From assembly GCA_036557285.1 (NCBI GenBank), contig DATBHW010000040.1, positions 1 through 64,000 on the forward strand: a DNA stretch of 64,000 bases, read 5' to 3'. Numbering within the stretch: position 1 is the stretch's first letter; each line of letters begins with the position of its first letter. Source of the stretch: Ktedonobacterales bacterium. Its GTDB lineage: Bacteria > Chloroflexota > Ktedonobacteria > Ktedonobacterales > DATBGS01. Shown piece by piece: positions 1 through 64,000 of the stretch. The notes under the pieces were generated by a model, which was given only the letters and a program-made list of their open reading frames with translations, was not told the origin of the DNA and did no database searches. Both the position numbers and the translations under genes were made by a program.

Positions 1-57
1 ATTCGTGAGGGAGGACGCACGGTGGGGGCTGGTGTGGTCGTTCAGGTCCAGGGGTAA
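1..57 (+). CDS. tuf: Elongation factor Tu, C-terminal end (partial)
   Basis: Read in frame from base 1, the first 18 codons give IREGGRTVGAGVVVQVQG followed by TAA. The segment REGGRTVGAGVV is the nearly invariant C-terminus of EF-Tu, the GTPase that delivers aminoacyl-tRNA to the ribosome. The rest of the gene lies before the window. tuf directly ahead of rpsJ is the classic str/S10 junction, which fits the next gene. The final QVQG differs from the more usual ending in Lys-Ile. The identification is strong although only the tail is visible. Confidence 0.9.
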   Translation: MREGGRTVGAGVVVQVQG

Positions 58-63
58 AGATTC

Positions 64-98
64 GATACGGGGTAAAGCATAGCTCTTTACCCCGTATC
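64..98 (+). terminator. 14-bp perfect hairpin between tuf and rpsJ
   Basis: GATACGGGGTAAAG (64-77) is the exact reverse complement of 85-98, with a 7-base loop. It begins 6 bases after the tuf stop and ends 35 bases before rpsJ. The bases that follow (CTTCGGCGCTTCATCTTTT) are only partly U-rich, so it could be a leaky terminator, an RNA-processing site or a leader structure for S10-operon control. The element GGGGTAAAG also occurs once just upstream (52-60). Confidence 0.7.
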
Positions 99-133
99 CT
101 TCGGCGCTTCATCTTTTCGTTTGGGGAGAAATT

Positions 134-451
134 ATGGCTACCACAACCAAGCAGCGGATTCGCATCCGGCTGAAGGCTTTTGACCACCGTATCCTGGACC
201 AGTCGGCGGCGCAGATCGTCGAGACGGCCCAGAATACCGGAGCGCGCGTGGCAGGGCCGGTCCCGCTGCCAACGGAGATTGCGAAGTACACGGTACTCCG
301 CTCGCCTTTTATTGATAAGGATTCGCGCGAGCAATTTGAGATGCGGACGCATAAGCGTTTGATCGATATTGTCGAGCCAACGCCGAAAACGGTCGAGGCG
401 CTGACCCGGCTGAACTTGCCTTCCGGGGTAGATATTGAGATCAAGCTCTAG
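134..451 (+). CDS. rpsJ: 30S ribosomal protein S10 (uS10)
   Basis: 105 residues, the normal size for S10, a 30S head protein that in many bacteria also doubles as the NusE antitermination factor. The family signatures are [17 protein letters not shown] near the start, GPVPLPT in the middle and HKRLIDI then [11 protein letters not shown] at the end. The start ATG follows GGGGAGAAATT, a usable ribosome-binding site. It is the first gene of the S10 operon here, but an unusually long 307-base gap separates it from rplC. No insertion is seen in this protein, unlike several of its neighbours. Confidence 0.98.
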
Positions 452-758
452 TTTCAGTATCCTCAAAGCGGATCGTTATGAAGCGAGTGTCTCGCCAGGC
501 CAGCCCTGGGATGATTCTACCGGGGCTGGCTGAAAAGGCCAATTGATTTTACTCTAGGGACGGGGCCAGCTACTAGATACCAGATGTGGGGAAGGTCTGG
601 TTAGATCGCGTATCTGCTGAAGAAGTGTCCTTTGGAACCAGCGCGATACGTCCTTCACTCGTTACTGTCTGGATAAGCGCAAGCAGAGCGCAAGCACTGC
701 TGAGTGAAGTAACCGATCTCTGGCGTCTAGTGTCTGGCGCTGCTGAGGAGAGAGAACT
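452..758 (+). promoter_or_regulatory. 307-base structured spacer between rpsJ and rplC
   Basis: No convincing gene is present. A hairpin is visible: GCCAGCCC (499-506) pairs with GGGCTGGC (523-530), followed by GAAAAGG. Further on, GCGCAAGCA occurs twice (676-698) just upstream of a GAGTGAAGTAA stretch. The rplC ribosome-binding site (GAGGAGAGAGAACT) closes the region. Adjacent S10-operon genes are usually separated by tens of bases, so this spacer probably holds a leader or an internal promoter, but I could not assign a clean -35/-10 pair. Confidence 0.4.
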
Positions 759-1766
759 ATGCTGAGTGGACTGTTGGGTAAGAAAGTGGGGATGACCCAG
801 GTGTTTGGCCCCCAGGGCGCGGCTATTCCGGTCACGGTTATTGAGGCTGGCCCTTGCACCGTTACCCAGATCAAGACGGTTGCCACCGATGGCTACGAGG
901 CGGTGCAGATCGGTTTTGGCAAGACGAAGCGCGCTACCCGCCCTGAACTGGGGCATCTGGGGCATACGCTGGCTCAGCTTCCGGCGCAGCGTCGCAAGCA
1001 GCAGCAGGCCCAGGCGAAAGCGCGGGCCGAGGCGCGGAGCAAAGCTGCCGAGGCAAAAACGGCCAGTGAGGAGGAAGAGGCGGCGGAAGCGGAAGAAGAG
1101 GAAGCGGAAGAGGCGGTTGAGGAGGAGGACGAAGAGGAGGGTGAAGAAGAGGGCGAAGAGGGGGCGGAGGCTGAGGTGGCTGAAGAGGCGACGCTGGAAG
1201 CGGAGGCGGAGGAAGCCGAGGCGCGTGGCGCTGCGGAAACCAGGCCAACCGGGGCTGCTGGGCAGGCTCGCACTGCGCAGCGTGACCTGCAACGCAAGCG
1301 CGCGGGAGGTGGGTTGGGGCCATTTAAGGTGCTGCGCGAAGTCCGGCCATTTGGCAAAGATCCCCTTCAGGTAGGCCAACAATTCGATGCCACGATGTTC
1401 AAGGTTGGCGAACTCGTTGATGTGGTGGGTACGTCGAAGGGCAAAGGCTTCCAGGGCGTGATGAAGCGACACGGCTTTGGCGGCGGCCAGCGTACACATG
1501 GGCAGTCGGACCGCCCGCGTGCGCCAGGTTCCATCGGCGCTGGCAATACTCCTGGTCGTGTTCTGAAGAGTACCCAGATGGCGGGGCATATGGGCGCCAG
1601 CCGTGTGACGGTCAAGCGGCTTGAGGTGGTTGCCTCCGATGCCGAACGCGGCGTGCTGCTGGTAAAAGGCTCGATCCCTGGTCCGACTGGTGGAATGCTG
1701 ATGATTCGCAAGGTGGCGGAGAGTATCACGCTGGCTGAGCGGCTGGAGCAACAGCAAGCGCAGTAG
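759..1766 (+). CDS. rplC: 50S ribosomal protein L3 (uL3) with a large acidic insertion
   Basis: L3 binds 23S rRNA near the peptidyl-transferase centre. Residues 1-67 (MLSGLLGKKVGMTQVF, GFGKTKRATRPELGHL) and about 185-335 (GTSKGKGFQGVMKRHGF, GSIGAGNTPGRV, MAGHMGASRVTVKRL, KGSIPGPTGG) are ordinary L3. Between them lie about 117 extra residues (roughly 68-184): an Ala/Gln/Arg-rich lead-in, a Glu-dominated core at about 101-160, then an Ala/Arg/Gly-rich exit. Bacterial L3 is about 210 residues; this one has 335. The insertion falls where L3 normally passes from the first strands to the internal extension. The frame stays open with good codon use, so it looks translated. Confidence 0.97.
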   Translation: MLSGLLGKKVGMTQVFGPQGAAIPVTVIEAGPCTVTQIKTVATDGYEAVQIGFGKTKRATRPELGHLGHTLAQLPAQRRKQQQAQAKARAEARSKAAEAKTASEEEEAAEAEEEEAEEAVEEEDEEEGEEEGEEGAEAEVAEEATLEAEAEEAEARGAAETRPTGAAGQARTAQRDLQRKRAGGGLGPFKVLREVRPFGKDPLQVGQQFDATMFKVGELVDVVGTSKGKGFQGVMKRHGFGGGQRTHGQSDRPRAPGSIGAGNTPGRVLKSTQMAGHMGASRVTVKRLEVVASDAERGVLLVKGSIPGPTGGMLMIRKVAESITLAERLEQQQAQ

Positions 1767-1808
1767 CCAGATAGCCAGCCAGGCTGGCGATGAGGAGTGG
1801 AGAAGATT

Positions 1809-2588
1809 ATGCCCTCAGCAAGTGTGTATAACATGGAAGGCGAGGTTGTGGCAGAAGTGGAGTTGAACCCCAGTGTCTTTGGGACGCCGGTCAACACAGC
1901 GGTGCTGCATCAGGTGGTGACGGCCCAGTTGTTGAATCGGCGGCAAGGCAACGCTTCGACCAAAACTCGCTCGCAGGTCAGCGGCAGCACCAAGAAGCTG
2001 TATCGCCAAAAAGGAACGGGGCGCGCCCGCCAGGGGAGCATTCGCGCGCCGCATCGCCGGGGGGGGGGAGTGGTCTTTGGCCCCCATCCACACCCCTATC
2101 ATGCGTCGGTTCCGCGAAAGGTGCGCCGTCTGGCGATCCGGTCTGCGCTCTCCGATAAAGCTGCCAATGAGCAGATTATCGTGTTGGATGAGATTACTCT
2201 GGATGAGCCGCGCACGCGGGCCATCGTCGATCTGCTGGACATGCTGCCGGTGGAGCGCAACGTTCTGTTTATGGTGCCAGAGCGCGATGAGAATCTGGTG
2301 CGCTCGGTGCGCAACATTCCCACGGCAAAAGTCCAGCATATTTCCTCTATCAATGTGGTTGAACTGCTCAAGCATGAGTATCTGATTATGCCGTTTGAGA
2401 CGCTCCGCCGCCTTGAGCAAGCGTTTGGTGATGGATCGACTACTCTGCCGGAGTTTCTGGAGATTGCCGAGGCCGAAGAGGAGGAAGAGGAAGAGGCTGT
2501 TGAAGCCGAAGAGGAGGAAGAGACCGAGGCAGCCGGTGAGGAATGGGAGCAGGAGCCATCCGAGAGCGACGAAGAGGAAGAGGAGTAA
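1809..2588 (+). CDS. rplD: 50S ribosomal protein L4 (uL4) with acidic C-terminal tail
   Basis: 259 residues from ATG 1809, preceded by GAGGAGTGGAG. A GTG at 1797 would add four residues but has no better ribosome-binding site. The core has the L4 loop: NRRQGNASTKTRSQVSGSTKKLYRQKGTGRARQGSIRAPHRRGGG, here split as NRRQGNASTKTR, YRQKGTGRARQGS and APHRRGGGVVFGP. L4 is an early assembly protein lining the exit tunnel and, in some bacteria, represses its own operon. About 42 residues beyond the normal end (roughly 218-259) are mostly Glu with a few Ala, Thr and Ser. This tail resembles those on L29 and S17 in the same operon. Confidence 0.96.
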   Translation: MPSASVYNMEGEVVAEVELNPSVFGTPVNTAVLHQVVTAQLLNRRQGNASTKTRSQVSGSTKKLYRQKGTGRARQGSIRAPHRRGGGVVFGPHPHPYHASVPRKVRRLAIRSALSDKAANEQIIVLDEITLDEPRTRAIVDLLDMLPVERNVLFMVPERDENLVRSVRNIPTAKVQHISSINVVELLKHEYLIMPFETLRRLEQAFGDGSTTLPEFLEIAEAEEEEEEEAVEAEEEEETEAAGEEWEQEPSESDEEEEE

Positions 2589-2592
2589 GGTT

Positions 2593-2898
2593 GTGGAACT
2601 GACGGAAGTGATCCGTCACGGCATCGTGACGGAAAAGAGTGTCAACCTTCAGCAGAATAATAACCAGTACACCTTCAAGGTGGCGCTGACGGCGAACAAG
2701 ATTGAGATCAAGCGGGCGGTTGAGGCGATGTTCAATGTCACGGTGCTGAATGTGAATACGGTGCGGATGCCTGGCAAGTCGCGGCGTGTCTATACACTGC
2801 GACGTCGCCGCGCGCCCCAGGTTTCAGAGGCTCGCCCCTGGAAGAAGGCTATTGTGACCCTGGCTGAAGGGCAAATCATCGCGGAGCTACAGGCGTAG
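2593..2898 (+). CDS. rplW: 50S ribosomal protein L23 (uL23)
   Basis: 101 residues from GTG 2593, which sits 4 bases after the rplD stop with AGGAGTAAGG overlapping that stop as ribosome-binding site. A longer open frame extends upstream but there it reads the acidic rplD tail out of frame, so it is not used. Signatures are [31 protein letters not shown] and [10 protein letters not shown]23 sits at the tunnel exit and is the docking site for trigger factor and SRP. Length and sequence are ordinary. Confidence 0.95.
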
Positions 2899-2921
2899 CC
2901 GCTCAGGAAGAAGGAAGGAAG

Positions 2922-3758
2922 ATGCCAGTTCGTCAATATCGTCCGACTTCGCCGGGGCGACGCGGGATGTCGGTCTCGAAGTTTGAGGAGATTACCCGCA
3001 GCAAACCAGAGCGCTCGCTGCTGGTGTCGCTTCCCAAGGCAGCAGGCCGCAACAATCAGGGCCGCATCACCACGCGCCATCGTGGCGGCGGCGCCAAGCG
3101 GCAGTATCGCATCATTGATTTCAAGCGCGACAAGCACGGCATTCCGGCCAGGGTTGTTTCGGTTGAGTATGACCCCAACCGCTCGTCGAATATTTCGCTG
3201 CTGCAATATATGGATGGCGAGAAACGCTATATTCTGGCGCCCCACGGCTTGAAGGTGGGTGATCGCCTGATGTCGGGGCCAGATGCCGAGATTCGGGTGG
3301 GCAATGCGCTGCCGCTGCGCAATATTCCAACCGGCACTGTGATTCATAATATCGAGCTTCGCCCTGGCAAGGGCGGCCAGATGGTTCGCAGCGCGGGCGG
3401 CGCGGCGCAGCTTATGGCGAAAGAAGGCGATTACGCGCAGGTGCGTTTGCCGTCGGGCGAACAGCGCCTGGTCTACATCACCTGCATGGCAACCATCGGC
3501 CAGGTGGGCAATCTCGATCACGAGAATATCTCCCTTGGCAAGGCTGGCCGCTCGCGGCATATGGGCAAACGTCCGGCGGTGCGCGGATCGGTGATGAATC
3601 CGGTGGATCATCCGCATGGCGGCGGCGAAGGCCGCTCGCCCATCGGTGGACAGCCCCAAACGCCCTGGGGCAAGCCTGCGCTTGGCTTTAAGACGCGCAA
3701 GAATAAGCAGACGGATCGGTTCATTGTGCGCCGTCGTAATGTTGGGCGCGGGAGGTAA
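2922..3758 (+). CDS. rplB: 50S ribosomal protein L2 (uL2)
   Basis: 278 residues, normal for L2, which joins the subunits and supports peptidyl-transferase activity. The signatures are [12 protein letters not shown] near the start, [29 protein letters not shown] and, at the C-terminus, [20 protein letters not shown]-type sequence ([18 protein letters not shown]), which contains the conserved histidine of L2. The start ATG follows GGAAGGAAG. No low-complexity addition. The next gene, rpsS, starts 6 bases after the stop. Confidence 0.98.
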
Positions 3759-3764
3759 GACAAG

Positions 3765-4052
3765 GTGTCGCGTTCTACGAAGAAGGGTCCATTTATTCAC
3801 CCATCCCTGCAAAAAAAGGTGCTGGCGATGAGCCGAGGCGGGGAAAAACGCTTGATCAAAACGTGGTCGCGGGCCTCGACGGTGATTCCGCAGATGGTGG
3901 GCCTGACGATTGGCGTTCACAATGGAAAGACCCATGTACCCATCTATATCACCGAAAATATGGTGGGCCATAAGCTGGGTGAGTTTGCTCCGACACGCCA
4001 TTTTCGCGGCCATGCGGGCGGCAGGAGCGAGAGAACCTCATCTGTACGGTAG
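3765..4052 (+). CDS. rpsS: 30S ribosomal protein S19 (uS19)
   Basis: 95 residues from GTG 3765. The beginning [15 protein letters not shown] and the block [20 protein letters not shown], followed by [15 protein letters not shown], are diagnostic of S19, a head protein near the A site that complexes with S13. It lies between rplB and rplV with short spacers, as in nearly all S10 operons. Length is normal and no tail is present. Confidence 0.97.
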
Positions 4053-4064
4053 CGGAGGAAAGCA

Positions 4065-4427
4065 ATGGAAGTTCGAGCGATTGCCAGAGACATTGGCATC
4101 CCGCCGCGTAAGGTGCGTCTGGTGACGGATGCCGTGAAGGGGCGCAAAGTCAACGAGGCGCTGGCAATTCTGAAGTTTCTGCCCAATGCCGCCGCGCGTC
4201 CGGTGAGCAAAGTGGTGGCGTCGGCGGCAGCTAATGCCGAGAATAATTATAGTCTTGATCCGAATGAACTCTATATCGTTCATATTGTGGCTGATCCGGC
4301 GCGGATTACCGAGCGGGTTCGCCCTCGGCCACACGGGCGCGCGTCCTATATCCTTCGACGCTCCAGCCATATCACGGTGGTGGTGTCGGATGATGTGACG
4401 ATGATCCCGAAGAGCGCGCGCTATTAG
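4065..4427 (+). CDS. rplV: 50S ribosomal protein L22 (uL22)
   Basis: 120 residues with ATG after GGAGGAAAGCA. Family blocks are IPPRKVRLVTDAVKGRKV, AILKFLPNAAARPVSKVV and RPRPHGRASYILRRSSHI. The beta-hairpin region RVRPRPHGRA is the part that lines the exit tunnel and where macrolide-resistance changes fall in other bacteria; no unusual residues stand out. The following 63-base spacer contains GTAAAGCATAG, an 11-mer that also occurs in the tuf-rpsJ leader, and a short GAAGTA/TACTTC inverted repeat. Confidence 0.97.
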   Translation: MEVRAIARDIGIPPRKVRLVTDAVKGRKVNEALAILKFLPNAAARPVSKVVASAAANAENNYSLDPNELYIVHIVADPARITERVRPRPHGRASYILRRSSHITVVVSDDVTMIPKSARY

Positions 4428-4490
4428 CGCCGAGGGTGAAGTAAAGCATAGTAGCAAAGTACTTCAAGGTACTCTAAGGAGGGGTAAGTC

Positions 4491-5582
4491 TTGGGGCATA
4501 AAGTACACCCGATTGGCTTCAGGCTTGGTGTCATCAAGGGCTGGCAATCGCGCTGGTTTGCGGAAAAAACCTATAAAGATTTGCTGGCCGAAGACCTGCG
4601 TCTGCGCCGGGTCATTCGCAAAGACCTGGCTTTGGCAGGCGTCTCGCGCATCGAGATCGAGCGCCCTGCCGCCCGCCAGATCTCGGTGACGATTCACACA
4701 GCTAAGCCAGGCATTGTGATTGGTAAGAGCGGCCAGAAGGTTGAGGATCTGCGCAGACAGCTTGAGGATGACACGAAGAAGAAAGTCCGGCTGAATATTG
4801 TGGAGATTCGGCAGCCGGAGACCGATGCGTTTCTGGTCGCCAGGAGTATTGCCGAGCAGCTTGAGAAGCGTATCTCCTTCCGCCGCGCCATGAAACAGGC
4901 GGTGCAGAAGGCGATGCGGTCGGGCGCAAAGGGTATTAAGGTGGTAGTTGGTGGACGGCTGGGTGGAGCGGAGATCGCGCGCACAGAGAAGGAAGTTGAT
5001 GGGAAAGTTCCCCTGCAAACGCTGCGCGCCGATATTGATTATGATTACGCTGAGGCGCATACGACCTTTGGCGTGATTGGGATCAAGGTCTGGATTTATC
5101 GGGGCGATGTGTTGCCTGATAAGCGGCGCATGGAAGTCAGTGCGCTGCCGGAGGCAGTTCCGGCAATGCCGGGCGCTCGTGAGGACCGGCGTGGCGAGCG
5201 GCCCCGGAGAGAGCGTGGCCCTGGCGGGCCGCGTGGCGAGCGTGGCGGATTTGGCGGCCCGCGCGGTGAGCGACCGCCGCGCCCGGCTGGCGAGCGACCG
5301 CCGCGCCCGGCTGGCGCCCACGCGCCGCGTGGTGAGGGCGCGCCTGCTGGTGAGCGACCGCCTCGGTCCGCAGGTGAGCGTGCGCCGCGTGCGCCGCGCG
5401 CTGAGCGTGCGCCGCGCCCGGCGACTGAAGAGCCATCGGCTCCGCCTGAGCCTGCTGAAGAGCAGCCCGCGCGCCCGACTGCTGAAGAGCAGCCGACGCC
5501 ACCTGAGCCTGCTGATACCAGTCCTGTTTCTCCTCCGGCAGAAGCCCAGACGCCCAGCCCAGAGGAAGAGCCAGGAAGCTGA
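4491..5582 (+). CDS. rpsC: 30S ribosomal protein S3 (uS3) with long Arg/Pro/Gly tail
   Basis: 363 residues, against about 210-250 for typical S3. Translation starts at TTG 4491 ([13 protein letters not shown]) after AAGGAGGGG. The N-terminal half has the KH domain ([16 protein letters not shown]) and the C-terminal S3 domain with [20 protein letters not shown]-type sequence ([21 protein letters not shown]). S3 lies at the mRNA entry and contributes to helicase activity. From about residue 222 a low-complexity extension of about 140 residues begins: GERP/PRGERG and RPPRPAGE-like repeats (basic), then an acidic Pro/Glu-rich end. The repeat units are imperfect copies of about 9-10 residues, suggesting growth by slippage. 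Confidence 0.96.
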
Positions 5583-5625
5583 GAAAGGGGGAGGCTCTCT
5601 TCCCTTTCCGTTGAGGAGCAGAGAA

Positions 5626-6057
5626 ATGCTGTTGTCACCGTCGAGAAGTAAACACCGCAAGCAGCATCGCGGGCGGATGGGCGGCGAAGCGCACCGTGGG
5701 AGCGAACTTGCTTTTGGTGAGTTTGGCTTGCAGGCGCTGGAGCCGTGCTGGTTAGAGGCTCGCCAGATTGAGGCTGCGCGTATTGCGCTGACACGCCATA
5801 TCAAGCGCGGTGGAAAAGTGTGGATTCGCGTGTTCCCGGATAAGCCGGTGTCCTCCAAACCCGCCGAAACCCGGATGGGCAGTGGGAAGGGCGCGCCGGA
5901 TCACTGGGTCGCTGTCGTGAAGCCTGGCCGCATTATTTTCGAGCTGGGTGGTGTGAGAGAAGAGCTGGCGAAGGAAGCGATGCGCCTGGCCGCGAATAAG
6001 CTGCCGATACAAACGAGGTTTGTGGTCAAAGGAGGGGTGGAGAGTGTCGAAGCTTAA
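5626..6057 (+). CDS. rplP: 50S ribosomal protein L16 (uL16)
   Basis: 143 residues from ATG 5626, preceded by TTGAGGAGCAGAGAA. The frame is open further upstream but there it reads the rpsC tail out of frame, so the downstream ATG is right. Family blocks are [53 protein letters not shown] and [21 protein letters not shown]16 helps shape the A-site tRNA-binding pocket. Its last 14 bases overlap the rpmC start, indicating translational coupling. Confidence 0.96.
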
Positions 6058-6490
6058 TGATCGGCGCAAGGAAATCCGCGAATATACCATAGATCAGGCC
6101 GAACAGGAATTGCAGCGGCTGCGCCGCCAGCATTTTGATTTGCGCATTCAGCAGCAGCGTGGCGAGGTGAAGAACAATCGCCAGTTCACGCAGGTGCGCA
6201 CCGATATTGCTCGCCTGATGTATCAACTGGACCTGCTCGCGCTTGCCGAGGAGGAAGAGGCTCTGGCTGAGGAGGAGGAACTGCTGGAGGAGGAGGAAGA
6301 GGCTGCTGAAGAGGAAGAAGAGGAAGAAGAGGGAGAGGCAGAAGAAGCGAAGGAAGAGGAGGAAGCCGAAGAAGAGGCTGAGGAGGAGGAAGCCGAGGAA
6401 GAGGCTGAGGAGGAGCAGGAAGAAGAAGAGACCGCCAGCGAGGCTGAGGAGCCTGATACAGGGGCGCCAGCCAGGAAGGAGAAAGCATAG
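6044..6490 (+). CDS. rpmC: 50S ribosomal protein L29 (uL29) with a long acidic tail
   Basis: 148 residues, more than twice the usual 60-70. GTG 6044 is chosen because GGAGGGGTGGAGA precedes it by 6 bases; it overlaps rplP by 14 bases. Residues 1-67 are a normal L29 hairpin ([32 protein letters not shown]). From about residue 68 to the end the protein is almost only Glu with Ala, ending in APARKEKA. L29 sits beside L23 at the tunnel exit, so this anionic tail would project next to the trigger-factor/SRP docking area. The DNA is a purine-rich GAGGAA array. Confidence 0.95.
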
Positions 6491-6493
6491 CTT

Positions 6494-6880
6494 ATGAGCA
6501 TGCAGAGTCCCGTTGGCGCCGCTCCTGCCCCTGCTGGCGCCACAGGCCGCCGCCAGCAGAAGGTAGGGCGCGTCGTCAGTAACAAGATGCAAAAAACGAT
6601 TGTTGTCGCCGTTGAGTCGCTGAAGAAGCATCGTATTTACAAGAAGACCTATAAGGTCACGCGGAAGTTTAAGGCGCACGATGAAACCAATGCCGCTCAG
6701 ATGGGCGACATTGTGCGCATCGAGGAGACGCGCCCACTCAGCAAGGAGAAACGCTGGAAGCTGGTGGAGATATTGACGGCCAGCGCCCAGACGCCTCCTG
6801 TTGCAGAGGTCGCGGCGGCTGATGTGGATGAGGAAGTGCTTGGTATCGCGGAAGAGGAAGAAGAGGAGGACCAGCCGTGA
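6494..6880 (+). CDS. rpsQ: 30S ribosomal protein S17 (uS17) with both ends extended
   Basis: 128 residues versus about 85 normally. The S17 core ([55 protein letters not shown]) is preceded by about 22 Ala/Pro/Gly-rich residues and followed by about 34 residues ending in a Glu run (EEEEEEDQP). S17 binds 16S rRNA early in assembly. The stop overlaps the rplN start as GTGA. The acidic tail is the fourth in this operon after L3, L4 and L29. Confidence 0.96.
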
Positions 6881-7245
6881 TTCAGGTACAAACGCGCTTG
6901 AAAGTGGCCGATAACAGCGGGGCGAAGGAGATCATGTGCATTCGCATCCTGGGAGGTTCGGCCAAGCAATATGCCGGAGTTGGCGATATTATCAAGGCTT
7001 CTGTGAAGCAGGCGGCCCCAAATAGCGCGGTGAAAAAAGGTGAAGTGGTCACGGCGGTAGTTGTGAGGGTTGCCAAAGAATATGGTCGGGCAGATGGGTC
7101 ATATATCCGCTTCGATGAGAACGCTGCGGTGATTCTGGTGGCGGGGAACAATCCACGCGGCACCCGTATTTTTGGCCCCGTTGCGCGTGAACTGCGCGAC
7201 CGCAACTTTATGAAGATCATTTCCCTGGCTCAAGAGGTGCTTTAG
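6877..7245 (+). CDS. rplN: 50S ribosomal protein L14 (uL14)
   Basis: 122 residues from GTG 6877, overlapping the rpsQ stop by 4 bases. Blocks [55 protein letters not shown] and [16 protein letters not shown] are diagnostic for L14, which forms an intersubunit bridge and is the docking site for ribosome-silencing factor RsfS. Size is normal and no low-complexity addition is seen. A 146-base gap containing a dispersed palindromic repeat separates it from rplX. Confidence 0.98.
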
Positions 7246-7346
7246 AATGCCTCACAAAACCGATGGTTGGCCCCACCCCTGCCGCCTGGAAGGACGGCGC
7301 TACACCCCCGCCCCTGCTCATGCGGAGGTTTTGTTAGGTACTCTTA
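7245..7346. repeat. Dispersed palindromic repeat, copy 1 (rplN-rplX spacer)
   Basis: About 100 bases matching 34035-34136 without gaps at roughly 90% identity by eye. The ends form an imperfect inverted repeat: CCTCACAAAACC at the left and GGTTTTGTTAGG at the right pair at 11 of 12 positions. The middle is C-rich with GCCGCC and GGCG blocks. No coding capacity is apparent. It looks like a MITE- or REP-type intergenic element inserted inside an operon that is normally compact. Confidence 0.75.
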
Positions 7347-7391
7347 GGAGTGGCTTCGCGCGCCATTTGGTAGAGGGAGCAAGGTAAGGTT

Positions 7392-7778
7392 ATGGCGATT
7401 AAAGAGAAAGAGCAGCGTCCACTGCATCTGGCGCAGTTACACGTGAAGAAGGGCGATACGGTCCTTTTGCTGGCGGGCAAAGATCGCGGCAAGCGCGGGA
7501 CGGTCTCGAAGACGATGCCGCGCCAGAGCAAGATTGTGGTGGAAGGTCTGAATGTGGTGAAGCACCACGTTCGGGCGGGTGGGCCGATGCGCCAGCCGGG
7601 CATTGTGGATAAAGCCATGCCGCTGCATGTGTCCAATGCGATGGTGATCTGCACTGAATGTGGTGAGCCGACGCGCATCGCACACGAGCGGCGTCCGATG
7701 GGCGCAGATCAAAAAGAGCGCGTGGTGCGCATCTGCAAACATTGTGGTAAAGCGATTCAAGATCAGACAAGGAGTTAA
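7392..7778 (+). CDS. rplX: 50S ribosomal protein L24 (uL24), zinc-ribbon-tailed form
   Basis: 128 residues. The KOW motif region ([20 protein letters not shown]) and [12 protein letters not shown] identify L24, an assembly initiator. The C-terminal part carries two CxxC pairs (CTECGEPTR and CKHCGKAI), which would form a zinc ribbon and make it slightly longer than the usual 100-105 residues. Such Cys-containing L24 forms exist in several phyla. ATG follows AGGGAGCAAGGTAAGGTT. Confidence 0.96.
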
Positions 7779-7783
7779 GCGCC

Positions 7784-8329
7784 GTGGCGACACCGAGATT
7801 GAAAGAGAAGTATCGCCAGGAAGTGATTCCGGCGCTGCAAAAAGAGTTCAACTACTCCAATATTATGCAGGCGCCAGGCATCCATAAAGTGGTCATCAAT
7901 ATTGGTCTGGGCGAGGCGCTTCAGAACGCGAAGGCGATGGATAACGCGGTGCGCGACCTGACGGATATTACCGGCCAGAGGCCCGTTGTGACCAAGGCCA
8001 AGCGTTCGGTAGCCGCCTTCAAGCTGCGCGAGGGCAACTCGATTGGGTGCATGGTGACGCTGCGCGGTGATCGGATGTATTTCTTTCTGGATAAGTTGAT
8101 GAACGTGGCTTTGCCGCGCCTGCGCGACTTTCAGGGGATTTCCCCGGATGCGTTTGATGGCCGGGGAAACTATACGCTAGGCATCCGTGAGCAGCTTGTC
8201 TTTCCCGAAGTGGACTACGATAAGGTGGACAAGGTACGCGGGATGGAGATCACGATTGTGACGACGGCGCGTACCGATGAGGAAGGGCGGCGGCTGCTCA
8301 AGTTAATGGGCATGCCGTTCAGGAGTTAG
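7784..8329 (+). CDS. rplE: 50S ribosomal protein L5 (uL5)
   Basis: 181 residues from GTG 7784, 5 bases after the rplX stop. Blocks are [56 protein letters not shown] and [20 protein letters not shown]5 is part of the central protuberance, binds 5S rRNA and touches P-site tRNA. Normal length and no unusual insertion. Confidence 0.98.
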
Positions 8330-8333
8330 CACG

Positions 8334-8519
8334 ATGGCAAAAATTTCGATGATCGTTAAGTCCAAGCGCAAGCCCAAGTTTAAGGTGCAGCAGCATAATC
8401 GCTGCGGTCTCTGTGGCCGCCCGCGTGGGTATATGCGCAAGTTTGGCCTCTGTCGCATCTGTTTTCGGCAGTTGGCGCTGCGTGGTGAACTGCCCGGCGT
8501 CACCAAGTCTAGCTGGTAG
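8334..8519 (+). CDS. rpsN: 30S ribosomal protein S14, zinc-binding type Z (uS14)
   Basis: 61 residues, the short zinc form of S14. The four cysteines are in [20 protein letters not shown] (CxxC and CxxC), followed by [19 protein letters not shown], the standard ending. S14 is needed for late 30S head assembly. The start is 4 bases after rplE with no extra spacer. The gene is also called rpsZ in some nomenclatures. Confidence 0.97.
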
Positions 8520-8539
8520 GCTGCGAGGAGGAATTACTG

Positions 8540-8935
8540 ATGAATATGACTGATCCCATCGCGGATATGCTGACACGCATCCGCAATGCGATCATGGCGC
8601 GGCACACCCGTGTCTTGATCCCTGCCTCGAAGATGAAGCTTGCTATCGCACGCATCCTCAAAGAAGAGGGATATATTAAGGATTTTGATTTTCTGAAGGA
8701 TAATCCACAGGGTACACTGCGCATTTCCTTAAAGTATGTGGATAAGCGACCTGTGCTGACACAACTCAAGCGTGTCAGCCGACCAGGGCTGCGCGTGTAT
8801 ACCAAGCGGGATGATATTCCGCGTGTGCGCGGTGGCATCGGCACAGCCATTATCTCGACCCCCCAGGGGCTGATGACTGGTCGGCGCGCCTATCAGCTTG
8901 GCCTTGGCGGCGAGGTCGTTTGCTATATCTGGTAG
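8540..8935 (+). CDS. rpsH: 30S ribosomal protein S8 (uS8)
   Basis: 131 residues with ATG after GCGAGGAGGAATTACTG. Blocks [30 protein letters not shown] and the C-terminal [20 protein letters not shown] are typical. S8 binds the central domain of 16S rRNA and in E. coli represses the spc operon by binding near the rplE start. No comparable hairpin was evident at rplE here. Normal size. Confidence 0.97.
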
Positions 8936-9014
8936 CCGAAGAGAGGCGGAGAACGTAACAGGCGTGTTGCGTATCCTGTGCTGAGCCTCTTCAGCTTGCA
9001 GAAAGGAAAAGAAG

Positions 9015-9572
9015 ATGTCGCGTATTGGGAAGGCGCCGATCACTGTGCCGCAGGGGGTGAAGGTGCAGCTTGGTGAGGGGAACAGCGTCACCGTGACCGG
9101 GCCAAAAGGCTCGCTGACCAACTCGTTCCATCCAGATATAAAGATCGCGCTGGAGGATGGCAAGCTGGTGGTGGACCGGCCCGACGAGAGCAAACAGCAT
9201 AAATCGCTGCATGGGCTGACGCGTACCCTGGTGGCGAATATGGTGACGGGGGTTACACAGGGGTTTACGAAGAGCCTGGAAATTAATGGGGTAGGCTATC
9301 GTGTAGCGAAGGTGGGCAATAATCTGGTCTTCCAGGTTGGTTACTCCCATCCGGTGGAGTTTGATCCACCGCCGGGCATCCAGTTTGCTGTCGAGGGTAC
9401 GACCAAGCTGAGTGTGTCGGGCATTGATAAGTATATGGTCGGCCAGGTGGCGGCGCAGATTCGCAGCATCCGCAAGCCCGAACCGTATAAGGGCAAGGGT
9501 ATTAAGTACACTACGGAAGTGATCCGCCGCAAGGCCGGCAAGGCGGGCAAAGTCGGCGGCAAGAAGAAGTAG
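9015..9572 (+). CDS. rplF: 50S ribosomal protein L6 (uL6)
   Basis: 185 residues with ATG after AGAAAGGAAAAGA. Blocks [64 protein letters not shown] and [14 protein letters not shown] identify L6, which lies near the factor-binding centre. A 79-base spacer precedes it, with no structure that I could support. The C-terminal end is Lys/Gly-rich, as in many L6 proteins. Confidence 0.98.
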
Positions 9573-9624
9573 GGAATACACCCTCTAGCGGCTGCGCAAG
9601 AACCAGAGTGAACAGGTGAAAGCG

Positions 9625-10194
9625 ATGATTAAGAGTTTCAACGCGAACAAGGCGCGACTGCGGCGGCACCGGCGCGTGCGCAAGCGCGTGCAGGGTACGT
9701 CAGAACGCCCCAGGCTTTCTGTCTTCCGCAGCGCGGAGCATATCTATGCGCAGATTATTGACGACGAGCGTGGGCAAACGCTGGTAGCGGCTTCTTCCCT
9801 GGAGAAAGCCGGGCGCGGCGCAGCGGGGGCAGGTGGCAAAGCGTCTGCAAGCGGCGCGGCAGCGCCACAGCAGGCGCGCAAGGGGGCCAGAGCGGCTCAA
9901 GCTGCCAAAGCGGAGCCTGCGGCTGGCAAGGCTGGGAAGGGCAGCAAGGGCGAGCAAGCAGCGCCTCCGCCAGCAGCGGCTGAGCCATCTGAGGCTGAGC
10001 GCGCGCCTGCTGGCCTCAAGGGCATTGCCGCCAACCATAAGGTAGCCGTAGCCCAATCCATCGGGCGTTTGATTGCGGAGCGCGCCAGGGAGCGCGGTAT
10101 CACCAGGGTCGTTTTTGATCGTGGCGGCTATATTTATCATGGCCGCGTGGCTGCCCTGGCCGCTGGCGCGCGTGAAGGCGGCCTGGACTTCTAG
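9625..10194 (+). CDS. rplR: 50S ribosomal protein L18 (uL18) with Ala/Lys-rich insertion
   Basis: 189 residues from ATG 9625, with AGGTGA 5 bases upstream; a GTG at 9616 would add three residues. Residues 1-60 ([37 protein letters not shown]) and 133-189 ([33 protein letters not shown]) are the two halves of L18, which carries 5S rRNA. Between them are about 72 extra residues (61-132), mainly Ala, Gly, Lys, Pro and Glu. The insertion replaces the short loop after the TLVAASS strand. Normal L18 is about 120 residues. Confidence 0.96.
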
Positions 10195-10205
10195 CGAGGA
10201 ATACG

Positions 10206-10904
10206 ATGGCGAGGATAGACGCTTCAAAGCTGGGGAATCTTGAGGAAACTGTGGTGCAGGTCAGCCGCGTTGCCAAGGTGGTCAAGGGTGGTCGGCGCTT
10301 CAGTTTTCGCGCATTGGTCGTGGTAGGGGATCGCAATGGGCATGTCGGCGCCGGTCTTGGCAAGGCCGGTGAAGTGCCAGAGGCGATTCGCAAGGGTGTG
10401 GAGGATGCCAAAAAGCATTTAATTAAGGCGCCTTTGTTGGGAACGACGATTCCCTATCTGGTTAAACATCGGTTTGGCGCTTCTGAGGTGCTGCTGAAGC
10501 CTGCGGCGCCTGGAACGGGTGTGATCGCCGGTGGTGCGGTGCGCGCGGTGGTGGAGGCGGCTGGTATCCGCGATATTCTGACGAAATCGCTGGGGAGTTC
10601 GACAGCCCTCAATACCGTAGCCGCCACGTTAGGCGCTTTGCGTGAGATGCGTACACCGGAGGTTGAGGCTGCCCGCCGCAACCGAACGGTGGCCGATCTG
10701 GTTGGCGCTCGCCGCGCTGCCCAGCTTGCCGAGCAGGCCAGCATGGCCGCGCTTGAGACGCCGGTGATTGAGCGCGAGGAGCGCAACCCTCGTGGGGACC
10801 GCCCTGAGCGTGGCTCTCGTGGCGAACGCGGTGATCGCGGTGGTGATCGTGGCGGTGATCGCGGAGGTCGTGGCCCAGGAGGGCCAGGCGGTCGGCGCCG
10901 CTGA
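10206..10904 (+). CDS. rpsE: 30S ribosomal protein S5 (uS5) with RGG-type tail
   Basis: 232 residues. The S5 fold is shown by [59 protein letters not shown] and [15 protein letters not shown]5 lies at the mRNA entry tunnel and influences decoding accuracy. From about residue 188 a tail of RGD/RGG-like repeats ([18 protein letters not shown]) follows, basic and disordered. This resembles the basic part of the S3 tail, and S3 and S5 are neighbours at the mRNA entry site. Confidence 0.96.
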
Positions 10905-11113
10905 TAGAGTAGAGGGAAGGGCTGTTAGGGCGTTTAGAGGAAGGCGGGTCGCGGCAGGTTGATCTCTCTGGCCAGGCTTTTTCTGGCAGGTGTGGATGGG
11001 AATCTTTGCGGTGAGCGGCTCTGTTTGCTAGATGAAACGGCTGTGAGATGGTATGATATGGACGACCTCTCTCCCGGCGTCCCCTGAGCCGTATCCCTGG
11101 AGCGTAAAAAATT

Positions 11114-11299
11114 ATGAGCAAGTTGCGAATAACCTGGGTGAAGAGCGCGATTGGTTATCCCGTACCCCAGAAACGGACGATTCGGGCGCTGGGCTTCCAT
11201 CGGCTTCATCAGGTGGTGGAGCATGAAGATAATCCCAGCGTGCGCGGGATGGTTCAGAAAGTGAACCATCTTGTGCGTGTGGAGGAGGTTGCCCAATGA
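11114..11299 (+). CDS. rpmD: 50S ribosomal protein L30 (uL30)
   Basis: 61 residues: [38 protein letters not shown] and [17 protein letters not shown] are the L30 pattern. It overlaps the rplO start by 4 bases. The 209 bases before it (10905-11113) hold no gene that I can support. They contain a G/A-rich stretch just after rpsE and a TATGAT near 11050 without a matching -35, so an internal promoter is possible but not shown. Confidence 0.96.
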
Positions 11300-11799
11300 G
11301 GCTATCGGATTTGCAAGCGGCGCCGGGCGCGCGTAAGGAAAAGCGCCGCCTGGGGCGTGGTCACGGCTCTGGCCGTATGAAGACAGCCGGGCGTGGCACC
11401 AAAGGCCAGAAGGCGCGCACCGGCGGAAGTGTGCCTTCGTGGTTTGAGGGCGGCCAACTGCGGCTGTCGCGTCGTCTGCCCTTTATCAAGGGGTTCACCA
11501 ATCACTCTAAAAAAGAATATGCGGTGATCAATGTCGCTCAGCTTCAGGTATTTGAGCCTTCCAGCCAGGTAGATGCCGAGGCGCTGGTCGCGTCGGGCAT
11601 CATCAAAGCCTCGGCGGCGAAGGGGCTGATTAAGATTCTGGGCGATGGCGATCTGGATCGACCACTGAACGTGCGGGCGCATAAGTTTTCGGCGAGCGCG
11701 CGGGCGAAGATCGAGGGGGCTGGCGGCGCGGTCGAAGAGATTGTTATCAATGCTCCTGCCAAGACAAAGCGGGCGAAGAAACCCACAGCGCAGGCGTGA
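11296..11799 (+). CDS. rplO: 50S ribosomal protein L15 (uL15)
   Basis: 167 residues starting at ATG 11296 within the rpmD stop. Typical L15 features are [13 protein letters not shown]-like sequence, the Gly-rich [20 protein letters not shown], and [19 protein letters not shown] in the C-terminal domain. L15 is a late-assembly protein of the 50S core. The final [13 protein letters not shown] is a short basic tail, not unusual for the family. Confidence 0.97.
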
Positions 11800-11840
11800 C
11801 CAGGGTAAAACAGGCTATTCTTCCGTGATCATCTCAGCGT

Positions 11841-11868
11841 GGGGGAGCCAACAGTAGCCCGCTCCCCC
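11841..11868 (+). terminator. Hairpin in rplO-secY spacer
   Basis: GGGGGAGC (11841-11848) pairs perfectly with GCTCCCCC (11861-11868) across a 12-base loop. The following GTCTCAGTATTTGGTTCGTT is not a clean U-tract, so this could be an attenuator or an RNA end-processing site that lowers secY expression relative to the ribosomal genes. The 174-base spacer otherwise shows only the secY ribosome-binding site (CGGAGGC). Confidence 0.5.
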
Positions 11869-11973
11869 GTCTCAGTATTTGGTTCGTTATTGGTAATGAG
11901 CAATTTTTCTCTTTCCTGGTGATCCCCCAGGTTGTCAGGGCAGCGCACCTGGATTGGCTGATCGGAGGCATCT

Positions 11974-13308
11974 ATGTGGGAACGTCTACGCAGCATCTGG
12001 ACCATTCCAGACCTGCGTAACAAGATTCTCTTTACGCTAGGCATGCTGCTGGTGTTCCGGCTGGTGGCGCATGTGCCAGTTCCGGGTATTGATCCCGCCA
12101 GCCTGCAAAATGCGCTGGGCAATAACCAGCAGTATAACCAGCTCTTCGGTCTGCTGGATGTGTTTTCAGGTGGTTCGCTGCAAACTTTTTCGGTGGCGGC
12201 CCTGGGGGTTTATCCTTATATCACGGCCTCGATTGTGATGCAGTTGATTGTGCCGATCTTCCCGCGCCTGGAAGCCCTCCAGCGCGAGGGCGGCGAGGCC
12301 GGGCGCACGCGCATCAGCCAGTATACGCGCGTGCTGACGGTTCCGCTGGCGTTCCTTCAGGCGTTTGGGCAGAGCGCGATCTTTGTGCAGTTGGGCGCTA
12401 TCTCTCAAGGCCAGTTTAGCCTCTTCCAAGCCTCGACCTTCCTGCCCACGTTTGCCACGCTGGTGACGCTGACCGCCGGGACGGTTTTCCTGGTCTGGCT
12501 GGGCGAGGTCATCACCGAAAATGGGATCGGCAACGGCATCTCACTGATTATCTTTGCTGGAATTGTCAGCCGCCTGCCTTCAGATGTTGGCACGCTGCTG
12601 ATTAGCACGAGTGCTGGTGGGGTCACGAATACGACGAATATTGTACAAATTGTGGTCTTCATCGCGGTGGTGGCGCTGATTGTCCTTTCGATTGTCTTTA
12701 TCTATCAGGCCCAGCGACGTGTGCCAGTGCAATACCCCACGAAGCGGATGGTTGGGCGTGATCGCTACGCGGGTTCGAGCCAGATGTCCTACATTCCGAT
12801 GCAGATCAATATGGCTGGCATGATTCCCCTGATCTTTGCCCAGTCTATGCTGATCTTCCCGGTCATTCTGTCGTCCTATCTGGCCTTTAGCTCAAACAAA
12901 TTCATTGCCAATGCGGCGAACGCTGTGCGCGCCTGGGTCGATCAAACGCACTGGTGGTACTGGGTGATCTTCTTTGTGTTAGTGGTGGCCTTTACCTTCT
13001 TCTATGCGATGGTTCTCTGGCAGCAGCAGAACTTGCCTGAAAACCTGCAAAAACAAGGAGCCATTATTCCAGGCATCCGGCCCGGACCCAAGACCCAGCA
13101 GTACCTGGATGCGGTGCTGCGGCGCATAACGCTGGCTGGCGCGGTCTTCCTGGGCATCATTGCGGTGGTGCCGGCCTTCTTCCTGGTGAATGGCACGCAG
13201 TTGCTCAGCGCGGCGGCTTTGCTCATCGCTGTTGGTGTGGTGCTGGATACGGTGAAGCAGTTAGAAGCGCAAATGGTGATGCGGAACTACTCTGGTTTTC
13301 TGCGCTAG
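11974..13308 (+). CDS. secY: Preprotein translocase subunit SecY
   Basis: 444 residues with about ten hydrophobic segments, the pore of the Sec translocon. Conserved stretches include LRNKILFTLGMLLVFRLVAH near the N-terminus, GVYPYITASIVMQL, GGEAGRTRISQYTR (the second cytoplasmic loop), ITENGIGNGISLIIFAGI, RRVPVQYPTKRMVG and MPLQINMAG-like sequence (PMQINMAGMIPLIFAQS). It lies between rplO and adk, the usual spc-operon position. A 197-base spacer follows before adk; it holds no gene that I can support. Confidence 0.98.
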   Translation: MWERLRSIWTIPDLRNKILFTLGMLLVFRLVAHVPVPGIDPASLQNALGNNQQYNQLFGLLDVFSGGSLQTFSVAALGVYPYITASIVMQLIVPIFPRLEALQREGGEAGRTRISQYTRVLTVPLAFLQAFGQSAIFVQLGAISQGQFSLFQASTFLPTFATLVTLTAGTVFLVWLGEVITENGIGNGISLIIFAGIVSRLPSDVGTLLISTSAGGVTNTTNIVQIVVFIAVVALIVLSIVFIYQAQRRVPVQYPTKRMVGRDRYAGSSQMSYIPMQINMAGMIPLIFAQSMLIFPVILSSYLAFSSNKFIANAANAVRAWVDQTHWWYWVIFFVLVVAFTFFYAMVLWQQQNLPENLQKQGAIIPGIRPGPKTQQYLDAVLRRITLAGAVFLGIIAVVPAFFLVNGTQLLSAAALLIAVGVVLDTVKQLEAQMVMRNYSGFLR

Positions 13309-13505
13309 ATGCCTGGGGCAACGAGCGCAGCCTTTGACCTGGCTGCCAATGGCGGCAGTTTGATAGCCTCTGCGCCCACTGGAGCGCGTGGGGGCGGTTG
13401 AGGGCGAGGATGGAAAGCCAGGCTGCCTGGGATGGGGTGATCGTTGTGGCGGACTGATAGGCGGCGCCGGGTCTCTCCTCCTCAGCGTTGAGCAAAGGTG
13501 GCAAT

Positions 13506-14150
13506 GTGGATATTCTTCTGTTGGGCGCTCAGGGATCTGGCAAGGGAACCCAGGCTGATGCTTTGGAAGCAAAGCTGGGTATTCCGCATGTCGCTAGTGG
13601 AGATTTGCTTCGCGCGGTGATCAGCCAGAATACGCCGGTAGGCCAGAGCGCGCGGTCCTATTATGATCGTGGGGATCTGGTTCCCGACGAGATCATGGTA
13701 GCGATGTTTCTGGAGCGTCTGGAAGAACCGGATTGCGCCAAAGGGGTCATTCTGGACGGCTTTCCGCGCACGATTGCTCAGGCTGAAGAGTTGGATAAGG
13801 CGCTGGCTGCGCTGCGCCGGGGTGTCGATCATGTAATTTATCTCAAGGCTGATCCGAATGTGTTGGTAAAACGCCTGGCAAATCGCTATATCTGCCGGGC
13901 GCACCAACACCCTTATAATCTGGTGACGAATCCGCCAAAGCGACCTGGCATCTGTGATATTGATGGCAGTGAATTATATCAACGCAGCGATGACACTGAG
14001 GGGGCTGTGCGGCGCAGGTTAGAAATCTTTTACAGCGAGACGGTCAGGCTTCTTGATTACTACGGCGCCCAGGGGAAGGTTCGTGAGATTGACGCGGAGC
14101 AGCCTATTCAGGCTGTCACCAGGGACATCTTACAGGCGCTGGGTACGTAA
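13506..14150 (+). CDS. adk: Adenylate kinase
   Basis: Catalyses ATP + AMP to 2 ADP. 214 residues from GTG 13506 (MDILLLGAQGSGKGTQ), placed 5-6 bases after AAAGGTGG; a TTG at 13488 would add six residues. The P-loop GAQGSGKGTQ, the AMP-binding region and the ILDGFPRTIAQAE block are present. The lid is the long form with a metal-site pattern: CRAH, then Y and PP, then CDID, i.e. Cys and His plus Cys and Asp, rather than the four-Cys zinc lid. The position secY-adk-map is standard. Confidence 0.96.
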   Translation: MDILLLGAQGSGKGTQADALEAKLGIPHVASGDLLRAVISQNTPVGQSARSYYDRGDLVPDEIMVAMFLERLEEPDCAKGVILDGFPRTIAQAEELDKALAALRRGVDHVIYLKADPNVLVKRLANRYICRAHQHPYNLVTNPPKRPGICDIDGSELYQRSDDTEGAVRRRLEIFYSETVRLLDYYGAQGKVREIDAEQPIQAVTRDILQALGT

Positions 14151-14168
14151 GAAACGGGCGATCCGGGT

Positions 14169-14936
14169 ATGGCGATTATTACCAAGTCGAAAACTGAGCG
14201 GGAAGAGATGCGCGCCGCTGGCGCGCTGGTGGCCGAGATTTTAGAGACGCTTACGCGCGCGGTGCGGCCAGGGGTGACAACGGCGAAATTGAACGAGCTG
14301 GCGGCGCGCGAATTGAAGCAGTATAGGGCGACCTCGAACTTCAAGGGCTATCACGGCGGCCTCTACTTTCCTGGCACGATCTGCGCGTCGGTGAATGAGG
14401 AAGTGGTGCATGGCATTCCAGGCAAGCGTGTCTTGAGAGAAGGCGATATTATCAGCATTGACTTCGGCGCGGTCTATAACGGCTGGAATGGCGATTCGGC
14501 TACGACGGTGCCGGTGGGTCAGGTTTCGCCGGAAGCTGAGCGGCTGCTGCGGGTGACGCGCGAAGCCTTGCAGCAAGGTATAGCAAAGGCGCGTGCTGGC
14601 AATCGGGTGCAGGACATTGGGCGGGCTGTGCAGCAGTATGTAGAGGCGTCTGGCTTCTCGGTGGTACGGCAGTATGTTGGGCATGGCATTGGCCGCGAGA
14701 TGCACGAGGAGCCGCAGGTGCCGAATTATGTGGATGAACATCAGCGCAATCCACAACTGCTCCCCGGCATGGTGATTGCTATCGAGCCGATGGTGAACGC
14801 GGGCGGCGCCGCGACCAGGGTGCTGGATGATAGGTGGACGGTGGTTACTGCTGATGGCAGCCTTTCCGCGCACTTCGAGCATACGGTGGCGATTACGGAG
14901 GGCGAGCCGGATATTTTGACGCTGCCGCGCATGTGA
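14169..14936 (+). CDS. map: Methionine aminopeptidase, type I
   Basis: 255 residues. This metalloenzyme removes the initiator Met from nascent proteins. Visible metal-site and substrate residues are HGIPGKR (His), DFGAVYNGWNGDSATT (two Asp), GHGIGREMHEEPQVPN (His) and, near the end, AIEPMV and HFEHTVAITE (two Glu). No N-terminal zinc-finger extension is present. It is 18 bases downstream of adk and probably co-transcribed. Confidence 0.97.
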   Translation: MAIITKSKTEREEMRAAGALVAEILETLTRAVRPGVTTAKLNELAARELKQYRATSNFKGYHGGLYFPGTICASVNEEVVHGIPGKRVLREGDIISIDFGAVYNGWNGDSATTVPVGQVSPEAERLLRVTREALQQGIAKARAGNRVQDIGRAVQQYVEASGFSVVRQYVGHGIGREMHEEPQVPNYVDEHQRNPQLLPGMVIAIEPMVNAGGAATRVLDDRWTVVTADGSLSAHFEHTVAITEGEPDILTLPRM

Positions 14937-14992
14937 GATGAACTCGGTGTTTGTCAGGGGGCGCTTCGTTTTGTTATTCCGCTTTGGAAGAC

Positions 14993-15021
14993 TTGCGAAG
15001 TGAAAACCTCTATGCTATAAT
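14993..15021 (+). promoter_or_regulatory. Sigma-70-type promoter for infA
   Basis: TTGCGA (14993-14998), a 17-base spacer, then TATAAT (15016-15021), 74 bases before infA. It would make infA-rpmJ-rpsM and the following genes a transcription unit separate from map. The -35 hexamer belongs to the TTGCnn pattern seen at several other promoters in this window. Confidence 0.75.
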
Positions 15022-15094
15022 TTGAAGTTGGCTGCGGCTTTTTTTCTAAGGCTGCTGCTGCGCCTTGAGCGTTAGTCTATAGGGAAGAGGTGCT

Positions 15095-15316
15095 ATGCCA
15101 AAAAAGGATGCCCTGGAATACGAAGGGGTCATCATGGAAGCGCTGCCGAACGCGCAGTTCCGGGTGGAGTTAAGCAACGGGCATAAGGTGCTGGCTTATT
15201 TGTCGGGCAAGATGCGCACCAATTTTGTGCGCGTGGTCCCGGGCGATAAGGTGAAGGTAGTTCTTTCAGAATATGACCTGGATCAAGGGCGCATCGTCTG
15301 GCGCAATCGGGGATAG
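15095..15316 (+). CDS. infA: Translation initiation factor IF-1
   Basis: 73 residues, the standard size for IF-1, an S1-fold protein that occupies the A site during initiation. Sequence blocks [40 protein letters not shown] and [14 protein letters not shown] are diagnostic. It has its own promoter upstream and a terminator-like hairpin 28 bases downstream, so it may be expressed partly apart from the ribosomal genes after it. Confidence 0.98.
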
Positions 15317-15344
15317 GAAGAGGCGCGGGAGGAATAGTGGCGCA

Positions 15345-15383
15345 GCCCTGCCTGAGTATGACAAAGGTGAGGCAGGGCGTTTT
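15345..15383 (+). terminator. Intrinsic terminator/attenuator after infA
   Basis: GCCCTGCCT (15345-15353) pairs with AGGCAGGGC (15370-15378), followed by GTTTTG. It lies inside what is usually one operon, within a 306-base spacer before rpmJ. The rest of that spacer (15384-15622) is pyrimidine-rich near 15440-15480 and holds no gene I can support. Confidence 0.65.
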
Positions 15384-15622
15384 GCATCCTATCATGAGCC
15401 TCTTTGCTTTCAGACGCCAGGACGCCAACAGGAACAGGTATTATCTCCTTTTTACTCTGGCTTGTTTTCTCTCGCTTTTGCCCGGCGCTGACGGGAAGAG
15501 ACGAGAGAAATGCTTACTTGTTGGGCGTCTGATGTGGTTGGGCTGGATGCCAGGACAGTCGCGCTCTCGCAAAAAAACCTGTGCTGCGCTTCATCGCAGC
15601 ATAGAGGAAGGTGGGTAGATCG

Positions 15623-15739
15623 ATGAAAGTGCGTGCTTCGGTAAAACCACGCTGCCCGGATTGCAAAGTGATTCGTCGGCGCCGTGTGGTTATGGTGATC
15701 TGTAGTAAGAACCCCAAGCATAAACAAAAGCAGGGATAA
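15623..15739 (+). CDS. rpmJ: 50S ribosomal protein L36 (bL36)
   Basis: A 38-residue gene easily missed because of its size. ATG 15623 begins [20 protein letters not shown] and continues with [17 protein letters not shown], then TAA. The zinc ligands are CPDC, then Cys and His in the second half (CSKNPKH), which is the C4/C3H pattern of bL36. GGAAGGTGGGTAGATCG upstream supplies a ribosome-binding site. The order infA-rpmJ-rpsM-rpsK is the standard alpha-operon start. Confidence 0.95.
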
Positions 15740-15774
15740 CTGATTTCAACCATTGATGAAGGAGGGGCTTGCGA

Positions 15775-16167
15775 ATGGCCGGTAGCGCAAGAATTGCTGG
15801 CGTAGATATTCCGCGCGATAAGCGTGTGGAGATTGCGCTGACCTACGTGTTTGGCGTTGGCCTGACCACCAGCAAAAAGGTGCTGGAGCATACCCGCGTC
15901 AACCCGGATACTCGCGTGAAGGATTTAACGGAAGAAGAGGTCAACCGCTTGCGTGAGTATATTGACCGCAACGTCAAGGTTGAGGGCGATTTACGCCGCG
16001 AAGTGGACATGAATATCAGGCGGCTGATCGAGATTGGCAGCTATCGGGGGATGCGCCACCGGCGCAATCTGCCGGTACATGGGCAGCGCACACGCACGAA
16101 TGCGCGAACCAAGCGAGGGGTGAAGAAGACCGTCGCCGGGCGCAAGAAGGCTACTGCGAAGAAATAA
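15775..16167 (+). CDS. rpsM: 30S ribosomal protein S13 (uS13)
   Basis: 130 residues from ATG 15775, which has GGAGGGG 7 bases upstream; a TTG two codons earlier is less likely. Blocks [56 protein letters not shown] and [14 protein letters not shown] are typical. S13 contacts P-site tRNA and the 50S subunit. The Lys/Arg-rich C-terminus is normal for the family. Confidence 0.97.
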
Positions 16168-16188
16168 TGCTGGGAGGAACCGCCAGGC

Positions 16189-16590
16189 ATGGCTGATGCA
16201 AAGAAGAAGACGGCTGGTCGCCCTCGCCGTCGTGAGCGCAAATCCGTTCCGCGCGGGCAGGCGCATATTCAATCTACGTTTAATAATACACTTGTAACCA
16301 TTACTGATCCAAATGGCAATGTGATTTCCTGGGGCAGCGCCGGAATGCACAACTTTAAGGGTTCGCGCAAGAGTACGCCGTATGCCGCGCAGGTGACGGC
16401 GGAAACGGCGGCCCGCAAGGCGATGGAGCATGGGCTGCGCCAGATTGAGGTGTATGTTAGAGGGCCAGGTTCCGGGCGTGAAGCGGCGATTCGCTCGCTT
16501 CAGACGGCTGGTATTGCGGTTATTTCCATTACTGATGTCACGCCCATTCCGCACAACGGGTGCCGTCCGCCAAAGCGACGCCGCGTGTAG
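16189..16590 (+). CDS. rpsK: 30S ribosomal protein S11 (uS11)
   Basis: 133 residues. Blocks [53 protein letters not shown]-type sequence ([20 protein letters not shown]) and [16 protein letters not shown] show S11, a platform protein near the mRNA exit channel that interacts with S6, S18 and the Shine-Dalgarno helix. Size is normal and no tail is present. The 45-base gap to rpsD is ordinary. Confidence 0.98.
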
Positions 16591-16635
16591 TGTTTTGTTG
16601 GGTCTGTCATTTTTGGGGTCTGGAGAAGGAGTTTC

Positions 16636-17265
16636 ATGGCACGCTATACAGGCCCGGTCTGCCGTTTGTGCAGGCGTGAGGGCATGAAGTTATTTCTGAA
16701 GGGTGATCGCTGCCTGAGTAAAAAGTGCGCGATTGAGCGAGGCCGGGGCCGCCCAGGCCAACATGGGGCCGGGCGTGTGCGCAAGGCATCGGGCTATGCG
16801 CTGCAACTGCGTGAGAAGCAGAAGGTGCGCCGCACCTATGGTATTCTGGAGCGGCAGTTCCGGCGTCACTTCCAGGCGGCGGCTCACCAGCCTGGCAAAA
16901 CCAGTGATAATCTGCTGCAACTGCTTGAGATGCGCCTGGATAATCTGGTGTATCGCCTGGGGTTCGGCGATTCCCGCTCGCAGGCGCGCCAGCTTGTCTC
17001 GCATGGTCATTTTGAGGTTAATGGGCGCAAGACGGACATCCCCTCGTTTATTGCCCGCCCTGGGGATGTGATTGCGGTGCGTGAACACAGTAAGAACCTC
17101 GAATACTTTAAGACGCGGGCGCTCATGCTTGCCCAAAAGGGCGTGCCCAACTGGCTGCGGCTGGATACGGCTGCATTGTCTGGGCGTGTGATGGCGCTGC
17201 CAACGCGCACGGAACTTGAGCTGCCCTTCGACGAGGCGCTGGTGGTTGAACTGTACCAGCGGTAA
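16636..17265 (+). CDS. rpsD: 30S ribosomal protein S4 (uS4)
   Basis: 209 residues with the start after GGAGAAGGAGTTTC. The N-terminal region has four cysteines (CRLCRREG with [11 protein letters not shown]), the zinc-type S4. The S4 RNA-binding domain is seen in [20 protein letters not shown], followed by [20 protein letters not shown]4 nucleates 30S assembly and in E. coli represses the alpha operon. It directly precedes rpoA. Confidence 0.98.
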
Positions 17266-17277
17266 GAGGAGGTTCCT

Positions 17278-18285
17278 GTGCTTGATATTGCTCTGCCTCG
17301 TATAAAATGTACCCAATCCTCGGAGAACTATGCCAGCTACGATATTGAACCGTTGGAGGCAGGGTATGGCATGACCCTGGGTAACGCGCTGCGCCGCGTG
17401 TTGCTCTCTTCGCTGCCAGGAGCGGCAGTGACCTCCATCAAGATTGAAGGCGTTCAGCATGAGTTTCAGGATGTTTCGCATGTCAAGGAAGATGTGACGG
17501 ATATTGTGCTGAATGTCAAGCGGCTGCGCATGCGGTCCTTTTCTGATCATCAGGTGATGATGCGCCTGGATGTATCGGGCGAGCGCGAGATCACGGCGGC
17601 GGATATTCTGGCGCCCAGTACGGTGGAGATTGTGAACAAAGACCTCCACATCGCTACGCTCGATAGCCCGGAGGCGCATCTGGATATGGACCTGATTGTG
17701 GAGACCGGCAAGGGCTATGTTCCGGCTGAGTCGAAGGAAGGCCAGCCCATCGGGATTATTCCGGTTGACGCGATCTTTACGCCGGTACAAAAGGTCAACT
17801 ATGCTGTTGAGCATACGCGCGTCGGCCAGATGACGAACTACGATAAGATTGTGTTGCAAGTCTGGACGGATGGCACGATTACGCCAGATGAGGCGGTGCG
17901 CCAGGCATCGCAGATTCTGGTACGCCATTTCACCCAGATTGCGGACTATCACGCGGTTCTTGCTGAGCCGGACAAGCCGCCGCTCTCCAGCTATCCGATT
18001 CCGCCGCAGGTGTACGATACACCTATCGAGGAATTGGACCTGTCGGTGCGCGCGTATAACTGTCTCAAGCGCAGCAATATTACGAAGGTCGGCCAGGTCT
18101 TGTCAATGAATGAGGAGGATCTGCTGGCGGTGCGCAACTTTGGGGAGAAGAGCCTGCAAGAACTGCGCGAGCGCCTGGTCCTGAAGCGTTTCCTGCCCAA
18201 TCCGCGTAAAGGGGGCGGCACGATGACGCTCGATGCGGATGAGGAAGGCGATGAGAGTTTCCCATCAACCAACGGCTTGAACTAA
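17278..18285 (+). CDS. rpoA: RNA polymerase subunit alpha
   Basis: 335 residues from GTG 17278 after AAGAGGAGGTTCCT. The N-terminal dimerisation domain has EPLEAGYGMTLGNALRRVLL, SSLPGAAVTSIKIEGVQHEF, and the C-terminal domain has ELDLSVRAYNCLKRSNITKV followed by NFGEKSLQELRERL, the DNA- and activator-binding helix-hairpin-helix. Full length is normal. The very C-terminal end is acidic (DADEEGDE), a mild echo of the acidic additions in the ribosomal genes. Confidence 0.98.
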   Translation: MLDIALPRIKCTQSSENYASYDIEPLEAGYGMTLGNALRRVLLSSLPGAAVTSIKIEGVQHEFQDVSHVKEDVTDIVLNVKRLRMRSFSDHQVMMRLDVSGEREITAADILAPSTVEIVNKDLHIATLDSPEAHLDMDLIVETGKGYVPAESKEGQPIGIIPVDAIFTPVQKVNYAVEHTRVGQMTNYDKIVLQVWTDGTITPDEAVRQASQILVRHFTQIADYHAVLAEPDKPPLSSYPIPPQVYDTPIEELDLSVRAYNCLKRSNITKVGQVLSMNEEDLLAVRNFGEKSLQELRERLVLKRFLPNPRKGGGTMTLDADEEGDESFPSTNGLN

Positions 18286-18288
18286 ACG

Positions 18289-18321
18289 CTTGCCCTTGAC
18301 GCCGGGATGCGTCGGGGCAAG
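18289..18321 (+). terminator. Interrupted hairpin between rpoA and rplQ
   Basis: CTTGCCC (18289-18295) pairs with GGGCAAG (18315-18321), and GACGC (18298-18302) with GCGTC (18309-18313), around a 6-base loop. No U-tract follows; AGCAATAGTGGGAGG leads straight into rplQ. It may act as an mRNA-stability or attenuation element rather than as a full terminator. Confidence 0.45.
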
Positions 18322-18344
18322 AGCAATAGTGGGAGGATTGAGCG

Positions 18345-18971
18345 ATGCGGCATCGTGTTGCCGGAAATCGAGTCAATATGCCCGAAGCGCGCCGCCGGGC
18401 GGCGTTCCGCAATTTGATGGATGGCCTGATTCGCTACGAGCGAATTAAGACAACGGAAGCCAGAGCGAAGGCCATTCGGGGAGAGACGGAACAGCTTATT
18501 ACAACGGCTATCAACGGGACGCGGGCAGCCTGGGGGCATTTGCGCTCGGTTGTGCAGGATGACCATCAGGCTGAAGATGTCTGGCTGCTGGCGCGCAGGG
18601 GCTATTTTTCGCTGGATGAGGAAGTGGCGAGCAACGAGGACCGCGAGGCCCAGGGTAAGCTGCCTCTTTCTGCGGAAGGGCGCAAGTTCCGCGAGCAGCG
18701 CCTCAAGGAGCGCCAGACCGAACTGCTGAAGATCATTGCGGATCGTGATGAGGCGCAGGCGGCGCTGGACGCGGCTCGTGAGGCGATGGCGATTCAACTG
18801 CACGCGCGCCGCCAGATTCTGAAGCGCCTGCCGAACGAGGTGGTGGTGAAGAAAGTCTTTGATGAGCTGGTCCCTCGCTATATGGATCGTCCGGGCGGCT
18901 ATACGCGCATTGTGAAGCTTGGGCGTCGCGTGGGTGACGCGGCTGAGATGGCGCAGATCGAGTTGGTCTAG
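18345..18971 (+). CDS. rplQ: 50S ribosomal protein L17 (bL17) with charged insertion
   Basis: 208 residues versus about 115-130. The ends match L17: [40 protein letters not shown] and, at the C-terminus, [57 protein letters not shown]. About 90 residues (roughly 60-150) are added between the first helix and LHARRQ. They are rich in Glu, Arg, Gln and Ala and look helical or coiled-coil ([20 protein letters not shown]), unlike the Glu-only tails of L29 and L4. L17 lies near the tunnel exit. Confidence 0.94.
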
Positions 18972-19015
18972 GCGGCTGCGCTTTGCGTTTGCTGTCTGGC
19001 CCGGCGCTTGCAACG

Positions 19016-19804
19016 ATGAAGCTTGCTTTGCTGGTTGAATACGATGGCACAGGCTATCATGGCTTCCAGCGCCAGGCCCCTGAGCGCGAGCCAACGGTGC
19101 AGGGCATGCTGGAGGCAGCCGTGACTCGTATCTGCCAGCGATATGTGCCGGTGATTGGGGCGGGGCGCACAGACAGTGGGGCGCATGCTTCGGGGCAGGT
19201 GGCGCATTTTCAGGTGGATAGCCCTCTGAAGCCTGAAGATTGGCATCGGGCGCTCAATGCGGTCTTGCCTGCCGATATTGCGGTGCGTCGGGTGGCGCAG
19301 GTTCGAGATGATTTTCATGCGCGTTACAGCGCCCTTTCGCGCAGTTATCGCTATACGGTGCTGAATGATCGCTGGCCGTCGCCCTTGCGCGAACGCTACA
19401 TGTATCGCGTGAGTGAGCCGTTAGATGTGGCGGCGCTTGATCGAGCGTGCGCTGCGCTGCTGGGCGAACATGATTTTCGGGCTTTCGGGCGTAGTCCGCG
19501 CGATAGCCGGTCTGCTAGAGGGCATTCGTGTGTGCGCCTGATGCTGGCGGCGGGCTGTCGGGGTGATGAGGGGTCTGGCCTGATCTTTTTTGATTTTACT
19601 GCCAATGGCTTTTTGACGGGGATGATTCGGCGATTGGTGGGTACGCTGCTCCTGGTCGGCAAGGGACACCTGGAGGTTGATGGCTTTGCGCAGATTCTCG
19701 CCAGTGCGCATGAGGCGCATCCTGGAGCGTCTGTCCCGGCCTGTGGGCTGTGTCTGACACATGTGGCCTACCCACCAGAGACGCTGCTCTGGAGCGAAGC
19801 GTAA
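19016..19804 (+). CDS. truA: tRNA pseudouridine synthase A
   Basis: 262 residues from ATG 19016 (MKLALLVEYDGTGYHGFQRQ). A start at 18983 is possible but lacks a ribosome-binding site. The catalytic Asp is in GAGRTDSGAHASGQVAHF, and the later block FTANGFLTGMIRRLVGTLLL is the conserved C-terminal motif. TruA converts U38-40 in the anticodon arm. It falls between rplQ and rplM, a common arrangement in Gram-positive bacteria and relatives. Confidence 0.96.
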   Translation: MKLALLVEYDGTGYHGFQRQAPEREPTVQGMLEAAVTRICQRYVPVIGAGRTDSGAHASGQVAHFQVDSPLKPEDWHRALNAVLPADIAVRRVAQVRDDFHARYSALSRSYRYTVLNDRWPSPLRERYMYRVSEPLDVAALDRACAALLGEHDFRAFGRSPRDSRSARGHSCVRLMLAAGCRGDEGSGLIFFDFTANGFLTGMIRRLVGTLLLVGKGHLEVDGFAQILASAHEAHPGASVPACGLCLTHVAYPPETLLWSEA

Positions 19805-19853
19805 CGCTGCTGCGGGAATAGAGCAGGAATAGAGCATTCGGAGGCATGTTGTG

Positions 19854-20324
19854 ATGAAAACCTATAGCGCCAGGGCGTCGGAGTTACAACCACGCTGGTA
19901 TGTGATTGACGCCGAAGGCCAGATTTTGGGTCGGCTGGCAACGCAGGTTGCCCAGGTCTTGCGCGGCAAGCATAAGCCGATCTTTACGCCGCATCTGAAT
20001 TCGGGCGATTTTGTGATCGTGATCAATGCTGGCAAGATTCGTGTCACTGGCAAGCGGCTCGATCAAAAGATGTATTATCGCCACAGTCAGTATCCAGGTG
20101 GCCTGAAGAGCGAGACGCTGCGGCAGGTGCTGGCGAAGCATCCAGATCGCGCGATCCGGCATGCGGTGAAGGGGATGCTGCCGCATAATCGGCTGGGCGA
20201 TGATATGCTGGATCGGCTGAAGGTCTATGGAGGGCCAGATCACCCGCATCAGGCGCAAAAGCCTGTGCCCTGGGGTGAAGCAGAGCCAGCCAGCGTAGAG
20301 GCTACAGAAACCGCAGAAGCGTGA
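19854..20324 (+). CDS. rplM: 50S ribosomal protein L13 (uL13)
   Basis: 156 residues from ATG 19854, preceded by CGGAGGCATGTTGTG; GTG 19851 is an alternative start one codon earlier. Blocks [56 protein letters not shown] and [16 protein letters not shown] show L13, an early assembly protein of the 50S. The last 15 residues are Glu/Ala-rich (a short acidic end, but within the range seen in other L13s). It pairs with rpsI. Confidence 0.97.
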
Positions 20325-20383
20325 CATACGCTGCCTGTGGCAGCCTGTGAGTGGGCTGCTGCGCTTTGAGGAGGAACGAAACC

Positions 20384-20788
20384 TTGGCTGAGATTCGAGG
20401 GTCTTATTATTATGGTACCGGGCGGCGCAAGACGGCGGTAGCGCGTGTGCGGCTCTTTCCCGGTGGTGATGGCACGATCATTGTCAATGGCAAAGATTCT
20501 AATCAGTATTTTGGGCGCGAGGCGCTGACAGCGACGATTCGCGCGCCGCTGCGTCTGTTGGAAGTTGGCGGGCGGTTTAATGCGACAGTGCGCGTGGTCG
20601 GCGGGGGAGTCAGCGGCCAGGCTGGAGCCATCCGGCATGGCCTGTCCCGCGCTCTGGTGCGTGCCGATGAAGGCTGGAAGCCTGCGCTGCGCAAGGCGGG
20701 CTTTTTGACACGCGATCCGCGCATGAAGGAACGCAAGAAGTACGGCTTGAAGCGCGCGCGCAAAGCCCCGCAGTACACCAAGCGTTAA
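20384..20788 (+). CDS. rpsI: 30S ribosomal protein S9 (uS9)
   Basis: 134 residues from TTG 20384 ([20 protein letters not shown]), with GAGGAGGAACG 8 bases upstream. Further signatures are [37 protein letters not shown] and the basic C-terminus [17 protein letters not shown], whose last residue contacts P-site tRNA. It is the last gene of the supercluster; a strong bidirectional terminator follows. Confidence 0.97.
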
Positions 20789-20792
20789 AAAG

Positions 20793-20831
20793 TTTGCAGA
20801 TACCACGTGCAGCGCACGTAGTATCTGCAAA
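20793..20831. terminator. Bidirectional terminator between rpsI and ilvE
   Basis: TTTGCAGATAC (20793-20803) pairs with GTATCTGCAAA (20821-20831), then one mismatch, then ACGTGC (20805-20810) with GCACGT (20814-20819) around an AGC loop: 17 paired bases in all. AAAAA precedes it and A/T-rich sequence follows, so it can serve both the plus-strand rpsI and the minus-strand ilvE, which converge here. Confidence 0.85.
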
Positions 20832-20850
20832 TATTCAAGAACATCTGGCG

Positions 20851-21828
20851 TTAGACGCTGGGAGCCTCGACCTGAGACGAGGCGGCTTTGGAAGCCGACG
20901 CCAGCCTGGGATAAGCTGGCATGCACCACTCTTCGCGGTATTCGGGGCGGCGGCCACGCACGACATCGAAATAGATACGCTGGATTTCGGCGCTGACCGG
21001 ACTGATGGCGCCTGTGCCTATCGGGCGGTGATCGATCATCGTGACGGGGGCGATCTGCGCGCCGGTGCCGCACAGGAAGATTTCTTCGGCGCAGTAGAGT
21101 TCGGTGCGGTCAATGCTGCGCTCGCGGGTGATGCGGCCAAGTTCGCGCTGGGCAAGCTTCATCACTGTATCGCGGGTGACGCCTAAGAGGATATTTTCGG
21201 AGGGCGGCGGAGTGACCAGTTCGCCATTGAGGACGAGGAAGATATTTTCGGCGCTGCCTTCAGAGACATGTCCATCGGCAGTAAGCATGATGGCTTCGTC
21301 AAAGCCATTTTGGAGCGCCTCAGATTTGGCAAAGGCTGAATTGATGTAGCCGCCGCTAATTTTGGCGCGGGCCGGAACCATGTTATCGTCAATCCGTCGC
21401 CAGGACGAAACCCCACAATGCAGGCCGCGATCCACATCAATGTAGGCGCCCATCGGCACAGAATAGATGGTGAAGTGGTCTTTCAAGCCGTGCAGCCGGA
21501 CGCCGATCACTTCATCGGCTTTAAAAACGAAAGGCCGCAGATAGACATCTTCGTGCTGGCCGTTACGGCGAACCAGTTCCGCGCTAATCTCTAACAACTC
21601 ATCTACAGAGTAAGGAAGCTGCATGCTTAAGATACGACAGGAACGGTGCAGGCGCTCATAATGTTCCCGCGCGCGGAAAATGTACACTTGCTGCGCGTCA
21701 TCGGCCATGTACCCACGAATGCCCTCAAAGCAGCCGGTGCCATAGGACAGGCCGTGAGTCATGACGCTGACCTTTGCTTCGTTGGTGGGAATAAACTCGC
21801 CATTCATGAAAACGACTTTTGTATCCAT
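20851..21828 (-). CDS. ilvE: Branched-chain amino acid aminotransferase
   Basis: 325 residues, class IV PLP-dependent aminotransferase, the last step of Leu/Ile/Val synthesis and first of their breakdown. The start MDTKVVFMNGEFIPTNEAK and the Tyr/Gly block SYGTGCFEGIRGY are typical. The PLP lysine is in RAKISGGYINSAFAKSEA; the phosphate loop and C-terminal motif show as SAENIFLVLNG and EIFLCGTGAQIAPVT. D-amino-acid or 4-amino-4-deoxychorismate lyase members share the fold, but length and motifs favour IlvE. It is transcribed toward rpsI. Confidence 0.92.
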   Translation of the reverse strand: MDTKVVFMNGEFIPTNEAKVSVMTHGLSYGTGCFEGIRGYMADDAQQVYIFRAREHYERLHRSCRILSMQLPYSVDELLEISAELVRRNGQHEDVYLRPFVFKADEVIGVRLHGLKDHFTIYSVPMGAYIDVDRGLHCGVSSWRRIDDNMVPARAKISGGYINSAFAKSEALQNGFDEAIMLTADGHVSEGSAENIFLVLNGELVTPPPSENILLGVTRDTVMKLAQRELGRITRERSIDRTELYCAEEIFLCGTGAQIAPVTMIDHRPIGTGAISPVSAEIQRIYFDVVRGRRPEYREEWCMPAYPRLASASKAASSQVEAPSV

Positions 21829-21876
21829 CGCTCCGTTTCACCCAGCGCCTTTGCTGGTCCTCCTTTGCGATACTTT

Positions 21877-21894
21877 GCCGGGAAGAAACCCGGC
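21877..21894 (-). promoter_or_regulatory. Short hairpin in the ilvE leader
   Basis: GCCGGG (21877-21882) pairs with CCCGGC (21889-21894) around AAGAAA, about 50 bases ahead of the ilvE start and just upstream of an AGGAGG. The 234-base leader (21829-22062) holds no gene that I can support. I considered a T-box leader but saw no T-box or specifier-loop consensus, so the role is open. Confidence 0.35.
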
Positions 21895-22062
21895 GCTACC
21901 TGGCCTTCGTAGCCTTCGCCATTGTCCCGTCCACAAGCTTGCGACAGTGTTTCCGCCTGGGAAACGACCTGGCAATTACATGATACCATGCTGGTCCTGA
22001 ATTGTACAGCCTTTTAAGCAGGCTATCGCTGCTCCTCCTGGTTAGCGGCTCAGGGGCGACGG

Positions 22063-22956
22063 CTAAAAAATGCGCTTGCCCAGCGCAGAGAGAATCAACT
22101 CCACAGCAAGGTTGGCGGTCCGGTTTTCTTGATCGAGAATGGGATTGACTTCGACGACATCAAGCGAGGTGAGCTTGCCAGAGTCGGCAATGAGTTCCAT
22201 CACCAGATGGGCCTCACGATAGGTGATGCCGCCGCGCACCGGCGTACCCACCCCCGGGGCTTCGCGTGGGTCTATGGAGTCCATATCAAAACTGACGTGC
22301 AGGCCGTTGGTGTCCCTGGTGGCAACCTCCAGCGCCCGCGCGATTGTTTCGGAAAGCCCCAGGCGGTCAATATCTTTCATGGTGAAGACGTGGACCTGCT
22401 CTCGATGGAGCAGGTCGCGCTCACCAGGATCAAGATCGCGCGCGGCGACAATGGCAATCTGCGCCGGAGAGATTTTAGGCTGAAAGCCGCCAATAGTGAC
22501 CAGGCGCTCATCCCCAAAACCTGCCAGGGCTGCAAGGGGCATGCCGTGAATGTTGCCAGATGGGGTCGTTTGATCGGTATTGAAATCGGCGTGCGCGTCG
22601 ATCCAGACCACCCCGACGCGGCCACGCGCCTTGACTGCTCCGGTGATGGAGCCAAGGGCGATGCTGTGGTCGCCCCCAATGACCAGGGGGAGATCGTCGG
22701 GTCCAGAGGAGCGTTCGACTACGGCGGCGAGTTTTTCGCAGGCGGCCAAGATGGGTTCCAGGTATTTAAGGTGAGGGTTCTCGATAGAAAAGGTTTCTGG
22801 CTCAGGCGCGACGACATTGCCCTCGTCTTTGACGGTATAGCCAAGCTGACCCAGCCGCTCACCGAGTCCGGCATAGCGGATGGCGCTCGGCCCCATATCA
22901 ACGCCGCGCCGCCCAGAACCCAGGTCTATGGGAGCGCCAATAATATGAATGTGCAT
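22063..22956 (-). CDS. rocF: Arginase/agmatinase family protein (probable arginase)
   Basis: About 297 residues from ATG 22956 (MHIHIIGAPIDLGSGRRGVD), which has GAGGCAGGG upstream; an ATG at 22986 would add ten residues without a ribosome-binding site. The binuclear Mn site is complete: GGDHSIALG, DAHADFN and SFDMDSIDP. The pattern LGSGRRGVDMGPSAIR and the ending VDVVEVNPILDQENRTANLA favour arginase (RocF type) over agmatinase. It would hydrolyse arginine to ornithine and urea. It is divergent from the peptide-binding lipoprotein gene. Confidence 0.88.
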   Translation of the reverse strand: MHIHIIGAPIDLGSGRRGVDMGPSAIRYAGLGERLGQLGYTVKDEGNVVAPEPETFSIENPHLKYLEPILAACEKLAAVVERSSGPDDLPLVIGGDHSIALGSITGAVKARGRVGVVWIDAHADFNTDQTTPSGNIHGMPLAALAGFGDERLVTIGGFQPKISPAQIAIVAARDLDPGERDLLHREQVHVFTMKDIDRLGLSETIARALEVATRDTNGLHVSFDMDSIDPREAPGVGTPVRGGITYREAHLVMELIADSGKLTSLDVVEVNPILDQENRTANLAVELILSALGKRIF

Positions 22957-23073
22957 AAGCCCTGCCTCATTTCCGCCGTTCGCCATTGAACAGTGGGATT
23001 TCTGGCGGCATTATATGTCGCCTGGCTCCGGGTGTCCAGCGAGCTGAGAAGTGCTCCAGGCGGCGCGCTGTTC

Positions 23074-23115
23074 TTGACACCCCCTCTGTCTGCCGCATAT
23101 AGTATCTCATACTAT
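23074..23115 (+). promoter_or_regulatory. Promoter with overlapping inverted repeat before the peptide-binding lipoprotein gene
   Basis: TTGACA (23074-23079), an 18-base spacer and TATAGT (23098-23103). The -10 overlaps a perfect 7-bp inverted repeat, ATAGTAT (23099-23105) and ATACTAT (23109-23115) with a 3-base centre, a plausible repressor site. Position next to arginase suggests possible nitrogen or amino-acid control, which is inference. Confidence 0.65.
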
Positions 23116-23159
23116 CCCTGGCGCGGGCTGAAATCTTGTATTGTTCTAAAGGCTTAATC

Positions 23160-24851
23160 ATGCACTACTGCGCTGTATCGTATCCTCCGGCAAGCATACA
23201 AACGCAAGTCTCGTACCCTGGCGCTTGTGCTTCTTCTAATTGGGGGAAGATGGGCTTTTTGCTGCTGCTCTTATTGGCTGTCCTGCTGGTTGTGAGCGGC
23301 TGCGACCAGAATGAGCCGCCCCAGCGCCAGAAACATGTGCTGGTCTGGCCGAATGTCGGCGTAACCGATCTGCCTCAACTCGATCCGGCCCTCAGCAGCG
23401 ATAACAACTCGGTGCAGGCGGTGCAGTTGATCTTCAGTGGCCTGGTGAAGCTGAATGCGCAGTTGCAGATTGTGCCAGCCGCCGCGTATTCCTGGCAGGT
23501 GTCTCCAGATGGCAAGACATATACCTTCTACTTGCCTGCTCAGCTGCAATTTGCCGATGGCACGCCGGTTACAAGCCAGGATGTGATGTATTCATTAGAC
23601 CGCTCTTTACAGATGACCGCAAAAGCGGCTCAAGAAGGCGGAGATGGCGGTCTCTTCTATCTGAGGCATATTCCAGGAGCGGCTGACGTGGCTGCTGGGC
23701 GGACAAGCGCGGCGCGTGGCCTCAAGGCCATTGATGCGCACACGCTGCAAATCCAGTTGGATGCTCCTATCGCTTATTTTTTGGCCGATCTGGCCGCGCC
23801 GCAAGCGTCTATCGTGCCGCAAAAGCTTATTCAGAAGTATGGTGAGCAGAAGTGGGTGGATCACGCGCTCGGTACCGGGCCTTTTCTCCTGGGGCGCTGG
23901 ACGCATGGCGTTCGCATGACCTTCTTGCCCAATACGTTCTATTACGGGGATAAGCCTGTTCTGGACGAAATAGATATGCCCTTTATTCAGGACGCGCATG
24001 CGGCGCTGCTGTCTTATCGCGCTGGGCAGTACGATCTCACCTGGGGCATCGAGGGGCCAGACTATCCGCAAGCGCGCACGGAAAAGAACTTTCACGAGAT
24101 GCCCCTGCTGGGGACAGATGCGCTGGTACCAAATACGACGATGGAGCCTTTTAATCACCTGGAGGTGCGTCAGGCATTTGCAGAGGCGGTTGATCCGAAG
24201 GTACTGGCCCATCAAGTCATGGGCGATAGTGTGGCGGCTTCTACTACCATTGTGCCGCCGGGTATGCCTGGCTATGCCGCTTCGCCCGCACACGGGCTGG
24301 CGGTTAATGCTCAAGAAGCCAGGAAGCTCCTGGGATCGGTCTACCCGGATGCCAGTATCATGCCTGCTGTGACACTGACTTATCCAACCAATGGGCTGCC
24401 CCAGGCAGAGGCCCAGGCTATGCAGGCGATGTGGCAGCAGGTATTGGGGGTGCATGTTGGGCTGGCGCCCGTAGAACCCTCTACGTATCAGCGCGAATTC
24501 GCGGCGGGCCATCTGCAACTTGGGGTGGTGAACTGGACGCCTGAACTGGCCGATCCCTGGGACTTATTGACCATGCGTTTGCACAGCGGAGCGCCTGAGA
24601 ATGTAGGTGGTTGGCAAAGCTCGCAGTTCGATCAATGGGTCGATCAGGCCGACTTGCTTTTCAATGATCCGGCGCAGCGGGCCATGCTCTATCAGCAGGC
24701 GGAACAACTGGCGCTGAGCGATGCCGCCTGGATTCCACTCGATCACCCCAAATACACGGCGTTTATTGCGCCCTATGTGCATGGGCTGGTGGTCACGCCA
24801 GTGGGGTTGATGCCGTCTGATTGGGCGCAGGTGACGGTGGGCAAACATTAG
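23160..24851 (+). CDS. ABC transporter substrate-binding lipoprotein, family 5 (peptide/nickel type)
   Basis: 563 residues from ATG 23160, placed 7 bases after AAAGG. A shorter start at ATG 23250 would give [18 protein letters not shown] directly. Either way a hydrophobic segment ends in the lipobox VSGC, so the mature protein would be a membrane-anchored lipoprotein. Family features are [18 protein letters not shown], the TGPFLLGRW-like region and [19 protein letters not shown] in the second half. It probably captures oligopeptides, but no permease or ATPase genes follow, making it an orphan receptor or a partner of a remote transporter. Its stop overlaps the convergent carB stop. Confidence 0.85.
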
Positions 24852-27800
24852 CTGGTCGCGGGCGAGCGATAATCTCCAAATGGAAGCACCGCATAGGCTT
24901 CCTGGCGCTGAAGGACATCCACGACGGCCCTGGCAGTGTCGAGCGATGTGAAGCAGGGAACCTGGCTTTCGGCGGCGGCGCGGCGAATCTCAAAACCATC
25001 CTGTATTTCGCCGCCCTCGCGGATGCGGCTATGTCCCCCGCTTATGGTGTTGATCACGGCATGGACCTGGCGCTGGCGAATGAGGGAGGGGATGGACGTA
25101 TCCCCTTCGCTGATTTTGCCGACCACTGCTGCGTCCATGCCGCGCTGCTTGAGGAAGTGAGCGGTCCCGGCGGTGGCATAAAGCTGATAGCCGCTTGCGG
25201 CCAGGGCTTGCATAATGGGCAGCGCCTCGTTTTTATCACGATCAGCGATGGAGACGAGCGCGGCTCCTGTCTCTGGCAGACGAACACCTGCGGCGATCAA
25301 CGCTTTGGTGAGGGCAGCATGGTAGGAGAAGTCAATGCCCATGACCTCGCCGGTTGACTTCATCTCTGGCCCCAGCGCGGTTTCGGCTCCGGTCAGCTTG
25401 CCCATAGAAAAGACCGGCGCTTTGATGGCAATAAGTGGCTGATTGGGATAAAGCCCACTCTGATAGCCCTCCTGCTGCAAGCTGCTGCCCAGCATGATCC
25501 TGGTTGCCAGCGTGACCATTGGCACGCCTGTAGCTTTGCTGAGGAAAGGGACGGTGCGCGAACTGCGCGGATTGACCTCCAGCACAAAGACGTTGGCGGC
25601 GGGCTGATCTGAGGATGGGCTGGCGCTCTCCTGGCCGGACGGTTCGGTGATGACAAACTGCGCGTTCAACAGGCCGCGAATCTTGAGGGCGCGCGCGATG
25701 ATCGTCGTATAGTCAACGATAGCGGCAGATTCCTGAGCGGAGAGACGCCGCGCGGGATAGACCGCAATGCTGTCGCCAGAATGGACGCCGGCGCGCTCGA
25801 TATGCTCCATAATGCCGGGGATGAGCACCTCAGCGCCATCGCAGATAGCGTCTACCTCCACTTCTTTACCCTTTAAGTAGCGATCAATCAGGATGGGGCG
25901 CTCGCGGTAATAGGCGCCTATCTGGGAGATGTAGCGATCCAGTTCGTCGGGCGTGTAGACAATCTCCATTGCCCGCCCTCCCAGGACGTAAGAGGGCCGG
26001 ACGACGACAGGGTAGCCAATGCGCTCAGCGGCCTCTAAGGCTGCTGCTCCTGTTGTCACTGTGCTTCCCTGGGGGCGAGGGATATGCAGGTGTTCCAGCA
26101 GATCATCGAAGCGCCGCCGATCTTCGGCAAGATCGATGGCCTCAACGGAAGTACCCAGGATGGAGACGTGCTGCTGTGCGAGCGGGGCCGCCAGATTGAT
26201 CGCCGTTTGCCCGCCAAACTGCGCAATCGCTGCGGGCTGCCCTTCGTTTTCCAATACGGCCAGCACGCTCTCTGCGTCCAGTGGCTCGAAGTAGAGGCGA
26301 TCAGAGAGATCAAAGTCGGTGCTGACTGTTTCGGGGTTGCTGTTGACCAGGATACTCTGGAAACCTGCATCGCTCAGGGCAGTGGCCGAGCGAACGCTGC
26401 AATAGTCGAATTCAATGCCCTGGCCGATGCGGATGGGGCCAGAACCCAGCACGAGCGCGCGCTGCGCTCCAAGCGGCTCTGCTTCGTTTTCCTGCTCGTA
26501 GGCGCTGTAGAAGTAGGGCGTCCGGGCCGCAAACTCTGCCGCGCAGGTGTCAACCATTTTGAAGACGGGGCGAATGTCCCAGGCTTTGCGCTGGCTGCCT
26601 ATACTTTCGGCAGATTGCCCCGCGCACGCGCCGATCTGCTGATCGCTGAAACCAAAGCGTTTGGCTGCGCGTAAGAGTGGCTCGCTGAGCGTTTCGGCTG
26701 TGAGGCGCTGCTCCATCAGCACCAGATTGCGGAACTTGTACAGGAAAAAGATGTCAATTCCGGTCTGCTCCTGAAGCGTCTGGAGCATGGCATCGGAGGC
26801 GTCGCGCCGGAGCAGGTTGATGATTTGCCAGAGCCGGGTGTCAGTCGGCGCGAGCGTATGAGCAAGATCCCACTCGATCTGGCGCTCGCCCTGCTGCTCC
26901 CAGAAGCTGCGGCTGCCAAGCTCCAGCGAGCGGATGGCTTTCTGAAGAGCAGCCTCAAAGCTGCGATCAATCGCCATCACTTCGCCAGTGGCTTTCATCT
27001 GTGTACCCAGGCGTCGTTCGGCTGCGGGAAACTTATCGAACGGCCAGCGTGGAATCTTGACGACGACATAATCCAGCGTCGGCTCGAAAGCCGCCGAGGT
27101 CTGGCCGGTGATGGGATTGGGAATCTCTTCGAGCCGCCGCCCGATGGCGATTTTGGTCGCCACACGCGCGATAGGGTAGCCGGTGGCTTTGGAGGCCAGA
27201 GCGGAGGACCGGCTGACACGCGGATTGACTTCGATCACGTAATACTGCGCGGAGAGCGGGTCAAGCGCGAACTGCACGTTGCAGCCGCCTTCGATGCCCA
27301 GCGCGCGAATAATATGAATGGCGGCGTCGCGCAGCATTTGATAGTCTTTGTCTGAAAGCGTCTGGCTGGGAGCGACTACGATGCTGTCGCCGGTATGAAT
27401 GCCCATCGGGTCGATATTTTCCATGTTGCAGACGACGATGCAGGTATCGGCGCTGTCGCGGATGACCTCATATTCCAGTTCTTTCCAGCCCTTCAGGTAC
27501 TGCTCAATCAAGACCTGATGGATGGGGCTGGCGGATAGCCCGCCGCGCACGATGCGCTCTAACTCAGCGGGTGTGAAGGCGATGCCGCCGCCTGTGCCGC
27601 CGAGGGTAAAGGCCGGGCGAATCACTACCGGATAGCCGTTGCTGCTGGCGAACGCTCTGGCGTCAGACAGGGTGGTGACGGTGAGGCTGGGGGGGACAGG
27701 TTCACCGATCTGCTGAAGCAGCCGCTTGAACTCTTCGCGGTCTTCTGCCTGGCGAATGGTTTTGAGCGGTGTACCCAGCAGCCTGACATGATAGCGTTCG

Positions 27801-28123
27801 AGGACTCCGGCATCAGCCAGGGCGATAGCCAGGTTCAGGCCAGTCTGGCCGCCTAACGTTGCCAGCAGGCCATCGGGACGCTCGCGGGCGATGATGCGCT
27901 CAAGGACTTCGACAGTCAGAGGTTCGATATAGGTGATGTCTGCAACCCCTTCGTCGGTCATGATGGTGGCCGGATTGGAGTTCACCAGAACCGACGTGAT
28001 CCCTTCTTCACGCAGGGCGCGGCACGCCTGTGTGCCAGCATAGTCAAACTCGGCGGCCTGGCCGATGATGATGGGGCCGGAGCCAATGACCAGCGCTTTT
28101 TTGATGGTGGTGGGGGCAGACAT
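24848..28123 (-). CDS. carB: Carbamoyl-phosphate synthase large subunit
   Basis: 1091 residues, the usual size. Two ATP-grasp halves are recognisable: [19 protein letters not shown] at the start and [20 protein letters not shown] in the middle, each with a [11 protein letters not shown]-like strand ([17 protein letters not shown]), and an allosteric MGS-like C-terminal domain ([20 protein letters not shown]). The ammonia relay to carA is expected. The product feeds pyrimidines and arginine. It is the last gene of the pyr operon; the start follows carA by 21 bases. No frameshift is visible over 3.3 kb. Confidence 0.97.
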
Positions 28124-28144
28124 AGCTTTTAATAACCTTCCTGA

Positions 28145-29338
28145 TCAGGCCGCGCCGACTAGCTTTCGCTCAGTGATGAGGCTGGCGAAACGCTCAAAGA
28201 GATAGCGGTTATCGTGCGGGCCAGGGGATGCCTCCGGGTGATATTGGACTGAGAAGACTGGCAATTTCTCGTGGGCCAGCCCCTCCACGGAACCATCCGA
28301 AAGGTTGATATGGCTGACATAAAAACCGCTTTCTGGCGGAAGCGAGGCGGCATCCACCTGAAAGTTATGGTTTTGCGAGGTGATGGTGACGCGGCCAGTA
28401 CGCGCTTCGCGCACAGGATGGTTGGCTCCGTGATGGCCGAAGGGCAGGCGGCTGGTGCGCCCTCCGGCAGCGAGGCCCAAAATCTGATGGCCCAGGCAGA
28501 TGCCCATGAGCGGCATGCCAGTGGCAAGCAGCGCCCGGCAGACATCAATGAGGGCTGCGACGGTTTCGGGGTCGCCGGGTCCATTCGCCAGCAGGACGCC
28601 ATCCGGTTGAAGCGCCAGCAATTCATTGATGGCGATATGCGCGGGGGCCAGGATGGTTTCCAGGCCGCAATCGTTCAAGCAGCGGGCGATCTGCTCTTTG
28701 TAGCCGGTATCTATGAGTACTACACGCCCTCTGGCGCTGGAATGGCTCAGCGAGCTGGCTGAGGCCAGATTGAGCGGCTGGATAGTGGGGCTGCTTGCAG
28801 CGTTCCAGGGGCGGATAGCGTCGAGCGAGACTTCTTCTACGACATCGAGGTCCGAGACGGTTTTGACACTGCGCGCGGCGGCGCCTAATCGCGGTATATC
28901 GGGTTTCTGCCCTGGCTGGTAGGCGCGCAGGACGCCGCGCAGCGTGCCGCTGGCGCGCAATCGGCGGGTGAGGGCGCGCGTGTCTATGCCTTGAAGGCCG
29001 GGGATGCCTGCCCGCGCGAGATAATCGCTCAGGGATTCACGACCCCGCCAGTGATGAAACTCTTCGCAGCATTCGCGCACGATCAGCGCGGAGAGCCAGG
29101 GGCGGCGGGACTCCACGTCTTCAGGGTTCACGCCATAGTTGCCAATCAGCGGGTAGGTCAGCGCCACCATCTGGCCGCGATAGGAGGGGTCGGTGCAAAT
29201 CTCCTGGTAGCCGGTCATGCCAGTCGCAAAGACGACCTCACCCTTGCGTTCGCTCGATAGGATGGGTTCAAGCGCGCCAAACGCGCGGCCCTCATAGCGT
29301 GAGCCATCCTCCAATACCAGCACTGCCTGTGTCTCCAT
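28145..29338 (-). CDS. carA: Carbamoyl-phosphate synthase small subunit
   Basis: 397 residues from ATG 29338 (METQAVLVLEDGSRYEGRAF); GTG 29380 and ATG 29347 are also in frame and cannot be excluded. The glutamine-amidotransferase part has the nucleophile GICLGHQILGLA and the histidine and glutamate in QYHPEASPGPHD. The N-terminal domain shows VFATGMTGYQEICTDPSYRG. It provides ammonia for CarB. The upstream pyrC stop lies within 50 bases, supporting co-transcription. Confidence 0.95.
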   Translation of the reverse strand: METQAVLVLEDGSRYEGRAFGALEPILSSERKGEVVFATGMTGYQEICTDPSYRGQMVALTYPLIGNYGVNPEDVESRRPWLSALIVRECCEEFHHWRGRESLSDYLARAGIPGLQGIDTRALTRRLRASGTLRGVLRAYQPGQKPDIPRLGAAARSVKTVSDLDVVEEVSLDAIRPWNAASSPTIQPLNLASASSLSHSSARGRVVLIDTGYKEQIARCLNDCGLETILAPAHIAINELLALQPDGVLLANGPGDPETVAALIDVCRALLATGMPLMGICLGHQILGLAAGGRTSRLPFGHHGANHPVREARTGRVTITSQNHNFQVDAASLPPESGFYVSHINLSDGSVEGLAHEKLPVFSVQYHPEASPGPHDNRYLFERFASLITERKLVGAA

Positions 29339-29385
29339 GTACCTCATATTGCTTTCTATGCTCAACAGCCGCTCACTCAACGTTG

Positions 29386-30792
29386 CTAGCGAGCGACGAC
29401 CAACGATTGATCGGCAGCCTCTGCCTCATAGACCAGCGTTCCGCCCAGGATAGTGCAGCGCACCCGACCTTTCAGCAGCAACCCTGCCAGGGGGGTATTC
29501 TTGCCTTTGGAGGCGAAGCGTTGTGGGTCTACGAGCCAGCGCTCCTGTGGGTCAAAGATCGTAATGTCAGCGGCAGCGCCAGGCCGCAGCGTACCAGCGG
29601 GAAGAGAAAAGGTCAGTGCCGGGCGAATGGTGAGCGCGGCCAGAAGGGTCGCCAGCGGCAATTTCCCCGCGTGGACGAGCGCCAGAAGTGCCCCAAGGGC
29701 CGTTTCCAGGCCAGAGATGCCGAACGCTGCCTCGTCATATTCGCAGGCTTTGTCAACGACGGTATGGGGGGCGTGGTCGGTAGCGATGGCATCAATGGTC
29801 CCGTCGAGCAATCCCTCCAGCAGCGCCTCAGCGTCTCGCCGGGTGCGCAGCGGCGGATTGACCTTGGTGGCCGTGTCATAGGGCAGCCCCTGGTCAGGGC
29901 TATTGTCGCCAAGGAGACCGGCGCGGCGTCCAGCCACCCATTCATCGGTCAGCAGCAGGTGATGGGGCGTAACTTCGGCGCTGACGGACAGCCCTTCGGC
30001 TTTAGCCCGTCGGATCAGTTCAACCGAGCCAGCGGTGCTTACATGCGCGGCGTGATAGCGTCCGCCAGTGAGGCGAGCCAGCGCCAGATCACGGGCCAGC
30101 ATAATTTCTTCAGCCGCAGCGGGCCAGCCTTTGAGTCCGAGCCTGGTTGCTACCGCGCCCTCATTCATCACGCCGCCAGCCGCCAGCCCTTCATCCTCAC
30201 AGTGCTCCACGATTGGCCGGTCCAGCATCGAAGCGTATTCAAGCGCCGCGCGCATCAGTTTGCTGCTGCTGACGGGGCGGCCATCGTCGGAGAAGGCCAC
30301 CGCGCCCGCTTCGGCGAGTTCGGCCATCTCGCTGAGTTCAGCGCCTTTTTCGCCTTTGCTGATGGCGGCAATGGGCCGCACTCGCGCTGGAGCGCCACTG
30401 GCGGCGCGAGCGACGAATTCAAGCGCGGCCTGGGAATCAAGGACGGGTCTGGTGTTTGGCATACAGCAGATAGTCGTGAATCCGCCGCGCGCTGCTGCTT
30501 GTGCGCCGGTCTGGATCGTCTCTTTGTCTTCGTAGCCTGGCTCGCGCAAATGAACATGCAGGTCAACGAAGCCAGGGGAAACGATCAGCCCTGGCTGAAG
30601 GTCCAGAGTCTGAAGCGGCTGCCCGCTTTGCCGCAGCCTATCGGTGTGCTGCTGCACCTCGCTGGCTGGACCAGCGGCGACGATACGCCCATCGGCAATC
30701 AGCAGATCGCCAGCCACTTCTCGGCCCTGGGAAGGGTCAATGATCTGGCCGCCACGCAGCAGCAAGGCGCTGGTTTGCTCACGCTCTTTCAT
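29386..30792 (-). CDS. pyrC: Dihydroorotase
   Basis: 468 residues, an amidohydrolase of the type I (long) dihydroorotase class. The metal-site start is FVDLHVHLREPGYEDKET, and further family blocks are RGGFTTICCMPNTRPV, HAAHVSTAGSVELIRRAK, EVTPHHLLLTDEW and IATDHAPHTVVDK. It cyclises carbamoyl-aspartate. An N-terminal LLLRGGQIIDPSQGRE segment is typical of the small beta-domain. It lies 67 bases downstream of pyrB, as in the Bacillus order. Confidence 0.95.
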   Translation of the reverse strand: MKEREQTSALLLRGGQIIDPSQGREVAGDLLIADGRIVAAGPASEVQQHTDRLRQSGQPLQTLDLQPGLIVSPGFVDLHVHLREPGYEDKETIQTGAQAAARGGFTTICCMPNTRPVLDSQAALEFVARAASGAPARVRPIAAISKGEKGAELSEMAELAEAGAVAFSDDGRPVSSSKLMRAALEYASMLDRPIVEHCEDEGLAAGGVMNEGAVATRLGLKGWPAAAEEIMLARDLALARLTGGRYHAAHVSTAGSVELIRRAKAEGLSVSAEVTPHHLLLTDEWVAGRRAGLLGDNSPDQGLPYDTATKVNPPLRTRRDAEALLEGLLDGTIDAIATDHAPHTVVDKACEYDEAAFGISGLETALGALLALVHAGKLPLATLLAALTIRPALTFSLPAGTLRPGAAADITIFDPQERWLVDPQRFASKGKNTPLAGLLLKGRVRCTILGGTLVYEAEAADQSLVVAR

Positions 30793-30859
30793 CCTCTCAC
30801 CCTTTCTTTATCACTGTTCCCTTTCTCTATTTCTGTCTTTTCTGAAGCGCCTGTTGGCT

Positions 30860-31939
30860 TCAGCAGCCCTGCCGCGCCTGGGAAAGCGCATAAAGGACGG
30901 CCATACGCACAGCCAGGCCGTTTGTGACCTGCTCTTCAATCACAGAGGTGGCGCTGTAGGCAACATCGTGAGCGATCTCGACGCCTTCGTTCATAGGTCC
31001 GGGGTGCATCACCAGCGCGTCAGGTTTGGCTGCCGTCAGACGGCGCGAGGTCAGCCCAAAGCGGGCGATGTACTCGCGCAGCGATGGCAGCAGCCCGGCG
31101 TCCTGGCGCTCTTTCTGAAGGCGCAGGGCCATGACCACATCCGCGCCTTCCAGCGCGCGATCAAGCTGATATTCCACGCGCAGGCGTCGGGGAGTTGCCC
31201 TATCCGACGAAACAATGCTTTCCAGTATGCCAGGGGGCATCAGGGTTGGCGGGCCACACAGAACGACCTCAGCGCCCAGCGTGGTCAGGGACCAGATATT
31301 AGAGCGCGCGACGCGGCTGTGCAGGATGTCGCCCAGGATCACGATCTTGCGCCCCTCAACCGAACCCAGATGCTCCTCCATTGTGAAGAGGTCAAGCAGA
31401 GCCTGGGTAGGATGCGCGTGCCAGCCGTCGCCAGCGTTAATGACGGAGCCGCGAATCTGCTGGGCCACCAGATAAGGCGCGCCCGACTGGCTGTGGCGCA
31501 TAATCACGAAATCTGCGCCCAACGCCTGGAGCGTGCGCACCGTGTCAATCAGAGATTCGCCTTTGGTAACGCTGCTGCCGGAAGCAGTGATGTTGACTAC
31601 ATCGGCGGAGAGATTCTTCGCCGCAAGCTCGAAAGAGATGCGCGTGCGCGTGCTATTTTCGTAGAAGAGATTAACGACGGTGCTGCCCTGAAGCGCGGGA
31701 ACCTTGCGCACCGGGCGCGCCAGCACTTCTTTCATGGCCTGCGTCGTCTGGAGCAGCAGCCGGAGTTCGGCGGCGCTGAAGTCATCCAGGTCGAGCAGGT
31801 GGCGGCGCTGAAAGAGCGATTGAATACGCGCCCGATCTGGCATCGGGGGCTGATGAGCCGAAGCAGCAGGGGGTGTCGGTCGTGTTCCCGGAAGCTGCTC
31901 GGCTGGGCTGGTATACAACGCTGCGTTCTCCAAATGCAT
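30860..31939 (-). CDS. pyrB: Aspartate carbamoyltransferase catalytic chain
   Basis: 359 residues, about 45 longer than usual because of an N-terminal extension before RHLLDLDDFS. Carbamoyl-phosphate loop STRTRISFE, the SSVTKGESLIDTVRTL lysine loop, HAHPTQALLDLFTM and MHPGPMNEGVEI are all present. It makes carbamoyl-aspartate. The start ATG follows ACAAGGAGC. No pyrI regulatory chain is present, which fits the PyrR-type control seen upstream. A shorter start at the internal Met in PPMPDRARIQ is possible. Confidence 0.95.
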   Translation of the reverse strand: MHLENAALYTSPAEQLPGTRPTPPAASAHQPPMPDRARIQSLFQRRHLLDLDDFSAAELRLLLQTTQAMKEVLARPVRKVPALQGSTVVNLFYENSTRTRISFELAAKNLSADVVNITASGSSVTKGESLIDTVRTLQALGADFVIMRHSQSGAPYLVAQQIRGSVINAGDGWHAHPTQALLDLFTMEEHLGSVEGRKIVILGDILHSRVARSNIWSLTTLGAEVVLCGPPTLMPPGILESIVSSDRATPRRLRVEYQLDRALEGADVVMALRLQKERQDAGLLPSLREYIARFGLTSRRLTAAKPDALVMHPGPMNEGVEIAHDVAYSATSVIEEQVTNGLAVRMAVLYALSQARQGC

Positions 31940-32021
31940 GCTCCTTGTCGTTTTATGCTTATCGTTTTGCGCCTGTCATCTTATGCTTGTGGTTTTATGT
32001 TGCCCTCTTGCTCAGGCTTGC

Positions 32022-32585
<564 letters not shown>

Positions 32586-32639
32586 TCAGCACTCCTTTGC
32601 GGCTTCAGGCTGCCGCTGCTGCTATCTGGCAAGAGGCAT

Positions 32640-32680
32640 AAAAAAAGACCCTTACACCCACCGTTGTGTGGGCGCAAAGG
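32640..32680 (-). terminator. Intrinsic terminator of the pyr attenuator
   Basis: On the minus strand CCTTTGCGCCCAC (32680-32668) pairs imperfectly with GTGGGTGTAAGG (32661-32650), followed by GGTC and seven U residues (32646-32640). It lies 55 bases ahead of pyrR, downstream of the PyrR-binding hairpin, exactly as expected for transcription attenuation. Confidence 0.85.
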
Positions 32681-32754
32681 CCAGGGGCACATTGCCCAGG
32701 ATATATCAAATGAAGCAGCCATCTGGGCTGCGCGCAGATAGCACTCAAAGCGAA

Positions 32755-32789
32755 CTCCTTGCCAGCCTCACGGGGCTGGATTTAAAGGA
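32755..32789 (-). promoter_or_regulatory. PyrR-binding RNA hairpin (anti-antiterminator)
   Basis: On the minus strand the leader reads ATCCAGCCCC then GTGAGGCTGGCAAGGAG, with CCAGCC pairing to GGCTGG. The segment resembles the known PyrR binding-loop consensus (UCC...GAGGCU..CAAGG). Binding of PyrR-UMP here would block the antiterminator and let the downstream terminator form. It begins 15 bases after the -10 box, so it is in the transcript. Confidence 0.85.
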
Positions 32790-32803
32790 CTTCCCAAGGG
32801 CAT

Positions 32804-32832
32804 ACTATAGCATCTCTTTCTGCGAATTGCAA
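32804..32832 (-). promoter_or_regulatory. Promoter of the pyr operon
   Basis: Minus strand: -35 TTGCAA (32832-32827), 17-base spacer, -10 TATAGT (32809-32804). The leader from here to pyrR is about 210 bases and holds the PyrR-binding hairpin and terminator. It is back to back with the rplS promoter; the two -35 boxes are only 4 bases apart. Confidence 0.85.
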
Positions 32833-32836
32833 GTTC

Positions 32837-32866
32837 TTGCGCGGTCCTGGCCGTGTATGCTATACT
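32837..32866 (+). promoter_or_regulatory. Promoter of rplS
   Basis: TTGCGC (32837-32842), 18-base spacer, TATACT (32861-32866), 34 bases before the rplS ATG. A TG one base ahead of the -10 (TGCTATACT) makes it an extended -10 as well. Divergent from the pyr promoter. Confidence 0.85.
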
Positions 32867-32899
32867 GCCCGTTGGCGCTCGAATAAGGAGGATAAGAAA

Positions 32900-33247
32900 A
32901 TGCTGGAACTGGTCAAACAAATAGAGGCAGAATATCTGCGGGAAGATGTACCCGAATTGGCGTCGGGCGATACGGTGCGTGTTCATGTGAAGATGGTTGA
33001 GGGCAACCGTCGCCCACAGGTGTTTGAGGGCATTGTGATCCGCATGCACGGACAGGGGGTCAACCGCAGTTTCACTGTGCGGGCGGTCAGGTATGGGGTC
33101 GGTGTGGAGCGGACCTTCCTGCTGCATTCGCCGCGTGTTGAGAATATAGAAGTTGTGCGGCATGCCGTCGTGCGGCGCAAGCAGTTGTATTATATGCGCA
33201 AGCTGTCGGGCAAGGCGGCGCGTTTGCGGGAGCGGCGCGAGTCATAG
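32900..33247 (+). CDS. rplS: 50S ribosomal protein L19 (bL19)
   Basis: 115 residues from ATG 32900, preceded by AAGGAGGATAAGAAA. The longer open frame upstream covers the promoter and is not used. L19 signatures are VPELASGDTVRVHVKMVEGN, RRPQVFEGIVIRMHGQGVNR, SFTVRAVRYGVGVERTF and RRKQLYYMRKLSGKAARL. L19 forms an intersubunit bridge. rnhB follows within 13 bases, a conserved pairing in many bacteria. Confidence 0.97.
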   Translation: MLELVKQIEAEYLREDVPELASGDTVRVHVKMVEGNRRPQVFEGIVIRMHGQGVNRSFTVRAVRYGVGVERTFLLHSPRVENIEVVRHAVVRRKQLYYMRKLSGKAARLRERRES

Positions 33248-33259
33248 GAGGCGCGGCCT

Positions 33260-33970
33260 ATGCCAGCGCGCAGACGGAATGCCGCTCCGACCAGCGAACC
33301 CGCGATTGCCGTATCGTTGGGTCGCTGCGATCCCACGCTTGAGGAAGAAGAGCGCCTCAGAGTCCAGGGGCATCTGCTGATTGCCGGATTGGATGAGGCG
33401 GGGCGCGGCTGTCTGGCCGGGCCAGTGGTGGCCGCCGCGGCCATCTTGCCGCTGGCAGAGGATTGTTTGCGTCTTTTTGCCGGGGTGCGCGACTCCAAGC
33501 AGTTGAGCGCGGTCCAGCGCGAACGCCTCTTCGCGGTAGTAATGGAGCGCGCCGTTGGCGTGGGGGTGGGCGTGGTTTCGGTGGAATGGATTGATCGCTA
33601 TAATATTTTGCGCGCGACACGGCTGGCAATGCAGCAGGCGTTGGCGACTCTGCCTGTGCGCCCAACCTATCTTCTGCTGGATGCCCTCAAGCTCCCCACT
33701 GTGCGTCTGCCGCAGCTTGCCTTGATCAAGGGAGATACGCGCTGCCTTTCGATTGCGGCGGCCTCGATTATTGCCAAGGTTACACGCGACCGGCTGATGC
33801 AGAGCCTGGATGAGCAGTATCCGGGCTATGGGTTTGCGCGGCATAAAGGCTATGGGACGGTTGAGCATCAGCGCGCGCTTGCCACATTGGGGCCTTCGCC
33901 CGCGCATCGCCGCACCTTTGCCCCGGTACGGGCGCTCTTAGAAACGCGGCAGCTTTCGCTGGACCTCTAA
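33260..33970 (+). CDS. rnhB: Ribonuclease HII
   Basis: 236 residues. The catalytic Asp-Glu pair is in [20 protein letters not shown], the second Asp in ILDALKL-like sequence (LLLDALKLP) and the third in [20 protein letters not shown]. RNase HII cuts the RNA strand of RNA/DNA hybrids, including single ribonucleotides. About 40 residues precede the family start, perhaps disordered; the ATG used has GGAGGCGCGGCCT upstream. It overlaps no other gene and converges with yvcK. Confidence 0.95.
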
Positions 33971-34034
33971 CGATCCCCACAGGCAAATTACCCCTAACCG
34001 GTATTCCTGCTTTTGGCGGTTAGCCGCGTCCTAA

Positions 34035-34136
34035 GAATGCCTCACACAACCGACGGGTGGCCCCACCCCTGCCGCCTGGAAGGACGGCGCTACAACCCCG
34101 CCCCTGCTCGTGCGGAGGTTGTGTCAGGCGCTCTAA
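34035..34136. repeat. Dispersed palindromic repeat, copy 2 (rnhB-yvcK spacer)
   Basis: Matches copy 1 in the rplN-rplX spacer without gaps, about 10 differences in 102. Its ends CCTCACACAACC and GGTTGTGTCAGG pair at 11 of 12 positions. The A-to-C change in the left arm relative to copy 1 is matched by a T-to-G change in the right arm, so pairing is kept. Here it lies between convergent genes and its last bases overlap the yvcK stop region. Confidence 0.75.
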
Positions 34137-35212
34137 GCCTCTAATTGCCAGTGGGCTGGCGGCGTCTCCGTATTACCGGGCATCAGGACGGCCCGCACCA
34201 GGCGTTCCGGGTCATGGCGCACGTAATGGTCGGCGCCAATGGCTATCAGCCGGTCAACCGTCATCTCAGGCACCAACTCCTGGATTCGTTCGACATCAGG
34301 CGGCACCGGATGTTGTTGTTTCTCTGCATATAGCTCTCTCAGGTGTTCGGGGAAGGAGCCGTCATGCAGAATCACTCGATCAACCCGCCCGCCCAGGTAA
34401 TGATGGATTTCACGCACGAAATCGGACGCCTGGAACTCGTCCGTCTCGCCGTGTTTGGTCATCAGGTTACAGACATAGACTTTTTCGGCTTCCGATTCTC
34501 GAATCGTGCGGGCGACATCCTCAACCAGCAAATTGGGAAGGATACTGGTATAGAGATCACCAGGGCCAATGATGATGACATCGGCCCGCCGCAGGGCGCG
34601 AATGGCCTGGGGGCAGGCGGGAGTCGAGTCGCTCAAGAAAATGCGCTTGATGGCTGGCAGGGGGCCGAGGTCTTTAAAGCCACGAGTATCTATGTTGGTT
34701 TCCCCACAGAGCGTGCTGCCGTCAGCCAGTTCGGCGCAAAGGGTGGTGTGTGCCAGAGTAACGGGAAGGACAGCTCCAGCCGTTTCCAGAAGTTCCTGCG
34801 CGTCCTGTACGGCCAGGAGGAGATCGCCACCGTTGATTTCTTGCAGGGCGGAGATGATCAAATTACCGAGGCTATGCCCGCCGACGCCTTCGACCCGGCT
34901 GCCTCCCTCGCTCTGCCCCCCATTGTTTACGTGTACCCCCTGGGGGAAGCGAAAATTGAAGATGTCGCGCCAGAGGACGCCGTTGCGTGAAAGGGCGACG
35001 AGAGCTTGCCGCAGATCGCCAAAGGGGAGCTGGCCGAATTCGTCCATCAGTCGGCGTGAACTGCCGCCGCTGTCGGCCATCGAAACGACGGCGGTGATCG
35101 AAAAGGGATACTTTTTGAGGTTGGAGAGGACATGAAACGGACCAGTGCCGCCTCCAAGGGTCACTACGCGCTTTCCTGCTAATCGTGACCAGAATCGGTG
35201 GGGTGCATCCAT
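34133..35212 (-). CDS. yvcK: YvcK/CofD-like protein (putative gluconeogenesis factor)
   Basis: 359 residues. Rossmann-type start RVVTLGGGTGPFHVLSNLKK, SMADSGGSSRRLMDEFGQLP, FGDLRQALVALSR and, later, IIIGPGDLYTSILPNLLV are typical of YvcK, which binds UDP-sugars and affects cell-wall precursor metabolism and growth on gluconeogenic carbon in Bacillus. The often-linked rapZ and whiA genes are not in this stretch. A TATAAT on the minus strand (35261-35256) lies upstream with no clear -35. Confidence 0.9.
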   Translation of the reverse strand: MDAPHRFWSRLAGKRVVTLGGGTGPFHVLSNLKKYPFSITAVVSMADSGGSSRRLMDEFGQLPFGDLRQALVALSRNGVLWRDIFNFRFPQGVHVNNGGQSEGGSRVEGVGGHSLGNLIISALQEINGGDLLLAVQDAQELLETAGAVLPVTLAHTTLCAELADGSTLCGETNIDTRGFKDLGPLPAIKRIFLSDSTPACPQAIRALRRADVIIIGPGDLYTSILPNLLVEDVARTIRESEAEKVYVCNLMTKHGETDEFQASDFVREIHHYLGGRVDRVILHDGSFPEHLRELYAEKQQHPVPPDVERIQELVPEMTVDRLIAIGADHYVRHDPERLVRAVLMPGNTETPPAHWQLEA

Positions 35213-35381
35213 CGCTGCCTCCTGTCTGTGCTGTAGACCCTGCTGTACCTGCCCTATTATAACCTATGGCATGGCTTGTATAACACGCTATTACCTGGGC
35301 GTCAGGTTGCGGGGCCATTCGTAGAGAGGCTGCCCATGACGCTGCCTGGTTTTCGATAGATGAAGCGCGAGGGGGACTATT

Positions 35382-35410
35382 TTGCCCCCCTCAGCAGCGT
35401 GTGCTACAAT
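35382..35410 (+). promoter_or_regulatory. Promoter of tyrS
   Basis: TTGCCC (35382-35387), 17-base spacer, TACAAT (35405-35410), about 105 bases before tyrS. No T-box elements were recognised in the leader that follows (35411-35514). Confidence 0.75.
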
Positions 35411-35514
35411 TTTGAGCAAAGAACAACGGCGTACCGGGCGGAAGAAGAACGGTCTTATGGCCGGGTTTCTATGCTGCAAGCATACTCTCACGCAGACAGG
35501 ACGCCATTGGAGGC

Positions 35515-36741
35515 ATGGAGACGGTGGATATTGATTTTTTGCTGACTCGCGGCGTTGCCCAGGTGGAGAAGGAAACAGACCTGCGCCGCTTGCTAGAAGC
35601 TGGCGGGCGCGGCAGGCGTCCGCTGCGGGTGAAGCTGGGGCTTGATCCCCGCAACCCTGATCTGACCCTGGGACATGGTGTGGTGCTGCGCAAGCTGCGC
35701 CAGTTTCAGCAGCTTGGACATAAGGCGGTTGTTATTGTGGGTGACTGGACCGCCAGGCTGGGCGATCCCAGCGGGCGCTCGGATGCCCGCGAGGCGCTTT
35801 CAGCCGAACAGGTCAAAGCGAATGCGGAGCAGTATCTCGATCAGTTTTATCAAGTTGTTGATCGAGAGCAGACGGAGGTGCGCTGGCAGAGCGAATGGTT
35901 TGATCGCTTTACACTGGCTGATGCTATCCGTCTGGCGGGCAATAAGACCGTTGCCCAGATGCTTGATCGTGATGACTTCTCCAAACGTTATCAGGCCGGG
36001 ACAGAGATTTACATCTCCGAATTTCTCTATCCCTTGCTGCAAGGCTATGACTCTATTGCGGTGGAAGCTGATGTAGAACTGGGCGGGACCGATCAGACGT
36101 TTAATCTGCTGGTTGGGCGCGAGCTTCAGGGGCGCATCGGCCAGCCGCCGCAGCAAATCCTTACCTGTCATCTCATCGTCGGCCTCGATGGTGTGCAGAA
36201 GATGGGCAAGAGCCTGGGCAATTATATTGCGCTGACTGCTCCGGCCAACGACATGTATGGCAAACTGATGTCTTTGCCCGATCAGGCGATGATGACCTAC
36301 TTTGAGACGCTCACCACTGTGCCAACCGCAGAGCTGCGGGAGGTGCAGCGCCAGATGGCTGAGGGGAGTCTCAATCCGCGCGATGTGAAGATGCGCATGG
36401 CGCGAGAGATCGTCACTGAGTTTCGCTCGGCGGAAGCTGCGGCGGAGGCCGAGGAAGCTTTTGTGCGCCAGTTCCAGCGCCACCAGCTTCCTGAGCAGAT
36501 TCCTGATTTCCGGCTGGCCGAGCCGACCAATATCGTGACCTTGATTGTTGACCAATGGCGTCTTGCTCCCAGTCGGAGCCGGGCGCGTGATCTCATCCAG
36601 CAGGGCGGTGTGTATTTCTACCCTGAAGGCGAGCAGAGCGCAGCGCAGCGTATTACCGATGTCAGCTTTGTGGCTCCGGCGAAAGATGGCGCGATTGTGC
36701 AGGTAGGGAAGCATGATTTTAGACGTATCCGGGTTTTTTAA
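35515..36741 (+). CDS. tyrS: Tyrosyl-tRNA synthetase
   Basis: 408 residues with ATG after TTGGAGGC. Class I signatures: the HIGH-like LDPRNPDLTLGHGVVLRKL and KMSKS-like VQKMGKSLGNYI, with Gly in the third position as in the TyrZ-like branch. The tyrosine site includes YPLLQGYDSIAVEADVELGG and the C-terminal S4-like domain begins about residue 340 (SRSRARDLIQQGGVYF). It charges tRNA-Tyr. No second copy is in the window. Confidence 0.95.
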   Translation: METVDIDFLLTRGVAQVEKETDLRRLLEAGGRGRRPLRVKLGLDPRNPDLTLGHGVVLRKLRQFQQLGHKAVVIVGDWTARLGDPSGRSDAREALSAEQVKANAEQYLDQFYQVVDREQTEVRWQSEWFDRFTLADAIRLAGNKTVAQMLDRDDFSKRYQAGTEIYISEFLYPLLQGYDSIAVEADVELGGTDQTFNLLVGRELQGRIGQPPQQILTCHLIVGLDGVQKMGKSLGNYIALTAPANDMYGKLMSLPDQAMMTYFETLTTVPTAELREVQRQMAEGSLNPRDVKMRMAREIVTEFRSAEAAAEAEEAFVRQFQRHQLPEQIPDFRLAEPTNIVTLIVDQWRLAPSRSRARDLIQQGGVYFYPEGEQSAAQRITDVSFVAPAKDGAIVQVGKHDFRRIRVF

Positions 36742-36896
36742 TGTTCATTGCATGGCAGCCCTATGAAGAAGAGGCCAGAACGGCCTGACAGGTACAACCC
36801 TGGTCCCCATGATACGTATTGGATAGGTAGAGCATTCGTAGAGCGTGTAGTGACATCTGAATGCCAGCCTGGGGGTTATCCAGGGAGGAACGACTG

Positions 36897-38465
36897 ATGG
36901 CTGAGATTATTGAGTGCCCGTCTTGCGGGACTTCGTTTCCGGGTGGCACGCGCTTTTGTTCTGAGTGTGGCGCTACGCTGACAGGCGCTTTAATAAAGCA
37001 GGCGACGGGGATGCTTCCGGCCAACCGTCTGCTTCAGGACCGCTATTTGATCTTACAGAAGCTGGCCCAGGGAGGGCAGAGCGCGGTCTATCTGGTGGCG
37101 GATACGTTGGGCGCCAGCGCGCACTATGCCTTGAAGGAGATGAGCGAATCCGAACTGAATCTGGCCGAGCGCAAACAAGCTGTGGCCGATTTTCAGCGCG
37201 AAGCCGATATGCTGCGGCTGCTCAATCATCCGGCGCTGGCAAAGGTCTACTCGACGTTTGTTGAGGATGCCAAGCATTATATGGTCATGGAGTATGTGGC
37301 CGGGCGCAACCTGGAAGAGGCGCTGGCGGAGGCGGGCAAGCCTCTGGCGGAGGCGCAGGTGGTGTCCTGGGGCATTGCGCTCTGCGATGTGCTGGCCTAT
37401 CTGCATCAGCAAGATCCTCCCATTATTTACCGCGACCTGAAGCCATCCAATATTATTGTGCGGACAGATCAGACGGTCAAACTGATTGACTTTGGCATCG
37501 CTCGCTTTCAGCAGACGAACCAGAGTAAAGATACGGTTTGCCTGGGTACAGATGGCTACGCGCCTATCGAGCAGTACAGCGGTAAGACTGAGCCATCTTC
37601 AGATATATACGCCCTGGGGGCGACGCTGTATCACCTGCTGACCAATAAAGTCCCCGCTGCCGCGCCAACGCGCGTGGCGGATGTCGGCAGTTTTCTGCCG
37701 CCGCGCCAATTGAACCCCGCGTTGTCTGGCGCGGTGGAGGCTGTTATTTTGCGGGCAATGGAGGTCCACCCCACGCAGCGCTATGCAGATGCCGCTGAGA
37801 TGAAGACGGCGTTAGAAGGGATAGGGCGGCGCTCGTCAACGACGCTGGTTGCGCCAGGGACGCTGACTCAGCGTCCCACTTCTACGGCGCTCAAGACGCT
37901 GACCTCGCCATCGCTGCCCGTACCGTCCAGCGGCTCCTACAGTGTTTCTGCCGGGCAGGAGCGGGTGACGGTGAGCCTTGATGTGGCGCTGGCTCCAGTG
38001 GCAGAGAAGCCGGTCTTGCGTGTCTACCCAGAGCAGCCCCTTCGCTTCGGGCTGGTGAGCGCGAGGCAGCCCCATCAACGCCATTTTGTCGTGGAGAACC
38101 ACGGAGGCGAGCCGCTTCAGGCGACGATAACCAGCGACAGTCCGGCGGTGCTGCTGGATGTCGAGGCGGTTGAGGATCATCGGGCGCGCATTACGGTCTG
38201 GCTGAAGCCCTTTACGCTGGCTGCCCGCCATTATGTAAGCGAGATTGAGATTGCCAGCAATGGTGGAACAGAGCAGCGTGAGGTCTGGTTTACGGTGTCG
38301 CGTTCCGTGGGCGCGACGAGCCGCGATCTGACGCCTGTAACACGGAACCGGCAGGTTGCTATGATGGGTCCTGGGCGCCTTATTGCTATTGGGTTGGGTT
38401 TGCTCTGGTTGTTGAGCCAACTGCTCGGCCATGTCGGACATATGGGTCCACCGTTTATACGCTAG
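36897..38465 (+). CDS. Membrane Ser/Thr protein kinase with N-terminal zinc ribbon and Ig-like domain
   Basis: 522 residues from ATG 36897 (GGGAGGAACGACTG upstream). Order of parts: zinc ribbon CPSCGTSFPGGTRFCSECG (residues about 7-26); a Hanks-type kinase (about 50-315) with a Gly-rich loop KLAQGGQSAVYLVAD, the ATP lysine in HYALKEM, catalytic loop IIYRDLKPSNIIV (Tyr replaces His of HRD) and IDFGIARF; a linker; a beta-rich Ig/ASH-like domain about 380-490; and a final hydrophobic segment LIAIGLGLLWLLSQLLGHV. The single TM at the C-terminus would leave the kinase cytosolic only if the protein is tail-anchored. The role is unknown. Confidence 0.88.
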   Translation: MAEIIECPSCGTSFPGGTRFCSECGATLTGALIKQATGMLPANRLLQDRYLILQKLAQGGQSAVYLVADTLGASAHYALKEMSESELNLAERKQAVADFQREADMLRLLNHPALAKVYSTFVEDAKHYMVMEYVAGRNLEEALAEAGKPLAEAQVVSWGIALCDVLAYLHQQDPPIIYRDLKPSNIIVRTDQTVKLIDFGIARFQQTNQSKDTVCLGTDGYAPIEQYSGKTEPSSDIYALGATLYHLLTNKVPAAAPTRVADVGSFLPPRQLNPALSGAVEAVILRAMEVHPTQRYADAAEMKTALEGIGRRSSTTLVAPGTLTQRPTSTALKTLTSPSLPVPSSGSYSVSAGQERVTVSLDVALAPVAEKPVLRVYPEQPLRFGLVSARQPHQRHFVVENHGGEPLQATITSDSPAVLLDVEAVEDHRARITVWLKPFTLAARHYVSEIEIASNGGTEQREVWFTVSRSVGATSRDLTPVTRNRQVAMMGPGRLIAIGLGLLWLLSQLLGHVGHMGPPFIR

Positions 38466-38539
38466 AGCGAAGTGCGTGGGGCAGGGTTTAGCCGTACAGA
38501 GTTTTGGGCGTGTAGATTTTGTAGGAGTGTGAAGCGCGT

Positions 38540-39412
38540 ATGGCAGAGGCAAAAATTGGGGTTATTGGCGGCAGCGGTTTGTATCGTATGGAGGGGATGA
38601 CGGATGTGGAGGAGGCGCAGGTATCCACGCCCTTTGGCGCGCCCAGCGATGTCATTACTGTTGGGCGGGTGGAGGGCGTTTCGATTGCTTTTTTGCCCCG
38701 TCATGGGCGCGGCCATCGCTTGAACCCTACCGAAGTGCCCAGCCGGGCGAATATCTATGCGCTGAAGAGCCTGGGGGTTGAATGGGTGATTTCGGTGAGC
38801 GCCGTGGGCAGCATGCGCGAAGATGTCGCGCCGCTTGATTTGCTCATTCCCGATCAGCTTTTTGATCGCACCAAAAGCCGTGTCAACACCTTTTTTGAGG
38901 GCGGTCTGGTGGTTCACTGCTCCTTCGCTGAGCCGTTTTGCCCGACGCTTGCGGGCATGCTCTGGGAGGCGGCGCAGGAGTTGGGGGATGTGACGGTTCA
39001 TCGCGGCGGCACATATGTTTGCATCGAGGGGCCGCTCTTTTCAACGAAGGCTGAATCGCGCATTTACCGCCAGTGGGGCGTGGATGTCATTGGCATGACC
39101 GCGCTGCCGGAGGCAAAGCTGGCGCGCGAGGCCGAACTCTGTTATGCCACCATTGCCTGCGCGACTGATTACGATGTCTGGCATGAAAGCGCCGAATCGG
39201 TCACGGTGGAGATGGTGATTGGGAATCTGATGAGGAATGTAACCAACGCCCAGCGTATCATTCGCGCTGTCGCCCGGCGCATTCCGGCAGACCGGGCAGA
39301 AAATAGCTGCGAGTGTCCCCACGCGCTGGCATCCGCGATCATCACTGATCGCAGCCGTATCCCGGCGGAAGCGCGAGAAAAGTACCAACTGCTGGCAGGA
39401 AAATACCTCTAA
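38540..39412 (+). CDS. mtnP: S-methyl-5'-thioadenosine phosphorylase
   Basis: 290 residues. The start IGVIGGSGLYRMEGM, then LPRHGRGHRLNPTEVPSRAN, YALKSLGVEWVISVSAVGSM, GGTYVCIEGPLFSTKAESR and DVIGMTALPEAKLAREAELC identify the MTAP family. It cleaves methylthioadenosine from polyamine and SAM metabolism. Related purine nucleoside phosphorylases share the fold, but the residues SVSAVGSM and MTALPEA favour MtnP. No other salvage genes lie beside it; it converges with the phosphatidyltransferase gene. Confidence 0.9.
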   Translation: MAEAKIGVIGGSGLYRMEGMTDVEEAQVSTPFGAPSDVITVGRVEGVSIAFLPRHGRGHRLNPTEVPSRANIYALKSLGVEWVISVSAVGSMREDVAPLDLLIPDQLFDRTKSRVNTFFEGGLVVHCSFAEPFCPTLAGMLWEAAQELGDVTVHRGGTYVCIEGPLFSTKAESRIYRQWGVDVIGMTALPEAKLAREAELCYATIACATDYDVWHESAESVTVEMVIGNLMRNVTNAQRIIRAVARRIPADRAENSCECPHALASAIITDRSRIPAEAREKYQLLAGKYL

Positions 39413-39429
39413 ATACCTCGCGTCAGAGC

Positions 39430-40086
39430 TTACAGCGCCCGGCGAATGCGCCAGTAGCTCAGGCCCAGCATGGGGATGGTCAGCAGATAGACCCAGAGCA
39501 GATAATCGAGCCAGTTCGCGCCGAAGAAGAAGTAGATGCCGACAAACGCATACAGGAGCATGCGGCTGGGGCGAATGATGCCCTGGGATGAGACGGCCAG
39601 CAACTGGTGGATGAGCAGAAACGTAACCAGGCTGCTGTAGATATAGACAAAGATAATGCCAAGGACGGCATGAATAGCGCCTTGCCAGGCTAAGCCACCT
39701 ACCGTCAGAACGACGACGGCTCCATCGCAAAAGGTATCGGTGAAGGAGCCTTTGGACGAGGGCGCGCGGTGGTAGCGCGCCAGCACGCCATCGAGCGCGT
39801 CAAGAAACACCGAGCCGACCAGCAGCCAGAAGGCGATGTCGAAGCGGAGCCGGACGAGAAAGAAGAAGCCTGCGCCCAGGACCACAGAGGCCCACGAGAG
39901 CATATCTGGAGTGATATGCAACGTATCGAGCGCCGCCGCTAAAGGGAGCAAAAGGGCCTGGCGCAGCCGCTGCCAGGGATAGAGCAATTGACCCTCGCTC
40001 TCGCTGTAGATGCTCGGCTGCAAACGTCGTGGCGGCTGTTCGGTTTGCCCGGTTTCAGTTTCTCGTGTTTCTCCTGGTGTGCTCAT
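39430..40086 (-). CDS. CDP-alcohol phosphatidyltransferase family membrane protein
   Basis: 218 residues from ATG 40086; a GTG at 40122 would overlap the upstream gene by 13 bases. The family motif D-x2-D-G-x2-A-R-x8-G-x3-D-x3-D is complete in LDALDGVLARYHRAPSSKG followed by SFTDTFCDG. About six hydrophobic segments. Such enzymes join an alcohol head group (glycerol phosphate, inositol phosphate or serine) to CDP-diacylglycerol; the substrate cannot be read from sequence. It follows the PBP gene and may be co-transcribed with it. Confidence 0.88.
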   Translation of the reverse strand: MSTPGETRETETGQTEQPPRRLQPSIYSESEGQLLYPWQRLRQALLLPLAAALDTLHITPDMLSWASVVLGAGFFFLVRLRFDIAFWLLVGSVFLDALDGVLARYHRAPSSKGSFTDTFCDGAVVVLTVGGLAWQGAIHAVLGIIFVYIYSSLVTFLLIHQLLAVSSQGIIRPSRMLLYAFVGIYFFFGANWLDYLLWVYLLTIPMLGLSYWRIRRAL

Positions 40087-40109
40087 GGTCGTATCCACTG
40101 GTGGGGCGA

Positions 40110-41969
40110 TCACGGCGCGCACGTGTAGCGCGGGTAAAATGGTCCTTCATTGACATTTGGTTGCTTAAAGAGGGTGAGATAGATACAGTCGGCTACTGCG
40201 GCTTGCAAAAGCCCTTCATCGCCGTTTTCTTTCATGACGACGACGGTATATTTTGGTGTCTGGCCCGGATTATCGGGGGCCAGCGAGATGAACCAGGAGT
40301 GTGGGTCGGGGACACTAAGCTGGGCTGTGCCGGTTTTGCCGCCCACATTGGAGCGTGTCGCGCCGATGTAGCCAGCCGAGCCTTGCAGCACCACGCCGCG
40401 CATTGACTGGCGCACCCCCGCAGCGGCCTGTGAACTGATGATCTGCCCATTCGTGACCCCGTTCCCTGTATAGGGGGTTGAGCTTACCGGCGCGACGGAT
40501 TTTGCATCGAAGCCATGTGGGACCACTTTGTAGAGCAGGTGCGGCAGCAGGCCAACTCCATTGTTTGCCACTGTGCTGGTGATAAACGACATCGCCAGCG
40601 GCGAAATCTGTAGTGTTCCCTGCCCAAATGAATCGGCAGCCAGATCGACCGCATCATCCTTTGCTTCCTTGAAATCAACCCGACTGGCTGGCGCTGGAAG
40701 ATCGAACGGGAACGGCTGCTTGTTCTCTGCGTTAGTATCAATCATGCCGAAGCGCTGGAAGTAGTTCAGCCAGGTATTTGCTCCCAGACCCACGCCAATG
40801 CGCGCGAAGATGATATTGTCGCTATAGATATAGCCATGCTCAGGATCAATTGGGCAGGCAGGCGGAATGCCATATTGTGGCAGGTCAACGTCCTGAAAAG
40901 TATGCCCATTGACCGTGTAGCGCCGCGCTTCGGAGCCATCGGCCAGACAATTGGAGCCACCAAATGTGGGAGTCTTTAATTGGTATTTGCCGTTATCCAG
41001 CGCGGCGCTCAAGGTCAGGGTCTTAAAGGTTGAGCCAGGGGTATAGAGGCTGGTTGGGCGAACGAGCAGCGGCAGATGTGGGTCAGTGGTTAGTTGCTTG
41101 AAATATTCAGCGCCGATAGTGCTGGTAAGCACGGGCTTGTCTTCGCCTGGGGGCACTTCTGGCGGAGTCTTCTTCGCGCCTGGGCAGGCAGGCAAATCTG
41201 CATTTTGGGTATCGCTGGTGTAGAGGCGGCAGGGGTTGTAGTCGCCGATCTCGTTGGCGTTGAAGTAGGGGCGGCTGAGCATGCCCAGAACCTCGCCGGT
41301 ATGCGGGTCTTGGACGATAATGGAGCCGGGGTGATGGCCCGGGGCATTCTCAGCAGGCTGGTAATAGAGCTTCTGGACCAGGCTGCCATCTTTCTGCTGG
41401 CAGAGTGGTGGGATGGGTTCATTGGGGACACCAATGCTGCCCTTGGGAACCTTACGGAAGGGATCGCTTGGGAAGGTGCCGCCAGGCTCGTCATAGGTAA
41501 TATCGTACTGCTTGTCAATGATGTTCTGGACTTTCGCGTCAATGGTCAGGTAGATGTCCGAACCATTGACGGCGCGATGCAGAGTCTGGTCCCAGAAATT
41601 GTTGATGGCATCCTGGCCGGAGGCTTGCCTGCCAGTCAGAATGTCTTCGTAGGCCTCCTCGATGCCGGTTTCACCATAGATATAGCTGAAGTAGCCAATA
41701 ATGGGTGAGAGCGAGGGGAAGCAGTAATACCGCCGGTAGTTGCAGGGAGCCTTCTTGTCCTCCTGTGAATAGGCGAGCAAAACGCCATTGCGATCATAAA
41801 TGCTACCGCGCACCGGCTGATTGCCAATGTCACAGAGGCTGGGATTATATTTGCTGGTGGCAAGCGTCTTGGACTGGAATACCTGCCAGTAGACGACGCC
41901 AACGCTTAGCAGCATGAAGAGTGCCAGAAAGACATTGGTTAATCGGCTGATGCTCCTGTTTACGGCCAT
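40110..41969 (-). CDS. Class B penicillin-binding protein (PbpA/FtsI-like transpeptidase)
   Basis: 619 residues with one N-terminal membrane segment (NVFLALFMLLSVGVVYWQVF) and an extracellular transpeptidase. Active-site motifs are the STFK in YTPGSTFKTLTLSAAL, SDN in YSDNIIFARIG and KTG in VGGKTGTAQLSVPDP. The N-terminal pedestal contains GSIYDRNGVLLAYS. It cross-links peptidoglycan; the PbpA-type layout (no PASTA repeats) suggests an elongation or morphogenesis role. Loop segments near residues 180-260 contain extra Cys, possibly disulfides. Confidence 0.92.
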   Translation of the reverse strand: MAVNRSISRLTNVFLALFMLLSVGVVYWQVFQSKTLATSKYNPSLCDIGNQPVRGSIYDRNGVLLAYSQEDKKAPCNYRRYYCFPSLSPIIGYFSYIYGETGIEEAYEDILTGRQASGQDAINNFWDQTLHRAVNGSDIYLTIDAKVQNIIDKQYDITYDEPGGTFPSDPFRKVPKGSIGVPNEPIPPLCQQKDGSLVQKLYYQPAENAPGHHPGSIIVQDPHTGEVLGMLSRPYFNANEIGDYNPCRLYTSDTQNADLPACPGAKKTPPEVPPGEDKPVLTSTIGAEYFKQLTTDPHLPLLVRPTSLYTPGSTFKTLTLSAALDNGKYQLKTPTFGGSNCLADGSEARRYTVNGHTFQDVDLPQYGIPPACPIDPEHGYIYSDNIIFARIGVGLGANTWLNYFQRFGMIDTNAENKQPFPFDLPAPASRVDFKEAKDDAVDLAADSFGQGTLQISPLAMSFITSTVANNGVGLLPHLLYKVVPHGFDAKSVAPVSSTPYTGNGVTNGQIISSQAAAGVRQSMRGVVLQGSAGYIGATRSNVGGKTGTAQLSVPDPHSWFISLAPDNPGQTPKYTVVVMKENGDEGLLQAAVADCIYLTLFKQPNVNEGPFYPRYTCAP

Positions 41970-42200
41970 TCCTGCTTCTCCCGCGTTGTCTTATGCCTTC
42001 TATATTAGCCCAGGCGAAGGTTTCTACCCGTGGGGTTATGAGCCTGCTTTCTATCAGACTCTAGTGGGCAGTGTAACATGCCCTCCCCGCTGTTGTCAAA
42101 ACGAGTGGATGGCTTGGACTGGTCACGGCGGCGCAGGTACTGTGAGCTATTTCACAGAGTTTTGCCCTATCTACCATGTTGAGAAGCAGTTGCTCAAAAA
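41970..42200. other. Intergenic stretch without a supported gene
   Basis: These bases lie between the divergent PBP and MBL-hydrolase genes (the whole gap runs to 42345). I see no convincing coding sequence. The region contains TTGTCTTATG near 41990 and a T/A-rich part at 42140-42190; the only signal that I can support is the promoter just downstream at 42201. Confidence 0.5.
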
Positions 42201-42229
42201 TTGACTTTCATCAGACGCCGCGATATAGT
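42201..42229 (+). promoter_or_regulatory. Promoter before the MBL-fold hydrolase gene
   Basis: TTGACT (42201-42206), 17-base spacer, TATAGT (42224-42229), about 117 bases upstream of the start codon. Close to the sigma-70 consensus. The long leader contains no recognised RNA element. Confidence 0.75.
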
Positions 42230-42345
42230 GACGAGGAAGGCATCTGGTTGGATGAAGTCTGAGGCGTCGGCTTTGTTCGGTGGGCGCCTGCTGTCGGCGT
42301 GAGCGCCCATGCGCTGCCCTGGGGAAGCATGAGGGGACACCAGCG

Positions 42346-43341
42346 ATGAGTGAAACTGATCCTGAAGAGCAGCAATCTTCTGGCATGTTTGCCGGTGAAC
42401 ATCCCTCTGAAGAAGCCAGTGCAATGGCAGGCGAGTTTGTGTTGCGCTTCTGGGGGGTGCGCGGCAGCTATCCAGTCTCCGGGGGCGCTGCGCAGCGCGT
42501 CGGTGGGAGTACCTCCTGTGTGGAGGCGCGAGTTGGCGGACACGAGATTATTCTGGATGCTGGCACGGGCCTGATTCCTTTTGGTCAGCTATTTCGTGAG
42601 CGTATGAAAGCTTCCCCACCAACGATCACGATCCTCTTCAGCCATCTGCATTACGATCATATTCTTGGCCTACCCTTTTTCGATCCACTCTATCAACCAG
42701 GAGCGACGCTTCATCTGGCCGGACCTCGCCTGGCAGGCAAGAGTTTTTCCGATACCCTGTGCGGGGCGATTACCTCACCATATTTTCCGGTGGACCTGTG
42801 CGATGTCCCTTCTACCTGCCAGTTTTATACGCTGGAACCTGGCGATTATTTCCAGTGGCGTCCTGATGATTCGCAGCCGCAGCTTCGAGGCGGGCAGCTT
42901 AATGGCGCCGGGAAACCGCTTGCTGGCGATGAGGTACGTGTCACTTTTCTGCATACGCCTGCCCATCCGCGTAATGGCTGCTTAATTTCGCGTATTGAGT
43001 ATAAGGGGCGCAGTGTCGTGTATGCCACCGATGTTGAATGGGGGCAGGCTGGCAATCAGTCATTGATTCACTTTGCCGAAGGGGCTGATCTGTTGATTCA
43101 TGACGCGCAATATAGCGAGGAAGATTACCTGGCATCGAAGCGCGGATTTGGGCATAGCACGCCGCGCATGGCGACAGAGGTGGCAAGGGCAGCCGGGGTA
43201 AAGCGGCTGCTGCTCTTTCACCATGACCCGGAGCATGATGATGCTCTGCTTGAGCAGTTGCAGCGCGACGCGCAGCGTGACTTTCCTGCAACCAGCCTGG
43301 CTTTCGAGGGCCTTGAGGCGCCAATCATTCAGGCGCCGTAG
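42346..43341 (+). CDS. MBL-fold metallohydrolase (PhnP/cyclic-phosphodiesterase-like)
   Basis: 331 residues from ATG 42346 with GAGGGGACACCAGCG upstream. The metal-binding motif HxHxDH is in LFSHLHYDHILGLPFF, with later ligands in HTPAHPRNGCLI, VVYATDVEWG and FHHDPEHDDALL. The early GVRGSYPVSGG and GGSTSCVEA blocks are shared with the branch that includes PhnP and class III cAMP phosphodiesterase-like proteins. The substrate is not predictable from sequence alone. Confidence 0.85.
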   Translation: MSETDPEEQQSSGMFAGEHPSEEASAMAGEFVLRFWGVRGSYPVSGGAAQRVGGSTSCVEARVGGHEIILDAGTGLIPFGQLFRERMKASPPTITILFSHLHYDHILGLPFFDPLYQPGATLHLAGPRLAGKSFSDTLCGAITSPYFPVDLCDVPSTCQFYTLEPGDYFQWRPDDSQPQLRGGQLNGAGKPLAGDEVRVTFLHTPAHPRNGCLISRIEYKGRSVVYATDVEWGQAGNQSLIHFAEGADLLIHDAQYSEEDYLASKRGFGHSTPRMATEVARAAGVKRLLLFHHDPEHDDALLEQLQRDAQRDFPATSLAFEGLEAPIIQAP

Positions 43342-43378
43342 CCGATGCGCCTGCTCATGAGGCAGCCGTCAGGGCGGC

Positions 43379-43407
43379 TTGCGCAGCGTTGTTTGAGTCG
43401 GTATAAT
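43379..43407 (+). promoter_or_regulatory. Promoter before the small basic peptide gene
   Basis: TTGCGC (43379-43384), 17-base spacer, TATAAT (43402-43407). It lies 49 bases ahead of the 26-residue ORF and would drive peptide, protease-like, HD-domain and scpA genes as one unit. Confidence 0.8.
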
Positions 43408-43456
43408 AGTCAATACCACGCCCGCCAGCAGGGCGGGATAAAAGGGGGATACAGCG

Positions 43457-43537
43457 ATGGGGAACAAAGACCGTCCCGCCAAGGAAAAAAAGAAGCCAAA
43501 GAAGGATGGGAAGAAGAGCGGGAAAGCGCAAGGATGA
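43457..43537 (+). CDS. Small Lys-rich protein (26 aa)
   Basis: ATG 43457 has GGGGGATACAGCG upstream and lies behind a good promoter. The product starts MGNKDRPAKEKKKPKKDGKK and ends SGKAQG. It is strongly basic and likely disordered. I recall small MGNKDR-type Lys-rich ORFs in other bacteria but cannot verify homology here. It precedes the M50-like gene by 6 bases, so it is probably translated with it. Function is unknown; nucleic-acid or ribosome association is a guess from charge. Confidence 0.6.
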   Translation: MGNKDRPAKEKKKPKKDGKKSGKAQG

Positions 43538-43543
43538 TGACCT

Positions 43544-44335
43544 ATGAACGTGATTTTCATCGTTATGCTGCTGGTCGCTTTTGTTGTCAGCATCTGCGTT
43601 CATGAATCGGCGCATGCCCTGATGGCGCTGGCCCTGGGTGATCCAGGGCCGCGCAATGATGGGCGGCTGAGCATGAATCCGCTGCGGCAGATGACGGCGC
43701 TGGGTACGGCTGTGGCGATTGTCCTGGCGTTTCTTTCAACGGTGACGCTGGCTTTTGCGCTGCCAGCGGGATTGGCGCTTGGCTGGGGCAAGCCGGTGCG
43801 CTTCGATGCGCTGAAATTGAAAGCGGGGCCAAACTTCGGAACTATTCTGGTGGCGCTGGCCGGCCCGCTGGCGAATCTCGCGCTGGGCGTGGGCTTCGCT
43901 TTTATCCTCCAGGCAATTCCACAATCTCCGCAGTTCTTTCGAGATATTGTTAACTGCCTGCCAGGTAGCACAGATTTGCAATGCGTTGGTGGGGCGCTGC
44001 CCTGGTGGGCGCTGCGCGGCGAGCAACTGTTGTTTGCCTTTGTGGTCGTCAATATCGGGCTGTTCCTGGTCAATTTCATTCCGCTCTATCCGCTGGACGG
44101 CTATCGCATTCTCTTTGCGCTGCTGCCCAGCCGCCAGGCGGTTTCATTCCGGCGCGCCGAGCCATATATGGAGTTGATCCTGCTGGCGATTCTCTTTTTC
44201 CTGCCGATGCTCATCTCCTTGAGCGGCGCTCGCGCGCTGGTCCTGTTGAGTCCTTTCTACTGGGTGATGCGGGGTACCATTGCCTTTGCGCAGGTTATTG
44301 TTGATCCATCGTATCTCATCTTTTATTCTGTGTAA
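43544..44335 (+). CDS. Site-2-protease-like membrane metalloprotease (M50 family)
   Basis: 263 residues and about six membrane segments. The zinc motif HExxH is in VCVHESAHALMALAL-type sequence (ICVHESAHALMALALGDPG), and the downstream aspartate motif is in LVNFIPLYPLDGYRILFALL. This pattern fits the short Rip/YwhC-like M50B group, which cleaves within membranes. The insert between motifs (FGTILVALAGPLANLALGVG) is a conserved family feature. Its stop overlaps the start of the HD gene by one base (TAATG). Confidence 0.9.
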   Translation: MNVIFIVMLLVAFVVSICVHESAHALMALALGDPGPRNDGRLSMNPLRQMTALGTAVAIVLAFLSTVTLAFALPAGLALGWGKPVRFDALKLKAGPNFGTILVALAGPLANLALGVGFAFILQAIPQSPQFFRDIVNCLPGSTDLQCVGGALPWWALRGEQLLFAFVVVNIGLFLVNFIPLYPLDGYRILFALLPSRQAVSFRRAEPYMELILLAILFFLPMLISLSGARALVLLSPFYWVMRGTIAFAQVIVDPSYLIFYSV

Positions 44336-44838
44336 TGGGGACGAGGGTGCGAGCTGTTTATCGCGTCTCTCAAGCCTGGCATTTACTGACGGCGCGCGTG
44401 CAGCCGGAAGAGCAACAGGTTATTAACATGCTGCTTCCTCCCGCTGCGCGCGTATTGTTTGTCACAATGTCGGTTGGCGATCAGCGCCATTGCCTGAATG
44501 TTTGTTACGCGCTCAAAGAACAGGGCTGCTCTGACCGCGATTTGCTGGCTGCGGCTTTGCTGCATGATGTTGGCAAGGGCGGCGGGCGGGTGCGTTTCTG
44601 GATGCGTCCGGTCCTGGTGCTGCTGCGCGCGTTGGCCCCTGGATTGCTACACTATCTGGCGGCATCGCCAGACGCATTCTGGCGTCGGCCTTTCTATGCT
44701 GCCTGGCATCATGCCGACATCGGCGCCGATCTGGCGGCGGCGGCGGGACTTTCAGAGCGGGTGGCGCTGCTGATTCGCACGCACCATGATCCCGCTGGCC
44801 CGGCGGCGCTGCTGCATGCGGTGGATGATCGATCTTAA
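44335..44838 (+). CDS. HD-domain protein (putative phosphohydrolase)
   Basis: 167 residues starting at ATG 44335 inside the previous stop codon. HD-type residues are in SVGDQRHCLNVCYALKEQG (His), LAAALLHDVGKGGG (His-Asp) and, further on, WHHADIGADLAAAAGLSE and RTHHDP. The motif order suits a small HD hydrolase of the type often encoded beside scpA or M50 genes, although the substrate is unknown. An alternative is a pseudo-enzyme, since the final Asp is not obvious. Confidence 0.75.
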   Translation: MGTRVRAVYRVSQAWHLLTARVQPEEQQVINMLLPPAARVLFVTMSVGDQRHCLNVCYALKEQGCSDRDLLAAALLHDVGKGGGRVRFWMRPVLVLLRALAPGLLHYLAASPDAFWRRPFYAAWHHADIGADLAAAAGLSERVALLIRTHHDPAGPAALLHAVDDRS

Positions 44839-44863
44839 CATAGAGTGATCTGGGGAGTGCTTG

Positions 44864-45679
44864 ATGGCGACGGTTCATGGAGTGAATGGAACAAAGGTTG
44901 TGATTGCTGGTACACAGGCTGCAACGCTTGCCTCTTCTCCCTATACTATCCATCTCTCTATCTTCGAGGGGCCGCTGGACCTGCTCCTGCATCTGATTGA
45001 GCGCCGCCAGATGGAAATTACGGCGATCTCGCTGGTGGCTGTGACCGATCAATTTCTGGAGTATGTGCGCAACTGGCAGGAAGAGGAGCCGCCGATGGCC
45101 CGGCTGGCGGAGTTTATCACGGTTGGGGCCAAGCTGCTCTTTATTAAGTCGCGCAGCCTGCTGCCGCAGGCGCCACGAGAAGATGAGGCTTCTGAGGCGA
45201 ATGAGGCGATGGCCGAGGCTGAGGAACTGCGCCGCCATCTGCTGGAGTACAAATTGGCGAAGGAGATCGCCCGCCTGCTGCGCGAGCGCGAGGCAGCCGG
45301 GATGATGAGCTTCCCCCGCCCTGGCCCGGTGCTGCCTGCCGGTGAATTGCTGACGTGGGCGCCTCCCAGGCTGGTGGGGCTGGAGGTAGAGGCGCTGGCG
45401 GCGGCTTTTCGTCGTGTGCTGGAGGAGCGCCGTCGCAGCAAGCCGGAGCCGCTCCCGCTGCCGGTGGTGCGCGTGAGCGATAGAATCGCGGAGATCGAGG
45501 CGGCGCTGGCTGCGCGTGGCCGGGTAGATTTTGAGGCGCTGCTGCGCGGCGCGCAATCGCGCCTTGAGGCTGTGGTGACGTTTCTGGCTGTGCTGGAACT
45601 CTGGCACGAAGAACGCATTCAGGTCGTGCAGGACGGTCTTTTTGCCGCTATTCTCATTCTGCCCGCTGCGGCTGCCTGA
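44864..45679 (+). CDS. scpA: Segregation and condensation protein A
   Basis: 271 residues from ATG 44864 (TTG at 44861 is one codon earlier), with GGGGAG upstream. The kleisin N-terminal block IHLSIFEGPLDLLLHLIERR, then TAISLVAVTDQFLEYVRNWQ-like sequence and AEFITVGAKLLFIKSRSLLP, and the C-terminal VVTFLAVLELWHEERIQVVQ are diagnostic. ScpA links SMC heads. The usual partner scpB is not in the window. The protein ends 3 bases before the convergent lipoprotein gene. Confidence 0.93.
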   Translation: MATVHGVNGTKVVIAGTQAATLASSPYTIHLSIFEGPLDLLLHLIERRQMEITAISLVAVTDQFLEYVRNWQEEEPPMARLAEFITVGAKLLFIKSRSLLPQAPREDEASEANEAMAEAEELRRHLLEYKLAKEIARLLREREAAGMMSFPRPGPVLPAGELLTWAPPRLVGLEVEALAAAFRRVLEERRRSKPEPLPLPVVRVSDRIAEIEAALAARGRVDFEALLRGAQSRLEAVVTFLAVLELWHEERIQVVQDGLFAAILILPAAAA

Positions 45680-45682
45680 CGC

Positions 45683-46300
45683 TTATCGGCCTTGCTGGCT
45701 GTCATAGTCTTCATCCGCCTTTTTCACCGCTGCGTCGCAGGTGGCTTCATCGACTTCCACACAAAGCACGATAGCAGCAGGATAATAGTGCTGGTAGGTC
45801 TTCCCGTTCATCTCCAACGTCAGCAGGAAGCCCTGGGCAATAAAAGCGCCGACTTTGGAACTTTGCAAGGCCACGACAGCCTCGACGTATTCTTGTGGAT
45901 GAATGACGGCGTGTTCCAGCGGGTGGAAGACATAGGGCCGGTGTAGGTCGTCAATGATGGGCGGATAGCCCAGGTGTCCTGCGGTGAGCAATTCGTGGCT
46001 GTTTTCCTCCGGGCGCTCGATGGCTGTTGCTACAAGGGTGACATCGGGAGGAAGGGCAACGGGCTTGAGGGAGTCGAGCGTGATAGGCGTCGCGCCTCCA
46101 TTGAACGCTCCCAGGCCAAGGGTAAATGGCTGCTCCAGGGTTTGATAGTAGTTCCTGGCAGAGATAGTGCCATCATCGGCCTGGAAAGGCGCTGGCGCAT
46201 CCGGGTAGGTTTGCCCAGGGCGGTTGCCAGCACAGGCAGCCAGGAGGAGCAAGAGGCAGAGGATAGACGGCAAGCTGCGAACGGGCGTAGGATTCACCAC
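45683..46300 (-). CDS. Predicted lipoprotein, unknown function
   Basis: 205 residues. A signal peptide LPSILCLLLLLAACAGN ends at the lipobox LAAC, so the mature protein should be a lipid-anchored extracellular protein of about 184 residues. The rest is mixed alpha/beta with blocks such as GAFNGGATPITLDSLKPVAL and a Cys pair near the end (LCVEVDEATCD). I do not recognise a family. It follows the secreted-protein gene on the same strand, with a strong hairpin between them. Confidence 0.7.
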   Translation of the reverse strand: MVNPTPVRSLPSILCLLLLLAACAGNRPGQTYPDAPAPFQADDGTISARNYYQTLEQPFTLGLGAFNGGATPITLDSLKPVALPPDVTLVATAIERPEENSHELLTAGHLGYPPIIDDLHRPYVFHPLEHAVIHPQEYVEAVVALQSSKVGAFIAQGFLLTLEMNGKTYQHYYPAAIVLCVEVDEATCDAAVKKADEDYDSQQGR

Positions 46301-46340
46301 AAAACTCCTTGCGATGGTTATAGGTCATGCAGGAATGGCT

Positions 46341-46376
46341 CATGAGGCAATTGACTTTGAGGTCAATTGCCTCATG
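46341..46376. terminator. 15-bp perfect palindrome between two minus-strand genes
   Basis: CATGAGGCAATTGAC (46341-46355) is the exact reverse complement of 46362-46376, with loop TTTGAG. It lies just past the stop of the secreted-protein gene. No U-tract follows on either strand, so Rho-independent action is uncertain; it may protect the mRNA 3' end or bind a regulator. Confidence 0.7.
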
Positions 46377-46388
46377 GCTGGCAGCTTC

Positions 46389-47552
46389 TCAGTTCAGAGA
46401 GGCATAAATGATGGTGGCTGTTGTTGGATAGCCATTATTCCCATAGAGATACCTTGTTGTTGTCTGTGAGGTATTCGACCAGGTAAGCTTTACAGTTGTG
46501 GAGAAGCCGCTGGTCGCGTTCAGGCAAGCTCCAAAGACGCAGACCGCACCACCGTAGTTGTAAGCTGCGCCAGAGACACGCTCAACTCCGTTTCCGACTG
46601 GGACGGGTGATTTCCACTGGTTGGGGTGGTTATCCCAACTGGAGACGTCGTTGCCAATTACTGTGCCTCCATCCCATTGAGAAGCTATGATACGGAAATT
46701 TTGCGTCCAGCCACCGTATAAACATCGTGATTGCTGCTTGAGATAGTGGAACTCGGTCTTTATTTGGTGGCCCCAGTTCGGAGCCTGAGCATGTTGGGAT
46801 ATAAGGTAGCCCGATGAGTTGGTAATAGAGACGCTTCCACTAAGCGACCAGTTACCTCCCCCATTTGAGCTAATAGCTATCCCAATCGTTGAATCTGAGG
46901 TCCGTCCATATGTAAAGATTCCTGAAAGATCCTGGACGACGTGCAGTTCTCCCACGACGGTGTAGGCGTCCGTTTGGCTTACGGTATTCCAGGTGCAATA
47001 CTGAATCTGACCTATGGTTGGGCTGGCAGTGGGCAGGGCGCCTGCAAGCGCTGTGGGAGCAGTCAGATGAGTATTGGAAAGCGCAGGCATTTCACGGGCG
47101 ATGTTTGCATCACTGCCGTAATAGCGGGGGAAGTAATAGTCTGCGAGCAGGCTGCCACGTCCATCAGTCACCATCAGTTCGTAGTTGACGTGTCCATCCT
47201 TCGAGGCTAGGGTGGCATCAGTCCTTGCCGGAGGGGTGAGCGAAACGATGACGCGCCCCTGGGCATCAATGGTTCCTGTGCCGACGACTGGCTCCGTCGT
47301 CTGGGCGCTGGCCGCCATGTTTTGCGGGATAACCAGAACCTGGGCAATAGCCCCTTTCATTGGTTTGCCATTGCGGTCCTGAACGATGATCTGCGCCAAC
47401 TGCGGGTCGCTTCCGGCGGGTATGGCAGAGATTGCTGTTGCAGCCTGAGCAGTTGCGGTCAGCGAAGCGAGGGGCAGGAAGAGCAGCAAGGCTGCGATAA
47501 TACTTGCTCTCAAGAGCCGGTGACGTATGGCGCGAATACACAATCGTTGCAC
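46389..47552 (-). CDS. Secreted protein of unknown function
   Basis: 387 residues from GTG 47552, chosen because AAGGAGG sits 9 bases upstream; the frame is open to 47621 but lacks a better start. The N-terminus RLLRASIIAALLLFLPLASL ending TATAQA is a Sec-type signal peptide. After it come an Ig-like segment (IVQDRNGKPMKGAIAQVLVI) and a C-terminal region rich in Ser/Thr/Asn/Trp/Gly with beta character (SNGGGNWSLSGSVSITNSSG, VCVFGACLNATSGF). Two Cys near the end may form a disulfide. No enzymatic motif was recognised. Tandem operator-like repeats lie upstream. Confidence 0.75.
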   Translation of the reverse strand: MQRLCIRAIRHRLLRASIIAALLLFLPLASLTATAQAATAISAIPAGSDPQLAQIIVQDRNGKPMKGAIAQVLVIPQNMAASAQTTEPVVGTGTIDAQGRVIVSLTPPARTDATLASKDGHVNYELMVTDGRGSLLADYYFPRYYGSDANIAREMPALSNTHLTAPTALAGALPTASPTIGQIQYCTWNTVSQTDAYTVVGELHVVQDLSGIFTYGRTSDSTIGIAISSNGGGNWSLSGSVSITNSSGYLISQHAQAPNWGHQIKTEFHYLKQQSRCLYGGWTQNFRIIASQWDGGTVIGNDVSSWDNHPNQWKSPVPVGNGVERVSGAAYNYGGAVCVFGACLNATSGFSTTVKLTWSNTSQTTTRYLYGNNGYPTTATIIYASLN

Positions 47553-47632
47553 TGAGATGATCCTCCTTGTTTGCTCTAAGCGATTGCTATCGGTGTTCCA
47601 TACCAAGCATAAGCAGGCCAATGGCTATTCGC

Positions 47633-47659
47633 CTCCCCTAAATAGGGTATTTGTCTCCC

Positions 47660-47674
<15 letters not shown>
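47633..47674. repeat. Two tandem 20-bp operator-like repeats, 22-bp period
   Basis: CTCCCCTAAATAGGGTATTT occurs at 47633-47652 and again at 47655-47674, exactly. Each unit carries an inverted repeat CCCTA-AA-TAGGG. The 22-bp period puts both on one face of the helix. They lie 81-122 bases upstream of the secreted-protein start, and the second overlaps the 3' end of the LuxR-type gene. Likely a binding site for a dimeric regulator, possibly the LuxR-type protein itself. Confidence 0.7.
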
Positions 47675-47989
<315 letters not shown>

Positions 47990-48147
47990 CGCTGCATCCT
48001 TTCGTGTCCATGCGGATAGGCTGTGCAGAGTCCGTTAAAGCGCCAGAGGTTCGCCGAGCGGTGGAAAGGTACCGAGCCGAGAACAGTATAGCTGAACTTT
48101 GAGGAAAACGCCAGTGTTTTTTCTAGGTATTCTTACTGGCGCTCTTT

Positions 48148-48188
48148 AGTAAGGAGGTAAGAGGATTGCTAGCTCTTGACAACCAGCG
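48148..48188. repeat. 41-bp direct repeat, copy A
   Basis: Identical to 49399-49439. It spans the 3' end of the two-TM protein gene (codons for LVVKS and the stop) plus 21 bases beyond the stop. The flanks then differ, apart from short related GGCGCTCTT-like sequences in opposite orientation on the outer side. Confidence 0.9.
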
Positions 48189-48498
48189 CCAGCCAGGCAG
48201 CGATGGGAAAAATACGCGAGGAGAGAAGAGTAGAGAGATCGCCATTAGCGTTCTCTTGGTAGCGCATGACTACGTAAACCACCAGAAAGATGAGGAAGGC
48301 ACTGCTACCTAATACTAGCCACCAGATACCCACGCCACGCAGCAGATTGGCAATGCGTTGCGGCCAGGACACGGTTGCATCGCGCATCTGGCGGCGCATC
48401 GCGTACCTCTCTGCAAAGAGCAAGGCCACACAGATGACAGCAATAGCAGAGATAATGAGCAAGGTATCAGGTGGTTGAGCTGGGATTGTCGTCGGCAT
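48169..48498 (-). CDS. Small membrane protein, two predicted TM segments, unknown function
   Basis: 109 residues. Hydrophobic segments: LLIISAIAVICVALLFAE near the N-terminus and IWWLVLGSSAFLIFLVVYVV in the middle; a third weaker one at the end (IFPIAAWLALVV). Charged residues between them (RYAMRRQMRD) suggest that the loop is cytoplasmic. No family recognised. Its last codons LVVKS and downstream bases are identical to the end of the DMT transporter gene 1.25 kb away, through the 41-bp repeat. The SurA-like gene is just upstream on the same strand. Confidence 0.6.
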   Translation of the reverse strand: MPTTIPAQPPDTLLIISAIAVICVALLFAERYAMRRQMRDATVSWPQRIANLLRGVGIWWLVLGSSAFLIFLVVYVVMRYQENANGDLSTLLSSRIFPIAAWLALVVKS

Positions 48499-48541
48499 GA
48501 AAATACCAGCCTCTCTTAGATTCCCAGGCTATAGCTGCTTT

Positions 48542-49318
48542 CTACTGAAGCGAGATGAAGATTTGGATGCTTGCAGCTTGCCGAAGCTTCTGTGTGTAGT
48601 TTGCTATTGCCTGCTGGATCGCCTCCTGGTTTTGCTGTTCGCTTGCTGGCAATGATGCAATGATGTGCTGTATCATCGCTCGTTGCACGAGCGCATCGTG
48701 ATAGCCGCGCAGAACCAGCGGGTTTGTTGTGAAATTTGAGGTATCAAGGCGGTTCACACACAGATATGCTTGGAAGGTGGTGTGTGCAGGGCTTGAAGTT
48801 GGTTCGCTCTGAAAACGCTGCAACTGCTGCTGGGCCTCGGCTTGTGCTTCTGCTTGGGAAACGGATATTCCTAGACGCTGGGCTTCTTGCATAAAAAGCT
48901 CAGCGTCAATGAGTTTGTCGAGCATATCCTTGCGCAGTTGGGCAGGTGTTTTCTGTAACGCAGATCTCGTGCTTGCTGGGGCATCGGCAGGAAGTTGCTG
49001 CAAAGATGCCTGATGGCTCTTGAAAGCTATGTTTACCCGCGTTTCTAAGTCAACAGCACTGATCTGATGCCCATTGACCGTCGCTACTATTGCTGGTTCA
49101 CCGGCAGGGATGGCCGTCGTCTGCGCGCGAGTGTGAGGATCCAGCACTGGCGCCATCGCAGAAGCAGCTACTACTGCTGTGTCACCGCAGGCTCCATTAC
49201 TGGCTGCCTCAGCAGGTGCAATTAGATGAGCGATGAGAATCCCGCTCACCAGAAGCAAGACCAGCACGCCTGTACTAACAGCAAGACGAATACGAAGCGA
49301 TGAAAGCCGAATCTGCAT
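48542..49318 (-). CDS. SurA N-terminal-domain-like secreted or membrane-anchored protein
   Basis: 258 residues. A membrane segment LAVSTGVLVLLLVSGILIAH is followed by a linker and an extracytoplasmic domain: IVATVNGHQISAVDLETRVN then ELFMQEAQRLGISVSQAEA. This matches the SurA/PrsA-type N-terminal chaperone helix pattern, without a parvulin domain because the protein ends soon after. It may act as a folding factor for the secreted proteins encoded nearby, which is inference. Cys residues at about 43 and 187 could pair. Confidence 0.75.
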   Translation of the reverse strand: MQIRLSSLRIRLAVSTGVLVLLLVSGILIAHLIAPAEAASNGACGDTAVVAASAMAPVLDPHTRAQTTAIPAGEPAIVATVNGHQISAVDLETRVNIAFKSHQASLQQLPADAPASTRSALQKTPAQLRKDMLDKLIDAELFMQEAQRLGISVSQAEAQAEAQQQLQRFQSEPTSSPAHTTFQAYLCVNRLDTSNFTTNPLVLRGYHDALVQRAMIQHIIASLPASEQQNQEAIQQAIANYTQKLRQAASIQIFISLQ

Positions 49319-49398
49319 TGCCAGGTACCTCCATCCTTGGGCAGGTCTATCGCTGCCCTCCTCAGATATTATATGCTAGGGAGCACTAAGAGCGCCAG

Positions 49399-49439
49399 AG
49401 TAAGGAGGTAAGAGGATTGCTAGCTCTTGACAACCAGCG
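49399..49439. repeat. 41-bp direct repeat, copy B
   Basis: Identical to 48148-48188. It spans the last codons (LVVKS-stop) of the DMT transporter gene and 21 bases past it. The 1.2 kb between the copies carries the two-TM and SurA-like genes. Confidence 0.9.
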
Positions 49440-50343
49440 TCAGGCCGCCCACGACGAGCGCCATCCCCGCCAGTTTGGGGAGGGTAATCGGTTCCTCCAG
49501 CAGGAGATTTGCCAGTACCAGGGAAATACCGGGCATCAGGAACGAATTATAGGTGGTGCGGATAGCGCCAATGCGCTTGATAAGCCAGAAGGTGAGCGCG
49601 AAGGTGACGCAGCCAGCCATAATTGCCAGATAGAGCAAGATACTGATATTAAGTGCTGTCCAATGCACCGGCTGCCCGCGCTCGAAAAGCAGGCTGGCGC
49701 TTGAGAGGATGAGGCCGCCCAACAGGAGTTCCCAGGCGGTGAGCGGCAGCAGGGGGAGATCGGCGGTGCTTTTGGCGACGCGCATTGCTGCCCCGTAAAA
49801 GATTGCTGAGCAGAGAACAGCGCCCTCGGCGGCCAGCGCCTGCCCTTCGCCGATACTCAGTTTGTCAATGAAGACCAACATGACCCCCAGCAGCCCGATC
49901 ACCAAACTGAGGGGAACGCGCCAACCGCGCGCTTCGTCGCGGGCGCGGAAGCTGATCAACGCGGTGAAAATAGGGGATATGGCCCAGATGGTTGAAAGTG
50001 TGCCTGCTGGTCCGTATTGAGACGCCCAGAAAAAGCAGGCGCTGGGAATCCCGATGATGAGAAAGGCCAGCAGCAAGACGCCCGGAAAGCGTTGACGAGG
50101 AAGAAACAGGCGCTCCTGGCGAATCAGCAGGAACGCGAAGAGCAGCGCCCCAGCCAGGCAAAAACGCGCCCCGGCCAACAGAAAGGGCGGGATGCCGCTC
50201 ACACCGAGCTTCACTGCCACCGAGAATGACCCCCAGATCAAGGTCATCAGGCCAAAGCCCAGGGCCGTCTGGATGGTCCAGACAGACCTGGTGGGTTGGA
50301 CGGCCTGGGACGCCTGGGCGGTTTCGCTCTTTTCAGTGGTCAT
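49420..50343 (-). CDS. EamA/DMT-family transporter
   Basis: 307 residues with about ten TM segments in two EamA repeats. Typical features: GFGLMTLIWGSFSVAVKLG at the start, PPFLLAGARFCLAGALLFAF, and the second repeat ending NSFLMPGISLVLANLLLEEP followed by ITLPKLAGMALVVGGLTL. It is probably a drug/metabolite exporter of unknown substrate. The last five residues and the 3' flank are part of the 41-bp duplication. Confidence 0.88.
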   Translation of the reverse strand: MTTEKSETAQASQAVQPTRSVWTIQTALGFGLMTLIWGSFSVAVKLGVSGIPPFLLAGARFCLAGALLFAFLLIRQERLFLPRQRFPGVLLLAFLIIGIPSACFFWASQYGPAGTLSTIWAISPIFTALISFRARDEARGWRVPLSLVIGLLGVMLVFIDKLSIGEGQALAAEGAVLCSAIFYGAAMRVAKSTADLPLLPLTAWELLLGGLILSSASLLFERGQPVHWTALNISILLYLAIMAGCVTFALTFWLIKRIGAIRTTYNSFLMPGISLVLANLLLEEPITLPKLAGMALVVGGLTLVVKS

Positions 50344-50354
50344 AGTTACTCATA

Positions 50355-50363
50355 ACTATACCA
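50355..50363 (-). promoter_or_regulatory. Extended -10 promoter element for the DMT transporter
   Basis: Minus strand TGGTATAGT (50363-50355), i.e. a TG one base ahead of TATAGT, 12 bases before the start codon. No TTG-type -35 at 17 bases. The short distance would give a leader of only a few bases. Confidence 0.4.
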
Positions 50364-50442
50364 GGCATTGGCGCCTCTTTTCATCCCATGTGTTCAGTGA
50401 GGCATATGGGCAGACTGACGCCAGGCGGCTGATGCCTGGTAT

Positions 50443-50450
50443 GCTATACT
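50443..50450 (+). promoter_or_regulatory. Extended -10 promoter element for the ROK gene
   Basis: TGCTATACT (TG at 50443 region, TATACT 50445-50450). No good -35 at 17 bases. About 190 bases of leader follow before the ROK start; it holds no gene I can support. Confidence 0.45.
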
Positions 50451-50638
50451 TGAGAGGCGGCAGGAAGAGATAACTCAAGCCTGCCTGGTCCTTTGATGTC
50501 TTGCGTCCCTCAATGACTGGCCCCAACCGTGCGACTCTCGGCCCACAGCATGCAGATGTATGTCTTGCGATACGCGCCTTTGCTGGCGCGGTCCTGAGGA
50601 CGGAGAGCGGCGCTGACGCTCATCCCGAAGGAGGCCCC

Positions 50639-51676
50639 ATGAACCAGACCTGGCACGAACATGAGTTGGTATCCAACCATGCCCATTCAATGGTCCTTGC
50701 TACTCAGGGCTATGTCCTGGGGGTAGAGATTAGCAGCGCTGGGATGCAGGTATCTGTGGCTCTGGCTGATCTTCAGGGCCAGATGGTTCATCACACGCGC
50801 AAGCGGCTCAGTGCTCCGCCAGAGGGCCAGGAAGCCGTCGCGCTGCTGCAAGAAACGATTGCTGCGGTTTGCTCGCCAGAGCGGCTGAAAGGCAATCGGG
50901 TGCTGCGCTGTGGGATAGCGGTCGGCGCGCCGGTGGATGCCGCTCGTGGGCTGGTGCGCACCATGTATCGCGCGGAGGGGTGGGACCATCTGCCACTCAA
51001 AGATTTGATTGAGCAACGCTGTGGGATTCCGACGATTTTGGATAACGACGCTAACGCCGCTGCGTTGGGCGAGGCGAGCTTTGGCGCGGGCATAGGCGAG
51101 CGAAATCTGGTCTACGTGGGCCTGGGGCGTGGCATCGGCGCGGGGATTGTGATCAATGGGGCGATCTATCATGGCGCGGGGACGATGGCGGGCGAGATCG
51201 GCCATACGATTGTGAAGGAGGATGGACCGCTCTGTCCGTGTGGTCGGCGGGGACACCTGGAGGGCATTGCTTCGGCACAGGCCATTGTCCGCACGATGAT
51301 AGGTATCTCGGTGGAGTATCCGCAGACGGAAGAGGCGATTCGGCGGGTCACTGGAGGCCGGGCAGAAGCCATGACCGTCGATCAGGTGTTTCGGATTGCG
51401 GCTGAGGGTGATTCGATAGCGCAAAAGGTGATTGACGAGGCGCTGCATTACCTCTCCCTGAGCCTGGCTAACCTCGTGAATATGCTGGACCCTGGCGTGA
51501 TTATCATTGGTGGGGCGGTGGCGCTGGCTGGTGATCTGTTATTTGAGCCGCTGCGCCAGATGGTCCCTCCGCTTTGCCTGCGCGCTTCCACCGAGCCGGT
51601 GCGGATCGTTCCGTCTGCGCTTGGCAGCGATGCCTCGCTGAAAGGCGCGGTGGCTCTGGCGCTTCAGGATGTCTGA
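50639..51676 (+). CDS. ROK-family sugar kinase or regulator (glucokinase-like)
   Basis: 345 residues from ATG 50639 (GAAGGAGGCCCC upstream). The phosphate-binding GVEISSAGMQVSVAL is modified from the usual D-x-G pattern. The ROK signature region NDANAAALGEASFGAGIG and GLGRGIGAGIVINGAIYHGA and the catalytic Asp in ILDNDANAAAL are clear. The zinc motif is CPCGRRGHLEG, in which His stands where the third Cys is expected. No N-terminal HTH, so a kinase rather than a repressor. The first motif, with Ser and Ala where Gly-Thr is usual, raises doubt about ATP use. Confidence 0.85.
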   Translation: MNQTWHEHELVSNHAHSMVLATQGYVLGVEISSAGMQVSVALADLQGQMVHHTRKRLSAPPEGQEAVALLQETIAAVCSPERLKGNRVLRCGIAVGAPVDAARGLVRTMYRAEGWDHLPLKDLIEQRCGIPTILDNDANAAALGEASFGAGIGERNLVYVGLGRGIGAGIVINGAIYHGAGTMAGEIGHTIVKEDGPLCPCGRRGHLEGIASAQAIVRTMIGISVEYPQTEEAIRRVTGGRAEAMTVDQVFRIAAEGDSIAQKVIDEALHYLSLSLANLVNMLDPGVIIIGGAVALAGDLLFEPLRQMVPPLCLRASTEPVRIVPSALGSDASLKGAVALALQDV

Positions 51677-51717
51677 GGGGAAAGCCTCACCCAAAAAACA
51701 GAGAGATAGAAGCAGAG

Positions 51718-51758
51718 AAGGCAGAGCGCCAGGGGTATCTCTGGCGCTCTGCCTTTTT
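51718..51758 (+). terminator. Intrinsic terminator after the ROK gene
   Basis: AAGGCAGAGCGCCAG (51718-51732) is the reverse complement of CTGGCGCTCTGCCTT (51741-51755) across an 8-base loop, and the right arm runs into TTTTT (51754-51758). Strong Rho-independent terminator, 42 bases after the stop. Confidence 0.92.
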
Positions 51759-51871
51759 GGTGTTATGGTGTTATGGATGACCTCTCGACAAGAGGGGATC
51801 ACTATGCTAGACTGGACGCGCTCAGACTGAGCAGCTACTGTCGCTGTATTTTCAGAGGGAGGGCGGCCCGC

Positions 51872-52309
51872 ATGTCCAACTGGGAGCAAGAGTTGGAGAC
51901 ACTCCTGAACCGACTGGGTGTGCGATGGGAACCCCTGCCTCCCGATGAACCAGGAGTTGATGGGGCTGAAGCTGATCTGGCTGATACTGCTGAGGTGGAC
52001 CCGCTCATGGATGCTGATCTGGAGGATGAGGATTGGGAGACGTTGGAAGATGATGATCTCGATCAGGTAAGCGTCGTGCGCCGTGAGATGCAGGCAACCA
52101 TCGGGCGTGTGGTGCGGATGGTACGCAGCGGGCGGCTGGATAGCGTGCTTAAAGACGATGTGCTCTTTGTCCTGCGTGCGCTTTGTCGCTCGCGCCCACA
52201 GCCAGATGAAGGCGAGAGCGAGGAAGAGGCACAGCTTGCGACGGCTGCGGCCATTCTCCATTTCTGCCGGATTGTGCTGCGCCTGACGCATGCTCTGGCG
52301 CAGCAGTAG
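51872..52309 (+). CDS. Small acidic protein, unknown function
   Basis: 145 residues from ATG 51872, preceded by GAGGGAGGGCGGCCCGC; upstream in-frame ATG 51773 lacks a ribosome-binding site. The N-terminus (MSNWEQELETLLNRLGVRWE) is amphipathic, the middle is very acidic (DADLEDEDWETLEDDD) and the end has helical segments (TAAAILHFCRIVLRLTHALA). No domain recognised. It lies between the ROK terminator and a DMT gene. A real gene is likely but not certain. Confidence 0.6.
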   Translation: MSNWEQELETLLNRLGVRWEPLPPDEPGVDGAEADLADTAEVDPLMDADLEDEDWETLEDDDLDQVSVVRREMQATIGRVVRMVRSGRLDSVLKDDVLFVLRALCRSRPQPDEGESEEEAQLATAAAILHFCRIVLRLTHALAQQ

Positions 52310-52514
52310 CGGCTGCGCAGCCGTTTGGCTTCCGCGCGCAGGTTCCCCGGCTGGTCGTTTCTAACCAAACGCGCTATACTATGCAATGGACCAGCACTCG
52401 CGGTTCATGATAGCGCGCTATACCTCGTTTCTGGACCCTTTTCTGGCTGGTCGGTAGCAATGGCACAGCCTTCTCTGCGCCTGCGCTGCCAGCAACTTTT
52501 GCGCCAGAAAGGAT

Positions 52515-53543
52515 GTGCTGCTCTTGGCTCTCCGCAAGTATTCGGTTGATCTTGCCCTCTGCTTTGTTGTGATTATCTGGTCCGTTTCCCCCGCGCTCTT
52601 CAAAATTGCTCTGGAGGAGCTGGACCCGTTTGCCTTTGTCTATGCGCGCTTCCTGCTGATTACTGCGCTGGCGCTGCTGCTGCTCTGGCGACATGGGCGG
52701 CGTGGCGGGCGCGCCTGGCGCTTCGAGCGTCGTGATATACTCCCGCTGGTGGTCTCTGGTCTGACCGGCTATGGCATTTATCAACTCTTCTATTTTGTGG
52801 GATTGAGCCTGACCACTGCATTTGGCTCGATCTTGCTGACGGCAACCGTTCCGCTTTTTTCGGTGATTTTGCTGGCCCTTTTTCGTACCGAACGAGTGAG
52901 TCTGGTACAATGGTCCGGGGTGCTGCTGGCTTTTGCCGGTGTAGCGTTCTTTCTTCTGGCGGCTGGCGGGAACCTTCAGCACGAGGGGGTGGATCGCCAT
53001 GTGACCCCAACCACGATGATTCTTGGCGATCTGTTGACCCTGGTGGCGGCGCTCTCCTTTGCATTCTACGGTATCACTAACAAAAAGCTGGGGACGCGCT
53101 TTTCTCAGGCTGAACTGATGTGCTATACGCTGGTTGTAGGAACGCTGGCATTGGCCCCCGTTGGTGTGCCAGCGTTGTTTCATCAACATTGGTCGCTGGT
53201 AACGTGGCGCTCCTGGGCAGTGGTAGGCTATGGGGTCGTCTTCCCGGTTTATGTCAGTTATTCCATCTGGAACTGGGCTATTATCCGGCGCGGCGTTGGC
53301 TACGTTACGCTGTATAACTATCCTACGCCTGTGCTTGGTGGCGCCGTGGCTTTCTTGCTGCTTGGTGAAGGGTTCTCGGCGGGTCAATTGCTGGGCGCCG
53401 CTGTGGTGTTGGCAGGGCTGCTGCTGGCGCGGCGCGGTATAGCCTCGGAGGCAAAGAAAGAACAGGCGGCTGCCGCCAATGGTCCTTCAGAGAGCCTGGA
53501 GGCTGTGGTAGTGGGCGCGCCTGCCCAGGAGAAGCAGCAGTAG
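52515..53543 (+). CDS. EamA/DMT-family transporter
   Basis: 342 residues; the start GTG 52515 is close to AAAGGAT, and TTG 52524 is an alternative with better spacing. About ten TM segments in two repeats (IIWSVSPALFKIALEELDPF; GDLLTLVAALSFAFYGITNK), with a Gly/Tyr-rich second repeat ending NYPTPVLGGAVAFLLLGEGF. It is a paralogue-type of the DMT protein 2 kb upstream, but only family-level similarity is visible. The cytoplasmic C-terminal tail of about 30 residues is Ala/Glu/Gln-rich. Substrate unknown. Confidence 0.86.
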   Translation: MLLLALRKYSVDLALCFVVIIWSVSPALFKIALEELDPFAFVYARFLLITALALLLLWRHGRRGGRAWRFERRDILPLVVSGLTGYGIYQLFYFVGLSLTTAFGSILLTATVPLFSVILLALFRTERVSLVQWSGVLLAFAGVAFFLLAAGGNLQHEGVDRHVTPTTMILGDLLTLVAALSFAFYGITNKKLGTRFSQAELMCYTLVVGTLALAPVGVPALFHQHWSLVTWRSWAVVGYGVVFPVYVSYSIWNWAIIRRGVGYVTLYNYPTPVLGGAVAFLLLGEGFSAGQLLGAAVVLAGLLLARRGIASEAKKEQAAAANGPSESLEAVVVGAPAQEKQQ

Positions 53544-54995
53544 TTAGGAAGCTGGTTTATTGGCAAGCGCCGACCGGAGCGCAGCCAGCAAAGCCTGATC
53601 CTGCTCTGGCAGGACGGTGCGCGGGTCCAGCAGCAGCCGGTCCCGTAAGATGCGGGCAACAACCGGCGGTTCGCCAGCCCGCAGCCTGGATGCCAGCGCG
53701 TCCAGAGGCGAGCGCGGGTGTTCCTGGCCTTCCGCGCTGTTCCGGCTCTCCTCGCTTTTCGCGCTGTTTGCGTTGATTGCTAGCAGTGCCGTGGGCAGGG
53801 TTTCGTCAGGCAGAGAGCCGCCGCCAATGGTTGACTGGCCTTCCACGACTTCCGCGCGGATGCCCCAGTTACGAAGCTGCGCCATCCACTGGCGAGCGCG
53901 CTGGTCGAGCGTTTCCGGGGTCGCCGCGATCATGCGCCAGATGGGAATGCGCTCTGGCGCTTCATGCCGCTGATAGTGGCGCAGCGTAGTTTCCAGTCCG
54001 GCCAGGGTCAGCTTATCAATGCGAATGGCGCGCATCAGCGGGTGTCTGGCGATACGGCTGATAAGCTCGCGCTTTCCCAGGATGATGCCAGCCTGGGGGC
54101 CGCCGAGCAGCTTATCACCCGAAAAACAGACGATATCGGCTCCGGCGGCAATGCTTTCCTGGGGTGTCGGTTCATGGGCCAGGCCAAAGCGGGCGCTATC
54201 GAGCAGGCAACCGCTTCCCAGGTCTGCCACCGCCAATAAGCCCCGGCTGTGCGCTAACTCTGCCAGCGCCTCCAGCGAGACGGACTCGGTGAAGCCGGTT
54301 ATCAGAAAGTTGCTGGGATGCACCTGGAGCAGCAGAGCGGTTTCTGTGGTGATGGCCGTCTCATAATCGGGCAGGCGCGTGCGATTGGTGGTTCCCACTT
54401 CTACCAGGCGCGCGCCGCTCTGGCGCAGCACGTCGGGGACGCGAAATCCGCCGCCGATCTCTACAAGCTGCCCGCGCGAGATAATCACTTCGCGCCCGAC
54501 GGCCAGGGCGCTGAGGACGACGAGCACGGCTGCGGCGTTGTTGTTCGCCACAAGCGCGTCTTCGGCCCCGGTCAGTTCACAGAGCAGCGCGCGCACATGG
54601 GTATGGCGCGAGCCGCGTTCTCCTTGCCCCAGGTCATACTCAAGATTTGCGTAGCCCAGGGCCACACTTCCTATAGCCTGGAGACTTTCCTGGCTGAGCG
54701 GAGCGCGCCCCAGATTCGTATTGATGATCACGCCGGTAGCGTTTATCACCGGGCGCAGGCTGGGGCGCTGGCGCTGCTGGAACAGCGCGTAGACGCGCGC
54801 TGCAATGTCTGCCAGAGGTGGGCTGGTCTGGCCGGAGCGAATCTGCTCACGAATAGACCAGAGCGTCTCGCGGGCGCACTCCACGAGCAGCGAGTGTGCG
54901 CTGGTGGTAGCGATAGAGGCCAGTTGGCTCTGGCGCAGTAACTCATCGACAGAGGGAAGCTGGCGTAACTGCTGCTGTGTCTCAGATGGTGTCAC
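53544..54995 (-). CDS. selA: L-seryl-tRNA(Sec) selenium transferase
   Basis: 483 residues from GTG 54995. PLP-binding lysine in VCFSGDKLLGGPQAGIILGK; other family blocks are INATGVIINTNLGRAPLSQE, NNAAAVLVVLSALAVGREVI, SRGQLVEIGGGFRVPDVL and EVGTTNRTRL. SelA turns Ser-tRNA(Sec) into Sec-tRNA(Sec), so the genome should hold selB, selC and selD, none of which I find in this window. It is downstream of the putative toxin gene and may share its transcript. An insertion near residues 415-440 (NSAKSEESRNSAEG) is Ser/Glu-rich and not typical. Confidence 0.92.
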   Translation of the reverse strand: MTPSETQQQLRQLPSVDELLRQSQLASIATTSAHSLLVECARETLWSIREQIRSGQTSPPLADIAARVYALFQQRQRPSLRPVINATGVIINTNLGRAPLSQESLQAIGSVALGYANLEYDLGQGERGSRHTHVRALLCELTGAEDALVANNNAAAVLVVLSALAVGREVIISRGQLVEIGGGFRVPDVLRQSGARLVEVGTTNRTRLPDYETAITTETALLLQVHPSNFLITGFTESVSLEALAELAHSRGLLAVADLGSGCLLDSARFGLAHEPTPQESIAAGADIVCFSGDKLLGGPQAGIILGKRELISRIARHPLMRAIRIDKLTLAGLETTLRHYQRHEAPERIPIWRMIAATPETLDQRARQWMAQLRNWGIRAEVVEGQSTIGGGSLPDETLPTALLAINANSAKSEESRNSAEGQEHPRSPLDALASRLRAGEPPVVARILRDRLLLDPRTVLPEQDQALLAALRSALANKPAS

Positions 54996-55037
54996 GCGGA
55001 AGCAACCTCACCCATCATGTGAAGCAATAGGAGACGT

Positions 55038-55475
55038 TCACAGTGAGATGTCTATTTCATGAAAGATGGTAATACCCAGCACATCGGCGACTTTATGCAG
55101 CACGCCTTGCAGATCATCATCACTGAGCTTGCAGATAAAATGTTGATCGGGCAGCGCGGCGCGCAAGACCGGATAGGCCAGTTCGGTCTTAATCAGGCTA
55201 TCGGTATCAAGCTGCGGATAATGGCGTTTTAGCAGCAGGTAGTGATAGGGGCGCAGCTTGCCACGGTAGCTGGTCACGGCCAGCACGTTGACCGCGCCGG
55301 AGTGACGGCAGAACGGCGGACTGGAGATCACCAGCGCCGGGTGCCAATCAAGAATCCGCCGCTCCTCAACACCAGGCGGGAGCGGTGGATACGTGAAATT
55401 GACCCAATACAGTCCACCGAACTCTACCTGATTATGGAAGGTGAGTCCGTCGGGTTCTAAAAAGGGATGTGGCAT
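55038..55475 (-). CDS. Putative PemK/MazF-like toxin
   Basis: 145 residues. The pattern GGLYWVNFTYPPLPPGVEER, HPALVISSPPFCRHSGAVNV, LAVTSYRGKLRPYHYLLLKR and a late TELAYPVLRAALPDQ resembles the PemK/MazF endoribonuclease fold (strand-loop with a basic loop, then an RPA/LP strand). Similarity is at the pattern level and could also be a transcription-related SH3-like protein. It lies 14 bases downstream of the small gene interpreted as antitoxin and 42 bases upstream of selA, same strand. Confidence 0.6.
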   Translation of the reverse strand: MPHPFLEPDGLTFHNQVEFGGLYWVNFTYPPLPPGVEERRILDWHPALVISSPPFCRHSGAVNVLAVTSYRGKLRPYHYLLLKRHYPQLDTDSLIKTELAYPVLRAALPDQHFICKLSDDDLQGVLHKVADVLGITIFHEIDISL

Positions 55476-55489
55476 GGACGAGCTATCGC

Positions 55490-55693
55490 CTACTCCTTGT
55501 AATCTTCGGGATCAAAGATAGCCAGCGTGTTGAGGGTGGCCGCCAACATTGGCTGGCAGGCTCGCACCAGATGCAGGCGCTCTTCACGCTCCTCCGGGTC
55601 TTCGTTGAGCAGTGCTTCGACCACCTCCGCTTCATAGAGCTTGCGCCGTTCCAGCAAAAGGCTTCGGCGATCTGACTGAATGTAAGCGTTCAT
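55490..55693 (-). CDS. Putative antitoxin (67 aa)
   Basis: ATG 55693 is chosen because AAAGGAGGGAATTC gives an ideal ribosome-binding site; the frame is open to 55822, but that start would fall in the promoter. The protein is charged and probably helical: MNAYIQSDRRSLLLERRKLY then EAEVVEALLNEDPEEREERL. The N-terminal part may bind DNA and the acidic remainder the toxin, as in MazE-like partners, but I do not recognise a family. It has its own promoter (TTGATA-17-TATAAT). Confidence 0.55.
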   Translation of the reverse strand: MNAYIQSDRRSLLLERRKLYEAEVVEALLNEDPEEREERLHLVRACQPMLAATLNTLAIFDPEDYKE

Positions 55694-55821
55694 GAATTCC
55701 CTCCTTTGCATCGGACACGAGCGGCTTTCAGGGTTCACCGATCCGTTATCAGTGTGCCAGCGCCTGAAGCCATTCTCTCTGCCCGCCTGCCACGCTGAAC
55801 CAACTTCTCCCATATGCCCCA

Positions 55822-55850
55822 ATTATAGTCGTTGTTCGGGGCGTTATCAA
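55822..55850 (-). promoter_or_regulatory. Promoter of the putative toxin-antitoxin-selA unit
   Basis: Minus strand: TTGATA (55850-55845), 17-base spacer, TATAAT (55827-55822). Strong sigma-70 match. The leader to ATG 55693 is about 125 bases. Confidence 0.8.
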
Positions 55851-55867
55851 GCGCCAGGACACCGCGC

Positions 55868-56236
55868 TCACTTTCGAGCGAGCGCAATGATCTCCACGAG
55901 GATCACGGCCAGCGCAATCAGGATAATGTCTGCCCAGAACCAGGCTCCCAATGCTCTCAGCGCCAGATTTGCGATGATAGCGAGGGCTACCAACGCTCCC
56001 TGGCGGAGCGCGTGTCGCAAGCTGTGCTGCGCATACCATTTCGAGCGTACCAGCTGCCGTCCTAGAAACTGGGCTATTGGGGTGAAGGTTGCCGTCAAGG
56101 CGATGAACAAGAGAAGCAGGAAGAGGAGACGCGGCGCGGCGCCAGCGGGAGATACCAGTTTTCCGAACAGTCCCAGGCCGAGCCAGGCGACCAGCGCCAC
56201 CGCCGCCATGGTCAGTATTGGGTGGCGGATTGTCAT
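55868..56236 (-). CDS. Small integral membrane protein, unknown function
   Basis: 122 residues with about four hydrophobic segments: ILTMAAVALVAWLGLGLF, LLFLLLLFIALTATFTPIAQ, a central basic loop (RQLVRSKWYAQHSLRHALRQ), ALVALAIIANLALRALGAW and ILIALAVILVEIIALARK. No domain recognised. It follows the HerA-like gene by 15 bases on the same strand and may be co-transcribed; it could be an anchor or effector for that system, which is inference. Confidence 0.6.
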   Translation of the reverse strand: MTIRHPILTMAAVALVAWLGLGLFGKLVSPAGAAPRLLFLLLLFIALTATFTPIAQFLGRQLVRSKWYAQHSLRHALRQGALVALAIIANLALRALGAWFWADIILIALAVILVEIIALARK

Positions 56237-56251
56237 CCCGCGTCCTCCTGC

Positions 56252-58018
56252 TTAACTCTTGTAGATGGAGAAAGGCTTGTCATCGGTGTAGAGGATGGCT
56301 GCGTCGCGGCGGCGCGCCTCCTGGGTGCCATCGGAGAAGTGTTTTTGCCAGAGATCAGGCGCGTCTTTGCTCTCACCGCCATGCGGCGTCAGCCTGGAAC
56401 GCACCCGGCACAGCACAGGGGTATTGACCGCGCCGCCTGCCACGATGACTTGCCCTTTGGAGAGCGCAGGCAGGTTGCCGAGCAGATCGCGCCCGACGCC
56501 CTCGATAGCAGTGGCTACACTGTGCTGATCGACCTCGTTGACGATGCGCATGATGCACTGGGTAAGGCACTGGCTGAGGACATCGGCGTCGAGTTTGCCA
56601 GGGCGCTGGCTGATGAGGCCAACCCCAATGCCAAACTTGCGCCCTTCTGACAGGATTTGTTTGAGAATGCCGGTGGTGATGACATCGCCGCCCGCCGGGG
56701 CGAAGTGGTGTGCCTCCTCCAGCAAGAGAAAAACCGGATAGGGCAGGTGCGACTCATCCCCAGCGTGAACTTTGCCGCGCTCGGTATCCATGCGGGCTTT
56801 GTTGAGACGGCGCAGCAGCGTGGCGACGATAACTTGCTGATCGCGGTCATCAATTTCGTTGAGTTGCAGGACGGTGCATTGCCCTGGCCTGAAGATTTCG
56901 CCCAGGTCCAGGTGCTGGAAGTCGTCAAACACGAAGGTGTTTTCCTGCAAGCGGCTGGTGATCTTCCAGCGCAGCGCGCCGATGGTGCTGGAGTTATCTT
57001 GCTCTTCTTCGGCGTCTTCTTTGCCTGCCTCGCTGACGGCGCGCTTCAAGTCTTCAGCCGTCCACGGCTTGCCCTTGCTGCCGCGAGTGACTCTGCCGTA
57101 GGCCCGACCCAGGAGGTAATGCTGCTTTTCGGTGAGGTCTGGTAAGAGGTAACGCAGATCGCCGAGCATGAGCGAGGAGATGCGCACTTTCACCTGATCG
57201 TGTTGGTAGACCTGAACCCTGGCCTGGTAGGCGTTGCGCCCGCTGCCCGCGCGAAACTCTGGAAGGTTAGCGATCTGGTCGAGGGTGTTGTATTCGCCGT
57301 GAGGGTCTACAATCAGCACGCAGGCTTTGTTATTTGGCTGCATCAGTTCTTCGATGATGACGCTGGCAAGATAACTTTTGCCTGAGCCGGTGCTGGCGAT
57401 GATTGCCAGGTGGGTGCTGACCAGTTCTTTGACATCAAGCACAACGGGTACCGCGCCGTCCTGACGGGTGAGCAGCGACCCAATCCGCGCCGCGCCGATG
57501 GCAGCAGGCTGGCGCTTGCTGAGGACGCGGGCGAGCAGCGCGTTATCTGCAAGATAAATGGGACGGCCCGATGGGGGGGGAATCCAGGGATTGACAAAGC
57601 TGCCGAGCGTTTCATCGTAATAGCCCATAATAGCGACGTGTAGCTCGAAGAGTTCGTTGGCGGCGTCATCATAGCCGACCATTGCGGCTACCTGGCTGGG
57701 CGGAATCTCCGGCTCGGCCAGGAAGGTGTCTGGATATAACTGTACCGGCACGCGCTTGAGGATGCGCCCCAGTATCTGGCGCGTGGCGCTGGCGCTGGCG
57801 CTGCTTCCATTTTCGGCATTGCCCAGGGAGAGTTCATAATAGACATACTCACCGTTTTTAAGAGCCTGCTCGCGGTCACGCGAGATAAAAGTGTATTGAT
57901 GAATCTGTTCGCCGGGGCCTTTGGTGATGCCGACGGGCCTTGGCGTTTCCTGAGCATGACTCCCCGCTGCAACAGGCTGCGCGGAGACTGAACGAGAGCC
58001 TTCCAGGCGTTCGGGCAT
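56252..58018 (-). CDS. HerA-type DNA-translocating ATPase
   Basis: 588 residues. The N-terminal HAS-barrel-like part (residues about 30-170) is followed by the ATPase: Walker A in AIIASTGSGKSYLASVIIEE, Walker B in KACVLIVDPHGEYNTL, a second acidic motif in FLLLEEAHHFAPAGGDV and the arginine-finger region SEGRKFGIGVGLISQRPGKL. The pattern fits the HerA/FtsK superfamily, hexameric motors that work with NurA nucleases in archaea and with varied effectors in bacterial defence. No NurA, SIR2 or other nuclease domain is encoded beside it; a HAS-barrel-like protein lies upstream. Confidence 0.88.
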   Translation of the reverse strand: MPERLEGSRSVSAQPVAAGSHAQETPRPVGITKGPGEQIHQYTFISRDREQALKNGEYVYYELSLGNAENGSSASASATRQILGRILKRVPVQLYPDTFLAEPEIPPSQVAAMVGYDDAANELFELHVAIMGYYDETLGSFVNPWIPPPSGRPIYLADNALLARVLSKRQPAAIGAARIGSLLTRQDGAVPVVLDVKELVSTHLAIIASTGSGKSYLASVIIEELMQPNNKACVLIVDPHGEYNTLDQIANLPEFRAGSGRNAYQARVQVYQHDQVKVRISSLMLGDLRYLLPDLTEKQHYLLGRAYGRVTRGSKGKPWTAEDLKRAVSEAGKEDAEEEQDNSSTIGALRWKITSRLQENTFVFDDFQHLDLGEIFRPGQCTVLQLNEIDDRDQQVIVATLLRRLNKARMDTERGKVHAGDESHLPYPVFLLLEEAHHFAPAGGDVITTGILKQILSEGRKFGIGVGLISQRPGKLDADVLSQCLTQCIMRIVNEVDQHSVATAIEGVGRDLLGNLPALSKGQVIVAGGAVNTPVLCRVRSRLTPHGGESKDAPDLWQKHFSDGTQEARRRDAAILYTDDKPFSIYKS

Positions 58019-58033
58019 GGTTTCTTGCCTTCC

Positions 58034-58048
58034 TTAGATGCTATCTAA
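58034..58048. promoter_or_regulatory. Inverted repeat upstream of the HerA gene
   Basis: TTAGATGCTATCTAA: TTAGAT and ATCTAA are exact arms around GCT. Further copies of the pieces follow (GATGCTA at 58049-58055 and GCTAGATAAGATGC at 58061-58074). They sit 16-56 bases upstream of the HerA start codon, a plausible operator. No partner regulator is evident. Confidence 0.5.
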
Positions 58049-58176
58049 GATGCTATGGGTGCTAGATAAGATGCCACATATAATACAGTTTGGGATGCTG
58101 TGCATGCTCCAAACTGATGGAGAGTGGGATCGCTGATTCAGCACTATGGATCAGGGCAGGCGCATCCGGGGACGGC

Positions 58177-58881
58177 TTATCCCGTCGTCTCTACTTTCAG
58201 CTTCCAGGCAAAGTTGCTCTTGACAATATTCAGCAGGGCGCGGTTTTGCGGGAAAAGCTGCTCAAGCTGCTCGACAATGCGCAGCGTAACCTGGGGCAGC
58301 AGGCTGTTGCGCTGCGCGATCAGATGGGGCAGATAGCCCATATGCAGATAGGGTTCGGCGCCGCCAGGCTCGCCCCCATCGGCGAAGAAATGGAAGGCGC
58401 GAATCTGCCCAGCTTCGATAGTCTCGACCTCGCAGCCCAATTCAAGCGCCACCGGGGGTACGCCGTGAGTAACACGCCAGTGTGCGGAGGCATGATCTCT
58501 GCGCTCCATCAAGCCCAGGACGCTGAAATAGACGAGCATGGCCCGCTCGGAAAGGTAATCGGGCGAGAAGATTTCGATCTGCTCGGCGTTGGAGAGGCGT
58601 GGCCCCAACGTTCCGAAGGCTGGATTGAGCAAAATGGTATCGTAGATGATGCCGATGGCCCATATTTCGCCCGCCTGTTCGGTTGAACGATTTCCTCCAG
58701 CGGCGCGACCATTTGCGCCTGCTGCCTGCGTGGCCGCTGACCCATTGCGCACCGCCGCGCGCACAAACTGCCCAAAGGCGCAATCGGTGGGACCAGGCTG
58801 GACCTCCACTTCCCCCGCGCTGTAGACCTGGCAGGCATAGGTGATATGTGAGTCCGACTTGACGACTTTGCCGATAATCAC
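58177..58881 (-). CDS. HAS-barrel-like protein partnering HerA
   Basis: 234 residues from GTG 58881, with AGGAGGCGGGCC as ribosome-binding site (longer open frame discarded). Early residues GKVVKSDSHITYACQVYSAG, EVEVQPGPTDCAFGQFVRAA and later GEIWAIGIIYDTILLNPAFG resemble the barrel domain that precedes the HerA motor. The middle is Ala/Gly/Asn-rich and low-complexity; the end (LPQVTLRIVEQLEQLFPQNR) is helical. It lacks an ATPase core. It is encoded just upstream of HerA on the same strand. Homology is suggested by pattern only. Confidence 0.6.
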   Translation of the reverse strand: MIIGKVVKSDSHITYACQVYSAGEVEVQPGPTDCAFGQFVRAAVRNGSAATQAAGANGRAAGGNRSTEQAGEIWAIGIIYDTILLNPAFGTLGPRLSNAEQIEIFSPDYLSERAMLVYFSVLGLMERRDHASAHWRVTHGVPPVALELGCEVETIEAGQIRAFHFFADGGEPGGAEPYLHMGYLPHLIAQRNSLLPQVTLRIVEQLEQLFPQNRALLNIVKSNFAWKLKVETTG

Positions 58882-59011
58882 GGCCCGCCTCCTCCTTCTG
58901 ACTCCGGCTGATAGGCGCAATTCCTTTGTTTGCTATTATATCATGTTGCTTTGCTTGATCTGGTTTCTCAAGAGTCCTGTAAGAAGCCCTCGCTTGCAGG
59001 CGGTAAACCCA

Positions 59012-59040
59012 TTGCCTCTTCTGGCTGCATTTGTTACAAT
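59012..59040 (+). promoter_or_regulatory. Promoter of parA-parB
   Basis: TTGCCT (59012-59017), 17-base spacer, TACAAT (59035-59040), about 145 bases before the parA start. Another TTGC-type -35. Confidence 0.7.
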
Positions 59041-59184
59041 GGGGCTGGTAATGGTCCAGTCAGCGTCGCTAAAAGAGAAGCGGCTTGCCATCTCTTCCAT
59101 TCTCCCGTATTATGGAAGGAGAGAGGTAAACTACCGGACCATCAGGCGCCTGCGGACTGCTCTGCGAAGGGGACGGGATCTGCA

Positions 59185-59949
59185 ATGTCACGAGTGTATG
59201 CGATTGTGAACCAAAAAGGCGGGGTCGGCAAGACGACTACCGCCATTAATCTGGCTACCTATCTGGCTGAGGCTGGTCGGCGCGTCTTGCTGGTGGACAT
59301 TGATCCACAGTCCAGCACGACCAGCGGTATCGGCGCGGGCAAGAACCGCGAGACGGCTTCGATCTATGAGGTGTTGGTAAAGCAGGATGTGTCGCTGAAT
59401 GATGTGGTCGTCAACACTGCACGGCCAGCCCTGCGCCTGGCCCCCAGTACGCAAGACCTGGCGGCGGCTGAGATCGAACTGGTTGATCTGCCGGAGCGCG
59501 AGTATCGTTTGCGCACGGCGCTGGAAAGCGCCCGCAAGCACCATGATTATGTCTTGATTGATTGCCCCCCTTCGCTTGGCCTGCTGACCGTTAACGCGCT
59601 GGTTGCAGCCGATGGCGTGGTGATTCCCTTGCAATGCGAGTATCTGGCCCTGGAGGGGCTAAGCCAGTTGTTGAATACGGTCAAACGGGTGCGTGCCAAG
59701 CTCAACCCCAATCTCTATATTGCTGGCGTGGTCTTGACGATGTACGACGCGCGAACGAAACTGGCCGGAGAGGTAGTTCGGGAAGTTCGCTCGCATTTTC
59801 CCAAAGAGGTCTTCCAGACGATCATTACTCGGAATGTCCGGCTCAGTGAGGCGCCAAGCTATGGTCAGTCTATTCTGGATTATGATCCAACCTCGCCAGG
59901 GGCGCTGGCGTATCGCGCTCTGGCCGAGGAGGTGATGAGTCGTGGCTAA
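59185..59949 (+). CDS. parA: Chromosome-partitioning ATPase ParA (Soj)
   Basis: 254 residues from ATG 59185 (MSRVYAIVNQKGGVGKTTTA). The deviant Walker A KGGVGKTT, then VLLVDIDPQSSTTSGIG and the switch II region YVLIDCPPSLGLLTVNALVA are typical of chromosomal ParA. The upstream open frame is longer but covers the promoter. parB overlaps its end by 8 bases. ParA-ADP/ATP cycling moves ParB-parS complexes; no parS-like palindrome (a GTTTCACGTGAAAC type) was found in this window. Confidence 0.95.
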   Translation: MSRVYAIVNQKGGVGKTTTAINLATYLAEAGRRVLLVDIDPQSSTTSGIGAGKNRETASIYEVLVKQDVSLNDVVVNTARPALRLAPSTQDLAAAEIELVDLPEREYRLRTALESARKHHDYVLIDCPPSLGLLTVNALVAADGVVIPLQCEYLALEGLSQLLNTVKRVRAKLNPNLYIAGVVLTMYDARTKLAGEVVREVRSHFPKEVFQTIITRNVRLSEAPSYGQSILDYDPTSPGALAYRALAEEVMSRG

Positions 59950-60913
59950 GCCTCGCTTTGGATTGGGACGCGGCCTCGATGCGCTGATTCCTGGGGCGAG
60001 CGTTGATTCTGAGTTGTCCATTCCACCCACGCCGATCCCCCAGGCGGCCCCGTTGGAAGCGCCGATTGACTCCATTCGGCCCAATCCATCCCAGCCGCGC
60101 GGCTTGATCGTACCAGATGAAGCCCTTGAGGAGCTGGCTGCTTCCATCAGAGAGCATGGGGTGATTCAACCGCTGGTGGTGACTGAGCTTTCGCCAGATG
60201 AACACTTTCCGCAGCGAGGCGCCGAGGAGGTTATTCGCTATCAATTGATCGCCGGTGAGCGCCGCTGGCGGGCGGCCAGGCTGGCTGGCTTGACGAAGAT
60301 ACCAGTCATTATCAGGGAAGCCACGCCCCAGCAAATGCTGGAACTGGCGCTGATCGAAAATATCCAGCGCGCTGATCTGAACCCTATCGAAGAGGCGCTG
60401 GCCTATCAAACACTGGTGGATGACTATGGACTGACCCAGGATGAGGTGGGAAAGCAGGTTGGCAAGAGCCGCGAAGCCATCGCTAACGCGATCAGGCTGC
60501 TTGGTTTGCCGGTTGCGGCTCGCCAGAAGTTGGCAACCCGCAGCCAGGAGTTTACAGCGGGCCACGCGCGAGCGGTGCTGCGCATTGAAAACGAAGACGC
60601 CCAGCGGCACGCCATTCAACAAATTGTGGCGCAAGGAATGAGCGTCCGTGAGGCTGAAGACCTGGCGCGGCGGCTGATCGAGGTATCTGTCCAGCATCAG
60701 CCGCAGCCCCAGCCGCAGGCTCAGCCGCAGGCCAATGAAGAGTATTTTAATCTGACCCGCACGCTGGAGACAGAGTTTATCCGCGCGCTGGCCCTCAAGG
60801 TGCAACTCAGGCGCAACGCAAAGGATAGGGGATCGCTGACAATTTTTTTCAATAATGAGGAAGAACTTCAGAAACTCTACGAGATACTGGTTGCTCGTCA
60901 GGATGCGCACTAA
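59942..60913 (+). CDS. parB: Chromosome-partitioning protein ParB (Spo0J-like)
   Basis: 323 residues from GTG 59942. The N-terminal RFGLGRGLDALIP, the CTPase/DNA-binding block LIAGERRWRAARLAGLTKIP and LELALIENIQRADLNPIEEA, and the HTH in GLTQDEVGKQVGKSREAIAN then AIRLLGLP identify ParB. A Gln/Pro linker (HQPQPQPQAQPQAN) and a C-terminal dimerisation domain follow. A strong bidirectional terminator ends the unit. Confidence 0.95.
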   Translation: MAKPRFGLGRGLDALIPGASVDSELSIPPTPIPQAAPLEAPIDSIRPNPSQPRGLIVPDEALEELAASIREHGVIQPLVVTELSPDEHFPQRGAEEVIRYQLIAGERRWRAARLAGLTKIPVIIREATPQQMLELALIENIQRADLNPIEEALAYQTLVDDYGLTQDEVGKQVGKSREAIANAIRLLGLPVAARQKLATRSQEFTAGHARAVLRIENEDAQRHAIQQIVAQGMSVREAEDLARRLIEVSVQHQPQPQPQAQPQANEEYFNLTRTLETEFIRALALKVQLRRNAKDRGSLTIFFNNEEELQKLYEILVARQDAH

Positions 60914-60929
60914 GAGAAAACAGCAAAGA

Positions 60930-60964
60930 GCGGAGCGGGCGCGGAAAAAATGCGCCCGCTCCGC
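60930..60964. terminator. Intrinsic terminator after parB
   Basis: GCGGAGCGGGCGC (60930-60942) pairs perfectly with GCGCCCGCTCCGC (60952-60964) around a 9-base, A-rich loop, followed by TTTGTC. Serves parB, and may also act on the convergent cyclophilin gene. Confidence 0.9.
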
Positions 60965-61003
60965 TTTGTCCTGACCAGGCAGCGCCCGAACCGATCCCGC
61001 GAA

Positions 61004-61516
<513 letters not shown>

Positions 61517-61577
61517 ACCTACCTCGTTTCTGCTTCAATACTCTGTACAATCAACCATATGATGGTTCTATGGCCTG

Positions 61578-62543
61578 CTACGGCTTTGGCGTTGGCGTTG
61601 GTGTCAACGCTGGCGTGGGTGATGGTGTCGTTGTCGGCCCGGGAGTTGGCGTCGGTGTTGGTGGGATTGGTACGGCCATCGTCAGCACGCGAATCATCTT
61701 ATCCCCCGCGTTGATGTTGATGGCGGTATCAATGCCCTTCACCAGATGTCCAAAGAGGCTATACTTGTGTTCAGAAAGCGCTTTGGAGTTGTCGGCGGTG
61801 TCAATGAAGAACTGGCTGCCGTTTGTATTAGCGCCACTATTTGCCATTGCGACTGTGCCAAGCACGTAGCCCTCTTTTTGGCTCAGTTCGTCGTTGAATT
61901 GATAGCCAGGGCCACCGTCAGGGCTGGCGTCTGGGGAGCCGCTCTGAATCACGGCAATCTGTGAAACAGATCCGTCTGGTTGAGTCTGGCCCTTGCGTAA
62001 CACACGATGGAAGGTGAGGCCATCATAGTAATGATGGTCTGCCAGGTAGATGAAGTTATTGACGGTGTTGGGAGCTAGCCGGGGGTCCAGTTCCAGCAGC
62101 ATAAAGCCTTTGGTGGTGCTGATACCGACACAGTAGAGCTTGTTCTTGTCAATAGTCATTTTGGGCGCTGCGCTGTACGCCCGATTGATATTGGCGCTGT
62201 CGGGGATCGCGGCGGTGGTGTTCAGGTACTGGGCCACGCCCTGGCAGGGAGATGCCGCTGCCTCGGCGGGAAGGGCCGGATAGACGCGCGGGGCTGGTGG
62301 TTTAGGCGCAAAAATCCAGACCTGCCTGGCATAGAGTGTGTAGCCAGTCGTACCAAGAATAATGAAGAACAGGAGGATAAATGCTACGGGGTACCTGGCA
62401 AAAATATTCGAGTGTTCTTGGGTTGTTCGACGCCTGGTGGCCGGGCGTCGTCGGACGATGGTCCCCTCCTGCTGCGTTGTATGGGCGCGCTGCACCCGCG
62501 CCGCGCGTCGCGCGGCGGTGCGCTTATCGGTTGTTTTGGGCAT
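61578..62543 (-). CDS. Membrane-anchored cyclophilin-type isomerase with Pro/Thr tail
   Basis: 321 residues from ATG 62543 (AGAGGAAATAGACGCTTC upstream; the longer open frame is unsupported). Order: basic N-terminus rich in Arg, TM segment VAFILLFFIILGTTGYTLYA, linker, cyclophilin domain (GLTFHRVLRKGQTQPDGSVS, GGPGYQFNDELSQ, NGSQFFIDTADNSKALSEHK), then a Pro/Thr-rich tail (PTPTPTPGPTTTPSPTPAL). The FHRV and NGSQFF residues are present, so it may be active outside the membrane on secreted proteins. A short hairpin (AACCAT/ATGGTT, 61555-61569) lies after it. Confidence 0.9.
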   Translation of the reverse strand: MPKTTDKRTAARRAARVQRAHTTQQEGTIVRRRPATRRRTTQEHSNIFARYPVAFILLFFIILGTTGYTLYARQVWIFAPKPPAPRVYPALPAEAAASPCQGVAQYLNTTAAIPDSANINRAYSAAPKMTIDKNKLYCVGISTTKGFMLLELDPRLAPNTVNNFIYLADHHYYDGLTFHRVLRKGQTQPDGSVSQIAVIQSGSPDASPDGGPGYQFNDELSQKEGYVLGTVAMANSGANTNGSQFFIDTADNSKALSEHKYSLFGHLVKGIDTAININAGDKMIRVLTMAVPIPPTPTPTPGPTTTPSPTPALTPTPTPKP

Positions 62544-62607
62544 GAAGCGTCTATTTCCTCTCGTCTTCCCAACGTGCGGGTGATGCGTTCGGCGCGCCCG
62601 GCAGGTT

Positions 62608-62636
62608 TTGCGGTCACGGCGCGCATGCCATATAAT
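62608..62636 (+). promoter_or_regulatory. Promoter of uvrC
   Basis: TTGCGG (62608-62613), 17-base spacer, TATAAT (62631-62636), about 99 bases before the uvrC start. Divergent from the cyclophilin gene. Confidence 0.8.
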
Positions 62637-62734
62637 ACCCTTTGGGATACTGCCGGTCAAGGCAATGGGGAGACTTGTGGCTCCTCTTATTAAAGATATA
62701 ACGAACAACATACCACAAATAGCTTCAAGAGTAT

Positions 62735-64000
62735 ATGAACGAGAAGATTCAGGCAACGCTCAATTCGCTCCCGACACGCCCTGGCATCTATCTTTTTAAG
62801 GATGAGGCCGGAAAGCTGCTCTATGTCGGCAAAGCAACATCGCTGCATCAGCGCGTGCGCTCGTACTTTGCCGAGAGCGCCGATCTCAGCCCTAAAAATC
62901 GCAGTATGGTGGCTAAGATTGCGGACATCGAGTTTATTGTCGTGGGCAGCGAGGTCGAGGCGCTGATCCTTGAATGCAACTTTATCAAGCAGTATCGCCC
63001 CAAATACAATGTCCTGCTGCGTGATGATAAAAACTATCCCTATATCAAGGTATCGCTGACGGAGGATTTTCCGCGCGTCTATCGGGTGCGCGCGTTTCAT
63101 CAGGATGGCAACCGCTATTTTGGTCCCTACCCCAGCGCGGGGGCCGTTGATGCCACGCTGGACCTGCTGAATAAGCTCTTTGCCTACCGCACCTGCCGTT
63201 ATGACGCTGCGACCTGGGCGCCTCCGCGCAATCAGGAGCCTCCGGCGGGCTGGAAGCCAAAATATCTGGCGCGCCCCTGCACCCAGTATTATATTCACCG
63301 CTGCGGCGCGCCCTGCGTGGGCAAGGTGTCTCGCCAGGAGTACGATGGGGTTATCCGCCAGGTGCTGCTCTTTCTGGAAGGCAAGCACGAGCAGGTGTTG
63401 GATGATCTGAAGAAGCAAATGGAATTGGCTGCCGAGAACCTGGAGTTCGAGCGGGCGGCGGCGCTGCGTGATCGGGTGCGCGCGGTGGAACAGGTGCTGG
63501 AGAAGCAGAAAATTATTACGACTACCGGCCCCGGCGATCAGGATGTGGTCGCGTTGGCGGGGGCGGATGACGAGACGTGCGCGCTGGTCTTCTTTTTCCG
63601 GGGCGGCAAGCTGGTGGGGCGCGAGTATTACCTCTTGCAGGGAACCCGCGATACGAGCGCGAGCGAGGTGATGGCATCGTTCCTCCAGCAGTTTTATGAT
63701 GTCGCCCAGCATGTGCCCCACGAATTGATCCTGGAACATGAGCCAGACGATCTGGCTGCGCTGAATGACTGGCTGCGCCAGAAACGCGGCGCGGCAGTTG
63801 CCATTACTGCCCCCAGGCGTGGGGATAAGAAGCGGCTGGTGGAGATGGTGGCTCAGAACGCCCAGGAGATTTTGGAGCAGCAGCGCATCAAGTGGCTTTC
63901 TGATAGTCAGAAAACGGCGCTGGCGCTGGAAGAGATTCAGCAGGCGCTCAACCTGCCTGCGCCTCCGCATCGCATCGAATGCTACGACATCTCAAATATC
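62735..64000 (+). CDS. uvrC: Excinuclease ABC subunit C (partial, 5' 422 codons)
   Basis: The frame from ATG 62735 stays open to the window end. GIY-YIG nuclease domain: PTRPGIYLFKDEAGKLLYVG then KATSLHQRVRSYF (residues about 13-45); IKQYRPKYNVLLRDDKNYPY, the Cys-bearing FAYRTC and ARPCTQYYIHRCGAPCVGKV; the UVR motif near LEFERAAALRDRVRAVEQVL; then the start of the RNase H-like C-terminal domain (RIECYDISNI). UvrC cuts on both sides of DNA lesions. The ATG lacks a strong ribosome-binding site (GAGTAT), but MNEKIQATLNSLPTRPG is the expected beginning. Confidence 0.96.
   Translation, partial: MNEKIQATLNSLPTRPGIYLFKDEAGKLLYVGKATSLHQRVRSYFAESADLSPKNRSMVAKIADIEFIVVGSEVEALILECNFIKQYRPKYNVLLRDDKNYPYIKVSLTEDFPRVYRVRAFHQDGNRYFGPYPSAGAVDATLDLLNKLFAYRTCRYDAATWAPPRNQEPPAGWKPKYLARPCTQYYIHRCGAPCVGKVSRQEYDGVIRQVLLFLEGKHEQVLDDLKKQMELAAENLEFERAAALRDRVRAVEQVLEKQKIITTTGPGDQDVVALAGADDETCALVFFFRGGKLVGREYYLLQGTRDTSASEVMASFLQQFYDVAQHVPHELILEHEPDDLAALNDWLRQKRGAAVAITAPRRGDKKRLVEMVAQNAQEILEQQRIKWLSDSQKTALALEEIQQALNLPAPPHRIECYDISNI

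Follow-up and report, generated by a model that had tools for sequence, protein, structure and literature searches.

The window analysed here, meaning the whole stretch of DNA under study, comprises 64,000 nucleotides from a Ktedonobacterales bacterium. On its minus strand, the genes for an EamA/DMT transporter, a SurA_N-like protein and a small membrane protein lie side by side, and the first and last of them end in the same 41-bp sequence. The features of the locus are listed below in window coordinates.

48105..48145, minus strand: hairpin resembling a terminator, located past the left copy of the 41-bp repeat, with an 11-bp stem, a 19-nt loop and a U-rich 3′ arm
48136..48147, plus strand: CTGGCGCTCTTT, inverted motif by the left copy, forming the 5′ arm of the hairpin on the minus strand
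48148..48188, minus strand: left copy of the 41-bp repeat, read as acquired, supplying LVVKS, the stop codon and 21 bp to the small ORF
48169..48498, minus strand: small membrane-protein ORF, 109 aa, of no recognisable family
48542..49318, minus strand: exported or anchored SurA_N-like protein, 258 aa (SurA_N_3, E = 2.7e-13)
49368..49373, minus strand: TATAAT, read from the sequence, which may serve the two-gene segment as a −10 box, with no good −35 element
49385..49398, minus strand: CTGGCGCTCTTAGT, inverted counterpart by the right copy
49399..49439, minus strand: right copy of the 41-bp repeat, native by homology, comprising the end of the DMT coding sequence and 21 bp
49420..50343, minus strand: EamA/DMT transporter, 307 aa (EamA, E = 4.5e-35), the putative donor of the repeat

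The SurA-like protein has distant homologues in the same order (29–37% identity) and gave no match to a PPIase domain. Its pairing with the small ORF is not conserved, as the neighbours of these homologues vary and do not include a small-ORF partner. The small ORF encodes three hydrophobic segments, two of them clear and the last, of half length, running into the repeat at the C-terminus, and neither a family nor a credible homologue was found for it among 100 relatives. Its three best weak matches were rejected because they contain a stop codon and overlap a conserved aldolase-like ORF in antisense; all other matches were weaker still. The TATAAT sequence upstream of the two-gene segment received no score in a promoter scan. 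Further to the left, the 3′ end of a LuxR-type ORF (47660-47989) contains a run of about 16 CT dinucleotides (47704-47735), which encodes a repeated RE tail and is a candidate slippage site.

Positions 48148-48188 and 49399-49439 are an exact 41-bp direct repeat, AGTAAGGAGGTAAGAGGATTGCTAGCTCTTGACAACCAGCG, whose copies are offset by 1251 bp from start to start. On the minus strand, each copy consists of two codon bases, CTG GTT GTC AAG AGC TAG (LVVKS and stop) and 21 non-coding bases, that is, the last 20 coding bases of the transporter gene and the 21 bases past it, and it is in frame both with the small ORF, which stops at 48169, and with the DMT gene, which stops at 49420. Outside the repeat, the two proteins have nothing in common. 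The original prediction of an identical repeat joining the ends of two otherwise different genes thus agreed with our comparison in position, exactness and frame. A scan of the whole 5.1-Mb genome (82 contigs) that allowed up to 3 mismatches yielded these two copies and no third site. By our own arithmetic, about 1e-15 chance matches of a 41-mer are expected in 64 kb, and a chance origin of the repeat is ruled out. On the plus strand, both copies also contain AAGGAGGT, which matches the anti-SD sequence perfectly and precedes a TTG start (48151-48168 and 49402-49419), and a 95-aa frame antisense to the DMT gene lies behind the right copy; this arrangement is probably due to chance.

In alignments with six homologues (41–45% identity), the last helix and C-terminus of the DMT protein (GGLTLVVKS) fall in line with the homologues' own ends, for example LGCALVEK, so the right copy is the native one. 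The small ORF, for its part, is without homologues, and the short hydrophobic stretch at its C-terminus stops inside the repeat, which suggests that the left copy was acquired.

Directly past each copy, on its 3′ side in the sense of the genes, lies CTGGCGCTCTT; the occurrence by the left copy is on the plus strand (48136-48146) and the one by the right copy on the minus strand (49388-49398). In 1000 shuffles, no match as good as that of the two outer flanks was obtained. Short GGCGCTCTTAG-like motifs in opposite orientation had been predicted to flank both copies: the opposite orientation was borne out by CTGGCGCTCTT at both places, but the motifs lie on the same side of each copy rather than around it, so that the inverted pair brackets 48136-49398. 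On the minus strand, the left copy is followed by CTTACT-AAAGAGCGCC-AGTAAG and the right copy by CTTACT-CTGGCGCTCTT-AGTG. When the left spacer is turned back between its CTTACT/AGTAAG arms, the alignment of the copies gains about 14 bp, interrupted by two small gaps; with the 41-bp copy left out, 16 of 20,000 random pairs scored as well as this match, which was found after looking. Because the alignment extends past the 41 bp upon re-inversion, the duplicated unit is about 55 bp long, one of its copies having an inverted tail, and because this inverted tail carries two gaps, more than clean copying must have happened. The spacer thus lies inverted between inverted arms relative to its homologous copy, as is characteristic of template switching, apart from the two gaps. 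The tails past the inverted spacer gave no convincing alignment, their likeness depending on the scoring scheme, and a similarity between the sequences on the two sides of the left copy was dropped since it was not robust across scoring schemes. At the other junction, we found the microhomology CTGRCGCTGG.

Other origins of the motif were rejected. It is not a transposon end, having no target duplication outside 48136/49398 and no family in the 428 kb sampled, and the left form of the motif had a single, unrelated near match in the genome. The genome does harbour MITEs of one family, about 101 bp long, which have inverted ends GARYGCCTCACACAACCG and a REP-like core and sit in a 3-bp TTA/TAA target duplication. 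These elements end in GAGCGCC after the target duplication, as does the motif here, but the match ends after 7 bp (TAA-GAGCGCC) and its orientation would be inside-out, and the MITE end was discarded as unrelated. At least 19 near-full copies of the MITE are present in the genome, 12 of which were aligned from an 828-kb sample; two are located in the window (7244-7347 and 34034-34137), and others include L080:6650, L081:13337, L084:4895, L090:3270 and L083:7082. No copies were found in 46 genomes of the same order, and none of five DDE_Tnp_1 matches was an autonomous partner with the same ends. The MITE contains a version of a palindromic repeat of intergenic regions, typified by GCCGCCTGGAAGGCGGCGCTACAAGTGG, which occurs in tens of copies in the 828 kb (L079, L081, L087, L090, L091 and many other places).

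The hairpin at 48105-48145 folds with −13.8 kcal/mol (z = −3.66; 0 of 200 shuffles) and was missed by a simple terminator scan because its loop is too long. It is lost when the spacer is turned back to the opposite orientation. Because either orientation could have been the first, the hairpin is indecisive as to whether the left flank is the former terminator of the DMT gene. The repeat region matched no Rfam family, and the sequences surrounding the copies have at most a slight folding advantage over shuffled ones. A regulatory or terminator motif whose sequence selection preserves at both gene ends would explain why the repeat takes in the stop codons of the two genes and their trailers, in the same sense, but these folding and family searches, the want of more copies in the genome and the identity of synonymous positions too make such a shared element extremely doubtful, and no function for the repeat itself is indicated.

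To gauge the base rate, we surveyed the 828-kb sample for exact repeats 26 bp or longer whose copies are 0.1–6 kb apart. The matches were mostly paralogous genes or the abundant palindromic intergenic repeats, and a single further pair, isolated and with flanks that are not related, stood out, a 32-mer whose copies are 244 bp apart (L069 19306/19550) and which adjoins palindromic intergenic repeats. The 41-bp case is therefore uncommon, not unique in kind, and the base rate is thin, such isolated repeats being rare in 828 kb. A further region, L089:2405-4120, holds several exact repeats of 30–40 bp with mosaic flanks inside 1.7 kb, which suggests recombination between tandem paralogues. With respect to age, 41 identical sites exclude at 95%, for neutral copies and by our own arithmetic, only a divergence above about 3/41 = 7%. 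Because identity over 41 bases merely bounds divergence at about 7%, the recent date that had been proposed for the event follows only weakly. The duplication of a gene end that was proposed along with it did stand, the DMT copy being native by homologue alignment, and insertion of a 1.2-kb segment between the copies, also considered in the original prediction, is possible.

With regard to such an insertion, the segment 48148-49398 has direct repeats at both ends and the transporter gene is intact to its native C-terminus. It contains no recombinase or other mobility gene; the tyrosine recombinases of the genome, five clear ones and one fragment, are all on other contigs, where one pair of adjacent genes was noted (G000:C60:106851-108343). 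The GC content of the segment is 0.53 compared with 0.60 for the DMT gene, and the ORFs to its left are at 0.50 (LuxR-type) and 0.54 (secreted protein). Because the low GC carries on leftward, the left copy is no compositional border, and the segment is not a compositionally separate insert. The repeat was absent from the viral contigs searched, as was the SurA-like protein from the viral contigs and plasmids searched. No close relative, whether from the same family or at the DNA level, was found for an empty-site comparison, the order-level DMT homologues being at most 45% identical with unlike trailers, and a literature search on integration at gene 3′ ends returned nothing specific.

Site-specific integration at the 3′ end of a gene leaves direct repeats of such a size and keeps the gene whole. 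A mobile cassette (48148-49398) integrated in this manner at the DMT 3′ end, with the 41 bp as attachment core and a tyrosine recombinase acting in trans, would thus produce the observed arrangement; the core carries an imperfect inverted pair, AAGAG/CTCTT, and the genome could provide the enzyme. Integrative elements that restore a protein gene at its 3′ end likewise have a direct repeat over the last codons and trailer of a whole host gene. Unlike these, however, the segment here carries no integrase, occurs once in the genome and has its displaced copy fused in frame to another ORF. With no mobility gene, a single occurrence, an indistinct composition and no match of the repeat in viral contigs or of the SurA-like protein in viral contigs and plasmids, the mobile cassette is improbable. 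More specifically, the two genes might form a cassette without a recombinase of its own that was captured in trans between stop codon and terminator, duplicating the host gene end as attachment core and allowing precise gain and loss, which we judge very improbable. Were the segment precisely excisable, the locus would represent a cassette system whose attachment sites are gene ends, which the present data do not demand. There is also hardly any likelihood of an assembly artefact, that is, a misjoin at a recurring k-mer in the draft genome (82 contigs, estimated contamination 3.7%), since plausible genes lie between the copies, the contig is 176 kb long and a de Bruijn misjoin presupposes an existing repeat.

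The main rival to a one-off duplication is a transfer of the gene end without any insertion, in which the SurA-like gene and the small ORF already followed the DMT gene and a copy of the DMT gene end replaced only the 3′ end of the small ORF, through ectopic conversion or a short template switch. We regard this as unlikely, yet deserving of serious attention. It accommodates the low GC that runs unbroken from the segment into the left flank and does not need the block to be split by a later insertion; the third hydrophobic stretch of the small ORF seems cut short at the repeat, and CTGRCGCTGG provides microhomology at the entry point. Against it, no relative with an unaltered small ORF was found, and the hairpin after the left copy alone would better fit a former trailer of the DMT gene, although that point hinges on the orientation of the spacer.

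Because the repeat is exact and unique, the segment is free of a recombinase and the motif does not belong to a family, we favour, with modest confidence, a one-off copying of the DMT gene end over 1.25 kb by a non-specific event, either illegitimate recombination or replicative template switching, with no dedicated recombinase. The copied piece would have comprised the DMT stop codon, the 21-bp trailer and about 14 bp more, and it would now end the small membrane ORF. Template switching is proposed because a spacer inverted between short inverted arms is its signature, and such a switch may have inverted the spacer here. Possibly, the duplication arose as the segment with the SurA-like gene and the small ORF came between the transporter and its downstream sequence; against this account, the segment cannot be told from its left flank by GC content.

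Template switching that yields spacer inversions has been documented in yeast (PMC8604942), and template switching is said to have been thoroughly studied in microbes (PMC8794818). The locus resembles the inversions described there (PMC8604942; PMC8794818) in that a short spacer is inverted between short inverted arms, here CTTACT/AGTAAG, and a hairpin is present in one spacer orientation only, but it differs from them in that the inversion comes together with a direct copy of 41 bp at a distance of 1.25 kb and in that the event would be deduced rather than reconstructed. Duplications by illegitimate recombination with microhomology share with the locus an isolated, unique repeat with unrelated flanks and microhomology at one end; nothing distinguishes the two, though the repeat here exceeds typical microhomology.

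The likely consequences are a small protein with a hybrid C-terminus and, from the pair of repeats, a possible RecA-dependent loss of the segment. We view the locus as an ordinary, isolated rearrangement scar and not as an active mobile element, one that matters little alone and that serves as an example of a gene gaining a new C-terminus and trailer from its neighbour.
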